DNA of 64,000 nt from Tateyamaria omphalii (GTDB lineage: Bacteria > Pseudomonadota > Alphaproteobacteria > Rhodobacterales > Rhodobacteraceae): assembly GCF_001969365.1 (NCBI RefSeq), contig NZ_CP019312.1, positions 1,798,001-1,862,000 of the forward strand. The letters are read 5' to 3'. Positions within the stretch are counted from its first letter, which is position 1. Each line of letters begins with the position of its first letter. The translations under genes and the position numbers were made by a program. Of this stretch, positions 1 to 64,000 are shown piece after piece. The notes below the pieces were generated by a model that worked only from the letters and a program-made list of their open reading frames with translations, did no database searches and had not been told where the DNA came from.

Positions 1-2
1 AC

Positions 3-1700
3 ATGTCCCTGAAATCCCTTCTGATGGGTGCTGTGGCCACCACTGCGCTGGCCCCTGCCGCCTTTGCCGAGCGCGGCTCGGACGGACAGGTGAACATCAT
101 CTACTGGCAAGCGCCGTCCACAATGAACGTGTTCCTGTCCGGCGGCACAAAGGAAGTCGAAGCGTCTTCCATGGTGATCGAACCGCTGATCCGTTTTGAC
201 GAAAACGGAGAAATCCAGCCCTGGCTCGTCACCGAAATTCCCAGCGTCGCAAATGGCGGCATCTCCGAAGACCTGAAGACCATAACATGGACGCTCACCG
301 AGGGTATCTTGTGGTCTGACGGCACGCCGCTCACATCCGAGGATGTGAAATTCACATATGAATATTGCACCCACCCCGAAGGCGGCTGTGCGCAGATCAC
401 CAAATTCGAGGGCATCGAGAGCATCGAGACGCCCGACGCGCAAACAGTTGTCATCAACTTTGCCAGCCCGACGCCCTACCCGTTCGCAGCATTCGGCGGC
501 GCGGAAAGCCCGGTCATCCAGAAAGCGCAGTTCGAGCAGTGCATGGGCGCCGCCGCCCCCACCTGCACCGAACAGAACTTCAACCCTGTCGGCACTGGTC
601 CGTTTGTTGTTGACGAATTCCGCCCCAACGACGTGATTACATTGTCTGCCAATCCGAACTACCGTGATCCGGCCAAGCCCGCCTTTGCAAAGATCAACTT
701 CAAGGGCGGCGGCGATGCCGTGGGCGCGGCACGTACCGTGCTTGAGACAGGCGAGTTCGACTACGCCTGGAACCTGCAGGTCGCGCCGGACGTCTTGGCC
801 ACGATGGAAAGTGTGGGCAACGGCGAGTTGATGACCAGCTTTGGCCCCTCGGTCGAGCGGATTATGCTGAACAACACCAACCCTGACCCGGCGTTGGGCC
901 CAGACGAGCGCGCCGTCATCCGTCCACACCCGTTCCTGTCTGATCCGGTCGTGTACAATGCTATGTCGTTGGCCATTGACCGCGTTCTGCTGGCCGAAAT
1001 CGGCTATGGCGCGGGTGGTCAGGTAACCTGCAACTGGATCCCTGCTCCGGCGGCCTACAACTCCGACACGCTGACCTGCGACACGCAGGATATCGACGCC
1101 GCAAACGCCATGCTGGACGAAGCAGGCATCGTCGACACCAACGGCGATGGCATCCGCGAGAAAGACGGCGTGCCGCTGTCGATCCTTTATCAGACCTCGA
1201 CCAACTCGATCCGCCAGGACTATCAGGCGCTCATCAAGGACTGGTGGAGCCAGATCGGTATCGAAACCGAGCTGCGCAACATCGACGCGTCTGTGTTCTT
1301 CGGTGGCGACGCGGGCAGCCCAGACACGTTCCAACGCTTCTATGCCGATGTCGAGATGTACACCAACACCTTCTCGGGCACAGACCCGCAAGCGTATCTG
1401 GCCAACATGCTCTGCGACAAGGCGCCCAGTCCGGCATCGCAGTGGCAAGGTGAGAATATCTCGAGGTTCTGCATGGAAGAATATGACGCCCTTTGGAATA
1501 CGCTTGCTCAAACCTCGGACCTTGAGGAACGGGCGCGCATCGGTCGTGAGTTGAACGACATGGCAGTGACCAACGGGGCCATGATCCCGCTGACGCACCG
1601 CGGCGACATCTCGGCACGTTCCAACACACTTGGTGGTGTGCGCATGAACTCGTGGGACAGCGAGCTGTGGAATATCGCCGATTGGCACCGCACCGAGTGA
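3..1700 (+). CDS. ABC transporter substrate-binding protein, peptide/family 5 type
   Basis: This is a periplasmic solute-binding protein of the DppA/OppA class (family 5), which delivers peptides or similar small molecules to an inner-membrane ABC permease. The 565-residue product opens with a Sec signal peptide (about residues 1-22, a lysine then a hydrophobic stretch ending in AFA). The body has the family's usual size and layout, including the early segment around IEPLIRFDENG and a TWTLTEGILWSDGTPLTSED-like stretch at about residue 100. The ATG lies three bases into the window, so its promoter is not visible. Two permease genes follow in the same direction after a palindromic gap. The substrate cannot be told from sequence alone. 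Confidence 0.9.
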   Translation: MSLKSLLMGAVATTALAPAAFAERGSDGQVNIIYWQAPSTMNVFLSGGTKEVEASSMVIEPLIRFDENGEIQPWLVTEIPSVANGGISEDLKTITWTLTEGILWSDGTPLTSEDVKFTYEYCTHPEGGCAQITKFEGIESIETPDAQTVVINFASPTPYPFAAFGGAESPVIQKAQFEQCMGAAAPTCTEQNFNPVGTGPFVVDEFRPNDVITLSANPNYRDPAKPAFAKINFKGGGDAVGAARTVLETGEFDYAWNLQVAPDVLATMESVGNGELMTSFGPSVERIMLNNTNPDPALGPDERAVIRPHPFLSDPVVYNAMSLAIDRVLLAEIGYGAGGQVTCNWIPAPAAYNSDTLTCDTQDIDAANAMLDEAGIVDTNGDGIREKDGVPLSILYQTSTNSIRQDYQALIKDWWSQIGIETELRNIDASVFFGGDAGSPDTFQRFYADVEMYTNTFSGTDPQAYLANMLCDKAPSPASQWQGENISRFCMEEYDALWNTLAQTSDLEERARIGRELNDMAVTNGAMIPLTHRGDISARSNTLGGVRMNSWDSELWNIADWHRTE

Positions 1701-1710
1701 CCCAGAACCA

Positions 1711-1736
1711 TAGGGTGGGCACTTTTGCCCACCCTA
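1711..1736. repeat. REP-like palindrome between binding protein and permease genes
   Basis: A perfect 10-bp inverted repeat, TAGGGTGGGC and GCCCACCCTA, encloses a 6-base loop. It sits in the 79-base gap between the binding-protein stop and the first permease ATG. No T-run follows, so it is not a simple Rho-independent terminator. The half-sites match the palindromes at 34.03 kb, suggesting one REP-type family. Such a hairpin after a binding-protein gene could protect its mRNA and lower permease expression; that role is inference. Confidence 0.7.
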
Positions 1737-1779
1737 GCCCCGACACAAAAACAAGACCCCGAAAAGAGGCCCGTGAGTC

Positions 1780-2787
1780 ATGCTGACCTACTCCATCCGC
1801 AGACTGCTCTTGTCGATCCCGACGCTGCTCTTCATCAGCTTCGTCATCTTCGGGTTGTTGCAACTTGCGCCGGGCGATCCCATGGCACAGGTGCCCCTGA
1901 CCGTCCCCCCCGAGGTCAAGGAAAAGATGCGCCAGGCCCTGGGTCTGGGCGAGGCATGGTACATCCAGTACTGGAAATGGCTGGTCCAGTTCTTCTGGAT
2001 CGAACCGCAGGTGCTGATCGACCATTGGTTCGGCACATCCTTCTCCGAAGGTAAACAGCGCGTGATTTCATGGCAGACCCGGTCACCCGTTATGGACATC
2101 GTTGTGCAGCGGCTGCCACAGACGCTATGGGTCGTGGGGCTGGCCTATGTGGTCGGCATCCTCATTGCCCTGCCCATCGGCATCTATTCGGCCTACCGAC
2201 ACTATTCGATCTTCGATCAAACCGGCACGTTCGTCACGATGATCGGCTTTTCGATCCCGCCCTTCTTTACCGGCCCGCTGCTGATCGTGATCTTTTCGGT
2301 GTATCTGGGCTGGCTGCCCTCGATCTATGACACCACCCATGTCGTCAACGACTGGGCCAGCTTCAAAATCCAGTTCCAGCAAATGATCATGCCGGTCATG
2401 GTGCTTGCCCTTCAGACCACGGCACAAATCTCGCGCTACATGCGCGGCGCAATGCTCGACAACCTCAACCAGGACTATGTGCGCACAGCGCGGGCCAAGG
2501 GGCTGAAGGAAAGTGTCGTGGTCATAGTCCACGTGGTGCGCAACTCGATGATCCCCGTGGTCACAGTGATCGCCCTTGGCGTGCCCGCCATCTTCGGTGG
2601 CGCGATCATCACGGAAAACGTGTTCAAGGTGAACGGCATCGGTCAGCTCCTGCTGACCTGGCTCTATGCAAATGACCTGCCCGGTGTGATGACGCTGACC
2701 TTCATCTTCGCCATCCTGATCGTCCTGTTCAACCTGATCGCTGATGTGCTTTACGGCGTGCTCGACCCGAGGATCCGCTATGACTGA
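1780..2787 (+). CDS. ABC transporter permease, DppB/OppB type
   Basis: Inner-membrane permease subunit that pairs with the next gene product to form the channel of a peptide-type importer. The 335-residue protein starts with the typical MLTYSIRRLLLSIPTLL first membrane segment and has about six hydrophobic helices. It carries the conserved cytoplasmic EAA-like loop near residues 230-250 (DYVRTARAKGLKES), the contact site for the ATPase. The segment at about residues 60-105 is longer than in the E. coli DppB class. Its last codons overlap the start of the second permease, indicating translational coupling. No ATP-binding genes follow in the window; they may lie upstream. Confidence 0.9.
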   Translation: MLTYSIRRLLLSIPTLLFISFVIFGLLQLAPGDPMAQVPLTVPPEVKEKMRQALGLGEAWYIQYWKWLVQFFWIEPQVLIDHWFGTSFSEGKQRVISWQTRSPVMDIVVQRLPQTLWVVGLAYVVGILIALPIGIYSAYRHYSIFDQTGTFVTMIGFSIPPFFTGPLLIVIFSVYLGWLPSIYDTTHVVNDWASFKIQFQQMIMPVMVLALQTTAQISRYMRGAMLDNLNQDYVRTARAKGLKESVVVIVHVVRNSMIPVVTVIALGVPAIFGGAIITENVFKVNGIGQLLLTWLYANDLPGVMTLTFIFAILIVLFNLIADVLYGVLDPRIRYD

Positions 2788-3775
2788 CCCTGTCCCCTCC
2801 GGTCCCGAGGCCGACGCCGAATTCATCACCGCTCTGCAAGACAAGGTGGTCAGCACGGCCCCATCCAGCCAGTGGCGCGATGTCTGGCACCAGTTCCGCC
2901 GCCACAAGGGCGCCATGTTCGGCGGTGCGTTCCTGATGTTCGTCACCCTGGGCGTTCTGTTCGGCCCTTACATCTGGACGATTGACGCCCAGGCGCTTGA
3001 TATCCGCAACCGGGACATGCGGCCCATCTGGGTTGCGCTTTGGGACAGCACGGCCAAGACGGGGTGGCACCGCCCGCTGGGCACTGACAACCTCGGGCGC
3101 GACATCCTCGCGACGATTATCGCGGGCGGGCGGGTGTCCATGGCCGTGGGCTGGGCCGCGATGCTGCTCGCCCTTGTGATCGGCACGCTGGTCGGGGTTC
3201 TGTCCGGCTATTTCCGCCGGCTCGACTTCTGGCTCATGCGCTTTACCGATCTGGTCCTGTCGCTGCCGATCCTGCCGCTGGTTCTGCTGGCCGTGACATT
3301 GTTCCGACAGCCACTGACCAGCACCTTCGGCGGACCCGAAGCGGGCATGTTCGTGCTGATCGTGGGGGTCATCGGCCTGACCAACTGGATGCCGACCGCC
3401 CGGATCGTGCGCGGCGACATCCTCGCGCTGAAAGAGCGGGAGTTCATCCTGGCCGCGCGCTCTATCGGCACGTCGTCGGGCGCGATCATCCGGCGCCACC
3501 TGCTGCCCAACGTGATCTCACCCGTCGTCGTGTCAGCCACGCTGGGGCTCGCCACGGCGATCATCACTGAAAGTGCGCTGTCCTTCCTGGGCGTAGGCTT
3601 CCCGTCCGATTTCCCGACCTGGGGCAAGCTCCTGTCTGACGCGGTGCCAAGAATGCAGGATTATCCCGAACGGGTCATGCTGCCAGGCGTCATGATCTCG
3701 CTGACTGTGCTGAGCGTGAACTACCTGGGCGATGGCCTACGCGACGCGCTGGATCCGCGCATTCGCGGGCGCTAA
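2780..3775 (+). CDS. ABC transporter permease, DppC/OppC type
   Basis: Second permease subunit of the importer, 331 residues. The chosen ATG (MTDPVPSG) overlaps the upstream permease by 8 bases; an earlier in-frame ATG at 2744 lies well inside that gene and is less likely. After a soluble N-terminus of about 45 residues comes a first membrane helix. The hallmark GTDNLGRDILATIIAGGRVS motif follows near residue 95, and an EAA-like loop lies around residues 215-235 (EREFILAARSIG). The protein ends with the family-typical GDGLRDALDPR tail. The next gene runs convergently 22 bases downstream and no ATPase gene follows. Confidence 0.9.
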   Translation: MTDPVPSGPEADAEFITALQDKVVSTAPSSQWRDVWHQFRRHKGAMFGGAFLMFVTLGVLFGPYIWTIDAQALDIRNRDMRPIWVALWDSTAKTGWHRPLGTDNLGRDILATIIAGGRVSMAVGWAAMLLALVIGTLVGVLSGYFRRLDFWLMRFTDLVLSLPILPLVLLAVTLFRQPLTSTFGGPEAGMFVLIVGVIGLTNWMPTARIVRGDILALKEREFILAARSIGTSSGAIIRRHLLPNVISPVVVSATLGLATAIITESALSFLGVGFPSDFPTWGKLLSDAVPRMQDYPERVMLPGVMISLTVLSVNYLGDGLRDALDPRIRGR

Positions 3776-3796
3776 GGCCTTAAGACAGAGCAACAA

Positions 3797-4654
3797 CTAC
3801 GGCGCGGCAAACACAGTGAGGCCGTAGCGCTCGACTACATCGGCCCACGCGGGCGATGCCATGATGACCGGCACCGCCTCTTCCAGAAAATCGTGCGCCG
3901 CCGACAGTTGCGGTTGCACCAGAATGTAACGCTGATACTGCGAGTGCGGCTGTTCGGCGACATGGACAGCGTCGCCCAATGCAAGATCTTGAACAAAGTA
4001 TTGCACAGCAGAGTCCGCAACAATCGCGACGCGCCCCCTGTTGCTGGCGATGAACTGAACCAGATTTCGCTCGGATCGCAAGTCGACCCTTTCGACCAGT
4101 CCGTCACCGACCAACCCGTCGACATCCTGATACCGGTGACCGCGCACGCCAACCAAAGTCATACCGGTCAATGAGCGCGGGCCATGATACTCAAACGGCG
4201 CCTCCATGGGTGAAATCACAACATTCCGGTCGCTCAGGATCGAATCTGTCCAACGGAATGCGGTCCGCTCCGTGTCGCCAAACCAGGCCGGGTTCACCCA
4301 CATCACCAGCCCCGGCTGGCCAGCCCCAAGCCGCTGGTTCAGTCTTTGCCGTGGCAACACCATCACGTTGAACTGAAAGGCGCCGTCCGACGCGTCGGTC
4401 AAAAGCCGTGCCAGATCGTAACTCAACCCGCGCTCCTCTGCGATGTCGATGATGAACGGGGGATAGTTGTGGTAGATCCACACAGAGACGTCATCGGCCC
4501 ATACGCGAGACGGCCCCGAAAGCACCAGCAATGCCGTCAGAACAAGGCCGCGCAAGAAGGACGCGATGTCGTGATGCCAATGTCGACCGATAATGTCCCT
4601 CCATGTGCGTCGTGCCGCTTGCGCCGATACAACCGTCGTGATCGTTGCGGTCAT
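3797..4654 (-). CDS. periplasmic substrate-binding-like protein, family 3 type
   Basis: A putative exported protein with the fold of amino-acid-type binding proteins (SBP_bac_3/transporter substrate-binding domain). After a hydrophobic stretch LRGLVLTALLVLSG that ends in VWADD come a YHNYPPFI segment and a long two-lobe body, as in orphan proteins of this class. The start is uncertain. ATG at 4654 leaves 33 residues ahead of the hydrophobic segment, a TTG near 4555 would give a classical signal peptide, and an ATG at 4714 is also open; none has a strong ribosome-binding site. There are no permease genes next to it, so it may be a sensor or orphan binding protein. The substrate is unknown. Confidence 0.7.
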   Translation of the reverse strand: MTATITTVVSAQAARRTWRDIIGRHWHHDIASFLRGLVLTALLVLSGPSRVWADDVSVWIYHNYPPFIIDIAEERGLSYDLARLLTDASDGAFQFNVMVLPRQRLNQRLGAGQPGLVMWVNPAWFGDTERTAFRWTDSILSDRNVVISPMEAPFEYHGPRSLTGMTLVGVRGHRYQDVDGLVGDGLVERVDLRSERNLVQFIASNRGRVAIVADSAVQYFVQDLALGDAVHVAEQPHSQYQRYILVQPQLSAAHDFLEEAVPVIMASPAWADVVERYGLTVFAAP

Positions 4655-4751
4655 AGCGTTAAAAGATCGTTTCGCGATGGCATATTGTGCGTGTGGCCAG
4701 CCCGGTGATGCCACAACATATCAGCCTGCTCACGGCAGCCGCAATATGTGC

Positions 4752-6065
4752 CTACCTCTCCACGGCCCTGCGCAACCGCCGGATCAACCCCCAGACCAAC
4801 AAGACCACAGGCACAGTCACCAGCGCGGTCAGGAACCCCTTCGACAGGCCCGTGGGCTCTTCCAGGGGATAAAGGATGTATCCAGCCAGCGACACCGCGT
4901 AATAGCTGATGGCGACAACCGACAACCCCTCGACCGTCCGCTGCAGACGCAGTTGCAGGTCCGACCGCTTGTCCATGCTTTCCAGCAGCGCCTGGTTCTG
5001 CGCGGACCGCTCCACATCGACCCGTGTCCGCAGCAGGTTCGCCGCGCGCACGCCCCGGTTCGACATCGCGGCCAGGCGCTCTTCGGCGGACCGCACGGTG
5101 CGCATGGCGGGTTGGTAGCGGCGCATCATGAACTCGGCAAAGGTCTGGCGCCCCTCATAGCGGTCCTCGCGCAGCGCCTCGATCCGTTCGTTCACAATGG
5201 CCTCATAGGCCCAGGTCGCACCAAACCGGAAGGAGGACTGCGCCGCCAACGTCTCCAGCTCCGCTGAAATCTCCAAAAGCGCCTTAAGCGTCGCCTCAGC
5301 CTCCGACCGCTCGCCTGACATGGTCTCGACCAGTTCAATGAGCCGGGTGTCCAGCGCCGTCAATTGCCCACCCATCCCACGGACACGAGCAAAGCCCAAC
5401 ATCGACATGGATTTATAGGTCTCAATCTCGCACAGACGCTGCACGATCCTGCCCACTCGACGCTGCCCGGTTCCCTCGGACGCAAAGACGGCAAAGCGCA
5501 TGTGCCCGTTCTGGTCGATCCTAAAATCCCCTGCCATCACGGCGGCGTCGTCCAGAACCGAGCTCACGGCCAGGCTTTCCGGCACAAACCAATCAGACAG
5601 GCACGCACGTATCTCTTCATCTTTCCGGCGCTGCTCCACCCGGATCAGGATGGATGTCACACGCTGCCCCGGGGCCGCTTCCAGCCACTCCTGCGGAAAG
5701 GGATCGAAGGCGCGGGGATCAAACGGGCGGTCCTCCACCCCTTCAGAGAAGATCGTGTAGGTCACGAACTCGGTATGTTGTTCCCATTTCAGCCAGTGGC
5801 GTCCGATTTGTCCGTAGTAGTGCGTGGCGCCCGGCTGCGGATGCGGCGCACCATGACGGTCCAGAAGCGCCTGCAAATGCTCCAGATCCAGCGACCGGTC
5901 GCGATTTGCTGCCATCTCGGGCTGCTTGAACGCCACATAGGCCGCCGCGCAGGGTGCGCGCATTGACGGAAAAGGGCGCGCGTGCAGCTCATTCGCCAGC
6001 TTGTAGCGCAAGGGGTGGTCTTCGATGGGGGCCATATCTGCTCCGGCGTCGTCTTTGTTGCTCAT
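4752..6065 (-). CDS. DUF3422 family membrane-anchored protein
   Basis: This matches the DUF3422 family, whose members carry an N-terminal motif around LANELHARPFP (residues 24-34 here) and two C-terminal transmembrane helices. Here the helices are about residues 378-395 and 405-425, followed by a basic tail (RRLRRAVER). The large N-terminal part is soluble and probably cytoplasmic, with a helical, charged region (about residues 230-370) that may form coiled coils. The length of 437 residues fits the family. The biochemical function is unknown. It stands alone, with a 120-base gap to the next gene downstream of its start. Confidence 0.85.
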   Translation of the reverse strand: MSNKDDAGADMAPIEDHPLRYKLANELHARPFPSMRAPCAAAYVAFKQPEMAANRDRSLDLEHLQALLDRHGAPHPQPGATHYYGQIGRHWLKWEQHTEFVTYTIFSEGVEDRPFDPRAFDPFPQEWLEAAPGQRVTSILIRVEQRRKDEEIRACLSDWFVPESLAVSSVLDDAAVMAGDFRIDQNGHMRFAVFASEGTGQRRVGRIVQRLCEIETYKSMSMLGFARVRGMGGQLTALDTRLIELVETMSGERSEAEATLKALLEISAELETLAAQSSFRFGATWAYEAIVNERIEALREDRYEGRQTFAEFMMRRYQPAMRTVRSAEERLAAMSNRGVRAANLLRTRVDVERSAQNQALLESMDKRSDLQLRLQRTVEGLSVVAISYYAVSLAGYILYPLEEPTGLSKGFLTALVTVPVVLLVWGLIRRLRRAVER

Positions 6066-6157
6066 GTAACGCGAAATGTGGTCAATGCAAACGCATTTCT
6101 CTTGTTTTTCAGTGTGTTAACAGAATGCAATGGTATACGGCAGCGCGCATTCCTGCT

Positions 6158-6180
6158 AAAATCGAGGCTGGAAAGCCTCG
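6158..6180 (-). terminator. Rho-independent terminator after the hydrolase-like gene
   Basis: On the minus strand a perfect 7-bp stem (CGAGGCT/AGCCTCG) with a 4-base loop is followed by ATTTTA. It begins six bases past the stop codon of the gene ending at 6186. The same stem read on the plus strand is followed by CCTTTTC, so it could work weakly in both directions. Confidence 0.65.
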
Positions 6181-6185
6181 CCTTT

Positions 6186-7094
6186 TCAGCGGTTTGCGCT
6201 CTCGTCAGCGTACAGGGCATGGCGCGCCGCTTGGCGCAGCATCGGAAAATCCCAGTCTGGATGGCTTGCGCGCAAGCCCTGCAGAACCTGCTGCACCAGG
6301 GCCGGATGCCCCCGTTCCAACCCGGCACGCAAGATCAGGCGGGCACCCATGCCCGACCGCCCTGCCCCACGCACGGCGCGGCGAAACCCTTGCGCGTCCA
6401 AACGTCCCGAAAACGCGCTTTCCAGCACGTGCGCCAGCTGCCCGCTGCGGCGTAAGACCGGACCGGCCTGATGGGTGGACCAGGGCAAACGCATGGGCAC
6501 CATGTTTGCCGGATCAAGCCGCGCCACATGCTGCGCGTCCGGCGCGAAATAGGGATCGTACAGAACATAGACGGCCGCGGCGGCCCGCGCCCCATCCACC
6601 CCGTCCAGATATCGACCCCACCACTGCCCCCGTGCGTGTTCTTGCCGATAGCGCGTCTCGAACGGGACAACGACCGGATCAAGCTGCGTCTGGGGGACAA
6701 AGGCCACAACCCTGCAGCCCGGCGCCGCCCGCGCAAAGGTCAACGCACCATAGCCGCCCATGGAACTGCCGTAGAAAACCACCTCGCCAAAGCGGGAAAA
6801 GAACCCGTCATCCTGCAGGATATCAAAGAAATCCAGCACATCCTCGTGCCGGAACCAATCCTCCGGCCCCGACATGATCAGCCCCAGATGCGACGCGCCC
6901 ATGCGCTCCACGAAGGAATAGGCCCACGGGTAGTGCGGAAGGGGCGCATTGGGGCTGACCAGATTGTCAAAGGTCACGACCAGGCGCGCAGGCCCACGAT
7001 CAAAGAACATCGCCGCATGGCGGCGCATCACATGGCAGAAGCCTTCGCGCTCGGCCAGCGCCCCCGCCTCGCGATGTCTCTTTTCCAGTTTCAT
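6186..7094 (-). CDS. alpha/beta-hydrolase-like protein
   Basis: A 302-residue cytoplasmic protein that looks like an alpha/beta hydrolase. The strand segment RLVVTFDNL near residue 37 and the nucleophile-elbow motif YGSSMGGYGAL (around residues 109-119) support this. The start is set at the ATG giving MKLEKRHREAG; the open frame runs further upstream but passes through the strong terminator behind pntB, so those extra residues are unlikely. Relatives in this bacterial family are sometimes labelled phosphoadenosine phosphosulfate reductase, but the sequence shows no such motif. The substrate is unknown. It lies downstream of pntAB on the same strand but is separated from it by a terminator hairpin. 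Confidence 0.7.
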   Translation of the reverse strand: MKLEKRHREAGALAEREGFCHVMRRHAAMFFDRGPARLVVTFDNLVSPNAPLPHYPWAYSFVERMGASHLGLIMSGPEDWFRHEDVLDFFDILQDDGFFSRFGEVVFYGSSMGGYGALTFARAAPGCRVVAFVPQTQLDPVVVPFETRYRQEHARGQWWGRYLDGVDGARAAAAVYVLYDPYFAPDAQHVARLDPANMVPMRLPWSTHQAGPVLRRSGQLAHVLESAFSGRLDAQGFRRAVRGAGRSGMGARLILRAGLERGHPALVQQVLQGLRASHPDWDFPMLRQAARHALYADESANR

Positions 7095-7138
7095 GCGGGT
7101 ATTTCGTGCCGAAACACCCGCAAAAATCAATGGGGCCG

Positions 7139-7174
7139 AAAATGGAAAAGGCGGGGACACCCCCCGCCTTTTCC
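7139..7174 (-). terminator. strong terminator hairpin after pntB
   Basis: A 13-bp perfect stem (GGAAAAGGCGGGG pairing with its complement at 7162-7174) with a 5-base loop is followed on the minus strand by ATTTT. It lies 40 bases past the pntB stop and just upstream of the hydrolase-like gene, so it should end most pntAB transcripts. Confidence 0.8.
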
Positions 7175-7213
7175 CCGTCCAGTAAGGTGAATCCTGATCC
7201 CCCTCGACCAAGA

Positions 7214-8710
7214 TCAGTCAATCATCGGCAACAGCTTGTCGATCGACGCCTTCGCATCACCATAGAACATGCGCGTGTTCTCCTTAAAGAACAGCGGGTT
7301 CTCGATACCCGAATACCCTGTGCCCTGCCCGCGCTTGGACACAAACACCTGCTTGGCCTTCCAGCACTCCAGCACCGGCATCCCAGCGATGGGGCTGTTC
7401 GGATCGTCCTGCGCCGCAGGGTTCACGATATCGTTCGATCCAATGACGATGGCCACATCCGTGTCCGGGAAATCGTCATTGATCTCGTCCATCTCCAGCA
7501 CGATGTCATAGGGCACTTTCGCCTCAGCCAGCAGAACGTTCATGTGCCCGGGCAGACGACCGGCCACCGGGTGGATGGCGAAACGGACTTCCTTGCCCGC
7601 CGCACGCAGCTTCCGCGTCAACTCGGCCACGCCCTGTTGGGCCTGCGCCACAGCCATGCCGTAGCCGGGGATGATGATGACGCTGTCTGCCTCATTCAAG
7701 GCCGTAGCCACGCCATCGGCCTCAATCGCGATCTGCTCCCCCTCAACAGCCATCTGCTCGCCCGCTGGGCCACCAAAGCCACCCAGAATGACCGACACAA
7801 AGGACCGGTTCATTGCCTTGCACATGATGTAGGACAGGATCGCACCGGACGAGCCCACAAGCGCACCCACAACGATCAGCAGGTCGTTGCCAAGCGAGAA
7901 GCCGATGGCCGCCGCCGCCCAACCGGAATAGCTGTTCAGCATCGACACAACGACGGGCATGTCAGCGCCGCCGATGCCCATGATCAGGTGCCAGCCGATG
8001 AAGAGCGCCAGCAGCGTCAGGAGGATCAAGGGGATCAGACCGCCATTGGCGAAATAGATGATCGCCAGCACCAGGGACGCACCGGCGGCTGCGGCGTTCA
8101 GGATGTGCCCGCCCGGCAGCTTGGTGGCCGAGCTATCGACCTTGCCCGACAGCTTGCCCCAGGCCACATAAGACCCTGTAAACGTGACCGCACCGATCCA
8201 GATGCCCAGCACCAGTTCAATCTTCAGGATGACGATCTCGACCGTGGTTTTCTTGGCGATCAGTTGACCAAAGGCCGACAGCGGCTCAAGCACCGCCTTC
8301 TCGACCGATTGCACCCACTGGCCATCGACCAGCGCGCCGCCCAGAACGGCACCGTTCTCGGCAAGGTGATTGTCGACATAGCCAATCATGATATGCGCGT
8401 TGAAGCCGATGAAGACGGCCGCCAGACCGACAAGCGCATGCATCCCGGCCACAAGCTCGGGCATCTGCGTCATCTCGACCTTGGTCGCCAGCTGATAACC
8501 GACAGCGGCACCGCCTGCGATCAGCACCAGCGACAACAGCCACAGGCCAGAACCTGGCCCGATCAACGTGGCCACAACGGCGATGAACATACCCACGATG
8601 CCGTACCAGACGGCCCGCTTGGCGCTTTCCTGACCAGACAGACCGCCCAGCGACAGGATGAAAAGAACAGCCGCAACGACATAGGCGGCAGTGGTAAATC
8701 CGAGTTCCAT
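7214..8710 (-). CDS. pntB: NAD(P) transhydrogenase subunit beta
   Basis: Membrane beta subunit of the proton-translocating transhydrogenase, which uses the proton gradient to transfer hydride from NADH to NADP+. The N-terminal half (about residues 1-270) is a bundle of hydrophobic helices. The C-terminal domain binds NADP(H), with the [13 protein letters not shown] segment near residues 339-351 and a conserved [20 protein letters not shown] stretch near residue 430. The length of 498 residues is a little longer than E. coli PntB. It follows pntA after a 15-base gap, so the two form an operon, and a strong terminator follows. Confidence 0.97.
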
Positions 8711-8725
8711 AAGTCCTGTCCCTAA

Positions 8726-10300
8726 TTACGATTTCTGGAACATGGCGAGCATGCGCCGTGTCACGAGGAAGCCGCCGAAAATGTTGATGGCCGCCATGAA
8801 GACCCCGAATATCGACAGGAACGTGATGATCCCGGATGTCGATCCGATCTGGATGAGTGCGCCAAGGATCACGATGGACGAGATGGCGTTCGTCACGGCC
8901 ATCAGCGGTGTGTGCAGGCTGTGCGCCACGCCCCAGATCACCTGGAAGCCGATGAAGACGGACAGCACGAACACGATAAAATGCTGCATAAAGCTCGCCG
9001 GAGTATAAAGCCCCGCCAGCAGGATCAGCGCGCCACCAATGGCCAAAAGCGTGACTTGGCTCTTGGTCTGCGCCTTGAAAGCGGCCGTTTCTGCCGCCCG
9101 CTTCTCTTCCGCTGTCAGCTCCTTGGGCGCTTCCTTTTTCGGCGCCGCCGCAATGGCGGCCACCTTGGGCGGCGGTGGCGGGAAGGTGACCTCTTGCCCG
9201 TGGGCGATGGTCGCCCCGCGGATCACGTCATCTTCCATATCGTGGTTGATAACGCCGTCTTTTTCCGGCGTCAGGTCCGTCATCAGGTGACGGATGTTCG
9301 TGGCATACAGGCTGGACGATTGCGTCGCCATGCGGCTGGGGAAGTCGGTGTAACCGATGATGGTCACGCCATTGTCGGTCACAATCTTCTCATCGGCCAC
9401 GGTCAGTTTGCAGTTGCCGCCCTTTTCCGCGGCCAGGTCGACGATAACCGAACCGGGCTTCATGGCCTTCACCATGTCCTCGGTCCACAGTTCAGGTGCC
9501 TCACGGTTCGGGATCAGAGCAGTGGTGATAACGATATCCATCTCCGGCGCCAGCTCGCGGAACTTGGCCAACTGCGCCTCGCGGAACTCAGGGCTCGACA
9601 CCGACGCATATCCGCCCGACGACGACCCATCCTGCTGTTCTTCTTCGAAGTCCAGATAGACGAACTCGGCCCCCATCGATTCAACCTGCTCCGCCACTTC
9701 CGGGCGCACGTCAAAGGCGTATGTGATCGCACCCAGGGACGTCGATGTCCCGATGGCGGCCAAACCGGCCACACCCGCGCCCACAACCAGAACCTTGGCG
9801 GGCGGGACCTTGCCCGCAGCGGTGATCTGACCGGTAAAGAAGCGGCCAAAGTTGTTGCCTGCCTCGATCACGGCCCGGTAGCCCGCGATGTTCGCCATCG
9901 ACGACAGCGCATCCATCTTCTGGGCGCGGCTGATCCGCGGGATCATCTCCATCGCGATGACGGTGGCACCCTTCTTGGCGGCCGCCTGCATCTTGTCCTC
10001 ATCCGCAACCGGGCTGAAGAACGAGATCAGCGTCTGATCCTCGCGCAACCGCTTCATCTCTGTCGCGTCAGGGACACGCACCTTGGCCACCACATCAGCC
10101 GCCTTCCACAGGGCCGCGGCCGTCTTGACCACCTCTACGCCCGCCGCCTTGTAATCAGCATCGGCAAAGCCCGCCTGCGTACCCGCGCCAGCCTCGACCA
10201 CACACTCATGGCCCAGCTTTTGCAGGGCGGCAGCGCTGTCCGGCGTCATGGCAACGCGGCGCTCTCCCTCAAATATCTCTTTTGGTGTTCCGATCTTCAT
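8726..10300 (-). CDS. pntA: NAD(P) transhydrogenase subunit alpha
   Basis: Alpha subunit of the proton-translocating transhydrogenase, which binds NAD(H). The start is placed at MKIGTPKEIFEGERRVAMTP, the classic N-terminus; 14 more codons are open upstream but are not conserved-looking. Residues 1 to about 375 are the alanine-dehydrogenase-like NAD-binding domain, including the VVGAGVAGLAAI dinucleotide motif near residue 170. An Ala/Pro/Lys-rich linker follows (five consecutive prolines, then AEEKRAAETAAF). The C-terminus has about four membrane helices. At 524 residues it is the fused form found in E. coli, not the split PntAA/PntAB form. Confidence 0.97.
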   Translation of the reverse strand: MKIGTPKEIFEGERRVAMTPDSAAALQKLGHECVVEAGAGTQAGFADADYKAAGVEVVKTAAALWKAADVVAKVRVPDATEMKRLREDQTLISFFSPVADEDKMQAAAKKGATVIAMEMIPRISRAQKMDALSSMANIAGYRAVIEAGNNFGRFFTGQITAAGKVPPAKVLVVGAGVAGLAAIGTSTSLGAITYAFDVRPEVAEQVESMGAEFVYLDFEEEQQDGSSSGGYASVSSPEFREAQLAKFRELAPEMDIVITTALIPNREAPELWTEDMVKAMKPGSVIVDLAAEKGGNCKLTVADEKIVTDNGVTIIGYTDFPSRMATQSSSLYATNIRHLMTDLTPEKDGVINHDMEDDVIRGATIAHGQEVTFPPPPPKVAAIAAAPKKEAPKELTAEEKRAAETAAFKAQTKSQVTLLAIGGALILLAGLYTPASFMQHFIVFVLSVFIGFQVIWGVAHSLHTPLMAVTNAISSIVILGALIQIGSTSGIITFLSIFGVFMAAINIFGGFLVTRRMLAMFQKS

Positions 10301-10446
10301 TCGAAGAACCCCCGTCTGGTCGTGGCAGTCAATTCCGGGCAAGGCCCAAAGGATATGTGGCGCAGCGCCTGCGCGTGTCCACTACCCAACACGTATGGAA
10401 GATACAAGAAGCGCCCCACCGTCATGGCGGTAATATTCGCAAAAAT

Positions 10447-10899
10447 TCAAACCCACCGGCGCACTTTTTGTTCGTAGCGCGCAAATTCAGCCTTAAACGT
10501 GCGGCGCATCCGGTCCTCTTCCGGCACAATGAACTGCCGTTCGATCCACCAGACAAAGATCGGGACCAGCACCAGCGAAGGGACCGCGTCAAATCTCAAG
10601 GTCAGACCCGCCAGCAAAAGCGCATCGCCCAGATAGATCGGGTTGCGGGTCCGAGCAAAAATGCCGTCGGTGATCAACCGCTCCGGTGTCTGGTGTGGAA
10701 TGACGGTTGTCTTGTTTCGCCAGAACGCCAGCAGCGCCGCCATGATCAGCAAAAGACCGGCACCAATCATCAATCCGGCCATCGCATGCGTCAGCGGGTG
10801 ATCCACGCTCATTCCCAAGGGAAAATAGCGTCCCTGACACCACGCGAGGAACACGCAGGTCACAAGCCAAACCGGCGGAATATGCAACAGATTGGTCAT
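10447..10899 (-). CDS. isoprenylcysteine/phospholipid-type methyltransferase family membrane protein
   Basis: A 150-residue integral membrane protein of the ICMT/PEMT-like family. It has three or four hydrophobic helices. The C-terminal family signature is seen at FARTRNPIYLGD (residues 82-93), where the RNPxY element binds S-adenosylmethionine in characterised relatives, and in the late PEEDRMRRTFKAEFARYEQKVRRW segment. The acceptor substrate in bacteria of this kind is generally not known. It stands alone and is divergent from the SDR gene on the other strand, with a shared 174-base upstream region that contains a good inverted repeat. Confidence 0.75.
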   Translation of the reverse strand: MTNLLHIPPVWLVTCVFLAWCQGRYFPLGMSVDHPLTHAMAGLMIGAGLLLIMAALLAFWRNKTTVIPHQTPERLITDGIFARTRNPIYLGDALLLAGLTLRFDAVPSLVLVPIFVWWIERQFIVPEEDRMRRTFKAEFARYEQKVRRWV

Positions 10900-10950
10900 T
10901 ATAAAAGCTGGTTACCCGCGTGTTTAAGGACAGAAAAATGCCCTGGTCCA

Positions 10951-10967
10951 AAGTGTCAACGACACTT
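10951..10967. promoter_or_regulatory. candidate operator, inverted repeat in a divergent promoter region
   Basis: A perfect inverted repeat AAGTGTC-AAC-GACACTT lies between the divergent starts of the methyltransferase-like gene (10899, minus) and the SDR gene (11074, plus). The 7-bp half-sites and 3-base spacer suit a dimeric repressor site. No regulator gene is adjacent, so the cognate protein is unknown. Confidence 0.4.
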
Positions 10968-11073
10968 GCCGCGACCGCGACCAAAGGCCACCGCAAACCA
11001 CACAATGTGATTGATCCTTCGGCATCCACGCCTCAATCTGGTACGAAGCGACGAGGACATGGAAGGGCCCCAA

Positions 11074-11841
11074 ATGACCGTTCAAGCGACGCTTGCAGGA
11101 AAACACGCACTGGTCACAGGGGGCGGCACGGGCATCGGCCTTGCCATCGCGCGCGCCCTTGCCAATCAAGGGGCGCAGGTGACCATCACCGGACGGCGGC
11201 AGACGGTGCTTGACGACGTCTCAGGCCCCGGCCTCCACGGCGCGGCGATGGATGTGCGGGACGAAACCTCTGTCCAAGACACGGTTGCCGCAGCGATCTC
11301 AGCGCGCGGTCCGGTGCAGATCTGCGTACCCAACGCGGGCATTGCCGAGGGTTGTTCGGTGCACAAGACCGATCTATCCTTCTGGCGCAACATGATGGCC
11401 ACAAATCTCGACGGGGCCTTCCTGACGATCAAGGCATGCCTGCCGGGGATGCGCGACACCGATTGGGGCCGCGTGATCGCGGTCTCCTCCATCGCAGGTC
11501 TGCGCGGGCTGCCGGGGGCTGCTGCCTATGCCGCCTCGAAACACGGGCTTATCGGGCTGATGCGCTCGCTCAGCGAAGAGTATATCGGCCAACCCTACAC
11601 CTTCAACGCGCTCTGCCCAGGCTATGTGGACACCCCGATCGTCGACCGGAACCAGGCGGCTATCGCGCAACGCACCGGCATTAGCACGGACGCAGCGCGG
11701 CAGCTGATGATTGATGCGAACCGTCACAAGCGCCTGCTTGACGCGGACGAGGTCGCGGCGGCAGCACTTTGGCTCGTCGGCCCCGGATCGCAAAGCATCA
11801 ATGGCCAGGCCATACAGATCTCCGGTGGGCAAACGGTCTAG
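11074..11841 (+). CDS. SDR family NAD(P)-dependent oxidoreductase
   Basis: A classical short-chain dehydrogenase/reductase of 255 residues. The cofactor motif TGGGTGIG is at residues 15-22, the NAG motif follows in PNAGIAEG near residue 89, and the catalytic Tyr152 and Lys156 are in AAYAASKHG. The overall look is close to 3-hydroxybutyrate dehydrogenase and acetoacetyl-CoA reductase-like SDRs, but the substrate is not established. The start at 11074 is preferred because GGAAGGG sits 7 bases upstream; alternative ATGs at 11059 and 11011 remain open. The stop codon abuts a REP-like palindrome pair. Confidence 0.9.
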   Translation: MTVQATLAGKHALVTGGGTGIGLAIARALANQGAQVTITGRRQTVLDDVSGPGLHGAAMDVRDETSVQDTVAAAISARGPVQICVPNAGIAEGCSVHKTDLSFWRNMMATNLDGAFLTIKACLPGMRDTDWGRVIAVSSIAGLRGLPGAAAYAASKHGLIGLMRSLSEEYIGQPYTFNALCPGYVDTPIVDRNQAAIAQRTGISTDAARQLMIDANRHKRLLDADEVAAAALWLVGPGSQSINGQAIQISGGQTV

Positions 11842-11922
11842 GGCGGATCAGGATCCGCCTTACGATGCCCCGCTACTGCAGTGCTGCTGCACGAGGATCG
11901 TAAGGCGTATGCGTCATACGCC
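11842..11922. repeat. BIME-like pair of REP palindromes at the 3' end of the RAYT-like gene
   Basis: Two palindromes face each other: GGCGGATCAGGATCCGCC (11842-11859) and GGCGTATGCGTCATACGCC (11904-11922). Each is followed, on its own strand, by the same TTACGAT tail, so the unit is palindrome, tail, spacer, inverted tail, palindrome. This is the arrangement of a bacterial interspersed mosaic element built from two REPs in opposite orientation. The second palindrome lies inside the last codons of the RAYT-like gene. The first one immediately follows the SDR stop and may help end that transcript. Confidence 0.75.
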
Positions 11923-12442
11923 GAACCAACGGCAGGTAGGCAGGTCCGACCGGCCCATGGGGCGTGAACGCACCGCGCAGAATGGCGCGGTGGATCGACG
12001 AATGCGGCCAGGCCTCTGGCCGGTTCACCAGACCAGCCTGCACCGGCGCCGTCCAGATCATATGCCGATGCGCCGCCAGATCATCTGCATCGCGAATGGC
12101 ATGTTCCCAGAACCGGCGCTGCCACAGCCCCTTTTCGCCGGGGCGCAAGTGTTGCCCGCTCACGTCCTCGGGCGCATCGACATTGCGGGAAAACATGCTT
12201 TTCAGCATCCGCCACCGCTTGGAAAAATCCGCGTCACCGGGCGGAAGGCGCCACATCGTGTGGATTACATCGCCCAAGACGACAATCTCGGAAATCTCGA
12301 ACGGGTGCTGATCCTTGGTCTTGCGCATGGCCGCACGCAGCGGGTCTATCTCGCGCAGGAACAGGTCAGTACCGCGGCGTGCGGCGCGCACGGTGAAGAA
12401 ATAGGTGACATCGGGGCGATCTGAGCGAATGTAGCGAGGCAT
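11873..12442 (-). CDS. RAYT-like (REP-associated tyrosine transposase family) protein, catalytic residues lost
   Basis: A 189-residue protein with the full-length look of the TnpA-REP (Y1/HUH) family. It has an N-terminal RYIRSDRPDVTYFFTVR stretch, the segment LPPGDADFSKRWRMLKSMFSR, the GLWQRRFWEHAIRD block and a PEAWPHSSIHR motif. The catalytic residues are missing, however. The usual His-x-His pair reads V59-I60-H61 (GDVIH), and the usual nucleophilic tyrosine before the xNPVxxGLV segment is Met128 (RHMIWTAPVQAGLV). The frame is intact with no stops, so the protein may be retained as a DNA-binding, non-cutting form. The last 16 residues are encoded by a REP palindrome. It has no terminal inverted repeats of an insertion sequence. 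Confidence 0.85.
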   Translation of the reverse strand: MPRYIRSDRPDVTYFFTVRAARRGTDLFLREIDPLRAAMRKTKDQHPFEISEIVVLGDVIHTMWRLPPGDADFSKRWRMLKSMFSRNVDAPEDVSGQHLRPGEKGLWQRRFWEHAIRDADDLAAHRHMIWTAPVQAGLVNRPEAWPHSSIHRAILRGAFTPHGPVGPAYLPLVRRMTHTPYDPRAAALQ

Positions 12443-12477
12443 GACGCCACACTGCGCCCGTCCTGGTTAACGCCCGC

Positions 12478-13257
12478 TTAAGCCGACCGCAGCACCGGCC
12501 TGGCTCGACCACCATCGGCCCAATCACGACAGGCCGCGCCAAACGCCTCGAAGAGCGGGCGCGAGACGGGATCGCATTTCGCGTTCCATTCCGGGTGCCA
12601 CTGAACCGACAGGGTAAAGCCCGGTGCGCCGTCGATATAAATCGCTTCGGCCGTGCCATCCGGGGCATGCCCATCCACGACGACACGTGGTCCCGGATGC
12701 TTGATCCCCTGCCCGTGCAACGTGTTGGTCGGCACGCTCTGACGGCCCATCAACTGGTGAAACACGCCGTTCTCGGAAAAGGTCACATCGTGGCGCAAGG
12801 CGAACTTTTCCTCCAACGTGCCTTCGGGCGGCATGCGGTGATTGTCGCGGCCCGGCAGATCGCGGATTTCGGGGTAGAGCGAGCCGCCCATAGCCACGTT
12901 CACCTCCTGAAACCCGCGACAAATGCCCAGGATCGGCTGGCCCCGTTCCACGCAGGCGCGGATCAGGGGCAGCGTGATGGCGTCGCGGTTGCGGTCAAAA
13001 TCACCATGCGCCTCGGTCGGGTCTTCCCCGTATTCCTCCGGGTGCACATTGGCGCGACCACCGGTGAACACAAAGCCCGCGCAATGCTCCAGCAGGTCCG
13101 ACACCCGCACACTGCCCGGCTCTGACGGGATCATCATGGGCACCCCTTCGGCCACATCCGCCACGGCAGAGATGTTGATCAGGCCGGTGGCCTGCACCTC
13201 GTAGGTTTCGTGGATAACGTGGTGGTTTGAAATGATGCCAATGATGGGACGGGCCAT
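12478..13257 (-). CDS. gamma-glutamyl-gamma-aminobutyrate hydrolase family protein (PuuD-like)
   Basis: A class I glutamine-amidotransferase-like hydrolase of the PuuD family, which cleaves gamma-glutamyl amides such as gamma-glutamyl-GABA in putrescine breakdown. The nucleophile Cys113 lies in LGICRGFQEVN and the His221/Glu223 pair in VQWHPEW; the family oxyanion loop GFVFTGGRANVHP is near residues 61-73. The start at MARPIIGI is preferred over an ATG 27 bases upstream because it matches the family N-terminus. It is 259 residues long, close to the E. coli protein. No other putrescine genes are nearby, so the true substrate is uncertain. Confidence 0.88.
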   Translation of the reverse strand: MARPIIGIISNHHVIHETYEVQATGLINISAVADVAEGVPMMIPSEPGSVRVSDLLEHCAGFVFTGGRANVHPEEYGEDPTEAHGDFDRNRDAITLPLIRACVERGQPILGICRGFQEVNVAMGGSLYPEIRDLPGRDNHRMPPEGTLEEKFALRHDVTFSENGVFHQLMGRQSVPTNTLHGQGIKHPGPRVVVDGHAPDGTAEAIYIDGAPGFTLSVQWHPEWNAKCDPVSRPLFEAFGAACRDWADGGRARPVLRSA

Positions 13258-13368
13258 ATGGTCCTCTGCGCCGTTGCGTTTCACAGGATATACGCCACGC
13301 AGGCGCGCCCAGACCAGAGGAACGGGCGCGCAAGGACCTGTGCAAAAAGCCGCAGGTCGGGATTGTGC

Positions 13369-13794
13369 CTAAATTTCCGCCGTCAGAGCCGCGGCCTCGA
13401 TACCGGCCATGGCGGCGGCGGCATCATTGTCCGACGTGTCACCGGTCACGCCCACGGCACCAATGACGGCGCCCTTCTTGTCGCGCACCAGCACACCACC
13501 CGGCACTGGCACAACCTGCCCGCCATAAACCCCGTTCACCGCGGTCATGAAATAGGCCTGCTGTTCGGCCCGCGCCATCTGCGCCGTGCCCGCCATCCCC
13601 AGCATGACCGCGCCATAGGCCTTGCCCTGCGCAATCGCAAAACGGCCAGGTGCTGCCCCGTCCTCGCGCTCACACGCCTGCACATGCCCGCCCGCATCCA
13701 GAACCACGACGGTCAACGGCTTCAACTCCATCTCCCGCCCCTTGTCCAACGCCTTGCGAATGATGGTCCGTGCCTTGCGCAACGAAATCGCCAT
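13369..13794 (-). CDS. glcG: GlcG/HbpS family heme-binding-type protein
   Basis: A 141-residue protein of the GlcG/HbpS-like family (PF03928). The family core is visible as VVVLDAGGHVQACEREDGA near residues 30-48, then MTAVNGVYGGQVVPVPGGVLV and the C-terminal GAVGVTGDTSDNDAAAA. Relatives include GlcG of the glycolate operon and the extracellular heme-binding HbpS; no signal peptide is seen here, so it is probably cytoplasmic. It lies downstream of glcB on the same strand, an association also seen in glycolate loci. The glycolate oxidase genes glcDEF are not next to it. Its exact role is unproven. Confidence 0.85.
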   Translation of the reverse strand: MAISLRKARTIIRKALDKGREMELKPLTVVVLDAGGHVQACEREDGAAPGRFAIAQGKAYGAVMLGMAGTAQMARAEQQAYFMTAVNGVYGGQVVPVPGGVLVRDKKGAVIGAVGVTGDTSDNDAAAAMAGIEAAALTAEI

Positions 13795-13829
13795 GTGTTT
13801 TTCCTTTGATCAGAGCGCCAGCCCGCCCA

Positions 13830-13878
13830 CTTCATTGTTCCCAAAAAATGCCGGGGAGCGCGAGGGGCTGGCCCCTCG
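13830..13878 (+). repeat. diverged copy of the stop-anchored repeat family
   Basis: On the plus strand the element reads CTTCATTGTTCC, then CAAAAAATGCC, then GGGGAGCGCGAGG, and ends in the hairpin CGAGGGGC-TG-GCCCCTCG (13861-13878). The middle GGAGCGCGAGG is also found in the copy at 29.5 kb, and the order TTC-rich, A-run, GC hairpin is the same. It lies between glcB and glcG but is antisense to both, unlike the other copies, and it does not begin at a stop codon. Confidence 0.55.
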
Positions 13879-13891
13879 TTCCCGCACTCTC

Positions 13892-13912
13892 AAACCGCCG
13901 CTCAGGCGGCTT
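13892..13912. terminator. hairpin enclosing the glcB stop codon, possible bidirectional terminator
   Basis: The sequence AAACCGCC (13892-13899), loop GCTCA, GGCGGCTT (13905-13912) forms an 8-bp stem with one G-U pair. The glcB stop codon (13902-13904) sits in the loop. Runs of A and T at the stem base suit a terminator read from either side, but the T-run is only three bases. Confidence 0.5.
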
Positions 13913-16127
13913 TGAACTCCAACCGCCGCGCATGCAGCACCGGCTCGGTATAGCCGGAGGGTTGCGCACGCCCTTGCAACACCAACTCGCAGGCGGCCCG
14001 AAACGCCACGCCATCAAATCCCGGCGCCATGGAGATGTAGTCTGCATCCCCCGCGTTCTGACGGTCCACGACCGCGGCCATCTTCTTCATCGCCGCCATC
14101 ACTTGATCCTCACTCACCACGCCATGATGCAACCAATTGGCCATGGCCTGCGCCGAAATCCGGCAAGTCGCGCGGTCCTCCATCAGACCGACATCGTTGA
14201 TATCAGGCACCTTCGAACAGCCGACACCCGCATCGACCCAGCGCACCACGTAGCCGAGGATCCCCTGCGCATTGTTCTCCAACTCCCGCGTGATCTCCGC
14301 ATCGGAAAAATTGCGCCCCACGGCGACCGGAATGCTGAGCAGGTCTTCGAGCGTGCCGCGCGCACCCCCGGCCTTCAAAACATCCTGCCGGGCCAGCACA
14401 TCGACTTTATGATAGTGCGTGGCATGCAGCGTCGCGGCGGTAGGCGACGGCACCCAGGCGCAGGTGGCGCCCGATTGCGGATGGCCGATCTTGGCCTCCA
14501 GCATCTCCGCCATGCGGTCAGGCATCGCCCACATCCCCTTGCCGATCTGCGCGCGCCCCTTCAGCCCGCAGGCCAGACCAATATCCACGTTGCGATCCTC
14601 ATAGGAGCCAATCCACGCCGCCCCCTTCATCTCGCCCTTGGGCACCATCGGCCCGGCTTCCATCGAGGTATGAATTTCATCCCCCGTCCGATCCAGGAAA
14701 CCAGTGTTGATAAAGGCGACACGCGCCTTCGCCGCCCGGATACACTCTTTCAGGTTGGCGCTCGTCCGCCGCTCCTCGTCCATGATGCCCAGCTTGACGG
14801 TGTTGGCGGGCAGGCCCAACACCTTCTCAACACGGGTAAAGATCTCGTCGGCAAAGGCGACCTCCTCTGGCCCGTGCATTTTGGGCTTCACGACGTAAAC
14901 CGACCCGCAGACCGAATTGCGCAGGCCCTCGGACTTCCTCAGATCGTGCATGGCAATCAGGGTGGTGATCATGGCATCCATAAGCCCCTCGCCGACCTCG
15001 TGGCCGTCCCGGTCATGGATGGCCGGGTTGGTCATCAGATGCCCCACATTGCGGATCAACATAAGACTGCGGCCCTTCAGGGTCAGCGCAGACCCATCAG
15101 GCGCGGTATAGCTGCGGTCGCCAGCCATGCGGCGCGTGATCACCTTGACGCCCTTTTCAAAACGTTCCTCCAGATCGCCGGTCATCAGGCCCAGCCAGTT
15201 GCCATAGGCCAGCACCTTGTCCTCGGCATCCACGGCCGCCACGCTGTCCTCGCAATCCATGATGGTCGACAACGCCGCCTCAAGATGAATGGCCGCGACA
15301 CCCGCAGGGTCCGACCCGCCAATCTCGTGCTCACGGTCAACGACGATCTCGATGCCCAGCCCGTTATGAAGCAGCATGTAGCGGACCACCCCATCCGCCT
15401 CTGCATGACCGGCAAAAGCCGCCGGATCAGCAAAGGGCACCCGGTGATATACAGTGGGCACCGTGCCACTGGGGCTATCGGTCTTGTTCACGCCTTCAGC
15501 CGCGCGCGAATCGCTGCCGTTCAGCATTAGGCCCCAAAGCTGGCCCTCGGCAACCTCGTACCCCACCAGCATCTTGTGGCTGCCCGACATCAGCGGGACG
15601 GTGTCATCCAGAAACGACTTCGCCCAGTCGATCACCCGCGCCCCGCGCGCGGGATCATAGCCACCCGCTTTGGGCAAATCGCCCAGCGCATCCGTACCGT
15701 AAAGCGCATCGTAAAGGTTCCCCCACCGCGCGTTCGCGGCATTCAGCGCAAAACGCGCGTTCATGATCGGCACCACGAGCTGCGCACCGGGGGTGCTGGC
15801 AATCTCGGGATCCACGTTGGCCGTCTCGATCTCGAAATCCGGGCCGTCGGGCACGAGATAACCGATCTCTTCCAGAAAGGCGCGATAGGCAACCGGATCA
15901 TGTTGCCCGCTGCGATGCGCAACATGCCACGCGTCAATCTTGGCCTGCATGTCCTCGCGCTGTGCCAGCAAATCCCGGTTCTTCGGTCCCAGATCGTGCA
16001 CCAGCGCCGAAAACCCCGCCCAGAAGTCCGCCGACGGGACGCCGGTGCCCGGCAGGGCCTCGGTCTCGATGAACTGCGCAAGGGTGTCGGCGACCTTCAG
16101 ATCGCTGCGGTCTACATAAGAGGTCAT
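13902..16127 (-). CDS. glcB: malate synthase G
   Basis: Condenses glyoxylate with acetyl-CoA to malate, in the glyoxylate and glycolate pathways; cytoplasmic. The 741-residue length fits isoform G (E. coli 723). Family blocks are clear: the N-terminal [21 protein letters not shown], the [21 protein letters not shown] block near residue 125, the [17 protein letters not shown] block near residue 570, and a C-terminal [21 protein letters not shown]. glcG follows after a repeat-containing gap. The upstream 169 bases are AT-richer than their surroundings and hold a candidate operator. No isocitrate lyase gene is nearby, so glyoxylate may come from glycolate, purine or ethylmalonyl-CoA-route metabolism. 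Confidence 0.96.
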
Positions 16128-16199
16128 TGGGCTCTCCGGGGTCTTGGAAACGGATGTTTCGGCAAGGCTTAGAGAATATGTTTCCTATCGTAAACATTA

Positions 16200-16220
16200 T
16201 TGGTCAAAGAATTTTACCAA
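16200..16220. promoter_or_regulatory. candidate operator upstream of glcB
   Basis: An inverted repeat TTGGT (16200-16204) and ACCAA (16216-16220) with an 11-base AT-rich spacer lies about 75 bases upstream of the glcB start. TGGT/ACCA half-sites are typical of GntR-family regulators such as GlcC and PdhR, although those usually have a shorter spacer. The site is only suggestive. Confidence 0.3.
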
Positions 16221-16296
16221 AGCGCGCAGACGATCAAAAACACGCCAGAACGAGCCGCTGAAACAGGCCGGAAAAGCCGCAAAACCGCCGTCGCTG

Positions 16297-17355
16297 TCAG
16301 GCCGCACGCTTGCGCGCCAAAAGCCAGATGAACCCGATGCCGCCCACCAGCCCGGTCACAATGCCAATCGGCATATCCTCAGGCGCCATGACAGTCCGTG
16401 CCACGATGTCGGCCCACAACAGCAGGATGGCACCGACAAGCGCAGAGCCCGGCAGAACCCGCCGGTAATCCCCGCCGACAATCATGCGCACCACATGCGG
16501 CACCATAAGCCCGACAAAGCCGATGATCCCGGAAAAGGCGACCATCACACCAGTGACCAGCGCCCCCACGACAAAAACGACCAACCGAAACCGCGCCACG
16601 GGAATGCCCAGGGTCGACGCGGTTTCGTCCCCCACTGTCATCGCGTTCAGCGCACCCGCACGCGACACCAGCCACGCCCCACAGCCCACCAAAATCACCA
16701 GCGGATAGATCAGCTGGTCCCACTGCGCGAGGCCAAGCCCCCCCAGCATCCAGAACACCACCGTGTGCGTGGCGCGCGGATCGCCCAGAAAGATCAGCAC
16801 ATTGGCCGCCGCCATCACGATGAAAGATACCGCAACGCCTGCTAGAACCAGCCGGTCGGCGCTCGTGGCATCGGCAAAGCGCGACACCGCCAGCACGATG
16901 GCCGTCGCTCCCAAGGCGCCCAGAAACGCCAGCAGCGGCACGGTCAAAAGCCCCAGAAACAGCCCCGTGTGCAACAGCGCCAGGATCGCGCCAAAGGCGC
17001 CGCCTGACGAGATGCCCAACAGATGCGGATCGGCCAGCGGATTCCGGGTCACGGCTTGCAGGCTGGCCCCGACAAGAGCCAGCCCGGCCCCGACCATCAT
17101 CGCCAGCAGCGCACGGGGAAAGCGGATGTTCCAGACGATGGCCTCCCGCCCCGCCGACCACGTCTGTTCGACCAGCCCCGGCGCAATACGGTTCAGGAAC
17201 ACACCCCAGACGGTGCCCGCGGGCACCGCCACCGCGCCCACTGAAATCGCGACGGACAGCGACACCAGCAACAGCGCAAAACCCGACAGCACCAGACCGG
17301 CTGTGCGGCCGATGCGCCGCCGTGTCGTGACCGGATGATGCGCGTCCGCCGTCAT
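16297..17355 (-). CDS. btuC: FecCD/BtuC-type ABC transporter permease (vitamin B12 uptake)
   Basis: Permease of a corrinoid/iron-siderophore type II importer. The 352-residue protein has about nine or ten hydrophobic helices. Family landmarks include RFPRALLAMMVGAGLALVGA near residue 80, RNPLADPHLLGISSGGAFGA soon after, and the cytoplasmic GxIGFVGLMVPHVVRM segment near residue 265. The ATG at 17355 is chosen because it lies 4 bases past the stop of the binding-protein gene; a frame reading back into that gene is unlikely to be used. The family alone cannot separate cobalamin from siderophore import, but the riboswitch at the head of the operon favours cobalamin or a corrinoid. Confidence 0.85.
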   Translation of the reverse strand: MTADAHHPVTTRRRIGRTAGLVLSGFALLLVSLSVAISVGAVAVPAGTVWGVFLNRIAPGLVEQTWSAGREAIVWNIRFPRALLAMMVGAGLALVGASLQAVTRNPLADPHLLGISSGGAFGAILALLHTGLFLGLLTVPLLAFLGALGATAIVLAVSRFADATSADRLVLAGVAVSFIVMAAANVLIFLGDPRATHTVVFWMLGGLGLAQWDQLIYPLVILVGCGAWLVSRAGALNAMTVGDETASTLGIPVARFRLVVFVVGALVTGVMVAFSGIIGFVGLMVPHVVRMIVGGDYRRVLPGSALVGAILLLWADIVARTVMAPEDMPIGIVTGLVGGIGFIWLLARKRAA

Positions 17356-17359
17356 CGCC

Positions 17360-18295
17360 TCACTCGCCCCAAAAGGCATTGGCGAGGGTCTTGATCGCCT
17401 TGATGTTGCGGGGGCCCGGTGTCGCCTCGACATATTCCAGCGTCACGAAGCGGTCGTTCCTGACCGCATCCATTGCGGCGAAGGCGGGGTTCGAGCGCAT
17501 GAAGTCGCGCTTCTGCTCCGCCGTCACTTCGCCGTAGTTCACGATGACGATGACCTCCGGGTCGCGCTCCACCACCTCTTCCCATGTCACGGTGGCCCAG
17601 CTTTTGTCGAAGTCATCCATGACGTTCACGCCGCCCGCCGCCTCAATCAACGCCGTCGGCATGGCATAACGCCCAGCGGTAAAAGGCGCGTCCTCGCCAC
17701 TGTCATAGACAAAGACACGCAGCGGCTCACCGGTGTCCAAACCTTCCGTGAATGACGCAAGCTCCGCCCGATAGCCGTCAACCAACTCCGTCGCCCGGTC
17801 CTCGACATCGAAGATACGGCCAAGATTCAAAAGGTCGGCATACATGTCCTCGATGCTGGCCTTGTCCTTCTCCATGATGTGGATGCAGCTTTCGGTCAAC
17901 TCATAGACCTGGATGCCAAAGGGCTCCAACGTCTCCGGCGTCACATCGCCTCCCACCTTCATGCCGTAGTTCCAGCCGGCAAAGAAGAAATCGGCATCCG
18001 CCCCGACAAGAACCTCTTTCGACGGATACTTCGCAGACAACTCCGGCAATTCCTCCACGCCGTCGCGCATCTCCTCGTTCAGCGTCTTCCAGCCGGAAAT
18101 GCCGGTGTACCCCACCATCCTGTCAGCGAGACCCAAGACAAGCATCATCTCCGTCAGATTCACGTCATTGGAAATCGCCCGCTCGGGCGGCGCATCAAAG
18201 GTGACTGACCGGTCGCAGCTTTGCACGGTGACGTCAGCAGCGGCGACAACACCCGTGCAGATCAGGGCGACAGAACCGGAAAGGAGGAGCTTCAT
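17360..18295 (-). CDS. btuF: periplasmic corrinoid/iron-type binding protein (BtuF/FecB-like)
   Basis: A helical-backbone (cluster III-type) binding protein of 311 residues with a signal peptide ending near AAAD (residue 20). It starts the mature part with VTVQSCDRSVTFDAPPERAIS, the usual first strand of this family. Later features such as YTGISGWKTLNEEM and IVNYGEVTAEQKRDF fit the two-lobe architecture joined by a long helix. ATG overlaps the stop of the upstream ATPase gene (ATGA). The ligand is inferred to be a corrinoid because the operon is behind a cobalamin riboswitch; a cobalt or siderophore ligand cannot be excluded from sequence. Confidence 0.82.
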   Translation of the reverse strand: MKLLLSGSVALICTGVVAAADVTVQSCDRSVTFDAPPERAISNDVNLTEMMLVLGLADRMVGYTGISGWKTLNEEMRDGVEELPELSAKYPSKEVLVGADADFFFAGWNYGMKVGGDVTPETLEPFGIQVYELTESCIHIMEKDKASIEDMYADLLNLGRIFDVEDRATELVDGYRAELASFTEGLDTGEPLRVFVYDSGEDAPFTAGRYAMPTALIEAAGGVNVMDDFDKSWATVTWEEVVERDPEVIVIVNYGEVTAEQKRDFMRSNPAFAAMDAVRNDRFVTLEYVEATPGPRNIKAIKTLANAFWGE

Positions 18296-19095
18296 TGCGG
18301 GTTTCCTTTGTTGGACAGGTGAAAGGTGAGGTGGTCAGTGTTGCTCGGGGCCAGACGCTCGCGCCGGGCATTGACGCGGAACACGCCGGACAAGGCCGCC
18401 TCGCTCAACACATCACACGGCGGACCGAAGCCAACGCAGCGGCCCGCATCCAGCAGCAACACGTCATCGCACACACCAGCGGCAAGGTTCAGATCATGCA
18501 GCGACGTGACAATGGTCAGCGGCAGGGTGCGGATCAGGTCCAGCACCTCCAACTGGTGGCGGATGTCCAGATGATTGGTCGGCTCGTCCAGGATCAGCAG
18601 GCGCGGCTCCTGCGCCAGGGCGCGGGCGACCATGACGCGCTGCCGCTCGCCGCCCGACAAGGTGCCCAGATGCCGGTGCGCCAGGTGGTGCAGGTCCAGC
18701 TGGGCCAGTGACGCATGAATGATGTCGCGGTCCCGCGCCCCCGCCGCCCCGCCAAACCCGCGCCGATGCGGCGTGCGGCCCAGCGCCACGATCTCGGCCA
18801 CCGTCAGGGCAAAGTCGCTGGGATGCTCCTGCAACACCGCCGCCACGCGCCGGGCCACGTCGGTCGCAGACAGGCGCCAGATATCATCGCCGCCGATGCA
18901 AACGGTGCCCGTGCGCGGCCTGTGAAACCGGTAGAGCAACCGCAGCAACGTCGTCTTGCCCGCACCATTGGGGCCCACAACACCCAGAACCCGCCCCGCC
19001 GCCACCTCAAAACTGGCCGGATGCAACAACGGCGTGCCACCGCGCCGGGGCGCCCACGACAGATCGGTGACAGAAAGGCCCGCGGCAGTGGTCAA
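18292..19095 (-). CDS. btuD: ABC transporter ATP-binding protein (BtuD/FecE-like)
   Basis: ATPase of the same importer, 267 residues, acting at the cytoplasmic face of the membrane. The Walker A GPNGAGKTT is at residues 40-48, the Q-loop lies in VLQEHPSDFALTVAE, the signature is LSGGERQRVMVARALAQ near residue 145, and Walker B LLILDEPTNHLDIRHQ follows, with the switch histidine in TSLHDLNLA. It is more similar in layout to FecE/FhuC/HmuV-type ATPases than to the general amino-acid class. Start and stop codons overlap those of its neighbours by 4 bases on both sides, giving a coupled operon. Confidence 0.9.
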   Translation of the reverse strand: MTTAAGLSVTDLSWAPRRGGTPLLHPASFEVAAGRVLGVVGPNGAGKTTLLRLLYRFHRPRTGTVCIGGDDIWRLSATDVARRVAAVLQEHPSDFALTVAEIVALGRTPHRRGFGGAAGARDRDIIHASLAQLDLHHLAHRHLGTLSGGERQRVMVARALAQEPRLLILDEPTNHLDIRHQLEVLDLIRTLPLTIVTSLHDLNLAAGVCDDVLLLDAGRCVGFGPPCDVLSEAALSGVFRVNARRERLAPSNTDHLTFHLSNKGNPQ

Positions 19096-19487
19096 GAGGC
19101 CCGCGCCTCGGTCTGCTCAATCGCAACAATGGCCGCAGGCACGCGCGCGAGGGTCGTGCTGCGCAGCTTTCCGGGACGGTCCACCGACGAACACCACCCA
19201 TCATCCAGCTCTGCATACTGCCGGGCAAAGGCCAACAGATCACCAATATCTGTCTCGGGATCAATGTCGCCAAACAGATAGGTCGCCTTGCGCGTCCCGT
19301 GATAGGCCACGGTACAGGGTCGGTCACACCCGGCCATGCAGGCAACGCCGGAAATCTCGAACGCATCCGTTACCGCATCGCCTGCATCGGCAATGGCTGT
19401 GCGCAAGCGTTCAATCAGCTCATATCCGGGCCGACACTGTGTGCCCGTGTGCGTGCAGGATGTGCAAATTGTTATGCGATGCTCCAT
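19092..19487 (-). CDS. DUF1636 family metal-binding/ferredoxin-like protein, first gene of the B12 operon
   Basis: A 131-residue protein of the DUF1636 family. Six cysteines cluster as C8-x2-C11-x6-C18 in the N-terminal strand and C50-x3-C54-x3-C58 (GVACMAGCDRPC), a layout seen in thioredoxin-like 2Fe-2S ferredoxins and consistent with an iron-sulfur or metal site. The ATG at 19487 is chosen because GGAGG lies just upstream; the frame extends 222 bases further, but that part overlaps the riboswitch and is not coding. It is the first gene behind a cobalamin riboswitch and overlaps btuD by 4 bases. A role in corrinoid or cobalt handling is inferred from context; no enzymatic activity is known to me. 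Confidence 0.8.
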   Translation of the reverse strand: MEHRITICTSCTHTGTQCRPGYELIERLRTAIADAGDAVTDAFEISGVACMAGCDRPCTVAYHGTRKATYLFGDIDPETDIGDLLAFARQYAELDDGWCSSVDRPGKLRSTTLARVPAAIVAIEQTEARAS

Positions 19488-19619
19488 CAGAACCTCCGGG
19501 TTGGGGGAGGGCTGAAGAAACAGAACCATGCCGTGGCGGTAAGGACCGCTGTGCCATCTTGTGCTCCTGACCAGGCGCCCCGCCTGCATCGAATTGAGTG
19601 GCCGACGCACACCATGCGC

Positions 19620-19780
19620 CGGTGATGGCAGGTCTCCTGACTTGCGGGTCACAGCGTCCCCGAACCTTCCCAGACGATGCGTCCAGTGGTCCGTGCCGGG
19701 GTGGCTCACCGCTCACAGTTGCGGGGGCAGTCGCGGACTAGGTGGCGTATCAGCCACCGCACCGCGTTCCCTTTTCATCT
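19620..19780 (-). ncRNA. cobalamin (B12) riboswitch
   Basis: On the minus strand the element runs from about 19780 to 19620, ahead of the DUF1636-btuDFC operon. The B12 box AGTCAGGAGACCTGCC lies at 19627-19642. The upstream core GACTGCCCCCGCAACTGT with flanking GGTGGCTGATACGCCACC stem is present, as is the 5' GGGAACGCGGTGCGG segment. Such aptamers bind adenosylcobalamin and reduce expression of uptake or synthesis genes. About 135 bases separate the B12 box from the start codon; no clear terminator is visible there, so control may be at translation. Confidence 0.93.
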
Positions 19781-20040
19781 TGTTTGCACAAAGCATCCAA
19801 GAACCATCACGACGACATGGCCCGAATGTGGAAACCGGGTCAATGCAAAATCGTGCAACACCGGCGCGCCAAAGGCTAAGCTGCACATTTCGCTGCGCAT
19901 TTTCCCGGCCAATCCGCTGATTTTGCGCACCATCTTTTCTCACGCCGGATACAGGCGCGAAACCAGTTGATCGCATCGCCTTCTGATCACACCCTGAATG
20001 CTGTAGGGCAAACCCAAACCCAAGGAGCGCGCGACCGCAC

Positions 20041-20781
20041 ATGACACCGGACATCACCCGCATCCAAAAGCGCCTGCGTCTGGGCCGCCCCGTCCAGGCC
20101 GAAAACGTGCAGATCACGCATACAAGGTTCCGGGACCGCCGGATCGTCTTCTGCACAAACATGGAAAACGACCCCATCCAGCGCAATCACCGCAAGGGCT
20201 CCTTCTACGAACTCTCCGAATTGAAAGAGATCGAGGCCGTGTTCCCCGCAGGCGGCACCTTTGTCGACATCGGGGCCAACGTGGGCAACCACTCACTCTT
20301 CGCCGCAGCCTTTCTGAACGCCGCGCGGGTCATACCGGTCGAGCCGAATCCCGCCGCATACCGCCTTCTGATCCAGAACGTCCTGCTGAACGGGCTGGAG
20401 GACATCATCGACATCTCCCATCTGGGCATCGGCCTCTCCGACAGCGAAGACAGCGGCTACGCCGTTCAAAAACGGACCCGGAACCTCGGCGCCGCGCGGC
20501 TGCAAAAAACCGGCAAGGGCGGACTGACCGTGCTGCCCGCAGATGACGTGCTTAGGGACGAAACGCCCGCCTTCATCAAGATCGACGTCGAAGGCATGGA
20601 AATGAAAGTGCTCGCCGGGCTGCAGGGCACCGCAGCGCGCTGCAAGCCGCATTTCATGGTCGAGGTCGATCTTGAAAACGATGACGCATTTCACGCCTGG
20701 TGCAAGGCATCTGGCTATGACGTCGCATCCAGCAATCAGCGCTACAAGCAGAACCGGAATTACCTGCTGAAACCCAGCTGA
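20041..20781 (+). CDS. FkbM family methyltransferase
   Basis: An S-adenosylmethionine-dependent methyltransferase of the FkbM family, 246 residues. Motif I appears as FVDIGANVGNHSLFAA near residues 75-90, followed by the acidic VIPVEPNPAAYRLL segment, and the family's characteristic TPAFIKIDVEGMEMKVLAGL block lies at about residues 178-197. Family members methylate sugars or natural products; the acceptor here is unknown. It is preceded by a 260-base region shared with the divergent riboswitch promoter, and it converges with the glycosyltransferase gene 9 bases downstream. A joint role in surface glycan modification is possible but not shown. Confidence 0.88.
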   Translation: MTPDITRIQKRLRLGRPVQAENVQITHTRFRDRRIVFCTNMENDPIQRNHRKGSFYELSELKEIEAVFPAGGTFVDIGANVGNHSLFAAAFLNAARVIPVEPNPAAYRLLIQNVLLNGLEDIIDISHLGIGLSDSEDSGYAVQKRTRNLGAARLQKTGKGGLTVLPADDVLRDETPAFIKIDVEGMEMKVLAGLQGTAARCKPHFMVEVDLENDDAFHAWCKASGYDVASSNQRYKQNRNYLLKPS

Positions 20782-20790
20782 CGCTGCGCC

Positions 20791-21600
20791 TCACTCAGCG
20801 GCAAGGGCGGTGGGCGCATGGTCCGCCAGCAAGGCGTTGAGCAGCGGAAACCGGGTCATCACGTCCGCCATGTCTTCGGGCTGCACAAGGTCATCGCCAA
20901 ACATCGTCCGGCTGTCATTCAGATCGTGAACCGCCCGGATGAAATAGGGCACGTTCCCATAGATCGCCCGCGCCGGATGGCGCTGCGCGATCCGCTTGTG
21001 CGCGGTAAAGAACGGGTTGCGCCGCGTGCGCGTCCGGGCCACCAGCATCAGGCCCTGCGTGTTGAACGGCACGGTGCGGTGCAACAACTGGTAGGCGTCA
21101 TTGTCGAACACCGCCGACAGGCCCTGCGCCTGCGAGACATAGCAATAGTCGTCTTCGGTACGGAACAGCGACCGCATCGCCAGCGCCTCGCGCCGCATCA
21201 CATCCACGAAATCGCAGGACACCGCATCGTCGTCATCCAGAACAACCTGCGCGGTGTAATCTTCGCTGTTCAACGCATCGTGCTGATATGTGCGAAAGCA
21301 GTTTCCGGCCTTCTGTGGCGCACGGAATATCACATGCGCGCGGTGTGACCCCAGCATATCGTTGCAGATCTCGGTCAGGTAGGTCTTGTGGCGGTCCGGC
21401 AACCCTTCCGAAGACAAGAGGACCAGTTTGAAATCCTCATCTTGCTGCGATGTGAGGCTGGCCAGCGCGATCTTTTCAAAGAAATAGGCCCGCTTGCTCA
21501 GACGCTCCTCGCTGAACAGTCGTGCAGGGTCTCGACTTGCGCGCGAACGCCAGCCCGACTTCCCGAAATACGAATAGCGCATTTGGAACACGACCTGCAT
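20791..21600 (-). CDS. putative glycosyltransferase (rhamnosyltransferase-like)
   Basis: A 269-residue protein resembling the putative rhamnosyl transferase family (PF11316). The N-terminal MRYSYFGKSGWRS, the RLSKRAYFFEKIALASLTSQ stretch near residue 34 and the DDD-like motif VVLDDDDAVSCDFV near residue 121 (a nucleotide-sugar and metal contact in GT-A folds) support this. There is no signal peptide or membrane helix. It is convergent with the FkbM gene. Donor and acceptor sugars are unknown. Confidence 0.78.
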   Translation of the reverse strand: MQVVFQMRYSYFGKSGWRSRASRDPARLFSEERLSKRAYFFEKIALASLTSQQDEDFKLVLLSSEGLPDRHKTYLTEICNDMLGSHRAHVIFRAPQKAGNCFRTYQHDALNSEDYTAQVVLDDDDAVSCDFVDVMRREALAMRSLFRTEDDYCYVSQAQGLSAVFDNDAYQLLHRTVPFNTQGLMLVARTRTRRNPFFTAHKRIAQRHPARAIYGNVPYFIRAVHDLNDSRTMFGDDLVQPEDMADVMTRFPLLNALLADHAPTALAAE

Positions 21601-22012
21601 GCCCCATTAATAAGTTGTTAACCCTAAGTTGAAAACCGCTCAATTTCTCCATGCACATAATTTGGGAAAAAAGCCGTGGCCGAAACGTGCCTGTGGCAAC
21701 ATTTGGGATATTTGTCCGGCCCTGCGCGCCCGTTGGTCACGCGATTTTCGCCACCTTCAAAAATACCGGCAGACACTCGGTCCGCAAGGGCCCGCACAAC
21801 TGGCACGAACGTCTACTAGACCTGCCAGCGTGGTAAATCCATGACCGTCTGGCTTCGGTCAGCAGCATGCGTCGCACGTGGTTAAAATCGGGCAAATGCA
21901 CCGCCCGCCGGGTCAATCCCTTGATCTGGCACGGGTTTCACAGACCCCTAAACATATCGTGCCCGTACCGGACAGCGTGTCCCCGCGGGGACAAATCCCT
22001 GTCCCCGCGGGA
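21601..22012. other. intergenic region, AT-rich start then GC palindromes; no gene seen
   Basis: The first 130 bases (21601-21730) are AT-rich compared with the flanks and probably hold the promoter of the glycosyltransferase gene. No open frame here resembles a known protein or has a convincing ribosome-binding site. The last 35 bases hold the perfect 16-base palindrome TGTCCCCGCGGGGACA (21978-21993) and a partial second copy, GTCCCCGCGGG (22001-22011), just after the DUF2256 stop. These may act as a 3' end signal. Confidence 0.6.
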
Positions 22013-22165
22013 TCAGGCCCGTTTTTTCGCCTCTCTCCGGCACCGATCCGAGCAGTATTTGACCTCATCCCAGACCTTCTCCCACTTCTTGCGCCAGGCG
22101 AACGGACGGTCGCAGACCGGGCACATTTTCTCCGGTAAATCCGCCTTTTTCCGCATCCGACCCAT
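22013..22165 (-). CDS. DUF2256 family small zinc-ribbon-like protein
   Basis: A 50-residue basic protein with the DUF2256 pattern CPVCDRPF, then WRKKWEKVWDEVKYCSDRC, and a basic tail RREAKKRA; the four cysteines (CxxC and CxxxC) suggest one bound zinc. The ATG at 22165 shares its A with the TGA stop of the cryptochrome gene (TGATG), so the two are translationally coupled; an internal ATG at 22156 (MRKKADLPE) is an alternative start. DUF2256 genes are often found beside photolyase/cryptochrome genes in proteobacteria, and the function is unknown. Confidence 0.88.
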   Translation of the reverse strand: MGRMRKKADLPEKMCPVCDRPFAWRKKWEKVWDEVKYCSDRCRREAKKRA

Positions 22166-23685
22166 CAGAACTCAAACCCCATCTGACGCGTGTCCTTGGC
22201 CGCCGGAACTCTCGACTTACGCGGGTTGCGATCATCGACGAAATGTCCCTGTGGATCCTTGCGACTGGCATGCTTGTGAACCACCCGCTTCGCCTCTTCC
22301 CGAAACGCCCCGCCCCGGCGCACGGCCCAGACCTTCTCCCGCGCATCGCGGGCGGCCTGCAGGACATCAACCACCGGCGCCGGGTACGTCCTGCCCAGCA
22401 CCGTATCAGCCCCCTCCCACGCCCAGGGCTCCTGCAGAAACGCGTCCGGAACCGCCGCCAGTTCGGGACACCAGCGGCGCGTAAAAACACCGGTCGGGTC
22501 CTGATCCTTACCCTGTTTGACCGGGTTGTAGATCCGCACCGTGTTCATCCCCGTCGTACCCGACTGCATCTGGCTTTGCGGCCAGTGAATGCCCGGCTCG
22601 AAATCCGTGAATTGCCGCGCCAGGTGCAGCCCCGTCACCCGCCAGTCGAGCCACAGGTGATACGACGCCACCGCCATCAGCATCGACCGCATCCGAAAGT
22701 TCATCCACCCCGTCGCCGCGAGGTAGCGCATGCACGCATCGACAAAGGGCAGCCCCGTCTCGCCCTTCTCCCAAGCCGCCCGCCGTGCCGCATCCGGCAC
22801 CTTCGGGCGCATGTCTTCATAGGCGGAGTGCAGGCACCGCCGCTCCAAAGCGGGCTCATCCTCCAGCTTCTGCATAAAGTGATCCCGCCAGGCCAGCCGC
22901 GCTTGAAAGGACTTGAGCGACCCGCCCCACCCTTCGCGCGTGCCCTTCACCTCGCGCTGCCGCACCGCCGCGGCCTGGCTCGCCTCGCGCCCCGACAGAC
23001 AGCCAAAGGCAAGATAAGGCGACAGCCGCGAACACGACCATTCACCGGTCACGGGAGAGGACATGTCCTTGCGATAACTCTGCCCCCGCTCAGTCAGAAA
23101 CGACCCCAGCAACGACAGCGCCATCTGCCGCCCGCCCCGTTGGCGCTCCGGACAATGATCCTTTGCCACGAGGAGTGGCACGTTATCTGACGGCAGCGCA
23201 GGGCCGGTCAGCCCCGCGGGGACACCGACCTGAGGCTGGCGCAGAAACGCGTTGCGCTGTTTGGCCCAACCGTCCCGACCATTCAGGCGCCGGACCACGC
23301 CGGACTGCGCAAGTTCGGACCAGATAACCCCGCTCGCAGCACTCCACGCAGCCACGTCGACATCGCGGGCGTAGGTCCAGGCATTTCCGGTCTCTTCATG
23401 GCTCAGCATGGCATCAAACCCCACGCGGGCCTGGAGGTCTTGCAGCACGTCCACAACAGACCCAACGCGCACCATCAAAGGCACGCCCAGCGCCTCCAGC
23501 GCAGCGCGCAGTTCAACCACGGTCTCAAGAACGAAATCAAATTGCCGCCCCGACACGTCAGGCTGCGCCCAATACTCCGGCTCGAACACATAAAGCGGAA
23601 GCACGTCGCCCCGCGTCGCGGCGTGCGCCAACGCAGGGTGATCCGTCACCCGTAAATCCCGCTTGAACCATACCACTGTCGTCAT
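22165..23685 (-). CDS. cryptochrome/deoxyribodipyrimidine photolyase family protein
   Basis: A 506-residue FAD-binding blue-light protein, either a DNA photolyase or a cryptochrome photoreceptor. The N-terminal antenna domain starts VVWFKRDLRVTDHPAL. The C-terminal FAD domain holds the SRLSPYLAFGCLSGREA block near residue 219, TGLPFVDACMRYL at about residue 312, and GWMNFRMRSMLMAVAS. Instead of the canonical WQW-containing CPD photolyase motif, the active-site segment reads FEPGIHWPQSQMQSGTTGMN, which marks a separate clade, so repair activity should not be assumed. A basic C-terminal tail follows. The stop codon overlaps the start of a DUF2256 gene. Confidence 0.9.
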   Translation of the reverse strand: MTTVVWFKRDLRVTDHPALAHAATRGDVLPLYVFEPEYWAQPDVSGRQFDFVLETVVELRAALEALGVPLMVRVGSVVDVLQDLQARVGFDAMLSHEETGNAWTYARDVDVAAWSAASGVIWSELAQSGVVRRLNGRDGWAKQRNAFLRQPQVGVPAGLTGPALPSDNVPLLVAKDHCPERQRGGRQMALSLLGSFLTERGQSYRKDMSSPVTGEWSCSRLSPYLAFGCLSGREASQAAAVRQREVKGTREGWGGSLKSFQARLAWRDHFMQKLEDEPALERRCLHSAYEDMRPKVPDAARRAAWEKGETGLPFVDACMRYLAATGWMNFRMRSMLMAVASYHLWLDWRVTGLHLARQFTDFEPGIHWPQSQMQSGTTGMNTVRIYNPVKQGKDQDPTGVFTRRWCPELAAVPDAFLQEPWAWEGADTVLGRTYPAPVVDVLQAARDAREKVWAVRRGGAFREEAKRVVHKHASRKDPQGHFVDDRNPRKSRVPAAKDTRQMGFEF

Positions 23686-23748
23686 GATCAGGCACTTAGA
23701 ACAGCGCGCGCGCGCGCCAAGGCATTGATACCCGTTGCCGCATATCGC

Positions 23749-24126
23749 CTAACCATCCGAACGATTTCTGGCGTAGCATTCAGTGTTGGGGAAGTCCGGC
23801 AACCACGCTTCGCGCCGACTGGTCCAGAGTTCATAAGTCGGGACAAACCGGTTCGGTTCGTCCAAAGCGCCAAGATGCACTTCGACTTCATCATCGCTGT
23901 ACGAGACAACCGATCCCCCGCAGCGCGGGCAAAACACGCGCCCCTGATAAGATGCCGTATCACCCTGCAATCGAACGGCCCCGGCAGGGAAAACGGCTGC
24001 TGCGAAAAACGCCGCGCCGTGATGCTTGCGGCACGCCATGCAGTGGCAGATGCCAACCCGGTCCGGTTCGCCCGTCACCTCGAACCGCACATCACCACAA
24101 AGGCAGCCGCCTGTCAGTTTGCGCAT
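23749..24126 (-). CDS. GFA family (CENP-V/formaldehyde-activating-type) protein
   Basis: A 125-residue zinc-binding protein of the GFA family, starting MRKLTGGCLCGDVRFEV. The zinc-binding cysteines are in GGCLCGD, in CHCMACRKHHGAAF (about residues 27-40) and in FCPRCGGSVVS. Some members act as glutathione-dependent formaldehyde-activating enzymes, but most have no proven activity. An ATG 12 bases upstream is also open. The 3' end is 63 bases from the cryptochrome gene start, in the same orientation, so read-through into that gene is possible. Confidence 0.85.
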   Translation of the reverse strand: MRKLTGGCLCGDVRFEVTGEPDRVGICHCMACRKHHGAAFFAAAVFPAGAVRLQGDTASYQGRVFCPRCGGSVVSYSDDEVEVHLGALDEPNRFVPTYELWTSRREAWLPDFPNTECYARNRSDG

Positions 24127-24281
24127 GACCCGTCCCAACCATTTTGACCAAGGTCACGATCCTGCCACGGGCGATTTGCCCAGGCAACCGGCGGCACTGC
24201 GCACTTGCGGGCGCAAGTGGCATTGAAGTCCCCCTGCAGCGGACCTACGCTTACATGGTGTCCCAACACGAAAGAGCCCCG

Positions 24282-26825
24282 ATGCGCGACGCTGCCCCCC
24301 AGACCATATACCTCAAGGACTACACGCCCTTCGGCTATACCGTCGAAGAGGTGCACCTGACCTTCGACCTGGCACCGTCGGCAACGCGGGTGACATCTCG
24401 CATCCGCTTCGCGCCGACCCCGGAGGCTGTGGACAAGACGTTCTTTTTACATGGCGAGAACCTTTCGCTGATCTCAGCCAAGATTGACGGCGAGGCGGTC
24501 AAACCGAACCCGACGGATCAGGGGCTGACCTGCGACGTGCCCAACGTGCCTTTCACCTGGGAAGCGGAGGTGCAGATCGACCCCGCCGCGAACACGGCCC
24601 TTGAGGGGCTGTACCAATCAAACGGGATGTATTGCACGCAATGCGAGGCCGAAGGGTTTCGCAAGATCACATATTACCCGGACCGGCCCGATGTGATGTC
24701 GGTGTTCACTGTGCGGATCAACGGCCCTCATCCGGTTCTGCTGTCGAACGGCAACCCGGTGGCCTCCGGCGACGGCTGGGCCGAATGGCACGATCCCTGG
24801 CCCAAGCCTGCCTATCTGTTCGCCCTCGTCGCGGGCGAGTTGGTCGCCCATCGCGATACGTTCGAAACCATGGAGGGGCGTAAGGTGGACCTGGCTCTCC
24901 ATGTTCGGGCCGGGGACGAGGGCAAATGCGCCTTTGGGATGCAGGCGTTGAAGGATTCGATGAAGTGGGATGAGGATGTCTATGGCCGCGCCTATGATCT
25001 GGATGTTTTCAACATCGTCGCGGTCGATGACTTCAACATGGGCGCGATGGAAAACAAGGGGCTGAACATCTTTAACGCCTCTGCCGTGCTGGCATCGCCC
25101 GAAACTTCGACCGACAGCAATTTCGAACGGATCGAGGCGATCATCGCGCATGAGTATTTCCACAACTGGACCGGCAACCGGATCACCTGCCGCGACTGGT
25201 TTCAGCTGTGCTTGAAAGAGGGGCTGACCGTGTTCCGCGACAGCCAGTTCACGGCCGATATGCGCTCGGAACCGGTCAAACGAATCTCGGACGTCATCGT
25301 GCTGCGCGCGCATCAGTTTCCCGAGGATCAGGGGCCCCTCGCCCACCCGGTGCGGCCTGAAAGTTTCCAGGAAATCAATAACTTCTACACCGCCACCGTC
25401 TATGAAAAGGGGGCGGAGGTGATCCGGATGCTCAAGACGCTGGTCGGCGATGCGGGGTACAAGACTGCGCTTGATCTGTACTTTGAGCGCCATGACGGCG
25501 ATGCCGCTACGATCGAGGATTGGCTTGCCGTGTTCGAAGAGGCGACAGGCCGCGATCTGACGCAGTTCAAACGCTGGTATTCCCAGGCGGGCACGCCGCG
25601 CGTTGCCGTGTCGGACAGTTTCGAGGATGGCACCTACACCCTGAGCTTTGCGCAGCATACGCCGCCGTCTTCCGCCACGCCCGACCCGCAGGCGCAAGTG
25701 ATCCCGATTGCCGTTGGGCTTTTGAGTCCTGACGGGGACGAGGTGATGCCGACGCAGATCCTGGAACTGACGCAGGACAGCCAGAGCTTTAGTTTTCCGG
25801 GTCTCAGCGCAAAACCCGTGCCGTCGATCCTGCGTGGCTGTTCGGCGCCTGTGGAGTTGGAGCACACGCCCGACAACGCGTTCCTGCTGGCCCACGACAC
25901 CGATCCCTTCAACCGGTGGGAGGCGGCGCGGAACCTGGCCAAGGCGTCTCTGCTGGGCACCATCACCGGTGGTACGGCCCCGGATGGAGGGTGGCTGGAC
26001 GGCGTTGCTGGCCTATTGAGCGATGACACGCTCGATCCGGCCTATCGCGGCTATGTCTTTGCAATGCCCGGCCAATCGCAATTGGCGGCGGATCTGCATC
26101 AGGCGGGCACGACACCGGACCCCGACGCGATCTGGGCCGCATCAGAGGTGCATCGCAAGGCGTTGGCCGACCGCATGGCGGATGTGTTGCCCGATCTTTA
26201 TGCCCGCCATCAGGTCGATGCGCCCTATGCGCCCGACGCCGCGCAGGCCGGGCAGCGCGCCTTGGGCAACACGGTTCTATCGTTGCTCAGCCTCCTTGAT
26301 GGCGGAGATGCAGCGCAGGCGCAGTTCGATGGCGCCACCAACATGACGCAGCAACTGGCGGCCCTCGCATATCTCATCCGCGCCGGGCGCGGGGATGCAG
26401 CACTCGCTCAGTTCGAAGCGCAGTGGAAGCATGACCGGCTGGTTATGGACAAGTGGTTCGGCCTGCAAGTGATCGAGGCCGACCCTGATGATGCCGCCGA
26501 CACCGCCAAGGCGTTGACGCTGCACCCGGATTTCAACTGGAAGAACCCCAACCGCTTTCGTGCGACACTCGGTACTTTCTCAGGTCATCACGCCGGGTTT
26601 CACGCCAAGGACGGATCGGGCTACACCCTGCTGGCCGATTGGCTGATCAAGCTCGACCCAGTGAACCCGCAAACGACGGCTCGCATGTGCTCTGCCTTCC
26701 AGACCTGGCGCCGCTACGACGCGATCCGCCAGTCCATGATCGGCAAGGAGCTGGAACGCATCGCCGCCGCCCCGAACCTCAGCCGCGACACAACCGAGAT
26801 GATCACCCGGATCCGGGAAGCCTGA
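24282..26825 (+). CDS. pepN: aminopeptidase N
   Basis: A zinc M1 metallopeptidase removing N-terminal residues from peptides in the cytoplasm. The substrate-recognition motif GAMEN is at residues 254-258, the zinc ligands are H290-E291-Y-F-H294 and E313, and the length of 847 residues fits E. coli PepN (870). The start at MRDAAPQTIYLKDY is chosen because it matches the family N-terminus; ATGs at 24255 and 24144 are also open but add residues not typical of the family. Its TGA stop is the first triplet of a stop-anchored repeat (26823-26875). The gene stands alone upstream of a DUF1993 gene. Confidence 0.96.
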   Translation: MRDAAPQTIYLKDYTPFGYTVEEVHLTFDLAPSATRVTSRIRFAPTPEAVDKTFFLHGENLSLISAKIDGEAVKPNPTDQGLTCDVPNVPFTWEAEVQIDPAANTALEGLYQSNGMYCTQCEAEGFRKITYYPDRPDVMSVFTVRINGPHPVLLSNGNPVASGDGWAEWHDPWPKPAYLFALVAGELVAHRDTFETMEGRKVDLALHVRAGDEGKCAFGMQALKDSMKWDEDVYGRAYDLDVFNIVAVDDFNMGAMENKGLNIFNASAVLASPETSTDSNFERIEAIIAHEYFHNWTGNRITCRDWFQLCLKEGLTVFRDSQFTADMRSEPVKRISDVIVLRAHQFPEDQGPLAHPVRPESFQEINNFYTATVYEKGAEVIRMLKTLVGDAGYKTALDLYFERHDGDAATIEDWLAVFEEATGRDLTQFKRWYSQAGTPRVAVSDSFEDGTYTLSFAQHTPPSSATPDPQAQVIPIAVGLLSPDGDEVMPTQILELTQDSQSFSFPGLSAKPVPSILRGCSAPVELEHTPDNAFLLAHDTDPFNRWEAARNLAKASLLGTITGGTAPDGGWLDGVAGLLSDDTLDPAYRGYVFAMPGQSQLAADLHQAGTTPDPDAIWAASEVHRKALADRMADVLPDLYARHQVDAPYAPDAAQAGQRALGNTVLSLLSLLDGGDAAQAQFDGATNMTQQLAALAYLIRAGRGDAALAQFEAQWKHDRLVMDKWFGLQVIEADPDDAADTAKALTLHPDFNWKNPNRFRATLGTFSGHHAGFHAKDGSGYTLLADWLIKLDPVNPQTTARMCSAFQTWRRYDAIRQSMIGKELERIAAAPNLSRDTTEMITRIREA

Positions 26826-26875
26826 TGTTTCTTCTGACCAGAAATACCACGGGGGTCCGGGGGTAGAACCCCCGG
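26823..26875 (+). repeat. stop-anchored repeat after pepN
   Basis: The element begins with the pepN stop codon: TGATG, TTTCTTCTGACCAG, AAATACC. It ends in a GC hairpin, CCGGGGGT-AGA-ACCCCCGG (26857-26864 with 26868-26875). It shares the TTCTTCTG core, the A-rich AAATAC core and the trailing hairpin with copies at 29489 and 62898. No T-run follows the hairpin, so it is not a textbook terminator. Confidence 0.7.
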
Positions 26876-26901
26876 TCCTGCCCAATCCATCAAGACTGCC
26901 C

Positions 26902-27417
26902 ATGGACCTTTACGACGCGACCATCCCACCCCTGAAACGCCTGACCGACGCGGTCGGGCGCCTGCTGGACTGCCTTGACGATCCCGCGCGGCTTGAGGAG
27001 CGCCTGGCACCCGACAGCTTTACCGCGGCAGAGCATTTCTGCGTGGCCCTGGGCTATGTCGCACGCACCGTCATGCCACTGATGGGCGACGAGGTGCCCG
27101 AGATGCCGATGGACACCGATCCTGGCGCCATCCTCGCCCTCGCCCACGACATGCGCTTTCTTCTGGACCAGCTTGACCGGTCGGCACTGGACGGGGCCGA
27201 GCGACGCAAGATCAGCCATGTGGCAGGTGAGGCCGAACTGACGCAGACGGGCCGCGACTATGCCTTGCTCTATGCGCTGCCGAATGCCCAGTTCCACCTG
27301 ACGCTGGCCTATGCCACGGTGCGTATGGCGGGCGCGCGGGTGGGCAAGGGTGATCTGGACGGATTCCACATATACAGCCCCGGCACCTCCTTGGTATCGG
27401 ACACGCCGCTGAACTGA
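26902..27417 (+). CDS. DUF1993 family protein
   Basis: A 171-residue protein of the DUF1993 family (related to the DinB-like four-helix fold). It opens MDLYDATIPPLKRLTDAV, has FTAAEHFCVALGYVARTVMP near residue 40, and ends with the NAQFHLTLAYATVRMAGARVGKGDLDGF region typical of the family. No catalytic motif is obvious and function is unknown. It begins 76 bases after pepN, across a stop-anchored repeat, and it is 21 bases ahead of the SDR gene, with which it probably forms an operon. Confidence 0.82.
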   Translation: MDLYDATIPPLKRLTDAVGRLLDCLDDPARLEERLAPDSFTAAEHFCVALGYVARTVMPLMGDEVPEMPMDTDPGAILALAHDMRFLLDQLDRSALDGAERRKISHVAGEAELTQTGRDYALLYALPNAQFHLTLAYATVRMAGARVGKGDLDGFHIYSPGTSLVSDTPLN

Positions 27418-27438
27418 TTGAACTGGAAAGGTAACTTC

Positions 27439-28182
27439 ATGTCCAAACGCCCTGTCTGCCTGATCACCGGTGCCTCTGCCGGGATCGGGGCCGCCTGCGC
27501 CCGCCTTGGGGCTGCTGACTATGATTTCGTACTGGCCTTCCGCAGCGATGTGGACGGCGCGAATGCGGCCAAAGCCTCCGTCGAAGCCGCGGGCGCGACC
27601 GCTGTGGTCGTTCAGGGCGACGTTGCCGAGCCAGACGACATCGCAACCATTTTCAAAGCCGTCGACGACACCTTTGGCCGCATCGATGTGCTGATCAACA
27701 ACGCCGGCATCGTCGACAAAACCGCCAAACTGACGGAGATCGACCACGCCCGCTTGACCCGCATGATGAACGTGAACGTCATCGGCGCCATGCTGGTCGC
27801 AAAAGAGGCGGTGATCCGCATGCAGGCCCAGGGCACGGGCGGGTCGATCATCAACATCTCTTCCGCCGCGGCCCGGCTGGGATCGGGCAATCAATATGTG
27901 GACTATGCGGCGTCCAAGGCCGCCATCGACACGTTCACCAAGGGGCTATCGGACGAGGTCGCCGCCGATGGCATAAGGGTCATGTCGATCCGCCCCGGGC
28001 TCATCGACACCGAACTCCATGCCAAGGGCGGCGAGCCGGGACGCGCCCAGAAGCTCGCGCATATGGTGCCCATGCGCCGCGAAGGATCGGCCGAGGAAGT
28101 GGCCAAGGCGATCCTCTGGCTTGCCTCTGACGACGCCAGCTATGTCACCGGCTCCGCACTGGATGTGACAGGCGGGCGATGA
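27439..28182 (+). CDS. SDR family oxidoreductase
   Basis: A classical short-chain dehydrogenase/reductase of 247 residues: cofactor motif TGASAGIG at residues 9-16, NNAG near residue 87, and the catalytic YAASK at about residues 155-159. It looks like a FabG-type or glucose-1-dehydrogenase-type SDR with the C-terminal Rossmann ending SYVTGSALDVTGGR. Start at 27439 is chosen because a GGAAAGG ribosome-binding site lies 8 bases upstream; an ATG 21 bases earlier is open but less suited. The stop codon overlaps the start of the next gene (ATGA). The substrate is unknown. Confidence 0.88.
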   Translation: MSKRPVCLITGASAGIGAACARLGAADYDFVLAFRSDVDGANAAKASVEAAGATAVVVQGDVAEPDDIATIFKAVDDTFGRIDVLINNAGIVDKTAKLTEIDHARLTRMMNVNVIGAMLVAKEAVIRMQAQGTGGSIINISSAAARLGSGNQYVDYAASKAAIDTFTKGLSDEVAADGIRVMSIRPGLIDTELHAKGGEPGRAQKLAHMVPMRREGSAEEVAKAILWLASDDASYVTGSALDVTGGR

Positions 28183-28610
28183 CACCCTACCGGTTCGAAA
28201 CGACGGGCCGGAACCGCCGGACGCTGATCGCGTTGACCCTGGTGTGGGCGCTGATACTTGGGGCCATCGCGCTGGTGGATGCCTCGCCGATCCTCATGGG
28301 CCTGATCGCCCTTTGCACGGCGCCTGCGCTCTACGATCTGATGTCCGGGCGTGTCTCGGGCCTGACATTGGGGCCGGAGGGTCTGGGATGGTTTGCGGGC
28401 CGCCGAACAGGGGACGTCGCATGGAGCAAGATCGACCATATCCGCCTAGACACCCGGCTCGACTTCTCTGTCCGGGCCAGCGTTGTGCTGGTCTCGGGTC
28501 GCAAGCTGCGCGTCCCGCTCGAGGCCACACCGCCTGCCGACACGTTCGAAAAGGTGCTGACCGACCGGGGCGTGAGCGTGAAACGGCACCATTTTTCGCT
28601 GCTGGGATGA
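28179..28610 (+). CDS. small membrane protein of unknown family
   Basis: A 143-residue protein with two predicted N-terminal membrane helices (about residues 17-32 and 37-52) followed by a soluble domain of about 85 residues. That domain resembles the PH-like domains of small bacterial membrane proteins in having strands such as LTLGPEGLGWFAG and DVAWSKIDHIRLDT, but this is only a resemblance. I do not recognise a named family. The start overlaps the SDR stop and its own stop overlaps the next ATG, so it is part of a tightly coupled operon. Confidence 0.65.
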   Translation: MTPYRFETTGRNRRTLIALTLVWALILGAIALVDASPILMGLIALCTAPALYDLMSGRVSGLTLGPEGLGWFAGRRTGDVAWSKIDHIRLDTRLDFSVRASVVLVSGRKLRVPLEATPPADTFEKVLTDRGVSVKRHHFSLLG

Positions 28611-29491
28611 GATGGTGTGCCGCCCTCGCGGCGAGCCTTTGGCTCGGCGCCTGCGCCGTGACGGAAACGGCACCACCAAGCGATCCGCTCATCTTTGATG
28701 CCGCCGCCATGGCGCGTGCCGACAGCGTGGTCCTCGGCATTCCGGGTGCCCTCACGTCGATCCGGGTCCTCACGCCCATCGAACGGTTCACGACGCAGGA
28801 TCGCGCGGTGGCCTATTTCCGGCTGCCCGGATTTGACGGACGGCCCGGCGCAGAAAGCGTGGACCTCGACCGTGCCGCGGCGCGCATCGCGCGGCTGGTG
28901 CAGACCCATGATTTGAAACGCATCGACATCGTGGGGCATTCGACCGGCGCCGTCATCGCACTGGAGGCCGCCAAGGACATCCGCGCAACCCGGCCCGCAG
29001 TCGATGTGCGCGTCACCGGCATCTCGACCGCCCTGCCCGCCCCGCAACCGATCCTGGCTGGGCTGCGCGGGGCAGCGGGCACCGTCGCGGCAGCGGCACG
29101 CGCCCGCAGCCTGAAGCCGCGCGAGGTCTGGCTCGAATATTACCGCCGCCTGGCCTATGGCCCGGATGTGGAAACGGCACCCGAAACCGCACAAGCGGCG
29201 GACGCGCTGGTGGCTGCCAATGACGAACGGATCGAACTGCCCGAAAACGGCCTCTACCGCCGCCACACCCGCGATCTGCGGCGCTGGACAAACCCGGATC
29301 CGGACGCGCTCATAGGTGCCACGATCACCTTCTATCACGGTGCGGTTGATCCCGTGTTCCCGCGGCGCCCGACACAACGCTTCGTTGATACGCTTCCAGG
29401 CGCCGACATCACGTTTGTCGACGGACACGGTCACCTGATCCTGCTGACCTATCCGCAGGTCTGGGACCGGATCGGCGCGACACTCGACTGA
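28607..29491 (+). CDS. lipoprotein with alpha/beta-hydrolase-like fold
   Basis: A 294-residue exported protein. The N-terminus (residues 1-16) is a lipoprotein signal with lipobox LGAC and acylated Cys16. The mature part carries the nucleophile elbow IVGHSTGAVIALEAA near residue 108, indicating an alpha/beta hydrolase. A candidate catalytic histidine is in VDGHGHLILLTYP near residue 275; the nearby acidic residue in HGAVDPVFP is a candidate third member. The ATG overlaps the upstream stop (ATGA). The chosen start lies inside a longer open frame whose upstream part is a shadow of the membrane protein gene. The substrate could be a lipid or ester in the periplasm. Its TGA begins a stop-anchored repeat. 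Confidence 0.75.
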   Translation: MRWCAALAASLWLGACAVTETAPPSDPLIFDAAAMARADSVVLGIPGALTSIRVLTPIERFTTQDRAVAYFRLPGFDGRPGAESVDLDRAAARIARLVQTHDLKRIDIVGHSTGAVIALEAAKDIRATRPAVDVRVTGISTALPAPQPILAGLRGAAGTVAAAARARSLKPREVWLEYYRRLAYGPDVETAPETAQAADALVAANDERIELPENGLYRRHTRDLRRWTNPDPDALIGATITFYHGAVDPVFPRRPTQRFVDTLPGADITFVDGHGHLILLTYPQVWDRIGATLD

Positions 29492-29537
29492 TCTTCTTCT
29501 GGCGAAAAATACTTCGGAGCGCGAGGCAGCGCCTCGC
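29489..29537 (+). repeat. stop-anchored repeat after the lipoprotein hydrolase gene
   Basis: It begins with the TGA stop of the gene before it: TGATCTTCTTCTGGCG, then AAAAATAC, TTC, GGAGC and the hairpin GCGAGGC-AGC-GCCTCGC (29521-29537). It is the clearest match to the 62.9 kb copy in the first half and shares GGAGCGCGAGG with the 13.8 kb copy in the second half. Confidence 0.75.
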
Positions 29538-29543
29538 ATCACC

Positions 29544-29594
29544 GCATCTGCGGGACGCAGATGCAAAATACCGCGTGCGCCCCTCAGGGCGCAC
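29544..29594. repeat. two further perfect hairpins between convergent genes
   Basis: GCATCTGCG-GGA-CGCAGATGC (29544-29564, 9-bp stem) and GTGCGCCC-CTCA-GGGCGCAC (29575-29594, 8-bp stem) follow directly after the stop-anchored repeat. With that repeat's own hairpin this makes three stable stem-loops in 74 bases. They lie between the convergent stops at 29491 and 29598 and could end transcription from both sides, though no T-runs are present. Confidence 0.7.
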
Positions 29595-29597
29595 AAT

Positions 29598-30266
29598 TCA
29601 GTCGATGGCCAGGAGCGCCGCCGGTCGGGACAGGGGACGGACGCTGTCCAGCGGCGCACAATAGCGCTGCCGCTTCAACCAGCCCGCCATGTCGGCCCGT
29701 TTCGACGCCGACCGCAGCGGCCCCCAGTCAGCCGCCACGCCTTTGCCGCCGCGGCCATAGATCACACCATCGCGCGGCACTGTCACCGCCATGATCCGAA
29801 TGGCACAACTCAGGTTTGCAGCTCCATTCTTCAGCGCCTCGCCCGTGCCCACATTGCAGCCGTAGCCGCGCGCCGTGGCGGGCAGGATCTGCAGCAAACC
29901 GTACCACTTGCCACCCCCGCCCACAGCGCGCGGCTTGTAGGTGCTTTCGTGTTTGGCCAGCGCCGATAGAAATCCCAGCCAGAACGCGCGGCGCACTGCG
30001 TCGTCGCCATCGGTGTAGCGCGGGCACCAATCCGCGATATCCGCAGGTACAAAATCAACCAGCTGTTGCCCATGGGTCTTGAGCGCCGACAGCGCCGCGC
30101 GGTTCCACAAGATGTGGTCGGGTTGGTGCGTCCAGCGGGTGCGTGGCACATCACCCATACGTGCCGGAGGACGCAGGCCATCATACGGATCGGGCCGATC
30201 CCAGGCCGACACCGCCGCAGGCATCAGACCCAAAGCGGCACACAGAAGCAGACGGAGGGCAAACAT
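29598..30266 (-). CDS. lytic transglycosylase (SLT domain) protein
   Basis: A 222-residue exported protein that probably cleaves peptidoglycan glycan strands. A signal peptide of about 21 residues ends AAVSAWD. The soluble lytic transglycosylase fold is marked by the catalytic glutamate Glu107 in SALAKHESTYKPRAVG, followed by WYGLLQILPATARGYG (GLLQI motif) and NLSCAIRIMAV. The ATG at 30266 is chosen because it gives a standard signal peptide and has GGAGGG 7 bases upstream; the open frame extends further upstream without a plausible start. Confidence 0.85.
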   Translation of the reverse strand: MFALRLLLCAALGLMPAAVSAWDRPDPYDGLRPPARMGDVPRTRWTHQPDHILWNRAALSALKTHGQQLVDFVPADIADWCPRYTDGDDAVRRAFWLGFLSALAKHESTYKPRAVGGGGKWYGLLQILPATARGYGCNVGTGEALKNGAANLSCAIRIMAVTVPRDGVIYGRGGKGVAADWGPLRSASKRADMAGWLKRQRYCAPLDSVRPLSRPAALLAID

Positions 30267-30497
30267 GGCGCCCAGTATGCAAATTGCGCCCACAGCCTGT
30301 CCACCCGTATGAGCGGCGGAATCCCGCAGCTTCGGGCCCTGTGGGCGACAATACGCACGCAGCACGCGCATTGTTAAAACCGGGACGCGAATACTGGGAA
30401 AATGATCGGGGACTCGGCCTGAACATGTCTCGGCCTTGCCCCTTTTGTGTCCCAATTCAGAGGCATTTTGGTCGATGTAAACAGTAGTGGATGTGTA

Positions 30498-31835
30498 ATG
30501 ATGGCTTTTGCAGAACGCTTGATGGTCCCTTTGGTGCAGCTTCGCGTCAGGTTGGCGCGACCGCATTTAATGATGGCGCCGGACGGCGTTCTGCAGGTGC
30601 CGCAACCGGGGCGCCGACCCAATCGGGCGCGGCCATGCACCAACAATCAGGCCGAAGCAGAAACCCTGGCCCAAGCGCCACGGCCCGGTGACGTTTCCAT
30701 CCCCAGCCCCGACCCCACCGCCGAAGACCGCGCCTGTGACATGCACAGCGCCCGCGGGTTGAAACTGGCCCGACTGGACGACTGGGCCAGGTTGAGCGCG
30801 GAGATCAAGCGTACGAGCCGGGCGCGCCAAAAGACGCTTGGCGGCACGCCGGTTGCCGAGCTTCTCGCTTTCGGCGCGCGCGCCGATGTGGTGGGTGCGG
30901 CCGAACATGCGCTCCTGTCGGGTCGTCCCGATCCTAAAGCGCCGCTGCTTGATGGCATCGAGGCGTTGGAACAGGTTCTGGCCGAACATCCCGAAGATCC
31001 GGTCGTCGCCACCATCGTGGCCCACGCGCATATGGACCTGGCATGGGCCTGGCGCGGCACCGGCTGGGACGTCGAAGTGCCAGTCCGCAACCGCGAGGCC
31101 TTTGCCGCGCATTTTGACCGGGCCGGTGACATCCTGATGCCCTTCGATGCCAAGGATGCGGATTGTCCCCTGCTGGCCGCTGCGCATTGCACCCTGATCA
31201 CAGGTCGGGGCGGGTCCCCGCGTGAGGTCGTGTCCCGATACGAGACCTGGATGGAGCTTGACCCCAAGAACGCGCGCGCGTTCCGCGCCATGGGCACGCA
31301 GCTGTTGCCGCGCTGGCACGGCAGCTACGACCGGCTGGAACTCGAGGCGCGCCGGGCGGCGGGCCGCAGCTACGATCTTTGGGGCACGGGCGCGTATACA
31401 TGGGTCATGTTTGATGCCATCGCGCAAGACAGCAAGGCCTGCGCGCGGCTTGATCTGGATTTCTTCCTCGATGGTCTGACTGACATCCTGAAACGCACCC
31501 ATGACCAGCATACTGTCAATCTGCTGGCCGCCTATTGTGCCAACACGATGGGCGCGACACCGACCGGCCATGACGAGACCGACTATATCCGCATCCAGAT
31601 CGCAGCCGCCGCCGACGAGATCGTGCGCGAGTATCTGACCGAACTGCATCCGATGCTGTGGGCCCACGCCGCGCGCGGTTTTGACAACGGGTTGCGGGTG
31701 CGCTGTGCCGACAAGTTCGCGGCCTCGGGGCAAGCAGATGCGCTGCGCTATCTTAGCCAGCTGTTCCGTCGCGAACTGGCGACAGGCAAGAGCATTGTGT
31801 TTACCCAAAACGGGCCGGAGCTTCAGTCCGGCTGA
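30498..31835 (+). CDS. conserved hypothetical protein with repeat-like helical region
   Basis: A 445-residue protein that I do not recognise as a named family, although the style of segments such as VAELLAFGARADVVGAAEHAL and ARAFRAMGTQLLPRWHGSYD recalls helical-repeat (TPR-like) proteins conserved in Rhodobacteraceae. The N-terminal 65 residues are low-complexity and basic; the conserved part begins near LKLARLDDWARLSAEIKR. Two ATGs in tandem (30498, 30501) are possible starts, and an ATG at 30447 is also open. There is no signal peptide or clear membrane helix, so it is probably cytoplasmic. It overlaps the convergent gene by 13 bases at its 3' end. Confidence 0.6.
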   Translation: MMAFAERLMVPLVQLRVRLARPHLMMAPDGVLQVPQPGRRPNRARPCTNNQAEAETLAQAPRPGDVSIPSPDPTAEDRACDMHSARGLKLARLDDWARLSAEIKRTSRARQKTLGGTPVAELLAFGARADVVGAAEHALLSGRPDPKAPLLDGIEALEQVLAEHPEDPVVATIVAHAHMDLAWAWRGTGWDVEVPVRNREAFAAHFDRAGDILMPFDAKDADCPLLAAAHCTLITGRGGSPREVVSRYETWMELDPKNARAFRAMGTQLLPRWHGSYDRLELEARRAAGRSYDLWGTGAYTWVMFDAIAQDSKACARLDLDFFLDGLTDILKRTHDQHTVNLLAAYCANTMGATPTGHDETDYIRIQIAAAADEIVREYLTELHPMLWAHAARGFDNGLRVRCADKFAASGQADALRYLSQLFRRELATGKSIVFTQNGPELQSG

Positions 31836-32311
31836 ACCCGCCGGACGGCCCCGGACAGAAGCGCACGCGAGTAGACCTTGTGCGCCGACAGCAGGCTATG
31901 AAAGACCGGGCCGAGCGTCAGCTTGCCCAACTTTGTCCGTTCCGGCACCACAACGGACCCGAACCGCAGGTGCCCCGCATCCGCCATGAGCCACGACAAG
32001 GTCCGCCCCGATCGGTCGGCCATCAAGAGTTCCTGCTCGTTCCGGCCGGACACGGACCATACGGCAAACGCGTCGGCCTGCCCGTCCGCCAGGGCCTGCA
32101 CCTCGGCATCCGTCGACGGCTGGCGCGCGGCGATGCGCAGCACCAGCCGCTCGGCCTTGAACAAGGGTTGGGTGTAGAAGGCGCGGATGAAGGCCGCCAG
32201 CGACACGGGTGCGGAGACCGGCGTTTCGAAGCAGTCGGTATAGTGCGCCTCTTTCATCGCGAAGGGTGCAATCAGCGTGCCATCCGGCACCGGGATTTCG
32301 TCGATCTTCAT
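31823..32311 (-). CDS. conserved hypothetical protein
   Basis: A 162-residue protein with start at MKIDEIPVPDGTLIAPF. It has a mixed alpha/beta look (FYTQPLFKAERLVLRIAARQPS, FAVWSVSGRNEQELLMADRSGRTLSWLMAD) with no catalytic motif that I recognise, and no signal peptide. The layout is loosely like small proteins of the DUF2867 type, but I cannot assign it. The frame extends upstream past the ATG at 32311 with no good start. The gene is convergent and overlaps the upstream hypothetical by 13 bases, and it is divergent from gatB with a 120-base shared upstream region. Confidence 0.6.
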   Translation of the reverse strand: MKIDEIPVPDGTLIAPFAMKEAHYTDCFETPVSAPVSLAAFIRAFYTQPLFKAERLVLRIAARQPSTDAEVQALADGQADAFAVWSVSGRNEQELLMADRSGRTLSWLMADAGHLRFGSVVVPERTKLGKLTLGPVFHSLLSAHKVYSRALLSGAVRRVQPD

Positions 32312-32431
32312 GGTGCCCAGATTGCACGCAGCATGCGCCCTGCAAAGACGCCGCATCGTCGCGCCCTCTTGCGAGCGGTGCGGTGGCGCATTACACGGCA
32401 AAAAGCCCCATGATCCTGATCCGGTGAGACC

Positions 32432-33946
32432 ATGCTTGACCTGACCTACGACCTGCCCAAACCCAAAGTCATCTCCGGTGCCAAGCACGACTGGGAACTG
32501 GTGATCGGGATGGAAGTGCACGCGCAGGTGTCGTCCAACGCCAAGCTGTTCTCGGGCGCTTCGACCCGGTTCGGGGCCGAACCCAATTCAAACGTCGCCT
32601 TTGTGGACGCCGCCATGCCCGGCATGCTGCCCGTCATCAACGAATACTGTGTCGAACAAGCGGTGCGCACCGGTCTGGGTCTAAAGGCGGACATCAACCT
32701 GCGCTCGGCCTTTGACCGGAAGAACTATTTCTACCCGGACCTGCCGCAGGGTTATCAGATCTCCCAGCTGTACCACCCCATCGTAGGCGAAGGTGAAGTG
32801 CTGGTCGAATTGGGTGACGGCACCGCGCGCATGGTGCGGATCGAGCGCATTCACATGGAACAGGACGCGGGCAAGTCGATCCACGACATGGATCCGAACA
32901 TGTCCTTCGTGGACCTGAACCGCACGGGCGTCTGCCTGATGGAGATCGTCAGCCGCCCCGACATTCGCGGCCCCGAAGAGGCCGCCGCCTATATAGTCAA
33001 GCTGCGCCAGATCATGCGCTATCTGGGCACCTGCGATGGCAACATGCAAAACGGCAACCTGCGTGCCGATGTGAATGTGTCGATCTGTCGGCCCGGTCAG
33101 TACGAGAAGTATCAAGAAACGCAGGACTTTTCGCATCTGGGCACGCGGTGCGAAATCAAGAACATGAACTCAATGCGGTTTATCCAGCAAGCCATCGACG
33201 TCGAGGCGCGGCGTCAGATCGCAATTGTGGAAGCGGGAGGATCGGTGGATCAGGAGACGCGGCTGTATGACCCTGACAAGGGCGAGACGCGGTCGATGCG
33301 CTCCAAGGAAGAGGCGCATGATTACCGCTATTTCCCCGATCCCGACCTGCTGCCGCTGGAGATCGAGCAGGGGTGGGTGGATGATATCGCGGCGGCCCTG
33401 CCCGAGTTGCCGGATGCCAAGAAGACCCGGTTTATCGGGGATTTTGGATTGACCGACTATGACGCGTCGGTGCTGACCACAGATGTGGACACCGCCGCCT
33501 ATTTCGAAGCTGTGGCCGAGGGCCGTGACGGCAAGCAGGCCGCGAACTGGACCATCAATGAGCTTTTTGGCCGTCTGAAGCGGGATGACGACAAGGACAT
33601 CACCGAAAGCCCCGTGTCGCCTGCCCAGTTGGGCGGGATCATCGACCTGATCGGCAAGGGCGATATCTCGGGCAAGATCGGCAAGGACCTGTTCGAGATC
33701 ATCTATACCGAAGGTGGTGATCCGGCCGACGTGGTCGAAGCGCGGGGCATGAAGCAGGTCACCGACACGGGCGCCATCGAGGCCGCTGTCGACGAGGTGA
33801 TTGCAGCCAACCCCGCGCAGGTGGAGAAGGCCAAGGAGAACCCGAAGCTGGCGGGCTGGTTTGTCGGTCAGGTGATGAAGGTGACGGGCGGTAAGGCCAA
33901 TCCAAAAGCCGTAAACGAAATCGTCGCCAAGAAGCTCAACGGCTAG
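32432..33946 (+). CDS. gatB: aspartyl/glutamyl-tRNA amidotransferase subunit B
   Basis: GatB of the GatCAB complex, which converts misacylated Glu-tRNA(Gln) and Asp-tRNA(Asn) to the glutaminyl and asparaginyl forms. The 504-residue length is usual. Family blocks are visible: [12 protein letters not shown] at residue 25, the kinase-like core with [12 protein letters not shown] near residue 140, and [19 protein letters not shown] near residue 232. The C-terminal YqeY-like tail ends in [21 protein letters not shown] sequence. gatC and gatA are not adjacent here. Downstream lies a REP pair shared with the convergent methyltransferase gene. Confidence 0.97.
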
Positions 33947-34026
33947 TCGGCTTTTGGATTGAGTGCGCGTCAGCGTATCCCCAAAGGGATGCGCGAGAGC
34001 GGTACCCGGTTGCGGTTGAGCGATCC

Positions 34027-34088
34027 GTAGGGTGGGCAATATGCCCACCACTCGCCCAAGTTTAGGTTGGCATATTGCCCAACCTACG
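34027..34088. repeat. BIME-like pair of REP palindromes between convergent genes
   Basis: Two imperfect palindromes lie between gatB (stop 33946) and the methyltransferase (stop 34086-34084). The first is GTAGGGTGGGC-AATAT-GCCCACC (34027-34049), read on the minus strand as palindrome plus CTACGG. The second is AGGTTGG-CATATTGC-CCAACCT (34064-34085) followed by ACG. They are inverted with their TACG tails pointing outward. The second overlaps the stop codon of the methyltransferase. The half-sites match the palindrome at 1.71 kb. Confidence 0.75.
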
Positions 34089-35259
34089 CCAGCACCTTGG
34101 AATAGTGCATCATGCCCGACGGGCAGAGGGCTGCTTCAACGGCGCTCCAAAGCGCAGCGTCGGCACCTGAACAGACTTTTTTGACCGACCTTTTCGCATC
34201 AATCCCTGCGATCAACGGCGCCGCCTCTTTTGGCACGGCAAAGGAAAATGCCTCACCGGCGGTATCAATGGTAATGCCGCCATGTTTCGCAACATGCGCG
34301 GCTAGCGTATTTGCGTCGACGTCGCGCAGGTGCGGAACGGCATCCAGCTGGCCCAGCGGCGGTGCCATCACCTGCCCCTTGGGCCGCGCGTAGACCACGT
34401 GGGTCTTGAAGGTGCCGCGCAGGTCTTCGGCCAGTTGCATAAGGGCGGTCTGATCGAGGTCTGGCGTGTCGTCCAGCAGGGTCGATGGATCATAGAGCAT
34501 AGGCTCGGGTGAGCCTGCGTAGTCCAATCCGGCAGCGGTCAACGCCCCGATCAGTTCCGTGATCGTAAAGGGGCGGTCCTGGCTGTGCAGAAGCAGGTCA
34601 TAGAACCCCGCGTCGCCATTTCTGTGATCCACCACCCGTGCGTTGTGTTTGAACGGGTGCGCTTCGGGCAGACGGTCAAAGATGCGTTTCGCCGCCTTGA
34701 GTTGCTTTTCGGGTGGCAGATCGGCCAGCAACGCACTGAACGCCGCTTGCAGCGGATAGACCCCGGCCCGGCCATGTGGGGCATAGACCATGAGCCCCAT
34801 GCCCCCGTCCGGTTTCAGCGCGGCGGCCAGTGCGTCGAACCCGGCCTGCGGCTCGGGCAGATGGTGCAGCACCCCGCAACAGTCGATATAGTCGAACGGA
34901 CCATACTGGGCGGCATCAAGCAGCGAACCGGTGATGAAGGTGATCCCGGTGAGCTTGCGCACCTCTGCCCGCTTTTCCGCGATCCGGCGCGACGCCTGCG
35001 ACAGATCGAGATAGGTGATGTCATAGGGCCGCCCGGCATCGGTCAGCTTTTGGGCCAGTTGGATGAGCGCGTCACCTGTCCCGCCGCCCGCAACCAGCGC
35101 CCTGAGGGGCTGCGACCAATCGCGCGCGCCGCCCCACAGCCAATGATCCATCTCGACCGGCAACGAGGGCGAGCCGGTGATTAGCCGCTTGCGTTCGTCC
35201 GTCGGCTTGCGCTCTGGGTAGGGAAACGCCTCGTATTGGGCGCGGACGGTGTCGGTCAT
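34084..35259 (-). CDS. class I SAM-dependent methyltransferase
   Basis: A 391-residue protein with a Rossmann-type methyltransferase domain near its N-terminus. Motif I is VAGGGTGDALIQLA (residues 55-68), followed by the acidic TYLDLSQASRRIAEKR and FDYIDCCGVLHHLPEPQAG (motif IV region). The N-terminal block VRAQYEAFPYPERKPTDE recurs in a family of bacterial methyltransferases whose substrates are unknown. The C-terminal half (about residue 230 on) has no recognised domain. It is convergent with gatB and divergent from the thioesterase gene with 84 bases between starts. Confidence 0.82.
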   Translation of the reverse strand: MTDTVRAQYEAFPYPERKPTDERKRLITGSPSLPVEMDHWLWGGARDWSQPLRALVAGGGTGDALIQLAQKLTDAGRPYDITYLDLSQASRRIAEKRAEVRKLTGITFITGSLLDAAQYGPFDYIDCCGVLHHLPEPQAGFDALAAALKPDGGMGLMVYAPHGRAGVYPLQAAFSALLADLPPEKQLKAAKRIFDRLPEAHPFKHNARVVDHRNGDAGFYDLLLHSQDRPFTITELIGALTAAGLDYAGSPEPMLYDPSTLLDDTPDLDQTALMQLAEDLRGTFKTHVVYARPKGQVMAPPLGQLDAVPHLRDVDANTLAAHVAKHGGITIDTAGEAFSFAVPKEAAPLIAGIDAKRSVKKVCSGADAALWSAVEAALCPSGMMHYSKVLA

Positions 35260-35343
35260 GCTCTATCCGATCAAAGACTGGTTTGACCTTTACCAGCCCT
35301 GCCCCTGCGTGCAATCCGAGAGCTGCAGGAAGAGGAGTGCGGG

Positions 35344-35817
35344 ATGCAGGCACCGTTTCAATCGACCGTGATGACGGTCAAGCCGGAGTGGATTGATTTC
35401 AACGGCCATCTGAACATGGCCTATTATGGGGTGCTGTTTGATCTGGGGGCAGACCAGATGTTTGACCATTTCGGCTTTGGCCCCGATTATCAGACGCGAA
35501 CGGGCAACACGACCTATGCGGCGGAGTTCCACGTGCGCTATGTGCGCGAGTTGCATGAAAACGATCCGGTTGTCGTGACCTACCAGCTTGTAGATCATGA
35601 CGAGAAACGCCTGCACTCGTTTCAGGAGCTGCGGCACGCCGACGGGTGGTTGGCAGCCACGGGCGAGACAATGACGCTGCATGTGGACCAGTCCGGGCCG
35701 CGTGTGGCGCCGATGCCCCAGGACGTGTTAGACCGGGTCGCCGCCGTGGCGCGCGCCCATGCGGCGCTGCACAAGCCCGATGCGGTGCATGCAAGCATCG
35801 GTATCCGGCGGCGGTAG
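35344..35817 (+). CDS. hotdog-fold thioesterase
   Basis: A 157-residue single hotdog-fold acyl-CoA thioesterase of the 4-hydroxybenzoyl-CoA/FcbC-like type. The WIDFNGHLNMAYYGVLFD block (residues 16-33), with the Asp18 of the hotdog active site and the HLNMAYY loop, is the usual signature. It resembles the thioesterase domain linked to carnitine/betaine catabolism, but no such genes are adjacent. An AGGAAGAGGAG ribosome-binding region lies upstream of the ATG. Confidence 0.85.
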   Translation: MQAPFQSTVMTVKPEWIDFNGHLNMAYYGVLFDLGADQMFDHFGFGPDYQTRTGNTTYAAEFHVRYVRELHENDPVVVTYQLVDHDEKRLHSFQELRHADGWLAATGETMTLHVDQSGPRVAPMPQDVLDRVAAVARAHAALHKPDAVHASIGIRRR

Positions 35818-35883
35818 GGACGGCCCTTTTCTTGGGCCGCTGCGGGCGATATATGCGCCAAACGCAAGACGAAGGAACGCGAC

Positions 35884-36369
35884 ATGCCGGGTTGGGAATA
35901 TAAGGTCGTGCCTGCCCCCACCAAGGGGCAGAAGGGCCAGGGGATCAAGGGGGCCGAGGCCCGCTTTGCCCACGCGCTTGAGACGCTGATGAACGACATG
36001 GCCCGCGAAGGCTGGGAATTTCAACGCGCCGAAACCCTGCCGTCGATTGAGCGGTCGGGCCTGACGGGCAGCACGACGGAGTGGCGCAACATGCTGGTGT
36101 TCCGACGCGCGGTCAGCGCCCCGCTGGATGATTTCGAGCCGGAGCTGCTGCCGGCTCCGGGCGAGACACCTCAAGTCGAAGCGGGCGCAGGTGACGCCAC
36201 CGATGCTCAGCAAGATGCCGCTCAAGGGGATGCAGTTTTTGTGCCGGGCCCGGGTGCGACGCAGATGGCCCAGGACAACGGTGTGGAAGAGACGAGCCCG
36301 GTATCGGGAATGACCGCGTCGCTCAAGAAGCTGGCAGACTACCGCAAGGGTGCCGATACCAAGGATTAG
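35884..36369 (+). CDS. DUF4177 domain-containing protein
   Basis: A 161-residue protein with an N-terminal DUF4177 domain: PGWEYKVVPAP, then ALETLMNDMAREGWEFQRAETLP and EWRNMLVFRR. The domain is a small alpha/beta fold with unknown function. Residues 80-161 form an acidic, Ala/Gly/Pro-rich and probably disordered tail ending in a basic ASLKKLADYRKG segment. It is co-oriented with the thioesterase gene but 66 bases away. No signal peptide. Confidence 0.8.
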   Translation: MPGWEYKVVPAPTKGQKGQGIKGAEARFAHALETLMNDMAREGWEFQRAETLPSIERSGLTGSTTEWRNMLVFRRAVSAPLDDFEPELLPAPGETPQVEAGAGDATDAQQDAAQGDAVFVPGPGATQMAQDNGVEETSPVSGMTASLKKLADYRKGADTKD

Positions 36370-36375
36370 GGTGCG

Positions 36376-36633
36376 TCATACGTCCAGATCAAGAGCCAGG
36401 GCGTGGATCCGGCCAATCAGGTCAGGGCCCAATGCGGCGTGCACGGCACGGTGGCGCGCGATGCGGTTTTTTCCCGCAAATTCAGGGCTACGCAGCATGA
36501 CGTTGAAGTGACTTTGACCGGCTGCAGGGGCCCCTGCGTGCCCGGCATGGCTGGCGCTGTCGTCCACCACCTGAATGTCGCGCGTCTGGAATGCAGCCCG
36601 CAGCTTGTCTTCGATTTCTTGCCGAACGGTCAT
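36376..36633 (-). CDS. BolA family protein
   Basis: A small (about 85 residues) BolA-type protein that in relatives works with monothiol glutaredoxins in iron-sulfur and iron homeostasis. The family signature is HFNVMLRSPEFAGKNRIARHRAVHAALG, with the conserved His in the loop and the RHRxV helix. MTVRQEIEDKL is the usual N-terminus and has an AGGCG site just upstream; a slightly longer form starting at 36645 (MSGEMTV) is also open. The convergent DUF4177 gene ends 6 bases away; the J-domain gene is divergent. Confidence 0.88.
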   Translation of the reverse strand: MTVRQEIEDKLRAAFQTRDIQVVDDSASHAGHAGAPAAGQSHFNVMLRSPEFAGKNRIARHRAVHAALGPDLIGRIHALALDLDV

Positions 36634-36721
36634 TTCGCCTGACATTTTTTTCGCCCACCCTCTTCAATCTCTGGCGTCAGACTCTAAACTTGTGGGCCTG
36701 AGTCGGAAAGGACCCCTTCCC

Positions 36722-37348
36722 ATGCCCAAGCCTGATCCTTTTGGTTTCGATATGTCCGTGTCGTCCGCCAAGAAGAAAAACCCGCGCGGACGCAGGGGTA
36801 TGTCCGGGGCGTCGGAGACATCGACGCGTATTTGTGACGCACCCGGCTGCAACAAACCGGGTCTATACCGTGCACCCAAAGCCCCCGACGTGCTGGACGA
36901 CTTTTATTGGTTTTGCCAAGAACATGTGCGCGAGTACAATTTGAAGTGGAATTTCTTTGACGGCACGACCGAGGCGGAGATCAACGCCCAGCAGTCCAAG
37001 GACAAGGTCTGGGAACGCCAGACCAAGCCCCTTGGCGATCCGGAAGCGCGCGCCTGGGCCCGTCTGGGCATCGAGGATCCGCACCAGGTGCTGGGCAAGA
37101 ATGCGACCCAGAACCCTGGTCGCGGCGGCACCGCAGCGGCCCGCCGCCTTCCCCCCACCGAAAAGCGCGCCATCGAAATCCTCGAAGCCAAGCCGGACGA
37201 CACCAAGGCCGATGTGCGCAAGGCTTACAAGAAGCTGATCAAAGTGCTGCACCCAGACATGAACGGCGGCGACCGCAGCCAGGAGGAGCAGCTGCAAGAG
37301 GTTGTCTGGGCCTGGGATCAGATCAAGGACAGCCGGAATTTCAAGTAA
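36722..37348 (+). CDS. J-domain (DnaJ-like) protein
   Basis: A 208-residue protein with a C-terminal J-domain. The HPD motif is in [13 protein letters not shown] at about residue 178, preceded by helix [19 protein letters not shown]-domains stimulate Hsp70 ATPase. The N-terminal part has a [10 protein letters not shown] cysteine pair near residue 40 and a conserved region [21 protein letters not shown] typical of the Rhodobacteraceae type. No transmembrane segment is present. The start is the first ATG after an AAAGGA site; a frame extending to 36575 overlaps the BolA gene antisense. A hairpin follows in the gap before cobS. Confidence 0.85.
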
Positions 37349-37363
37349 TCCGGTTGCGGCCAA

Positions 37364-37384
37364 GGTGCGCAGTCAGTGCGCACC
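37364..37384 (+). terminator. hairpin after the J-domain gene
   Basis: GGTGCGCA-GTCAG-TGCGCACC forms a perfect 8-bp stem with a 5-base loop, 16 bases after the J-domain stop. No T-run follows, so it is a weak terminator or a transcript-end stabiliser. Confidence 0.45.
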
Positions 37385-37459
37385 CTGCGGCAACGTGGAG
37401 TTCAAATTCCCACCGCCCTTCCCCTTGCCCTTTCCCGCCATATGTTGCACCACGATCAG

Positions 37460-37482
37460 CGCGCCCATCCGGGGCGCGTTTT
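37460..37482 (+). terminator. Rho-independent terminator just upstream of cobS
   Basis: CGCGCCC-ATCCG-GGGCGCG followed by TTTT is a textbook terminator. It sits only 21 bases before the cobS ATG, so a cobS transcript started in this gap must either begin after it or read through. It may end the J-domain transcript or act as an attenuator in the cobS leader. No B12 box was seen in the 155-base gap. Confidence 0.7.
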
Positions 37483-37503
37483 CTATGCTTAAGGACAGTT
37501 GAG

Positions 37504-38490
37504 ATGGCGGACGGCGCGATGGACATCAATGCAAAACCAACCGAGGAAATCTCGGTCCGGGAGGTGTTCGGCATCGACACCAACATGGTCATCAAAGGCT
37601 TTGCCGAGAAATCCGACCGCGTCCCCGAACTGGACAGCACCTACAAATTTGATCCCGACACCACGCTGGCGATTTTGGCGGGCTTTTCCCACAACCGACG
37701 CGTGATGATCCAAGGCTATCACGGGACGGGCAAGTCGACTCATATCGAACAGGTCGCCGCCCGCCTGAACTGGCCTGCGGTCCGTGTGAACCTGGACAGC
37801 CACATTTCCCGGATCGACCTGATCGGCAAAGATGCGATTAAGTTGAAGGACGGAAAGCAAGTCACTGATTTCCAAGAGGGTATTCTGCCTTGGGCGTTGC
37901 GCACTCCGACCGCAATCGTATTCGACGAATATGACGCCGGCCGCGCCGATGTGATGTTCGTCATTCAGCGCGTGCTGGAGGTGGACGGCAAGCTCACGCT
38001 TCTGGACCAGAACCAGGTGATCAACCCGCATCCTTATTTCCGGATCTTTGCGACAGCCAACACTGTGGGCTTGGGCGACACCACAGGACTGTATCACGGG
38101 ACCCAGCAGATCAACCAGGGCCAGATGGACCGCTGGTCGCTGGTGGCGACGCTGAACTACCTGTCGATTGACGCCGAGACAGCGATCGTGCTGGCGAAGA
38201 ACCCGCACTACAACACCGCCGAGGGCCGCAAGACTGTCAAGCAAATGGTGACTGTCGCAGACCTGACGCGGACCGCATTTATGAACGGGGATCTGTCGAC
38301 CGTCATGTCGCCCCGGACGGTGATTGCGTGGGCGCAGAATGCGGAGATCTTCCGCAATGTGGGCTATGCGTTCCGTCTGTCGTTCCTGAACAAGTGCGAT
38401 GAATTGGAGCGCCAGACCGTGGCCGAGTTCTATCAGCGCCTGTTTGACGAGGAACTGCCGGAGAGTGCCGCGAGCGTGAGCTTGGGGTGA
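37504..38490 (+). CDS. cobS: cobaltochelatase subunit CobS
   Basis: AAA+ subunit of the aerobic cobalt chelatase (CobN-CobS-CobT), which inserts cobalt into hydrogenobyrinate a,c-diamide during cobalamin synthesis. The 328-residue protein has a Walker [10 protein letters not shown] at residues 71-79, Walker [16 protein letters not shown] near residue 140, and the sensor segment [36 protein letters not shown], all matching CobS/MoxR-type ATPases. The start at 37504 (MADGAMDIN) follows an AAGGA site. The stop overlaps a GTG start of the next gene (GTGA). cobN is not in the window. Confidence 0.97.
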
Positions 38491-39029
38491 AGCAGTTGAA
38501 GCACAGCTGGACATCCGGCGTGGCATTGCTGTGTGTCGCCATGACTCTCTCAGCGTGTGACGCGCCGCAACCGTCCACGAACAGGGTTACGAAAAAAATA
38601 GTGTCTATCCCTTTGCGTATGGAAGCAGCGCGCAAGACTGCTGACGAATTTGAGCAGTTGACCCGCTGCCGCGCTCTTAGTCAGATCGTTGCAATGGGGC
38701 GTTTGAACGAGGCGATTGAGGTCGCCCGAGCAAACAAGACCTCCGAACCGCTTGAGCGTCTACCCGAGACATCAACGTTCAAGGCATTCACGAATCTGTC
38801 AATGCAGCCTCGGCTTCATCAGGATGGGTTTGCCACAGCTGGTCGAGAGAGACGCGTTAATTCGAATTCTGCAGGATACTCAAACGCGTACAGAGCGCTT
38901 TTGGCTCAGATTGATGGCGATGTTGACAGCAAGAATGAGACACAAATCATTTCGCTGTTAGAGAACGATCACGCGTTCTGTAATGACTTGCTCAGGAATT
39001 ACTTAGCAGGCGGTTCAGCACCGGCTTGA
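38487..39029 (+). CDS. predicted lipoprotein of unknown function, between cobS and cobT
   Basis: A 180-residue predicted lipoprotein with a GTG start overlapping the cobS stop by 4 bases (GTGA). The signal ends in the lipobox LSAC with acylated Cys24, and the mature part DAPQPSTN begins a proline/serine-rich spacer. The remaining residues are polar and helical, with no family I recognise. The base composition is clearly more AT-rich than in cobS and cobT, and the codons are less GC-biased, which suggests later acquisition. No mobile-element ends are seen. It could affect cobT expression, since cobT follows after 81 bases with its own ribosome-binding site. Confidence 0.65.
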
Positions 39030-39110
39030 ACTAATGGGTCGAGATACCAACTGGCGGGCTTTAGTCAAACCCTCTAGTTTGCAAGTCAGCTGCGATAAGT
39101 GAGGCGGAAG

Positions 39111-40988
39111 ATGGCACAGCAAAACGACAACCCCGCCGACCCGTTCAAGAAGGCGCTCGCCGAGGCAACCAAGGTCATGGCGAATGACCCGGAGTTGAAT
39201 GTGTCCTACTCAGTCGATCCGGCTGGGGTGTCGGGCGACTCTATGCGCTTGCCGCAGGTGTCGCGCCGGATGACCCGCGAAGAGGTTTTGCTGGCACGCG
39301 GCACCGCCGACGCGCTGGCGTTGCACCGCCGCTATCACAACGGGCAAACCCATGCGCGCTACTCACCGCAAGGGGAAATGGCACGTGACCTTTATGAGGC
39401 GATGGAAACCGCCCGTTGTGAAGCGATGGGCGCGCGCGACATGCCAGGCACCGCCGGCAACATTGATGCCAAGATCGCGAATGAGGCGATGCGGAAGGGC
39501 TATGACCAGTGCAAGCAGGCTGCCGATGTTCCTTTGGCAGCCGCTGCCGGGTATCTGGTGCGGCATCTGGCGACGGGGCGTGATCTGCCCTCCGGTGCCG
39601 AGAATGCGATGGAGCTTTGGCGCGGGTTCATTGAGGATCAGGCGGGTGGCACGCTCGAAAACCTCGACAACATTCTGGACGATCAGGCGGCGTTCGCGAA
39701 ATTTGCGCGGCAGGTGATCACCGATCTGGGCTATGGCGATCAGCTGGGGGATGACCCCGATCAGCTGGACGACGATATGGAAGACGAGGCCGAGGAAGGT
39801 CAGGACGAGGATCAAGAGCCCGACAGCACCGGGCAGGATGATCAGGACGAAGAGAACGCCGAAGGCACGCCCGAATCCTCGCAAGACGAAACGCAAGATG
39901 CCTCCGAGGCACAGGTGTCGATGGACGACATGGCCGATCAGGAGATGGGCGAAGAGGCGGAGATGCCCGAGGGCGAGGCGCCGCTTGAGCCGCCTGCTCC
40001 ACAGCCTGTGTCCGAAGCCGATCCGGATTATCAGGTCTATCAAGATGCCCATGACGAGGAGATTGGCGCCGAGGATCTGGCGGAGCCGGTCGAGTTGGAG
40101 CGGTTGCGCGCCTATCTGGACCAGCAACTCGAGCCGTTGAAGGGGGCCGTGTCCCGTCTGGCCAACAAGTTGCAGCGCCGCTTGCAGGCGCAGCAGAACC
40201 GCAGCTGGGAATTCGATCTGGAGGAAGGGACGCTTGATGCGGGCCGCCTGGCGCGGATCGTGGCGAACCCGACCACGCCACTGTCCTTCAAGGTCGAGAA
40301 GGACACAGAGTTCCGCGATACCTGTGTAACCCTTCTGCTGGACAATTCAGGCTCCATGCGGGGCCGGCCGATTTCGATTGCCGCCATCTGTGCCGATGTT
40401 CTGGCGCGCACGCTGGAACGCTGCAATGTGAAGGTCGAGATCCTGGGCTTTACCACCCGTGCGTGGAAAGGCGGCCTCGCCCGCGAAGCGTGGTTGAACG
40501 ATGGCCGGCCCAGCCAACCCGGACGGCTGAACGACCTGCGTCACATCGTCTACAAGTCTGCCGACGCGCCCTGGCGCCGGACGCGGCCCAATCTGGGGCT
40601 GATGATGAAAGAGGGGCTGCTCAAGGAAAACATCGACGGCGAGGCTCTGGAATGGGCGCACCGCCGGATGGTCGCGCGGCCCGAGGCGCGCAAGATCCTG
40701 ATGGTGATTTCGGATGGCGCGCCTGTGGACGATTCAACCCTGTCCGTGAACCCCGCGAACTATCTTGAGAAGCATCTGCGCGACGTGATTGCCATGGTGG
40801 AACGCAGGCGGGCTGTCGAGTTGCTGGCCATCGGGATCGGGCATGACGTGACCCGCTACTATGACCGCGCCGTGACCATCACGGATGTGGAGCAGTTGGC
40901 GGGGGCCATGACCGAACAATTGGCCGCACTTTTTGACAGTGACCCGCGGGCGCGCGCACGCGTCATGGGGATGAAGCGCGCGGGTTGA
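39111..40988 (+). CDS. cobT: cobaltochelatase subunit CobT
   Basis: Partner of CobS in the cobalt chelatase. The 625-residue protein has an N-terminal conserved region, a highly acidic low-complexity middle (about residues 215-325, rich in Asp, Glu and Gln) and a C-terminal VWA domain. The MIDAS motif is DNSGS at residues 411-415, with the downstream [14 protein letters not shown] strand near residue 535. This layout is typical of CobT. The start at [12 protein letters not shown] follows GAGGCGGAAG. It lies downstream of an inserted lipoprotein gene rather than directly after cobS, which is the more usual arrangement. Confidence 0.96.
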
Positions 40989-41034
40989 GATCGGCCCTCC
41001 GGGGGCGGTTTACTTTGCGAAATGAAGGTGGATC

Positions 41035-42825
41035 ATGTTCCAGAGTTTTGAGGTCACCGCACGTCCTGAGCAAGGGCCACCGCGCTTGGCTGCCATGCGT
41101 GCGGAATTGGAAGCCGAGGGACTGGACGGATTCCTTGTGCCGCGCGCGGATGCCCATCAAGGGGAATACGTGTCGCCCCGCGATGAGCGGCTCGCTTGGT
41201 TGACCGGCTTTACAGGATCTGCGGGATTTTGCGTCGCTTTGCGTGACATCGCCGGTGTGTTCATTGACGGGCGTTATCGCACGCAGGTCAAGGCGCAGGT
41301 GGCGTCGAACTACACGCCTGTGCCCTGGCCAGAGACGTCCCTGGCCGATTGGTTGAAGGCGCAGTTGCCGGACGGTGGCAGGGTGGGTTTTGACCCCTGG
41401 CTGCACACGCCGGGGCAGATCACGCAAGCTGAGGAGGGGTTGGTAGGCACGGGTATTGCGCTGGTGCAGTGCGACAACCTGGTGGACCGGGTCTGGGATG
41501 ATCAGCCCGGACCCGCGGCGGAGCCCGCGAAGGTGCATCCAATCGAATTTGCCGGTGAGAGCCACGACGATAAACGTGCCCGTTTGGCAAAGGGTCTGCG
41601 CGATGCAGGAGCGACCTGCGCCGTGATAACCCTGCCCGACTCGCTGTGCTGGCTTCTGAACATCCGCGGCTCTGACATCCCGCGCAATCCGATTGCGCAG
41701 GGTTTTGCCATTTTGCATGCGTCGGGCGCGGTGGACCTGTTCATGGACCCGGCCAAGCTGGTCGAATTGCGCGATCATCTGGGGGATGATGTGACCTGCC
41801 GCGCCCCGGACGCGTTTCTGGAGGCGCTGAGCGATCTGGATGGACCTGTTCGCCTTGAAAAATCCTCAGTCCCCGTGATCGTGGCGGATGCCATTGGCGA
41901 CCGGGTGCAATGGGGCGATGATCCCTGCGCTTTGCCGAAGGCCTGCAAGAACGCGGCAGAGATCGCTGGCAGTGCGGAGGCGCATCTGCGCGATGGTGCT
42001 GCCGTGGTTGAGCTCTTGGCGTGGCTCGATGGGCAAGAGCCAGGCAGCTTGCGTGAAACGCAGGTTGTCACAAAGCTGGAACAGTACCGCCGACGCGACA
42101 ACGCGTTGCAGGACATCAGTTTCGAGACGATCGCGGGCACTGGCCCGAACGGTGCCATCATGCACTACCGGGTGACCGAGGAAACCGACAGCACGTTGGA
42201 GGACGGGCACCTGATCGTGTTGGACAGCGGCGGGCAGTATCTGGACGGCACCACCGATATCACCCGCACCATTTCCATCGGCACCCCGCCCGAAGATGCA
42301 CGCGCCGCGTTTACCCGCGTGCTCATGGGCATGATCGGGATGTCGAGGCTGATCTGGCCCAAAGGGCTGGCGGGCCGTGATATCGAGGTAATTGGCCGCG
42401 CGCCGCTCTGGTACGCGCACCAGGATTTTGATCATGGGTTGGGCCATGGCGTCGGCGCTTACCTCTCTGTGCACGAGGGGCCGCAACGGCTGAGCCGCGT
42501 CAGCACCGTGCCGTTCCAAGCGGGCATGATCCTGTCCAATGAGCCCGGATACTACCGCGAGGGTGGCTTCGGCATAAGGATCGAGAACCTGATCGTCGTG
42601 GAAAAGGCTGAATGTCCGCCCGGCGGCGATGCCCATCGCGAGATGCTGTCCTGGCGCACGCTGACCTTTGCCCCCATCGACCGGCGGCTGATTGTGGTGG
42701 ACATGCTGGATGTACCATCTCGCGCCTGGCTCAACGCCTATCACGCTGAAACGCTTGAGAAAATCGGGCCTCGCGTCTCGGATGAAACGCGTGTGTGGTT
42801 GGAGCAGGCTTGCGCCCCGCTGTAG
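41035..42825 (+). CDS. M24 family aminopeptidase P-like metallopeptidase
   Basis: A 596-residue Xaa-Pro aminopeptidase-type (M24B) protein, longer than E. coli PepP (441) because of an additional N-terminal creatinase-like domain. The two-metal site is visible in order: DSGGQYLDGTTDITRT (two aspartates), HGLGHGVGAYLSVHE, NEPGYY and FGIRIENL. The N-terminal AMRAELEAEGLDGFLVPRADAHQGEY is the usual start of the long form. It removes N-terminal residues before proline in peptides; likely cytoplasmic. Its 3' end is 76 bases upstream of the DUF427 gene. Confidence 0.9.
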   Translation: MFQSFEVTARPEQGPPRLAAMRAELEAEGLDGFLVPRADAHQGEYVSPRDERLAWLTGFTGSAGFCVALRDIAGVFIDGRYRTQVKAQVASNYTPVPWPETSLADWLKAQLPDGGRVGFDPWLHTPGQITQAEEGLVGTGIALVQCDNLVDRVWDDQPGPAAEPAKVHPIEFAGESHDDKRARLAKGLRDAGATCAVITLPDSLCWLLNIRGSDIPRNPIAQGFAILHASGAVDLFMDPAKLVELRDHLGDDVTCRAPDAFLEALSDLDGPVRLEKSSVPVIVADAIGDRVQWGDDPCALPKACKNAAEIAGSAEAHLRDGAAVVELLAWLDGQEPGSLRETQVVTKLEQYRRRDNALQDISFETIAGTGPNGAIMHYRVTEETDSTLEDGHLIVLDSGGQYLDGTTDITRTISIGTPPEDARAAFTRVLMGMIGMSRLIWPKGLAGRDIEVIGRAPLWYAHQDFDHGLGHGVGAYLSVHEGPQRLSRVSTVPFQAGMILSNEPGYYREGGFGIRIENLIVVEKAECPPGGDAHREMLSWRTLTFAPIDRRLIVVDMLDVPSRAWLNAYHAETLEKIGPRVSDETRVWLEQACAPL

Positions 42826-42901
42826 CGCTGGCCGGGATGTCATTTCTCTGTTACACCTGCGCTTCATCACGATGGAAATGCAATGAGAAGGAGGCGCGGG
42901 C

Positions 42902-43246
42902 ATGGCTGATCACATCACGATCCGCAAGGCACCCGGCACATGGACCGTGCGCGCAGGTGGGGCCGTTCTGGGGGAAAGCGCCGCAGCGCTTGAGCTGAGC
43001 GAGGGCGACTATCCGGCGGTCATCTACTTCCCACGCGACGACATCGCGATGGCCTTTCTGGACCGCACCGAGAAGACAACCCATTGCCCGCACAAGGGCG
43101 ATGCAAGCTACTACTCCGTCGTGACGAAATCGCAGACGCTCGACAATGCTGTGTGGTCATATGAGGACCCGAAAGACGGTGTCGCGCGGATCAAGGATCA
43201 CCTCGCCTTTTACACCACCAACGGGATAACGGTCGAAGAGATCTAG
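42902..43246 (+). CDS. DUF427 domain-containing protein
   Basis: A 114-residue protein of the DUF427 family, with VIYFPRDDIAMAFLDRTEKTTHCPHKGDASYYSV near residues 40-73 and NAVWSYEDPKDGVARIKDHLAFY. The family fold is a small beta sandwich whose biological role is unknown. A GGAGG site precedes the ATG. Its TAG stop overlaps the convergent stop of the ClC gene in the palindrome CTAG. Confidence 0.9.
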   Translation: MADHITIRKAPGTWTVRAGGAVLGESAAALELSEGDYPAVIYFPRDDIAMAFLDRTEKTTHCPHKGDASYYSVVTKSQTLDNAVWSYEDPKDGVARIKDHLAFYTTNGITVEEI

Positions 43247-44931
43247 CTGTGTTCCTCTGCCGCCGTTGCTGCGAGCGCGCGGTTATAGGCTTTGAGCGCA
43301 TCGACATGAAACAGCGCGCCCTGTAGCTCCGGCGCAGCGTTTTCGCCGGTCAGCGTCACCACCGGAATGAAGCGCACCATGGTCCGGTCGAAAATGGGCA
43401 TCGCGGCCTCCAGCGTGGCGCCCATGTCGACATAGATGCCCTCGCCGATCATCTCCCAACACCGCGCTTCGTCCGCAGCACGGGGATCATCGGGCTTGCG
43501 CATCACAGACCCCACGCGGAACATGGCCAGCAGATAGGCTTGCGGCCCGGCGGCAAGGTGCACGCCGCGTCGCTCAAGCTGCGTGAGGAAGAAGGATCGG
43601 TCGACAAGGCGCGAAGACAGCGCAGTGGACATGGAGACGGCGACCATGACGGCAAGGCCGGTCTGCCAGTCGCCCGTCAATTCAAAGACGATCAACGTGG
43701 TCGAAATCGGCGCACCCAGCACGGCGGCGGCCACAGCCCCCATCCCCGCCAAAGCGTAGAGCGTGACAGAGCCTGAGACATCGGGAAAAATCCCCGTCGC
43801 CACCAGGCCAAAACCCAGCCCGGTGAGCGCCCCGATCATAAGCGAGGGAGAGAACACACCGCCCCCCATGCGTCCCGCCATGGTGATGGCGACGGCGGCG
43901 GTTTTCATCACGATGAACACCATCACCTCGTTCAGTGCCAACTGCCCGGTCAGCGCCAGCGACGTCGTCTCGTACCCGACACCGATGATATGGGGATAGA
44001 AGATCGCCATAGCGCCCAGCAGCGCGCCCGCCACCGCAGGGCGCAGCCAGCGCGGCATACCCGTCCGGGCCTGAAAGGCAGATCCCATGTCATCGGTCCA
44101 GAAGATGGCGCGCATCAGCACGACAGCGACCAGTCCGCAAACAAGCCCCAGCAGCAGGAAGGCGGGCAGTTCCTGGTAAAACACCAACTCGTTGGTCTCT
44201 GGCGCCATGAATTCGGTCACGTCGCCGAACTCGAGCCGGTTGATCACCGTCCCCGCCACACTGGCGATGACGATGGGGGCAAAGGCGTGGACGGCAAAGT
44301 GGCGCAGCACGACCTCAAGCGCAAAAAGCGCGCCCGCGATCGGCGCGTTGAAGCTGGCGGACACGGCTGCCGCCACTGCGCAGCCCAGCAGATCGCGGCC
44401 CGTGACCCCATCCGCCTTGATCCAGCGGCACACCTTGGTCGAGATGACGGCGGCCATGTGCACCACCGGCCCCTCGCGCCCCGTTGATCCGCCCGTCGAC
44501 AACGTGATGAAACTGGCAAAAGCCGAGGCGACCCCCGCCCGCGTGCCCACCTGTCCATCGCGCAGCGCCGCGCCTTCGATCACGTCAGCGACACTGCGGG
44601 CGACGCCGTCCTTGGTGAAATTGTGCAGGATCAGACCAGTGATCAGACCGCCGACAATGGGGATGACGAGGATCCAGTACCACGGCAGGGACGAGGCGAC
44701 CGTGTGCAGGTACTGCACATCCTCCGTGCCATAGAGAAAGGCTTGCAGCGCCTCGATCCCCTTGCGGAAAAACAATGCGGCAAAGCCTGCCGCGATCCCG
44801 ATGGCAAGTGCGATGAACCAGAACTGCACCTGACTGGGCCCACGATGCCGCAGCACCTGCCAGCCGCCCTTGCACGCGGTGACCGCGAGGTCGAGTTGCT
44901 GGGACAGTATGGATCGGTCGGGGGCGGACAT
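43243..44931 (-). CDS. ClC-type chloride channel/transporter
   Basis: A 562-residue ClC membrane protein. The conserved gating glutamate is Glu153 in STGGSTGREGP. The NAPIAGALFALEVV segment (residues 195-208) and the downstream GGVFSPSLMIGALTG region are typical. The position matching the proton glutamate of E. coli ClC-ec1 (E203) is Val207 here, and the N-terminal GSGIP motif is replaced by FTKDGVARSV. Both point to a channel-like rather than proton-coupled form. About 100 C-terminal residues (from about 455) form a soluble, possibly CBS-like, region. It is co-oriented with recN, whose start is 98 bases from this gene's start on the same strand upstream side, and it converges with the DUF427 gene. 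Confidence 0.9.
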   Translation of the reverse strand: MSAPDRSILSQQLDLAVTACKGGWQVLRHRGPSQVQFWFIALAIGIAAGFAALFFRKGIEALQAFLYGTEDVQYLHTVASSLPWYWILVIPIVGGLITGLILHNFTKDGVARSVADVIEGAALRDGQVGTRAGVASAFASFITLSTGGSTGREGPVVHMAAVISTKVCRWIKADGVTGRDLLGCAVAAAVSASFNAPIAGALFALEVVLRHFAVHAFAPIVIASVAGTVINRLEFGDVTEFMAPETNELVFYQELPAFLLLGLVCGLVAVVLMRAIFWTDDMGSAFQARTGMPRWLRPAVAGALLGAMAIFYPHIIGVGYETTSLALTGQLALNEVMVFIVMKTAAVAITMAGRMGGGVFSPSLMIGALTGLGFGLVATGIFPDVSGSVTLYALAGMGAVAAAVLGAPISTTLIVFELTGDWQTGLAVMVAVSMSTALSSRLVDRSFFLTQLERRGVHLAAGPQAYLLAMFRVGSVMRKPDDPRAADEARCWEMIGEGIYVDMGATLEAAMPIFDRTMVRFIPVVTLTGENAAPELQGALFHVDALKAYNRALAATAAEEHS

Positions 44932-45029
44932 GGGGACCGGGCTGCAAAAAAACTGTGGCTGTTCAAGCGTTACGCCGATTGCGGCGGGCGCGAAAGCCCC
45001 TGCGGTGTCACAGAGACGCGATTGTGGCC

Positions 45030-46679
45030 CTAACCGCTCAAAAGCGCGCGTGCGGCCCCGCGCGCTTCGTCGGTGATGGTGTCACCGGCCAGCATACGCG
45101 CGATTTCATCGACGCGGTCAGGGGCGGCCAGCGGCACGACTTGCGAGGTGGTCATGCCTTTGGCCACTTTCTTTTCCACCCGCCAGTGATGCGCGCCAAG
45201 GGCTGCCACCTGCGGCGAGTGGGTGACGACCAGCACCTGTCCCGTCGCTGCAATCTGGCTGAGGCGGCGGCCAACGGCATCGGCGGTCGCGCCACCAACG
45301 CCCCTGTCGATCTCGTCAAAGATCATCGTCAGGCCGGTCTGTTCGCGCGTCAGGCACACTTTCAGGGCCAGCAGAAAGCGGCTGAGCTCACCACCCGAGG
45401 CGATCTTGTTCAATTGACCCGCCGGAGCGCCTGGGTTGGTGGCTACGGTGAAGGCCACCGCATCGCGGCCATCCGGGCCGGGATCTTCGTCGGTGATCTG
45501 GGTCTCGAACACCGCCCGCTCCATCTTGAGCGGGGCCAGCTCCGCCATCACGGCCTTGTCCAGCGCCTTGGCCGATGTGCGCCGCGCGGCACTGAGCTTT
45601 TCAGCGGCAGCGTCATAGGCGGTTTGGGCTGCGTCCAGGTCCGACCGCAGGCGACCAAGGTCGGCATCCCCCGCGTCGAGCGCCGTCAACTTGCGGCGCA
45701 AATCATCAGCGAAGATGGACAATTCATCTGGCCCCACATCGTGCTTGCGGGCCAGTCCACGAATGGCGAACAGCCGCTCTTCGGTGTCTTCCAACTCGGA
45801 CGGATTGAAACTCAAGGTCTCGAGCGCAGAAACGATCCCATCTGTCGCCTCATCCAACTCGACCATCGCGCGCGACAAAGCTGCCAACGGAGCGTCAAGC
45901 TGACCCTCGGCGCTGTCAGCGACACCGTCCAACCAGCGGATTGCATCGCTTACCGCTCCTTCGGCCCCGTCATGGCCAAGGATTTGATGGGCGCGCTGCA
46001 CATCCTCGCGGATCCGTTCCGCCCCCTGCATCAGACGGCGCTTGGTGTCGAGGTCCGCTTCCTCTCCCGGCTGCGGATCGAGCGCATCCAGTTCAGCCAC
46101 TGCGTGACGCAGAAACTCTTCTTCATCACGAATGGCCGCCATTGCGGCCTCCGCTGCGACAAGTGCTTTCTTTGCGTGCCCGACAGCGCGCCACGCTTTA
46201 CGCGTCTTGTCGCGAACAGCGTCCAGCCCGGCAAAATCGTCAAGGATCGCGCGGTGCCCCCGCGGGTTCAAAAGACCGCGGTCATCGTGCTGCCCGTGCA
46301 ATTCGATCAGCGTGTCAGACAGCGCACGCAACACCTCGCCGGAACAGCGGCGGTCATTGACCCACGCCGTCTTGCGCCCGTCGGCTGTGTTTACACGGCG
46401 CAGAATCAACTCGTCATCGACGGGCAGGCCCGCCTCGTCCAGCACTGCGCGCCCCGGATGGTCATCGGTCAGGTCAAACCACGCCGTGACCTCACCCTGG
46501 GCCGCGCCTTGCCGCACAAGGTCCGCACGACCGCGCCAACCCAACACAAAGCCAAGACTGTCCAGAAGGATCGACTTGCCCGCCCCCGTCTCGCCTGTCA
46601 GCACGTTGAGGCCGGGCTGGAACTGCAATTCCAGCCGGTCGATGATCAGCATGTTGGATATATCCAACCCGCGCAGCAT
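45030..46679 (-). CDS. recN: DNA repair protein RecN
   Basis: SMC-like ATPase of double-strand break repair, 549 residues. The start MLRGLDISNMLIIDRLELQFQPG runs into the Walker A GETGAGKSILLDSLGF (about residue 32). A coiled-coil middle (residues 155-340) with many Ala/Glu/Asp residues follows. The C-terminal ABC signature SGGELSRFLLALK and Walker B LTMIFDEIDRGVGGATAD fit RecN. It is co-oriented with bamD upstream, with only 40 bases between them, a common alphaproteobacterial arrangement. Confidence 0.97.
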   Translation of the reverse strand: MLRGLDISNMLIIDRLELQFQPGLNVLTGETGAGKSILLDSLGFVLGWRGRADLVRQGAAQGEVTAWFDLTDDHPGRAVLDEAGLPVDDELILRRVNTADGRKTAWVNDRRCSGEVLRALSDTLIELHGQHDDRGLLNPRGHRAILDDFAGLDAVRDKTRKAWRAVGHAKKALVAAEAAMAAIRDEEEFLRHAVAELDALDPQPGEEADLDTKRRLMQGAERIREDVQRAHQILGHDGAEGAVSDAIRWLDGVADSAEGQLDAPLAALSRAMVELDEATDGIVSALETLSFNPSELEDTEERLFAIRGLARKHDVGPDELSIFADDLRRKLTALDAGDADLGRLRSDLDAAQTAYDAAAEKLSAARRTSAKALDKAVMAELAPLKMERAVFETQITDEDPGPDGRDAVAFTVATNPGAPAGQLNKIASGGELSRFLLALKVCLTREQTGLTMIFDEIDRGVGGATADAVGRRLSQIAATGQVLVVTHSPQVAALGAHHWRVEKKVAKGMTTSQVVPLAAPDRVDEIARMLAGDTITDEARGAARALLSG

Positions 46680-46719
46680 CAGCAGACCCCAGTGGCGCGC
46701 GACGTACCGCGCCCCTTGA

Positions 46720-47589
46720 TCAGAGCCACCGGCCCCTGATCATCTGACGATAGATGTCCGACAGCCAGTTGTTGCCGCGCGCATTCGGCTGCAGGCCCTG
46801 GCCAGTCAAAAGGTTGAAGCTGTCCTGGTACCACTCGGTCGACTGGTAGTTGTAGCCCAGGATCGCGCCCGCCGTCTGCGCCTCGTCCGTCAGGCCCAGC
46901 GACAGGTAGGCCTCGACCAGACGGTGCAGCGCCTCGGGCGTGTGCGTGGTCGTCTGGAAATCCTCAACTACGACGCGGAAGCGGTTGATGGCCGCGGCAA
47001 AGTTATCGCGGCGCAGATAGAAGCGTCCGATTTCCATCTCCTTGCCCGCCAGATGGTCAAAGGCAAGGTCGAATTTTAGGATCGAGGACTTGGCGTATTC
47101 GCTGTCGGGATAGCGTTCGATAACTTCGCGCAGCGATTGCAGCGCCTGGAAGGTCAGGCCCTGATCGCGGCCCACCTCGTCAATCTGGTCGTAATAGCTG
47201 AGCGCCAGAAGATACTGAGCATAGGCCGCGTCGTCATCATCAGGATAAAAGTCGATGAAACGTTGCGCCGAGGACCGGCTGTTGGGATAGTCGCGGTCCC
47301 GATGATAGGCAAAGGCCTGCATGATCAATGCGCGGCGAGCCCAGTCGGAATAAGGGTACAGACGCTCGATCTCACCGAAGTAGAAGGCCGCGTCGGTCAG
47401 GTCCCCCTGCTCAAGCTCGAACTCTCCACGCTCAAAAATCTGCTCGGCAGAGAACGTCTCAAGCGGGACCTCCTGGCGGTTGAAGAACCCTCCGGTGGTC
47501 GGGCGCCCATCGTCGCCGCCGCAAGCCGCCAGAAGCGCCGCAATCGTCATAATTGCTGCAAGACGCGCGATGGTATTTCCGCGGATCAT
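46720..47589 (-). CDS. bamD: outer membrane assembly lipoprotein BamD
   Basis: Essential lipoprotein of the BAM outer-membrane protein assembly complex. The signal ends in the lipobox LAAC (Cys23). The mature part has about five TPR-like repeats, with the landmark motifs YFGEIERLYPYSDWARRALIM near residue 70 and RFIDFYPDDDDAAYAQYLLALSYYDQ. The length of 289 residues is close to relatives. It lies between lpxC and recN on the same strand. Confidence 0.95.
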   Translation of the reverse strand: MIRGNTIARLAAIMTIAALLAACGGDDGRPTTGGFFNRQEVPLETFSAEQIFERGEFELEQGDLTDAAFYFGEIERLYPYSDWARRALIMQAFAYHRDRDYPNSRSSAQRFIDFYPDDDDAAYAQYLLALSYYDQIDEVGRDQGLTFQALQSLREVIERYPDSEYAKSSILKFDLAFDHLAGKEMEIGRFYLRRDNFAAAINRFRVVVEDFQTTTHTPEALHRLVEAYLSLGLTDEAQTAGAILGYNYQSTEWYQDSFNLLTGQGLQPNARGNNWLSDIYRQMIRGRWL

Positions 47590-47696
47590 CCCTTGCCACC
47601 CCCAAGATGCTCAACACCGCCTGTTTCAGGCTGTTTGCCTGTCTCTAGCACAAAGTTTTCGTGGGGTGAAATGACGATTTACCGGTCAGGCGCCGT

Positions 47697-48620
47697 TCAG
47701 GCGACTTCGGGAATTTCGTCCCAGACCAGACCGGCGCCGGGCAGACGGGCCGTCATCTCAGGGTCGCATGTCACCATGCGCACGGCATCAGGTGTGGCGA
47801 AGAGTTCGCGCAACAGCTGGTTGGTCAATGTGTGACCTGCGCGAATACCTGTATAGTGGCCGAGCAACGGTGCGCCGGCGAGAGCCAGATCGCCCAAGGC
47901 GTCCAGCATCTTGTGGCGCACAGGCTCGTCCGCATGGCGCAAGCCGCCGGGGCTCGACACTCGGTCACCATCAAAGACAACGGCATTGACGCCGGGCGCA
48001 CCGCCCAGGGCCAGGCCATTGGCCTGCATGTTCTTCACATCATTCTTGCGACAGAAGGTCCGGCTGTCGCTCAATTCGCGGGCAAAGCTGCCGTTTGCCA
48101 TGTTCAGCGACTTCGACTGGCGCCCGATGGCGGAGTCGGCAAAGTCGATATGGAAGTCGATGCGCATCTCTTTCGCAGGCGCGATGCTCGCGCTCGCGTC
48201 ACCTTGCGTAACGGTCACCGTCTTGAGGACTTCAAGCGCCCGCACCCGCGCAGGCAACCTGCGCAGCCCACGCTGCATGATGCCGCGCACGAAAGGCAAC
48301 GCTGACCCATCGACGATCGGCACTTCGGGGCCGTCGATCTCGATCAACGCATTATGGACCCCGCAGCCCGCGATGGCAGCCATGACATGTTCCACGGTGC
48401 CGACAGATACGCCTGCATCATTGACAAGTGTGGTACACAGCGGTGACTGGTGGACAGCATCGTAGCGCGCCGGGATCAGCGCATCGCGATCATTGATATC
48501 GGTGCGACGAAACCAGATGCCATGTTCTGCCATGGCGGGGCGGATCGTGAGACGCGCAGCTTTCCCGGAATGCAGACCGCATCCGTTGAATACCACAGGT
48601 CCTTTTACAGTTGTTTGCAC
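47697..48620 (-). CDS. lpxC: UDP-3-O-acyl-N-acetylglucosamine deacetylase
   Basis: Catalyses the first committed step of lipid A synthesis in the cytoplasm. The GTG at 48620 (MQTTVKGPVVFNGCGLHSG) is the best start: it gives 307 residues, like E. coli LpxC (305), while an ATG at 48695 adds 25 atypical residues. Zinc ligands are the histidine in VGTVEHVMAA and the two in the RHKMLDALGDL block; the catalytic His is in GHYTGIRAGHTL. It is downstream of ftsZ, but the ftsZ terminator lies between them, so lpxC probably has its own promoter in the 196-base gap. Confidence 0.96.
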   Translation of the reverse strand: MQTTVKGPVVFNGCGLHSGKAARLTIRPAMAEHGIWFRRTDINDRDALIPARYDAVHQSPLCTTLVNDAGVSVGTVEHVMAAIAGCGVHNALIEIDGPEVPIVDGSALPFVRGIMQRGLRRLPARVRALEVLKTVTVTQGDASASIAPAKEMRIDFHIDFADSAIGRQSKSLNMANGSFARELSDSRTFCRKNDVKNMQANGLALGGAPGVNAVVFDGDRVSSPGGLRHADEPVRHKMLDALGDLALAGAPLLGHYTGIRAGHTLTNQLLRELFATPDAVRMVTCDPEMTARLPGAGLVWDEIPEVA

Positions 48621-48762
48621 GGGCCCCACCCATAACGTTGTTGTTGCGATCACAGCTAAGGGTGCGCGGGGCAACACACAACTCACTCTTTGCAACGGTC
48701 TGAAACATCATTGTAACAGATGCGCAGTAAGGCGCTCGACAGCCGGTAAATGGTTGTTATCT

Positions 48763-48793
48763 AAAAAGAAAAGAGGCCGCTCGAAAGCGGCCC
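48763..48793 (-). terminator. Rho-independent terminator after ftsZ
   Basis: On the minus strand GGCCGC-TTTCGA-GCGGCC is followed by TCTTTTCTTTTTAG. The stem and T-rich tail are typical, and it is 23 bases past the ftsZ stop (48817). Confidence 0.85.
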
Positions 48794-48816
48794 CTAGGCT
48801 GGTTTGTGACCAGAAA

Positions 48817-50457
48817 TCAGTTCGCTTGACGGCGCAGGAAGGCAGGGATTTCAATTCGCTCCTGATCCGGGTCAGCGCTGTCCGCCGGGCGCGGAGCCGG
48901 TGCGGGCGCTGGTGAGGCACCGCGGGCCTGAACCGGTGGCTGTTGACGCGCGGGGCGTTGTTCGGCACCCGGCGCACCCTCATTGGTGCCGGTCATGCGA
49001 TTGATCAACGAGTTAATGCCAAAGCGCGGTTTGTCGGACGCTGCTGCCTGAGCGTCTTGCGAAGGCTGAGGTGCCGGGGCGGCCGCAGGCGCTGCTTTCT
49101 GCGTGGCGGCGCGCAGGCGGGCCAAAGCCTCGGGCGATGGCGTGCCGGGTGCGGGCGCGCGGGGTGCCACAAACTCTTCGGCGGCGGGCAATTCCGGTTC
49201 CGGACGTGGTTCGAACGCGGCCACTTGCGGCTGGTATGCAGGCGGCGGCAGGCCATCATCTGGAGCGGCGGGCGCATCCTCGGTAAACATGTCACCAGAG
49301 GTATCCTGTGCGGCGGAGGGCGCTTCCAACTCATTAAAAAGCGATGGCTCTTCTGCGGCGGCAGCGACAGGTGCAGGCGCCGGTTCAGGCATAGGCTCGG
49401 GCGCAGTAGCAGCCGGTGCCTCGGTTGCGGTGCTTTGCGGCAAAGGCGCGGCCATGGAACGGCGCGGCACCGGAATATCGGTCTGCACGTCTGTAGCGTC
49501 GATGCCGGTGGCGACCACGCTGACGCGCATCATGCCTTCCATGGCAGTATCCAGGGTCGAGCCGACGATGATGTTGGCATCCGGGTCCACTTCCTCGCGG
49601 ATGCGATTGGCTGCCTCGTCCAGTTCGAACAGGGTCAGGTCGTGTGCGCCCGTGATGTTGATCAGCACACCCTTGGCGCCGCGCAGCGAAATCTCGTCCA
49701 GCAGCGGGTTGGCAATAGCCTTTTCGGCAGCTTGGATCGCGCGATCTTCGCCATCGGCCTCGCCCGTACCCATCATCGCCTTGCCCATCTCGTCCATCAC
49801 GGCACGCACATCAGCAAAGTCGAGATTGATGAGGCCCGGACGCACCATCAGGTCGGTGACACCCTTCACGCCTTGATACAGGACATCATCAGCCATCGAG
49901 AACGCCTCGGTGAAGGTCGTTTTTTCGTTGGCAAGGCGGAACAGGTTCTGGTTCGGAATGATGATCAACGTGTCGACCATCTTTTGCAAGCTGTCCACGC
50001 CATCTTCGGCCTGGCGCATCCGCTTGGCACCCTCGAACTGAAAGGGCTTGGTGACAACGCCAACGGTCAGAACACCCAATTCGCGGGCCGCCTGTGCAAT
50101 GATCGGTGCGGCGCCTGTGCCCGTGCCACCGCCCATACCAGCGGTGATAAAGCACATGTGCGCGCCCGCCAGGTGATCGACAATCTGTTCAATTGATTCT
50201 TCAGCGGCGGCAGCACCAACGCTGGCGCGCGCCCCTGCCCCAAGACCTTCGGTGACCTTGATGCCCAGCTGGACACGGTTCGTCGCGGCGGACTGTTGCA
50301 GCGCCTGCGCATCCGTGTTGGCAACAACGAAATCGACGCCATCCAATTGTTTTTCAATCATGTTATTGACGGCATTGCCCCCTGCGCCACCAACACCAAA
50401 GACGGTGATGCGCGGTTTCAACTCGTCATGTCCGGGCATGGAGAGGTTCAAGGTCAT
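48817..50457 (-). CDS. ftsZ: cell division protein FtsZ
   Basis: Tubulin-like GTPase forming the division ring. The GTP-binding T4 motif GGGTGTG is at residues 109-115. The GTPase domain covers about residues 15-320. The C-terminal linker is unusually long, about 200 residues, rich in Pro, Ala, Glu and Gln, and ends with a conserved terminal peptide-like segment [14 protein letters not shown]. Total length is 546 (E. coli 383). The long linker is typical of alphaproteobacteria. It is 172 bases downstream of ftsA and followed by a terminator. Confidence 0.98.
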
Positions 50458-50629
50458 AGGTCAGGTCCGCCTGTCTGTTGCCGCATTCGCGGGTGTTTTT
50501 GTGCCTAATTTTTCTCAAGCGTAACGATTCAACGCCCCAACGTCACCCTTAAATCGCAAAATCACCGCAAAATATGGGCGAATTCTTGCTATTTTTACCG
50601 GATGTCCACACCGACACCAGATGTCGCTA

Positions 50630-51964
50630 TCACCAGTTGTCGCGGAACCATTTGACCGCGCGGCGCAGACTGCGCGCCGGATAGCGGTCGGCGGGGATGT
50701 CGAAATCCCACCATTCGTCCTGCGGATGCGCTGCAAAAAGTGCGAGCCCCACGGCCGAGGCGAAGCCAGGGCCTGTCGCCGCCTGTGGCAGGCCATGCAC
50801 GCGCAGCGGTCGGCCCAACCGGACCTGCTGGCCCAAAATCTTTGACGCCAGCCCATCAAGGCCGGGGATTTGACTGCCCCCGCCCGTCAGCACGATCTGC
50901 TGGCTGGGCAGGTGATCGAAACCCGCAGCATCTAGACGGGCGCGTACCTCCTCCAGGATTTCCTCCACACGGGGGCGCATGATGCCGATCAGCTCGGCGC
51001 GGCTCGCTGTGCGGCGGTCGTGTTCATAATCGCCCGTATCGCCGCCGATCTCGATCATCTCGCGGTCGTCCATGCCGGTGGCATGAACCCCGCCATAGAA
51101 CGTCTTAATCCGCTCGGCATTGGTCATGGGCACCTGCAGACCCATAGAGATATCGCTGGTCACATGATCCCCGCCCATGCGCACCGCATCGCCATAGATC
51201 ATGTGTTTCTTGATAAAGATCGAGACGCCCGTGGACCCACCACCCAGATCAATGCAGGCTGCCCCCAACTCTTGTTCGTCCTCGACCAGCGCCGCAATGC
51301 CCGAGGCGTAGGCAGAGGACGCGATGCCCGCCAGTTCCAAGTCGCAGCGTTTGATACAGTGGGCCAGATGCTGCACGGCCTGCGCATCAACGGTCAGCAT
51401 ATGCAGATCTACCGCCAACGCGTTGCCGATCTGGCCGCGCGGGTCCGACAGACCCGACCGGTGGTCGAGGGCAAAGTTGACGGGCTGCGCATGCAACACT
51501 TCGCGCCCCTGCCCGTAGTCCGGCACATCGCAGCGTGACAGCACGCGGGCGACATCCTGTTCGGTGACAACATCGCTTTCAAGATCCAACCGCGCGTCCA
51601 GCCCGTAGCTGCGCGGCTCGGCCCCCGCGAAACATGCGATTACGTGATCAACGCGAATGCCCGCCATTTTCTGCGCGGCTTGCAGAGCGGTGCGAATGGC
51701 ACGCTCGGTCTCCTGCATCGCGCAAATCTCGCCAAAGCGGACACCGCGCGACCGCGTGGTCGCCGCCCCGATGACGCGAAAGCCCGACTGCCCCGCCAGC
51801 GAGCCGATCTCACCGTCTTCGCCCAGCGTGGTCGTCCCGTCAAAGCGCAAGACAAGGCAGGCGATCTTGGAACTGCCTACGTCAAGAATTGCCACCACAC
51901 CCCGCTGCATCGCGATCTTGCGCATGTTCCGCATGCTGCGTTGGCTGGCATATAGGTCGGTCAT
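50630..51964 (-). CDS. ftsA: cell division protein FtsA
   Basis: Actin-like ATPase that tethers FtsZ to the membrane. The start at 51964 (MTDLYASQ) is five bases beyond the ftsQ stop; a longer frame reads into ftsQ and is unlikely. The nucleotide-binding segments VAILDVGSSKIACLVLR, CIDLGGGSTGVSIFIK and the IVLTGGGSQIPGLDGLA block are visible. The 444-residue length is usual, ending in a basic amphipathic-like tail SLRRAVKWFRDNW. Confidence 0.96.
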   Translation of the reverse strand: MTDLYASQRSMRNMRKIAMQRGVVAILDVGSSKIACLVLRFDGTTTLGEDGEIGSLAGQSGFRVIGAATTRSRGVRFGEICAMQETERAIRTALQAAQKMAGIRVDHVIACFAGAEPRSYGLDARLDLESDVVTEQDVARVLSRCDVPDYGQGREVLHAQPVNFALDHRSGLSDPRGQIGNALAVDLHMLTVDAQAVQHLAHCIKRCDLELAGIASSAYASGIAALVEDEQELGAACIDLGGGSTGVSIFIKKHMIYGDAVRMGGDHVTSDISMGLQVPMTNAERIKTFYGGVHATGMDDREMIEIGGDTGDYEHDRRTASRAELIGIMRPRVEEILEEVRARLDAAGFDHLPSQQIVLTGGGSQIPGLDGLASKILGQQVRLGRPLRVHGLPQAATGPGFASAVGLALFAAHPQDEWWDFDIPADRYPARSLRRAVKWFRDNW

Positions 51965-51969
51965 CACTC

Positions 51970-52836
51970 TCACTCGGTCCCGGAATTCAACTGTCGGATG
52001 CGCCACCACTCTTCAGTGGAATAATCTGTCATGCGCACGGTGGGGCGGTCGGGCAGACGCAGGTCGATGCGCGCGATGTCGCGCTTCAAAACCTCGTCCA
52101 CACCATCAAGGGCAATCACACGCTCCAGCGCCTGCACCGCGTTTTCGGCGGGCAGCATGATGCGCTGGTTGCGGTCCAGAACCACGTCCCATCGGCGATC
52201 CCCAAGGCGAACCAGACCGCGCAGGCGGTCACCAAGCGGTGCGCCAGCCGCAATCAACTCCATCGCTTCATCCACATTGGCCGCAGCCCCCTCCCCTGCG
52301 ATGACGGGCAGGTTGGGGCGCACGTCGCGGCGTGGAATGGGCCGGACATGGGCACCATCCGCGTCAACAAGCGTCAAACCCTCGGGCCGCCGCCAGATCG
52401 CAACAGGCACGCGGGGCGTCACATCGACCTGCAACACGCCGCCCGGACGGATACGTACAGACGCCTCCTTGACCGGCGACATCTGCAGCACGGTTTCGCG
52501 AATGGTAGCCGGGTCGAGGTCAAAGGACGACATCGGAAAATCAAGCGGAACGGCGGCGCGGATCGCCTCGGACAGCTCGGTATCGGCCCCGTCAATAGCC
52601 ATCAGGTTGACCATGAATTCCGGGCGCTGCTCGATGCTCGCGCGCGCCTCTGCCACGGTGGTACGGATCGCCTCTTGGGTGTCGGGATTCGACAACCACC
52701 AGCTTGCGCCGCCAAAACACACGACAAAAGGAATGCCCGCCCGCAACACCAAGCGAACGCCCGGCGTCAGCATCAAGCGCTGCAAGCGCCAGGACCAGCG
52801 CGACGGGGCGGGATCAGAGCGCTTCACCTGTTGCAC
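51970..52836 (-). CDS. ftsQ: cell division protein FtsQ
   Basis: Bitopic membrane protein linking divisome subcomplexes, with one N-terminal helix (about residues 24-45), a POTRA domain and a beta-rich domain. Later motifs include VKEASVRIRPGGVLQVDVTPRVPVAIW and VIALDGVDEVLKRDIARIDLRLPDRPTVR. The GTG at 52836 is preferred, with GGAGG 7 bases upstream, giving 288 residues and a 13-base overlap with ddl; an ATG at 52863 is also open. No frameshift or truncation is seen. Confidence 0.92.
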   Translation of the reverse strand: MQQVKRSDPAPSRWSWRLQRLMLTPGVRLVLRAGIPFVVCFGGASWWLSNPDTQEAIRTTVAEARASIEQRPEFMVNLMAIDGADTELSEAIRAAVPLDFPMSSFDLDPATIRETVLQMSPVKEASVRIRPGGVLQVDVTPRVPVAIWRRPEGLTLVDADGAHVRPIPRRDVRPNLPVIAGEGAAANVDEAMELIAAGAPLGDRLRGLVRLGDRRWDVVLDRNQRIMLPAENAVQALERVIALDGVDEVLKRDIARIDLRLPDRPTVRMTDYSTEEWWRIRQLNSGTE

Positions 52837-53744
52837 GACGCGTCCTCCACCATCCAGGCACACAGCTCGCCAAAGCTCATGCCCACCGCCTGCGCCTGTT
52901 CGGGCGTGAGCGAGGTTGCGGTCATGCCCGGCTGCGTGTTCGTCTCCAGCAGGATCAGGCCAGCAGCCCCTTTGCTCTCGTCCCAGCGAAAATCGGTGCG
53001 GCTCACCCCTCGGCAGCCCAGCGCCCGATGCGCCCGCAGGGCATAGTTCAGGCAGAGGTCTGAAATCTCTTCGGGCACATTGGCCGGAATCTCGTGCCGC
53101 GACCCGCCCGGCTTGTACTTGGCATCATAATCGTACCAGCCGTCGGTGATGATATCGGTCACACCCAACGCGCGATCGCCCATCACGGTGGTCGTCAGCT
53201 CACGGCCATCGGCGTAGGCCTCGACCATGACATGGTCCGGCATCTGGTCGTCCAGCTTCGGCGGACCATTTGACCCCTCGTGGACGAGGTACACACCAAC
53301 GCTCGACCCTTCATTGTTTGGCTTGATCACATAAGGTGGCGCCATGACATGCCCGGCCATCACGTCAGCCTTGGGACAGATCACGCTGTCCACGACGGGC
53401 AAGCCCTCGGTCCGGAACACGTCCTTGCTGCGCTGCTTGTCCATCGCAAGAGCCGAGGCAAGAACACCTGAATGGGAATAGGGTATGCCCAGCCATTCAA
53501 GGATACCCTGCACACAGCCGTCCTCGCCCCAACGGCCATGAAGGCAATTCAGAACGGCGTCGGGTGAAATGTCCTGCAAAACGGCACAAAGGTCGGGGCC
53601 CGCATCGACCTCGACCACTTGGTATCCCATGTCCCTCAGCGCGGCTGCGCAGGCCTGTCCCGTTGACAAAGACACCTCGCGCTCAGCCGAGGGGCCACCC
53701 AATAACACCGCCACTTTGGAACGTCTGCTCGACTGCCCCGCCAT
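52824..53744 (-). CDS. ddl: D-alanine--D-alanine ligase
   Basis: ATP-grasp ligase that makes D-Ala-D-Ala for peptidoglycan stems; cytoplasmic. The 306-residue length fits DdlB. The first strand is KVAVLLGGPSAEREVSLSTGQACA, and the ATP-grasp features include PYVIKPNNEGSSVGVYLV and the metal ligands in LILLETNTQPGMT. Overlaps the likely ftsQ start by 13 bases. Confidence 0.97.
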   Translation of the reverse strand: MAGQSSRRSKVAVLLGGPSAEREVSLSTGQACAAALRDMGYQVVEVDAGPDLCAVLQDISPDAVLNCLHGRWGEDGCVQGILEWLGIPYSHSGVLASALAMDKQRSKDVFRTEGLPVVDSVICPKADVMAGHVMAPPYVIKPNNEGSSVGVYLVHEGSNGPPKLDDQMPDHVMVEAYADGRELTTTVMGDRALGVTDIITDGWYDYDAKYKPGGSRHEIPANVPEEISDLCLNYALRAHRALGCRGVSRTDFRWDESKGAAGLILLETNTQPGMTATSLTPEQAQAVGMSFGELCAWMVEDASCNR

Positions 53745-53820
53745 GTGCCTCTAAGTCCCGGAGCCCTTTTGCGGACCCTCAATTATTCGCCGATTTTCGG
53801 CCTGCCGTGCGCCCGCGAAC

Positions 53821-54744
53821 CTAAGCCGGATCACCGATGCGCATAATTTCCCATTCTAGCGTGATGCCGCTGGAATCGTAAACCTTTTTTCGCACCTCTT
53901 CGCCCAATCCTTCCAGATCGGCGGCGGTTGCCTGCCCGGTGTTGATCAGGAAATTCGAATGCTTCTCACTCATCTGCGCCCCGCCCCGGCGCGCGCCGCG
54001 CATGCCTGCATCATCAATGACCTTCCACGCCTTGAGATCATGCACGTCGTCGGCCCGACCGGTTGACGAAAACCCCGCCGGGTTGCGAAAGGTCGACCCG
54101 GCGCTGCGGTCTTTTGTGGGCTGGGTTGCATCGCGTTTGGCCAGTTGTTCTGCCATGCGGGCGTGCAGTGCCTCGGGGTCTGCCTTTGGTCCGCGCAGCG
54201 TCACTTTTGTCAGGACAGCACCCTCTGGCACATCACTTTGACGATACTGAAAATTCACATCCTCAATCGTTAGGGTTGTCACAGTCCCGTTGCGCAGCAC
54301 GACCTCGGCGGAGATAAAAACATCCGCCGTGTAACTGCCGTAGCAGCCTGCATTCATGCGCACGGCGCCGCCAATGGCGCCGGGGATCGTTCGGAGAAAG
54401 CTCAGATCGACGCCCGCGTCCGCCGCCTTGCGCGCCACATGGGCATCAAGTGCCGCAGCACCGGCCGTCACGGTCGCCCCGTCGACCTCAATGCTGTTGA
54501 ACCCGCGCCCCAGCCGGATCACGACCGCCCGCAACCCTCCGTCGCGGACAATCAGGTTGCTGCCGACACCCATGGGAAAGACCCGCACAGCAGGATCAAG
54601 CGCCGCCAGAAACTCACTCAGGTCGTCAACATCCGCAGGCTGGAATAGCCAATCTGCAGGTCCGCCCACGCGTAACCACGTGAGGCCGGACAGATCCTTG
54701 TTCGGGGTCAGGGTGCCGCGCACCGGCGGAAGGTCGTATGTCAT
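53821..54744 (-). CDS. murB: UDP-N-acetylmuramate dehydrogenase MurB
   Basis: FAD enzyme reducing UDP-N-acetylglucosamine enolpyruvate to UDP-N-acetylmuramate; cytoplasmic. 307 residues. The FAD-binding loop is [13 protein letters not shown] near residue 60, the catalytic serine lies in [11 protein letters not shown] near residue 212, and the late [20 protein letters not shown] block is typical. The start is the ATG 32 bases downstream of the next upstream gene's stop; the open frame extends into that gene but is not used. Confidence 0.96.
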
Positions 54745-54775
54745 GAGCAGCCAATGCCGCCCCGCATCACCGACG

Positions 54776-55045
54776 TCAAGACACCGCGCGGCTGCGGCGG
54801 AACAACCAGGATAGCACCGCGCCGCCAATCATGCCCGAGGCCATGGGCAAACCCACAAGATAGGTCGCAACCACCAGCGCAAACCCGTCCCCGGGCAGGC
54901 TGTCGGGCGACATACCGACCCATAGGACCGCAGCGACCAGCAACAAGAAAACGGCCACAAGACGCCGCAGCATAAAGCGCGACGCCATGGACCATCCCGT
55001 CGCAATCCCCAACCCAAGGGCTGCAAGTGAAATGGCATACATCAT
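54776..55045 (-). CDS. small membrane protein between murC and murB
   Basis: An 89-residue protein with three hydrophobic helices (about residues 3-19, 28-45 and 55-75) and a basic C-terminus FRRSRAVS. Not a named family that I recognise. The first ATG of an ATGATG pair at 55045 overlaps the stop of the gene before it. It is the last of four tiny membrane-protein genes that separate murC from murB. Confidence 0.75.
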
Positions 55046-55290
55046 CGGATCAGCCTCCCTTTGATCCAGCGGCTCAGATAGATGACGGGCCAGCGCAGAA
55101 TGCTCATGCCCGCCAGCATGACGGCAAAGCCCAGCCACGGCCCGTGCTGCCAGGTGACATATCCGATAATCGGAATGCCCACCGTGATCAGGCCATACGC
55201 ATTGGTCCAGTGATTGTCCCGGCTGGGCATCATGGCCATCACATTGGCGGCAATAGCCCACAGACAGGCAAGGATCAGCGACAGGCTCAT
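55042..55290 (-). CDS. DUF2484-type small membrane protein, second copy
   Basis: An 82-residue membrane protein with about three helices. It resembles DUF2484 proteins in having a CLWAIAANVMAMMP start and a C-terminal basic end [11 protein letters not shown], and it shares this layout with the next gene (a probable tandem duplication). DUF2484 is known mainly from Rhodobacterales; function unknown. The ATG at 55290 overlaps the preceding stop (ATGA), and its own stop overlaps the following gene by 4 bases. Confidence 0.78.
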   Translation of the reverse strand: MSLSLILACLWAIAANVMAMMPSRDNHWTNAYGLITVGIPIIGYVTWQHGPWLGFAVMLAGMSILRWPVIYLSRWIKGRLIR

Positions 55291-55547
55291 GAGCGCAGCT
55301 CCGGCGGAAGTTGGGGGTTTTGGCCGCGGGCCTTGGCCCAGAAGTAGCGAAGCGGGTTGCGGAACATCGACACGAAGGCGGCCAGCGCAAGTAGCCCTGC
55401 CCACCAGGCCACCGCGAAACCGATCCACAGGATCAGAACAGGCGCCGCAATCAGCAACGCGACGCCGGGCACATATTGCCGCCGCATGGGCAGCATCGCC
55501 ACACACGTCGCCGCCAGCACCCAGGCGATACAGGCCCAAAGCAGCAT
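55287..55547 (-). CDS. DUF2484-type small membrane protein, first copy
   Basis: An 86-residue membrane protein with the DUF2484-like pattern WACIAWVLAATCVAMLPMR, two or three helices and the tail SMFRNPLRYFWAKARG. It is the paralogue of the adjacent 55042-55290 gene. It overlaps its neighbours by 1 base (TGATG) and 4 bases (ATGA), so the whole small-gene string is translationally coupled. Confidence 0.78.
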   Translation of the reverse strand: MLLWACIAWVLAATCVAMLPMRRQYVPGVALLIAAPVLILWIGFAVAWWAGLLALAAFVSMFRNPLRYFWAKARGQNPQLPPELRS

Positions 55548-55777
55548 CACCGGCGCCCTCCGATGCGACCACCGACGGTCCAGCCCAGCATCAGGGCCAA
55601 AGCGGCAGGTCCGGCAAAGAACAGGGGCGAGCCGGGCCCAGAGGCAAACAGGTGATAGAGGCTCAGGATCACGCACAGGATGACCAGCACGCCCAAAACT
55701 TTCGTCAGATTACGCAGACGCAGCAGAATGCCTATGGGCATCATCAACAGCGCGAATATGATGGCAAGGGTGGTCAC
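55547..55777 (-). CDS. small hydrophobic protein after murC
   Basis: A 76-residue protein with three hydrophobic segments (about residues 3-17, 27-45 and 52-69) ending in a basic GGRIGGRR. The ATG overlaps the murC stop by 4 bases. Not a family I recognise; membrane location is inferred from composition. Confidence 0.72.
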
Positions 55778-57180
55778 GCCGCCCCCTTGTGCAACCGCGC
55801 GGGCAAACCATTGGCCCAGGCGCTGATCGACCCGGCGCCAAGGCAGACAACCATATCGCCCGGCCGCGCCTGTTCGCGCACCAGACGCTCCAGATCGTTC
55901 TCGTCCACCACCGCGCGGGCGTGACGGTGGCCATGACGGATCAGGCCCGCCACCAGATCGTCACGACTTGCGCCTTCGATCGGGTCTTCGCCTGCGGCAA
56001 AGACATCGCCAATGCCCACGACATCCGCGTCGTTAAAGCAGGAACAGAAATCCTCGAAATGGTGGTGCAGCCGCGTGTACCGATGCGGCTGGTGCACCGC
56101 GATGACGCGGCCGGTCGTGGCTTGGCGTGCAGCTTTCAGCACGGCGGCAATCTCGGTTGGGTGGTGGCCATAGTCGTCGATGATCGTGATGCCCTCAACC
56201 TCTCCGACTCGGGTGAACCGCCGGTTAACACCGCCGAAATTGGCCAGAGCGTTGCGGATTTCATCCGCCTTCATGCTCAGATGCCGCGCCACGGCGACAG
56301 CGCTCAGCGCGTTTGACACGTTGTGGTCGCCCGGCATCGGCAGGCTGCAATCCTCGATCACCTGATCCTCGGCCTGCAGCGCGATGTCGAAATGCGCCAC
56401 GCCGTTCTCGTAGGTCAGGTTCATCGCCCGGACATCGGCCTGCGCATTGAACCCATAGGTGGTCACGCGGCGGTCGGTGATCTTGCCCACCAGCGCCTGC
56501 ACATCCGGATCATCGGTGCAGCACACGGCCAGACCGTAAAAGGGAATGTTCGACACAAAATCGTAAAAGCCCTGATGCAGCGCCTCCTCGGTGCCCCAAT
56601 GCTCCATATGCTCGGGGTCGATGTTCGTGACGATTGCAATGGTCGCGGGCAGACGGTTGAAGGTGCCGTCGCTCTCATCCGCCTCGACCACCATCCACTC
56701 GCCATCGCCCTTGCGTGCGTTTGATCCATAGGCGTGAATGATGCCGCCATTCACGACCGTCGGGTCAAACTTGCCTTCGTCCAGCAGGGCCGCAACCATG
56801 GTTGTGGTCGTCGTCTTTCCGTGTGTGCCCGCAACGGCAATGTTGGATCGCAAGCGCATCAACTCGGCAAGCATCTCAGCCCGGCGCACGATGGGCAGGC
56901 CCCCCGCCCGCGCCGCGTCCAGTTCCGCATTGCCCGGCTTGATCGCGGAGGAGATGACGACGACCTCCGCCGCTTCGATGTTCTTGGCGTTCTGGCCCAC
57001 GAACACCCGCGCGCCCAATTCTTCCAACCGCTCGGTGATCGGCGTCCGCTTCAGGTCGGACCCCTGCACAACATAGCCGTGGTTCAACAGCACCTCGGCA
57101 ATGCCCGACATGCCGATACCGCCAATCCCGACGAAATGAATGGGGCCCACGTCTCCGGGCAGTTTGGTGGCGGCATTCAT
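55774..57180 (-). CDS. murC: UDP-N-acetylmuramate--L-alanine ligase
   Basis: Adds L-alanine to UDP-MurNAc in the cytoplasm. The 468-residue protein has the N-terminal GIGGIGM (residues 18-24), the P-loop [10 protein letters not shown] (residues 118-127) and the tail of the Mur-ligase family. It overlaps murG by 4 bases and the small gene after it by 4 bases, forming one coupled operon from ftsW onward. Confidence 0.97.
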
Positions 57181-58280
57181 GGGGCTTTCCCTTTCTGGCT
57201 GAGGGTTTCGACCATATGGACAAGATGTTCGGTGGCGTCAGGTTTGGCTGCGGTCAGCGCTGCGAGGGCCATCTGCAACGCGCCGTCGGGATTGTCCAGC
57301 ACCGCGTTGATCTGTTCCGCGACGCTCTCAACGTTCAACTGGCTTTCGGGGATCAGAATGGCCGCACCGGCATCGACCAACCCGCGCGCATTGGCGGTTT
57401 GGTGATCTGCCGCAGCCGCCGCATAGGGGATCAGGATCGACGGGCGTCCGACAATCGAAATGTCCGCCACTGAAGACGCACCCGACCGCGAGATGATCAG
57501 CTGTGCTTCCGACATGCGGCGGGGCACATCGTGGAAAAAGGGCTGCACGTCGGCGTTGATCCCGTTTTCGGTATAAAAGGCGCGCACGCGCTCTTCATCC
57601 TCGCCGCGGGCCTGGTGGCTCACGCGGATGTTGCGCAACCGCTCCATCGACAGGCTGGCTATGGCAGGCGGGATCACGTCCGACAGGATGCGCGCGCCCT
57701 GGCTGCCGCCGATGACCAAAATCTCCATCGGGTAGTCCCCGGGCGAGATGTAACCCGCCCCGGCCCGCTCAAGCACAGCATTCCGCACCGGGTTGCCGAC
57801 ATAGGTGCCTTCGACACCTTCGGGCAATTCGGTGGGCCAGGTGCCGCAAGCCACTGCATCAACACGCTTGGCGAACAGCTGGTTCACGCGGCCCAGAACG
57901 CCGTTCTGTTCGTGGATCATGCGCGGCACGCGCAGGATGGCCGCCGCCGCCAGTGCGGGAATACTCGGATAGCCGCCAAAGCCCACCACGGCGGCAGGAC
58001 GGTCCCGCAACATCTTGATCTTTGCCGCTGCAATGCCGCCCGCAATGCGAAAGGGCACCGCCGCCTTGGCCAGCGGGCCGCCGCGCGCAAAGGTGGCCGA
58101 GGACACCGTTTCAATCTCGGTCGTATGAGGAAAGCCGCCAGTGTAGCGCGCGCCCCGCGCATCGGTGCTCAGCTTTACCCGCCAGCCACGAGCCAACATC
58201 GCCTCGGCCAGGGCCTGTGCGGGGAACATATGCCCGCCTGTACCACCTGCGGCCATAAGGAGAAGCGGCTGTTTCGTCAC
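57177..58280 (-). CDS. murG: UDP-N-acetylglucosamine--N-acetylmuramyl-(pentapeptide) transferase
   Basis: Converts lipid I to lipid II at the inner face of the cytoplasmic membrane. 367 residues. The N-terminal glycine-rich loop [10 protein letters not shown] (about residues 12-21), the [14 protein letters not shown] block near residue 192, and the [26 protein letters not shown] region are all present. ATG overlaps ftsW by 4 bases. Confidence 0.97.
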
Positions 58281-59440
58281 CTGCGACGCCCCAACAAATC
58301 AGAAATCTCACCCTGCGGACGGCTGCGGGTAAAGGCCAGCAGCATACCCACGGCAATGCCCGACGCAATCACCGACGACCCGCCATAGCTAACAAAGGGC
58401 AGCGTCATGCCTTTGGCGGGCAGCAAGCGCACAGCCACGCCCATATTGATCATCGCCTGCACACCAAACATGCACGCAAGCCCCGTTCCCGCCAGTCGGA
58501 TAAACGGATCCCTCTCGCGCATGAGACGCAGCAGCGACCGCACGACAATCACTGTGTACAGCGCGATGATGCACAGGACGAGCACAAGGCCATATTCTTC
58601 CGCCGCCACCGCAATGATGAAATCCGTGTGCGCATCGGGCAGCGACCATTTCACCTGCCCCTCGCCCACGCCGACACCGAACAAGCCACCTTCTTGAATG
58701 GCGTTGGTGGCGTAACCCAGCTGTGTGCGCGGATCGACATCAGGGCTCAGGAACCCGTCAATACGGCGGGCAAAGTGCTCGGAATTCGAGTAGGCGATGG
58801 TGCCACCAAAGACGACCAGTCCCGCCATGCCGACAAGCAGGATCATCGGCGCACCAGCCACGAAGTACATGACACCCCAGCCGAACAGGACCAGACAGGC
58901 CTGACCAAAGTCGGGCTGCAAGGCCAGCATCAGAACGATGGAAATGCACAGGGCAAAGGACCAAGTCCGCCCCGGTGGGCCGTTCAGATCCTGGCTCGCT
59001 GCAAGCATCCAGGCGGCAGCCACGACAAAACCGGGCTTCAGAAACTCAGATGGCTGGATCGACGCAAAGCCAAGGCTATACCACCGCACCGCCCCCTTGC
59101 CGAAATCCGTTCCGAAAAACGGCAGCATCGCAAGTGCGACGAAGGATACGAGAAAGCCCAGCACCGCAAGCCGCCGCACGACGACGGGCGACATCATTGA
59201 CGTAATGATCATGACGATCAACGCCAGCACACCAAACAGAGCCTGCCGCGTCACATAGTGGAAGGGGGGAAAGCCGTTTTTCTCTGCCAGCGGCACGGAC
59301 GCCGCAAGGCCCAGAAGCAGACCGATGGCAAAGAGGAACAGAACGCAACTCAGCGACCACTTGTCGACGGTGCGCCACCACTTTGGAAGAATGGGTTCGC
59401 CGTCCCGCACCGGAACTGCGCCATAGACCATTTCAGTCAT
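58277..59440 (-). CDS. ftsW: cell division protein FtsW (SEDS family glycosyltransferase)
   Basis: Membrane glycan polymerase of the division septum, 387 residues, with about ten helices. The SEDS landmarks [23 protein letters not shown] (around residue 117) and the late [37 protein letters not shown] are present. It is the head of a coupled ftsW-murG-murC run on this strand; upstream lies a peroxiredoxin pseudogene. Confidence 0.97.
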
Positions 59441-59535
59441 GATCTGCCGCCTTGCTGCCTGTCACTGCCTCGCCGCCGGTTTATCCAACGTGCGTTAACA
59501 GTGAGCATAGCGACAAAAGAACGCGCGGGCCAGCC

Positions 59536-60086
59536 TTAGTTTACAGGCCCGCAAGCAAGCTTACGCCGCCTTGTGAGTGCACGGATCGGATACGTGTTGG
59601 CGCGCACAAAGGTGACGCCGTTCAGCACCTCCTCAAGGTCGGGACACAGGAAGGGGGCGTTCGACACATCGACCATCTGGATGCCCCGTCACCGTTCACC
59701 AAAAACAGGCCAGGTTCAGGAAATGGACGGTTCGTCTCGTTGGGCTGCGCGGGTCAGACACATACAGGCAGAGGTCTTTCATCTGCTCGACGCTCAGACC
59801 ATAGCCCATCGCGATGCTCAGCCCCTTTTCATCCGCCATCGCTTGCGCCTTGTCTTCCGGATCGCTGGGCACGGCCACCACATTCGCGCCAGCCGGGTTC
59901 AAATCGGCTTCCATCTCCTGCAATTGCGCAAGGTACTTCTTGCAGAGCGGACAGTGCAGGCCGCGATAGACGACGACAAGCCGCCAGTTATGACCACCGT
60001 CACACGTGCCAACGGTCAGCGTGCGCCCGCCCAGCTTAGCAACATCAAGTTTCGGAAAGGCAGAGTCAGCAGCCAGAAGCCGTCAT
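59536..60086 (-). pseudogene. peroxiredoxin-like (AhpC/TSA) pseudogene with three frameshifts
   Basis: The minus strand still encodes a recognisable peroxiredoxin-like protein split into pieces. The longest piece keeps the thiol motif GLHCPLCKKYL, and a continuing piece carries DPEDKAQAMADEKGL and MGYGLSVEQMKDLCLYVSDPRSPT. Single-base slips are needed near the start (about 60075-60085), near 59731-59742 and near 59680-59690. After them the C-terminal part reads NRPFPEPGLFLVNG, then DVSNAPFLCPDL, NGVTFVRANTYPIRAL, with TAA at 59536-59538. The catalytic cysteines remain but no intact frame survives. Sequencing errors could give the same picture, but three in about 550 bases make decay more likely. 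Confidence 0.75.
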
Positions 60087-60194
60087 TTGAAGGAGCCCCA
60101 TATCTGTTCTCACTGCATGCGAGGCAGGCAGCCGCCTAGATCACGCAACCCAGCCCGCTTGACCCTTTCTGTGCGATGCGGCACGGGAAGCATC

Positions 60195-61367
60195 ATGAAT
60201 TTCGATACGCTTGTCATTGGCGCCGGTGCAGCCGGCATGATGTGCGCGGCCCATGCAGGCGGGCGCGTTCTGCTGGTGGATCATGCCAAGGCGCCGGGAG
60301 AAAAGATCCGGATCTCCGGTGGCGGGCGCTGCAATTTCACGAACCTCTATTGCGATCCGCACGCCTTCATCAGCGAGAACCCACATTTCGCAAAATCTGC
60401 GCTCGCACGCTACACCCAATGGGATTTCATCGACCTCGTGGACCGGCACGGAATCCCGTGGCACGAGAAAACCCTTGGCCAGCTGTTCTGCGACAACTCG
60501 GCCAAGGACATCATCGGCATGCTGCGCGGTCTTCTGCAGGCGTCCGGGGTGGAGTTGCATTTGCAAACCGAGATCACAGATTTTGCAAAGAGCAACGAAA
60601 CCTTCACATTCACCCTGAACGGCACGAACCAACACACTGCCCGCAACACGGTCATCGCAACGGGCGGCAAATCCATTCCCAAGATGGGGGCCACCGGCTT
60701 TGCCTACGACATCGCGCGGCAGTTCGGCCACCGGATCACGGCCACCGAACCCGCACTGGTTCCCTTCACCTTCCCCGACCGGCGCTTTGCCGACATCTCG
60801 GGCGTCTCCTGCCCGGCCCGCGTCACCGCCAACGGCACCAGCTTTGACGAAGCCATGCTCTTTACCCACCGCGGGCTGTCCGGCCCCGCGATTCTGCAAG
60901 CCTCCAGCTATTGGGACGCAGGCGACAGGATCAAGGTCCACCTCGCACCCGAGACGGACCTGGGCGCAACCCTGCGCGATAAACGCACCGCCGACGGCAA
61001 GAAAGCCCTGACAACCGAACTGGCGCGCCACCTCCCCGCGCGCCTCGTCGACCATCTGAGCACGCAGATGGATCTGTCGGGCCGCCTCGGTGACCTCTCA
61101 GACGCGCGGATCGACGCGCTGATACACGACTTGACCCAATGGCAACTGACTCCCGGAGGCACCGAAGGCTACCGCACGGCAGAAGTCACACGCGGCGGCG
61201 TGGCCACCGAACAGATCAGCTCAAAAACCATGGAATCCCAAACCACACCCGGCCTCTACTTCATCGGCGAAGCGCTCGATGTCACCGGGTGGCTGGGGGG
61301 CTACAACTTCCAATGGGCCTGGTCCTCGGCCATGGCCACCGCGCGGCATCTCGCCTCCCAAACCTGA
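60195..61367 (+). CDS. HI0933-like flavoprotein (NAD(P)/FAD-dependent oxidoreductase)
   Basis: A 390-residue flavoprotein of the HI0933/BaiN-type family. The dinucleotide motif VIGAGAAGMMCA is at residues 7-18, followed by the family signature GEKIRISGGGRCNFTN near residues 35-50, and the late LYFIGEALDVTGWLGGYNFQWAWSSA block that binds FAD. Substrate not known. It is on the plus strand, opposite to the cell-division genes around it, and breaks the ftsW-murD spacing. The ATG at 60195 is preferred because it begins right at the flavin motif; the open frame extends upstream into the pseudogene region. Confidence 0.88.
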   Translation: MNFDTLVIGAGAAGMMCAAHAGGRVLLVDHAKAPGEKIRISGGGRCNFTNLYCDPHAFISENPHFAKSALARYTQWDFIDLVDRHGIPWHEKTLGQLFCDNSAKDIIGMLRGLLQASGVELHLQTEITDFAKSNETFTFTLNGTNQHTARNTVIATGGKSIPKMGATGFAYDIARQFGHRITATEPALVPFTFPDRRFADISGVSCPARVTANGTSFDEAMLFTHRGLSGPAILQASSYWDAGDRIKVHLAPETDLGATLRDKRTADGKKALTTELARHLPARLVDHLSTQMDLSGRLGDLSDARIDALIHDLTQWQLTPGGTEGYRTAEVTRGGVATEQISSKTMESQTTPGLYFIGEALDVTGWLGGYNFQWAWSSAMATARHLASQT

Positions 61368-61430
61368 CCGCGCTTTGTCTCGGTGAGCGTGAAGCCGAAC
61401 ATCAAAAATGTCATGCGCGCGTCGGCGCGC

Positions 61431-62834
61431 TCAATTGGATCGCAGCCGCTTGGTCACCTGCGCCACGAAATCCTCACCGCGCCGTTCAAAGCTGTCATAC
61501 TGATCAAAACTGGCAGCCGCCGGGGCCAGCAGGACCACGTCCCCCGCCTCCGCCTCCGCCATCGCAGCCGCTACAGCCGCGTCCATGGTGCCGCACACCT
61601 GCGCATCCACATCAAGCTGCATCGCAAATTGTGCAGCTTCGCGTCCGATGACATAGGCTTTCTTCACCCTATCCGCGACCACGCGCAGCGCGTCCACGCC
61701 GCCCTCTTTCTGCAAGCCACCGCAAATCCAGCGGATGTTGTCAAAAGCCGCGAGTGCCTTGGCGGCACTGTCGACATTCGTGGCCTTGCTGTCGTTGACA
61801 TACCGCACCCCACCCGCCTCCGCGATGGTCTGGCTGCGGTGCGGCAGGCCCGCAAAACTGTGAAAGGCCCGCTCGATCACCTTTGGCGCAATGCCCACCG
61901 CGCGGGCCGCGGCATAGGCGGCGCAGGCATTTTGATGATTGTGCGCACCGGGCAGCCCCGCCACGCCGCGCAAATCAACGGACGCAACCTGCCGCCCCTT
62001 GCGGTACTCCGACAAGAACCCTTTTCTCGAAAACACCTGCCAGCCCGGCCCCGTGAGCTTCTCGGCCACCGACACGCGGATGACGCGGTCATCCGTCGGC
62101 CCTTCGGACATCTGCCCCGCCAGAAACCGCCCCTCGTCCTCGTCCACCCCGATCACGGCCCGGTCCGGGCCGCCCTCGGCAAACAGCCTGCGCTTGGCGG
62201 CGAAGTAGCCGCCCATGCCCGCATGGCGGTCCAGATGATCGGGGGAAAGGTTGGTAAAAACCGCCACATCAGGCGTCAGACTGCGCGCCAGCTCGGTCTG
62301 GTAGCTGGACAATTCCAGTACCACGACCTCGCCATCCAGCGGTGGCTCGATATCCAGAACCCCGCGCCCAATGTTGCCTGCCAGTTGGCTTGGCCTGTGC
62401 GCAACCTCCATGATGTGATGGATCAGTGCACAGGTGGTGGATTTGCCGTTCGACCCGGTGACCGCAATGACCCGCGGCGCCGTGTCGAACCTGTGCCAGT
62501 CGGAAGTCGCAAAGGACTGAAAGAACAACCCTATGTCATTGTCGACCGGCACGCCTGCCTCCCAGGCTGCCGCGATGACCGGGTTCGGCGTGGGGTAGAG
62601 GTGCGAAATACCGGGGCTGACGATCAGGCGCGCGATGTCCTCAAAGGCCCCCTGTTTCCTGAGGTTGAGGCAGGTAAACCCCTCCGCTTGGGCGCGCGCC
62701 TGCGCCTCCGGGTTGTCGTCCCAGCACACGGGCGTCGCACCACCCGCAGCCAGCGCGCGGGCCGCCGACAGGCCCGAGCGGCCCAGCCCCAGCACCGCCA
62801 CGCGCGCGCCAGTCAGACCTTGCACCGGGATCAT
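61431..62834 (-). CDS. murD: UDP-N-acetylmuramoylalanine--D-glutamate ligase
   Basis: Adds D-glutamate to UDP-MurNAc-L-alanine in the cytoplasm. 467 residues. Family features: N-terminal [18 protein letters not shown]-loop TGSNGKST at residues 126-133, and the Mur-ligase segments [15 protein letters not shown] and [20 protein letters not shown] VNDSKATN near residue 335. It is 61 bases downstream of the SDR gene, across a stop-anchored repeat. Confidence 0.97.
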
Positions 62835-62845
62835 GGCGTTGCGCT

Positions 62846-62898
62846 CTGGGGGCTCTGCCCCCAGACCCCCGACGTATTTTTGGCCAGAAGAAGCATCA
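62846..62898 (-). repeat. stop-anchored repeat after the SDR gene in the dcw cluster
   Basis: On the minus strand the element begins with the SDR stop codon: TGATGCTTCTTCTGGCC, then AAAAATACG, then a GC hairpin CTGGGGGC-AGA-GCCCCCAG (62846-62864). The first 26 bases align with those after the lipoprotein hydrolase gene at 29489 with only a few changes. It sits between two co-directional genes. Confidence 0.75.
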
Positions 62899-63552
62899 CC
62901 ACGCCATTTCTCTGCGGTTACGAAAGAACTTGCCCGTCAGGTCGCCCGGCGCAACAAGGGCGAGCCAGATCGCGGTATCCGCCCCCTCGTCGGGCGTGCG
63001 GGGTGCGGCTTGGCCACCCATGCGCGTGTGCACCCAGCCGGGGCACATCGCGTTGATGGTCACGCCTTGCGGCAGATCGCGCGGCAAAGTGTGGGACAGC
63101 GCATTCAGCGCCGCCTTGGCCACACCGTAGCCGCCCGGGCCTTCCATCCCCTCGTCATAGGCGCCCCAGCCGGAACTCACATTGATGATCCGCCCCTGCC
63201 CCGCCTGCGCCATGTGCGGCAGGCACAGCAGGATCAACTCGAACGGCGCGTGGAACATCACCTGCATCGACCGGCGCAAACCGTCGGGATTGGCGATCAT
63301 GCTGTCTTCGATCAGGATGCCCGCATTGTTGATCAGGATATCGACAGGTCCCGCCGCCGCCATTGCAGGCGCAAAGGTCTCGGGCGCTTCCAAATCCAAT
63401 TGTACCCACGCGCAGCCAAGGTCTTGTGCCGCCGCCGCACCAGCCTGCGCATCGCGCGCCCCGATCACCACTTCGACACCCCGCGCAAGCAGTCCCTGCG
63501 CCACGGCATAGCCGATGCCCCGATTGCCGCCTGTGACCAGCGCCCGCGCCAT
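62896..63552 (-). CDS. SDR family oxidoreductase coupled to mraY
   Basis: A 218-residue short-chain dehydrogenase. Cofactor motif TGGNRGIG (residues 7-14), NNAG near residue 76 and catalytic YGVAK near residue 141. It resembles the SDRs of carbonyl-reductase type, with an ending that is shorter than in FabG. The ATG shares its A with the TGA stop of mraY (TGATG), so its translation is coupled to that essential gene, which is unusual for an SDR. Its substrate is unknown. Confidence 0.88.
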
Positions 63553-64000
63553 CAGCGGACCTTGAGCGTCGCCAGACCGATCATCGCCAGGATCAACGAG
63601 ATGATCCAGAACCGGATCACGATCTGCGGCTCAGCCCAGCCCTTCTTTTCATAGTGGTGGTGGATGGGCGCCATCAGGAACACCCGCTTGCCCGTGCGCT
63701 TGAAATAGAGGACTTGCACGATCACTGACAGCGCCTCGACCACGAAAAGACCGCCGACGATGGCCAGCACCAATTCGTGTTTGGTCGCCACCGCAATCGC
63801 ACCCAGCGCCCCGCCCAAAGCCAGCGACCCTGTGTCGCCCATGAACACCGCAGCGGGGGGAGCATTGTACCACAAAAACCCGAGCCCCCCGCCAAAGAGT
63901 GCCGCGGCAAAGATAAGCAATTCGCCCGTGCCCGGCACATAGTGCACGTCCAGATACTCAGTGAAATCGACGCGCCCCACGGCATAGGCAATGATCCCCA
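63552..64000 (-). CDS. mraY: phospho-N-acetylmuramoyl-pentapeptide transferase, 5'-truncated by the window edge
   Basis: The C-terminal 148 residues of MraY, which transfers phospho-MurNAc-pentapeptide to undecaprenyl phosphate to make lipid I in the membrane. Visible blocks include [21 protein letters not shown] (the conserved catalytic-loop Asp), [20 protein letters not shown], and [23 protein letters not shown] with the HHH cluster near the C-terminus. The rest of the gene lies beyond 64000. The stop overlaps the following SDR start. Confidence 0.95.

What the first reader, a model, noticed from the sequence alone, without database searches (positions are those of the whole stretch)
11842..12442. 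A full-length RAYT protein without its catalytic residues, beside an intact REP pair
The frame is intact and carries the family blocks, yet the HUH histidine pair reads VIH (residues 59-61) and the catalytic tyrosine position is Met128. Both changes should abolish DNA cleavage. Its 3' end overlaps one palindrome of a two-REP element with shared TTACGAT tails. A conserved, non-cutting RAYT would look like a domesticated REP-binding protein, which to my knowledge is not well described.
Basis: partly seen in the sequence, partly recalled or inferred. Interest (0 to 1): 0.7.

Follow-up and report, generated by a model that had tools for sequence, protein, structure and literature searches.

The report
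Conserved non-cutting REP-transposase relative
This gene descends from a bacterial enzyme that cuts DNA at small repeated palindromes; it has lost the key cutting residues, yet relatives with the same losses are kept across many marine bacteria, often together with a matching set of palindromes, so it most likely still binds those repeats without cutting them.

Summary
Observation confirmed, and it generalises. ORF 11873-12442 (minus) is a RAYT homologue (NF047646, 146.5 bits; PDB 4er8, E 1e-27) whose HUH reads V-I-H, whose catalytic Tyr is Met128 and whose third metal ligand Asn is Ala132. Of the 120 best homologues, 73 of 73 nearest (window included) share all three losses; the 43 lowest-ranked keep both His. 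The 66 tree rows with Asn lost form one clade (100/98), with intermediates that still carry HUH and/or Tyr, at two main fixed loci. Median dN/dS is 0.16-0.24. Positions of E. coli tag contacts stay conserved. Where a REP lies at the gene, it is GTAA-tagged in 33 and GTAG-tagged in 6 clade genes, versus 0 and 20 for intact RAYTs. In the window's genus all 13 REP-rich genomes with the dead gene keep a REP beside it, the 4 REP-poor ones do not. In Loktanella/Yoonia, genome-wide REP types differ between dead subclades and match the REPs beside the gene, also in genomes where I found no other RAYT. Best reading: a domesticated, non-cutting REP-hairpin-binding protein. Binding, lack of cleavage and cellular role are untested; relic, REP-unrelated function and unusual catalysis remain open.

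The parts
11873..12442 (-). RAYT-derived protein, 189 aa, without first HUH His (V59), catalytic Tyr (M128) and third metal ligand (A132)
12260..12268 (-). codons 59-61, V-I-H in place of H-x-H
   Evidence: alignment to 4er8 and to 119 homologues; coordinates worked out from the ORF
12059..12061 (-). codon 128, Met at the catalytic Tyr position
12047..12049 (-). codon 132, Ala at the Asn119 (metal ligand, NPV motif) position
   Evidence: role of N119 from PMC6006769 (passage)
11897..11922 (+). REP with GTAA tag (11900-11903), stem GGCGTATG/CATACGCC; lies inside the 3' end of the gene and encodes part of the C-terminal tail; stem covaries among orthologues
11842..11866 (-). second REP, stem GGCGGATC/GATCCGCC with GTAA tag on the minus strand; faces the first (REPIN-like pair, 30 bp between them)
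12478..13284 (-). Peptidase_C26 gene, conserved neighbour that helps to fix the locus
11050..11841 (+). short-chain dehydrogenase gene, neighbour on the other side, conserved in most but not all relatives

Best explanation
The gene encodes a domesticated, vertically inherited descendant of a RAYT (TnpA_REP) that has lost the cleavage chemistry but kept the surface that recognises its cognate REP hairpin. SHOWN by sequence: loss of first His, Tyr and Asn across a clade; purifying selection; fixed loci; conserved tag-contact positions; association with a REP class of its own, mostly GTAA-tagged; genome-wide REP types that match the REPs beside the gene where such REPs are present. INFERRED: it binds tag plus hairpin, as single-stranded DNA extruded during replication or as the same hairpin in RNA, without nicking, and thereby protects, masks or regulates REP sites or the 3' ends next to them. 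Which of these outcomes matters to the cell is not known.
For: (1) Catalytic loss is clade-wide: of the best 120 of 234 hits, 73 of 73 (P0001-P0073, the window included) have H59 to V/A/T, Y128 to M/L/I, N132 to A; P0074-P0077 have R/Q/K/T, V/V/L/M and A at these positions; the other 43 keep both His, 42 of them Tyr, 37 Asn. (2) Only five columns switch between two residues each conserved in at least 85% of its group (A52E, H59V, Y128M, N132A, H136A), while the positions of the E. coli GTAG contacts Q95, D100 (E100 in the aligned 4er8 chain) and R104 stay conserved as Q108, E113, R117 (contacts from PMC8266576). (3) Tree: one clade of 66 rows, 100/98, all N to A/S, with intermediates HHYA, HHFA, HHLA. 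Clade-1 loci: 32 of 32 among L002-L081 show at least two of the window's neighbours. Clade-2: 29 of 30 loci given share one neighbour cluster. (4) dN/dS 0.16-0.24. (5) Tags: of 116 distinct genes, dominant flanking tag GTAA 33 and GTAG 6 in this clade versus 0 and 20 for intact RAYTs. (6) In the genus, 13 of 13 REP-rich genomes (41-103 matches) with the dead gene have a REP at the gene, 0 of 4 REP-poor ones (5-16) do; genomes with only intact RAYT (G013, G016) show 5 and 8 matches, below their controls of 16 and 14. (7) RAYT dN/dS is 0.239 in pairs with a REP-poor genome versus 0.161 in REP-rich pairs; for three neighbours the shifts are small (0.076 to 0.090, 0.052 to 0.058, 0.069 to 0.051). 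(8) Stems covary, in the gene itself and at shared REP sites. (9) A published Tyr-to-Phe mutant of the Stenotrophomonas enzyme gives no cleavage product (PMC8266576).
Against: No binding data and no structure model (prediction switched off). The gene also persists where no such REPs were found: 11 of 12 clade-1 genomes outside the window's genus had 0 matches to the GTAAGRTGG pattern, and 12 of 13 such loci looked at had no tagged hairpin at the gene; other REP types were not searched there genome-wide. Four REP-poor genomes of the genus keep the gene. In clade 2 the link is not strict: L023, L038, L045, L053 and L056 have no REP at the gene although their genomes hold 16-58 matches. Six dead genes have GTAG as dominant tag. 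dN/dS is 2-3 times that of neighbours. Related species are not independent data, so the Fisher value overstates the support; the REP-rich/REP-poor cut and the dead/intact groups were set after seeing the data.
Confidence: 0.6

Rival explanations
1. Slow relic: catalysis was lost by decay, the protein is on its way out, and the REPs are remnants of past activity.
For: Broken frames in 3 of 66 loci; four REP-poor genomes in the genus with degraded or missing in-gene REPs; dN/dS higher than in neighbours.
Against: Frame intact in 63 of 66 clade loci, dN/dS 0.16-0.24 with many synonymous distances large or saturated, 19 invariant columns among 66 rows, and REP types that differ between subclades nested inside the dead clade.
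Confidence: 0.12
2. Function has moved away from REPs: a nucleic-acid-binding protein with some other target, REP linkage being ancestral.
For: Gene kept at the same locus in Roseobacter, Sulfitobacter and Pseudosulfitobacter genomes with 0 matches to the tested REP pattern.
Against: In the window's genus and in many Loktanella/Yoonia genomes the REP class beside the gene is the class found genome-wide; pairs with REP-poor genomes show weaker constraint on the gene.
Confidence: 0.15
3. Still catalytic by unusual chemistry, or cutting with a partner protein, using H61 and residues other than Tyr.
For: REP types changed within dead subclades; G081 and G099 have one RAYT match, a dead one, and no PF01797 match. 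Second His kept in 71 of 73.
Against: Nucleophile and two of three metal ligands are gone in all 73; no new conserved Tyr or HUH shows in the stretches tabulated.
Confidence: 0.08
4. Dominant-negative regulator of an intact RAYT in the same cell.
For: Several genomes carry both a dead and an intact type.
Against: In 6 of 20 genus genomes the dead gene is the only RAYT match (G009, G012, G014, G015, G017, G018); flanking REP tags of the two classes mostly differ.
Confidence: 0.05

Closest known systems
RAYT / TnpA_REP (class 2 of the Y1 HUH superfamily; E. coli 4er8)
   Same: Homologous over most of its length (residues 11-159 against 4er8, 3-148 against NF047646), REP pair beside the gene, REPs dispersed in the genome, fixed loci, inferred tag-contact positions conserved
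   Different: Lacks first HUH His, catalytic Tyr and Asn119; NPV(K/R)xG motif reads APVQAG; REPs carry GTAA instead of GTAG
IS200/IS605 TnpA (PF01797)
   Same: Remote relative
   Different: Below the Pfam cut-off (15.3 against 23 bits); gene sits at a fixed locus
REPINs / BIMEs
   Same: Two REPs in inverted orientation with a short spacer
   Different: One REP of the pair lies inside the gene and encodes part of the C-terminal tail
TldR, RNA-guided transcription factors (name seen in the abstract of PMC13418256; their origin from nuclease-dead TnpB is recalled)
   Same: Transposon-derived nucleic-acid protein kept without its chemistry
   Different: Unrelated protein and RNA-guided (recalled); only an analogy

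Membership tests
RAYT / TnpA_REP | Sequence family match | tested here: met
   NF047646 146.5 bits against 80; 4er8 E 1.4e-27
RAYT / TnpA_REP | H-hydrophobic-H metal motif | tested here: not met
   V-I-H; 0 of 73 nearest homologues (window included) keep the first His
RAYT / TnpA_REP | Catalytic Tyr followed by Asn (Y---NP) | tested here: not met
   M---AP; 0 of 73; signature from PMC6006769 (passage)
RAYT / TnpA_REP | NP(L/V)(R/K)xG motif | tested here: not met
   APVQAG; motif from PMC2817692 (passage)
RAYT / TnpA_REP | Flanked by two inverted REPs that recur in the genome | tested here: inconclusive
   An inverted pair is there and its family recurs (65 matches against 14 in the control), but both REPs lie at the 3' end, one inside the gene, rather than one on each side
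RAYT / TnpA_REP | REPs carry GTAG (GT[AG]G) tag | tested here: not met
   GTAA in the window and as dominant tag in 33 of 39 tagged clade genes; GTAG in 6
RAYT / TnpA_REP | Cleavage and strand transfer of REP ssDNA | not testable with these tools
   Needs purified protein
IS200/IS605 transposase | PF01797 over its cut-off | tested here: not met
   15.3 bits against 23
Pseudogene | Broken frames or unconstrained evolution | tested here: not met
   Window frame intact; 63 of 66 clade frames intact; median dN/dS 0.16-0.24

The most novel reading that the evidence does not exclude
REP populations keep turning over genome-wide without RAYT cleavage. In Loktanella/Yoonia, dead RAYTs at one locus go with different genome-wide REP types that match the REPs beside the dead gene: GTAAGGTGG (for example G077), GTAAGATGG (G081, G099) and GTAGGGTGG (G093, G095, G096, G101, G102), in genomes where the search found only that RAYT. 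Either the dead protein drives REP copying or conversion by a cleavage-free route (for instance by holding hairpins for template switching or gene conversion), or it exerts selection that makes REPs follow its binding preference.
Probability: 0.35. Interest if true: 0.88.

Novelty: new variant of a known kind. Interest (0 to 1): 0.72.

Why it matters
RAYTs are called domesticated transposases, but their host function and the way REPs spread are open (introduction of PMC8266576), and the published picture ties both to HUH/Tyr cleavage. A clade that lost the catalytic residues in steps at fixed loci, yet stays constrained and often keeps a matching REP population, separates binding from cutting. 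It makes the question 'what does a RAYT do for the cell?' testable in ordinary laboratory strains, and tests whether REP dispersal needs RAYT catalysis. One large survey built its tree only from sequences with HUH and Tyr (passage), so such proteins would have been left out there.

Tried and rejected
Alternative alignment with intact HUH or Tyr elsewhere: rejected. One-off mutation or sequencing error: rejected by the 72 other homologues. The idea that an intact RAYT in the same genome maintains the GTAA REPs is not supported, as intact RAYTs sit beside GTAG REPs and several REP-rich genomes have no other RAYT match, ten of them searched for PF01797 with matches in G011 alone. But four of the six GTAAGATGG genomes (G078, G080, G083, G104) do hold an intact RAYT as well, and a lost intact RAYT acting in trans in the past cannot be excluded. 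Independent loss of the first His in the two subclades: favoured by parsimony (3 changes) and by the locus shared with the intermediates, but a single loss is not rejected (AU p 0.25). REP presence at orthologous sites in three 400-kb regions gave few comparable sites (present at 1 of 5, 0 of 3, 1 of 2, 2 of 2, 0 of 1 and 2 of 2 sites in the six directions, out of 21, 21, 6, 6, 8 and 8 REPs): one site with three REPs in G012 and none in G003 or G000, two shared sites with compensatory stems, one of them without a recognisable REP in G012, one shared array decaying in G012, one REP-like hairpin inside a coding frame; suggestive only. REPs are depleted from long open stretches (25 of 35 against 858 of 900 random positions). 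Paper searches (only the top of the listings of 18 and 30 was seen) listed no paper on a catalytically dead RAYT family; GTAA was sought only inside PMC3733652 and PMC6006769, with no hit; a 2017 Bertels paper that I tried to open by a recalled DOI is not held. Absence from print is not proven.

Full report
WHAT IS THERE. The minus-strand ORF 11873-12442 (189 aa) is uninterrupted. It matches NCBIfam NF047646, REP-associated tyrosine transposase, at 146.5 bits (cut-off 80), and the E. coli TnpA_REP structure 4er8 at E 1.4e-27. PF01797 gives only 15.3 bits. In the 4er8 alignment, His59 falls on V59, His61 on H61, Tyr115 on M128 and Asn119 on A132. PMC6006769 (passages read) assigns Asn119 the role of third metal ligand and gives Y---NP as the class signature. 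The nucleophile and two of three metal ligands are therefore gone.

A FAMILY, NOT A FLUKE. A search of about 5.8 billion proteins returned 234 hits at 1e-10, of which the best 120 were listed and used. P0001-P0073 (P0001 is the window's own): 73 of 73 lack the first His (V 66, A 6, T 1), the Tyr (M 65, L 7, I 1) and the Asn (A 73); 71 of 73 keep the second His. P0074-P0077 lack first His, Tyr and Asn as well. P0078-P0120: 43 of 43 keep both His, 42 Tyr, 37 Asn. I formed the groups by rank in the hit list after seeing the motif table. Only five columns switch between two conserved states (A52E, H59V, Y128M, N132A, H136A). The positions of the published tag contacts (Q95, D100, R104; PMC8266576, discussion part 1 of 2 read; D100 aligns with E100 of the 4er8 chain) remain Q108, E113, R117 in both groups.

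STEPWISE LOSS AT FIXED LOCI. From named genomes (best 80 of 251 loci) and relatives I classified loci by residues. The tree holds 84 rows: the window, 77 of L002-L081 less three more with stops in my translation, and nine loci of relatives; L030, L034, L037, L044, L071 and L072 were dropped for stops. For L044 the stop is the natural end of a 176-residue protein that my script had read past, so it was dropped without need. All rows with Asn lost, 66, form one clade at 100/98. Within it stand HHYA (L050, L068), HHFA (L040, L061) and HHLA (L026) forms as well as the fully dead ones. Fewest changes: first His 3, Tyr 2, Asn 1; a single origin of first-His loss is not rejected (AU p 0.25). Clade 1 (Tateyamaria, Ascidiaceihabitans, Roseobacter, Sulfitobacter, Pseudosulfitobacter) lies between transhydrogenase, with or without the short-chain dehydrogenase gene, and Peptidase_C26/HbpS-like/malate synthase G genes: 32 of 32 loci among L002-L081 show at least two of these neighbours, with the RAYT gene flipped in place in some genera. 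In clade 2 (Loktanella, Yoonia and others) the most widespread neighbour cluster was found in 29 of the 30 loci given (L022, L044, L053 and L069 were not given), intermediates included; the genes around the RAYT in L036 match ketoacyl synthase, FabA, FUR and UPF0004/Radical_SAM.

SELECTION. NG86 dN/dS medians: 0.159 (17 sequences, 112 of 136 pairs usable), 0.236 (15; 58 of 105) and 0.167 (21; 207 of 210). Beside neighbours in the genus (16 loci; L012 not given): RAYT 0.177, dehydrogenase 0.081, C26 0.053, HbpS-like 0.062. RAYT pairs that include one of three REP-poor genomes give 0.239 (25 pairs), REP-rich pairs 0.161 (70 pairs). Many distances are large, so these are rough. Stops were flagged in 4 of 66 clade loci; L044 is not a real break (above), which leaves L030, L034 and L037.

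REPS. In the window two hairpins with ATCGTAA tags face each other; one sits in the last codons of the gene. At this in-gene site 12 distinct orthologous sequences, two of them decayed copies, pair in 93.8% of cells, with changes on both sides in 3 of 8 pairs. The covariation score is reached by 0 of 500 shuffles and the number of such pairs by 5 of 500, but the count of further pair types by 228 of 500; slid versions score lower. Genes without a recognisable copy (L012, L016, L098) were left out. The window's own copy differs from the others by compensatory changes that also alter the encoded tail. The own genome has 65 matches to CGTAAGGCG...CGCC against 14 in the control. Across 20 genomes of the genus, 17 have the dead gene. 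Of these, 13 have 41-103 matches (controls 5-16) and all 13 have a REP at the gene; 4 have 5-16 matches (G005 6, G009 16, G015 8, G018 5; controls 10, 6, 8, 5) and none at the gene; the 3 genomes without the dead gene have 0-8 matches. The tag distinguishes the classes: of 116 distinct genes, 71 belong to the clade, with dominant flanking tag GTAA in 33, GTAG in 6, none in 32; 42 are intact, with GTAG in 20, GTAA in 0, other in 2, none in 20; three are unclassified.

REP TURNOVER WITHOUT A COMPETENT ENZYME. In clade 2 the GTAAGRTGG pattern gives 20-86 matches in 18 of 25 dead-gene genomes and 2-16 in the other 7, with 0 in every reversed control; the intermediates G075, G084, G087, G090, G097 and G100 have 140, 85, 157, 1, 32 and 185. 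So forms that keep the HUH tend to have more REPs, with exceptions. Six genomes (G078, G080, G081, G083, G099, G104) have 54-84 GTAAGATGG copies, close to their totals, while six of seven others tested have 0 and one has 1. Another subclade (G093, G095, G096, G098, G101, G102) carries 44-59 GTAGGGTGG copies and 2-14 GTAA copies. Some genomes are mixed (G103: 55 and 30). REPs beside the dead gene are GTAAGATGG in six of six genomes of the first group (one also has a GTAGGATGG), GTAGGGTGG in five of six of the second with L055 mixed, and GTAAGGTGG where present in the rest; L076 is mixed, and L023, L038, L045, L053 and L056 have none. G081 and G099 have one RAYT match, the dead one, and no PF01797 match; G093, G095, G096, G101 and G102 also have one RAYT match each (PF01797 not searched there). 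G078, G080, G083 and G104 hold an intact RAYT too. In the window's genus PF01797 finds nothing in G003, G012, G014 and G017 and two proteins in G011; in G000 it finds only a truncated RAYT fragment. The extended ATC tag is common in G000 (33 of 65), G001 (20 of 49), G007 (22 of 52) and G004 (20 of 58), and rare in G011 (2 of 103), G014 (0 of 62), G006 (0 of 50) and G017 (2 of 78). So REP populations appear to have been renewed within dead-gene lineages, unless intact RAYTs, present or since lost, did it.

COMPARED WITH WHAT IS KNOWN. PMC2817692 (passages) reports that the catalytic residues are conserved in its alignment of selected RAYTs. PMC6006769 (passages) states that all its sequences share HUH and Y, and that only such sequences were retained for its tree. 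PMC8266576 (outline, introduction and part of the discussion read, passages elsewhere) reports that Tyr mutants do not cleave and that the tag takes part in binding and cleavage-site choice. My paper searches listed no report of a dead RAYT family. The protein is RAYT-derived; it is not a RAYT in the enzymatic sense.

VERDICT. Observation confirmed; the interpretation of a conserved non-cutting REP-binding protein is supported, with binding itself inferred.

Noticed in passing
window 11897-11922: Part of the C-terminal tail of the protein (RTTRAPY-type in relatives, RMTHTPY here) is encoded by a REP; the hairpin is kept by compensatory changes that alter amino acids.
   Followed up: partly
L015, L020, L024, L025, L029, L035, L047, L048, L054, L062, L064, L067: RAYT gene orientation is reversed relative to its neighbours compared with the window's genus: an in-place inversion at a conserved locus.
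   Followed up: no
L001 / G000:C1:3859773-3860045: A second, truncated RAYT with intact HLH but no Tyr region, near a GTAA-type hairpin.
   Followed up: partly
L021, L027, L028, L041, L049, L068 upstream; G080 genome-wide: Some clade-2 REPs are symmetric palindromes with the tag on both sides (GTAAG...CTTAC): 12 of 51 GTAA hairpins beside dead genes and 7 of 15 beside HUH-keeping clade genes, against 2 of 41 GTAG hairpins beside intact RAYTs.
   Followed up: partly
L030, L034, L037: In one Ascidiaceihabitans genome and two unnamed Rhodobacteraceae bins with no REP at the gene the dead RAYT frame carries stops.
   Followed up: partly
L247 (G070): Six copies of a GTAG REP at 54-55 bp spacing within the 300 bases examined downstream of an intact RAYT.
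   Followed up: no
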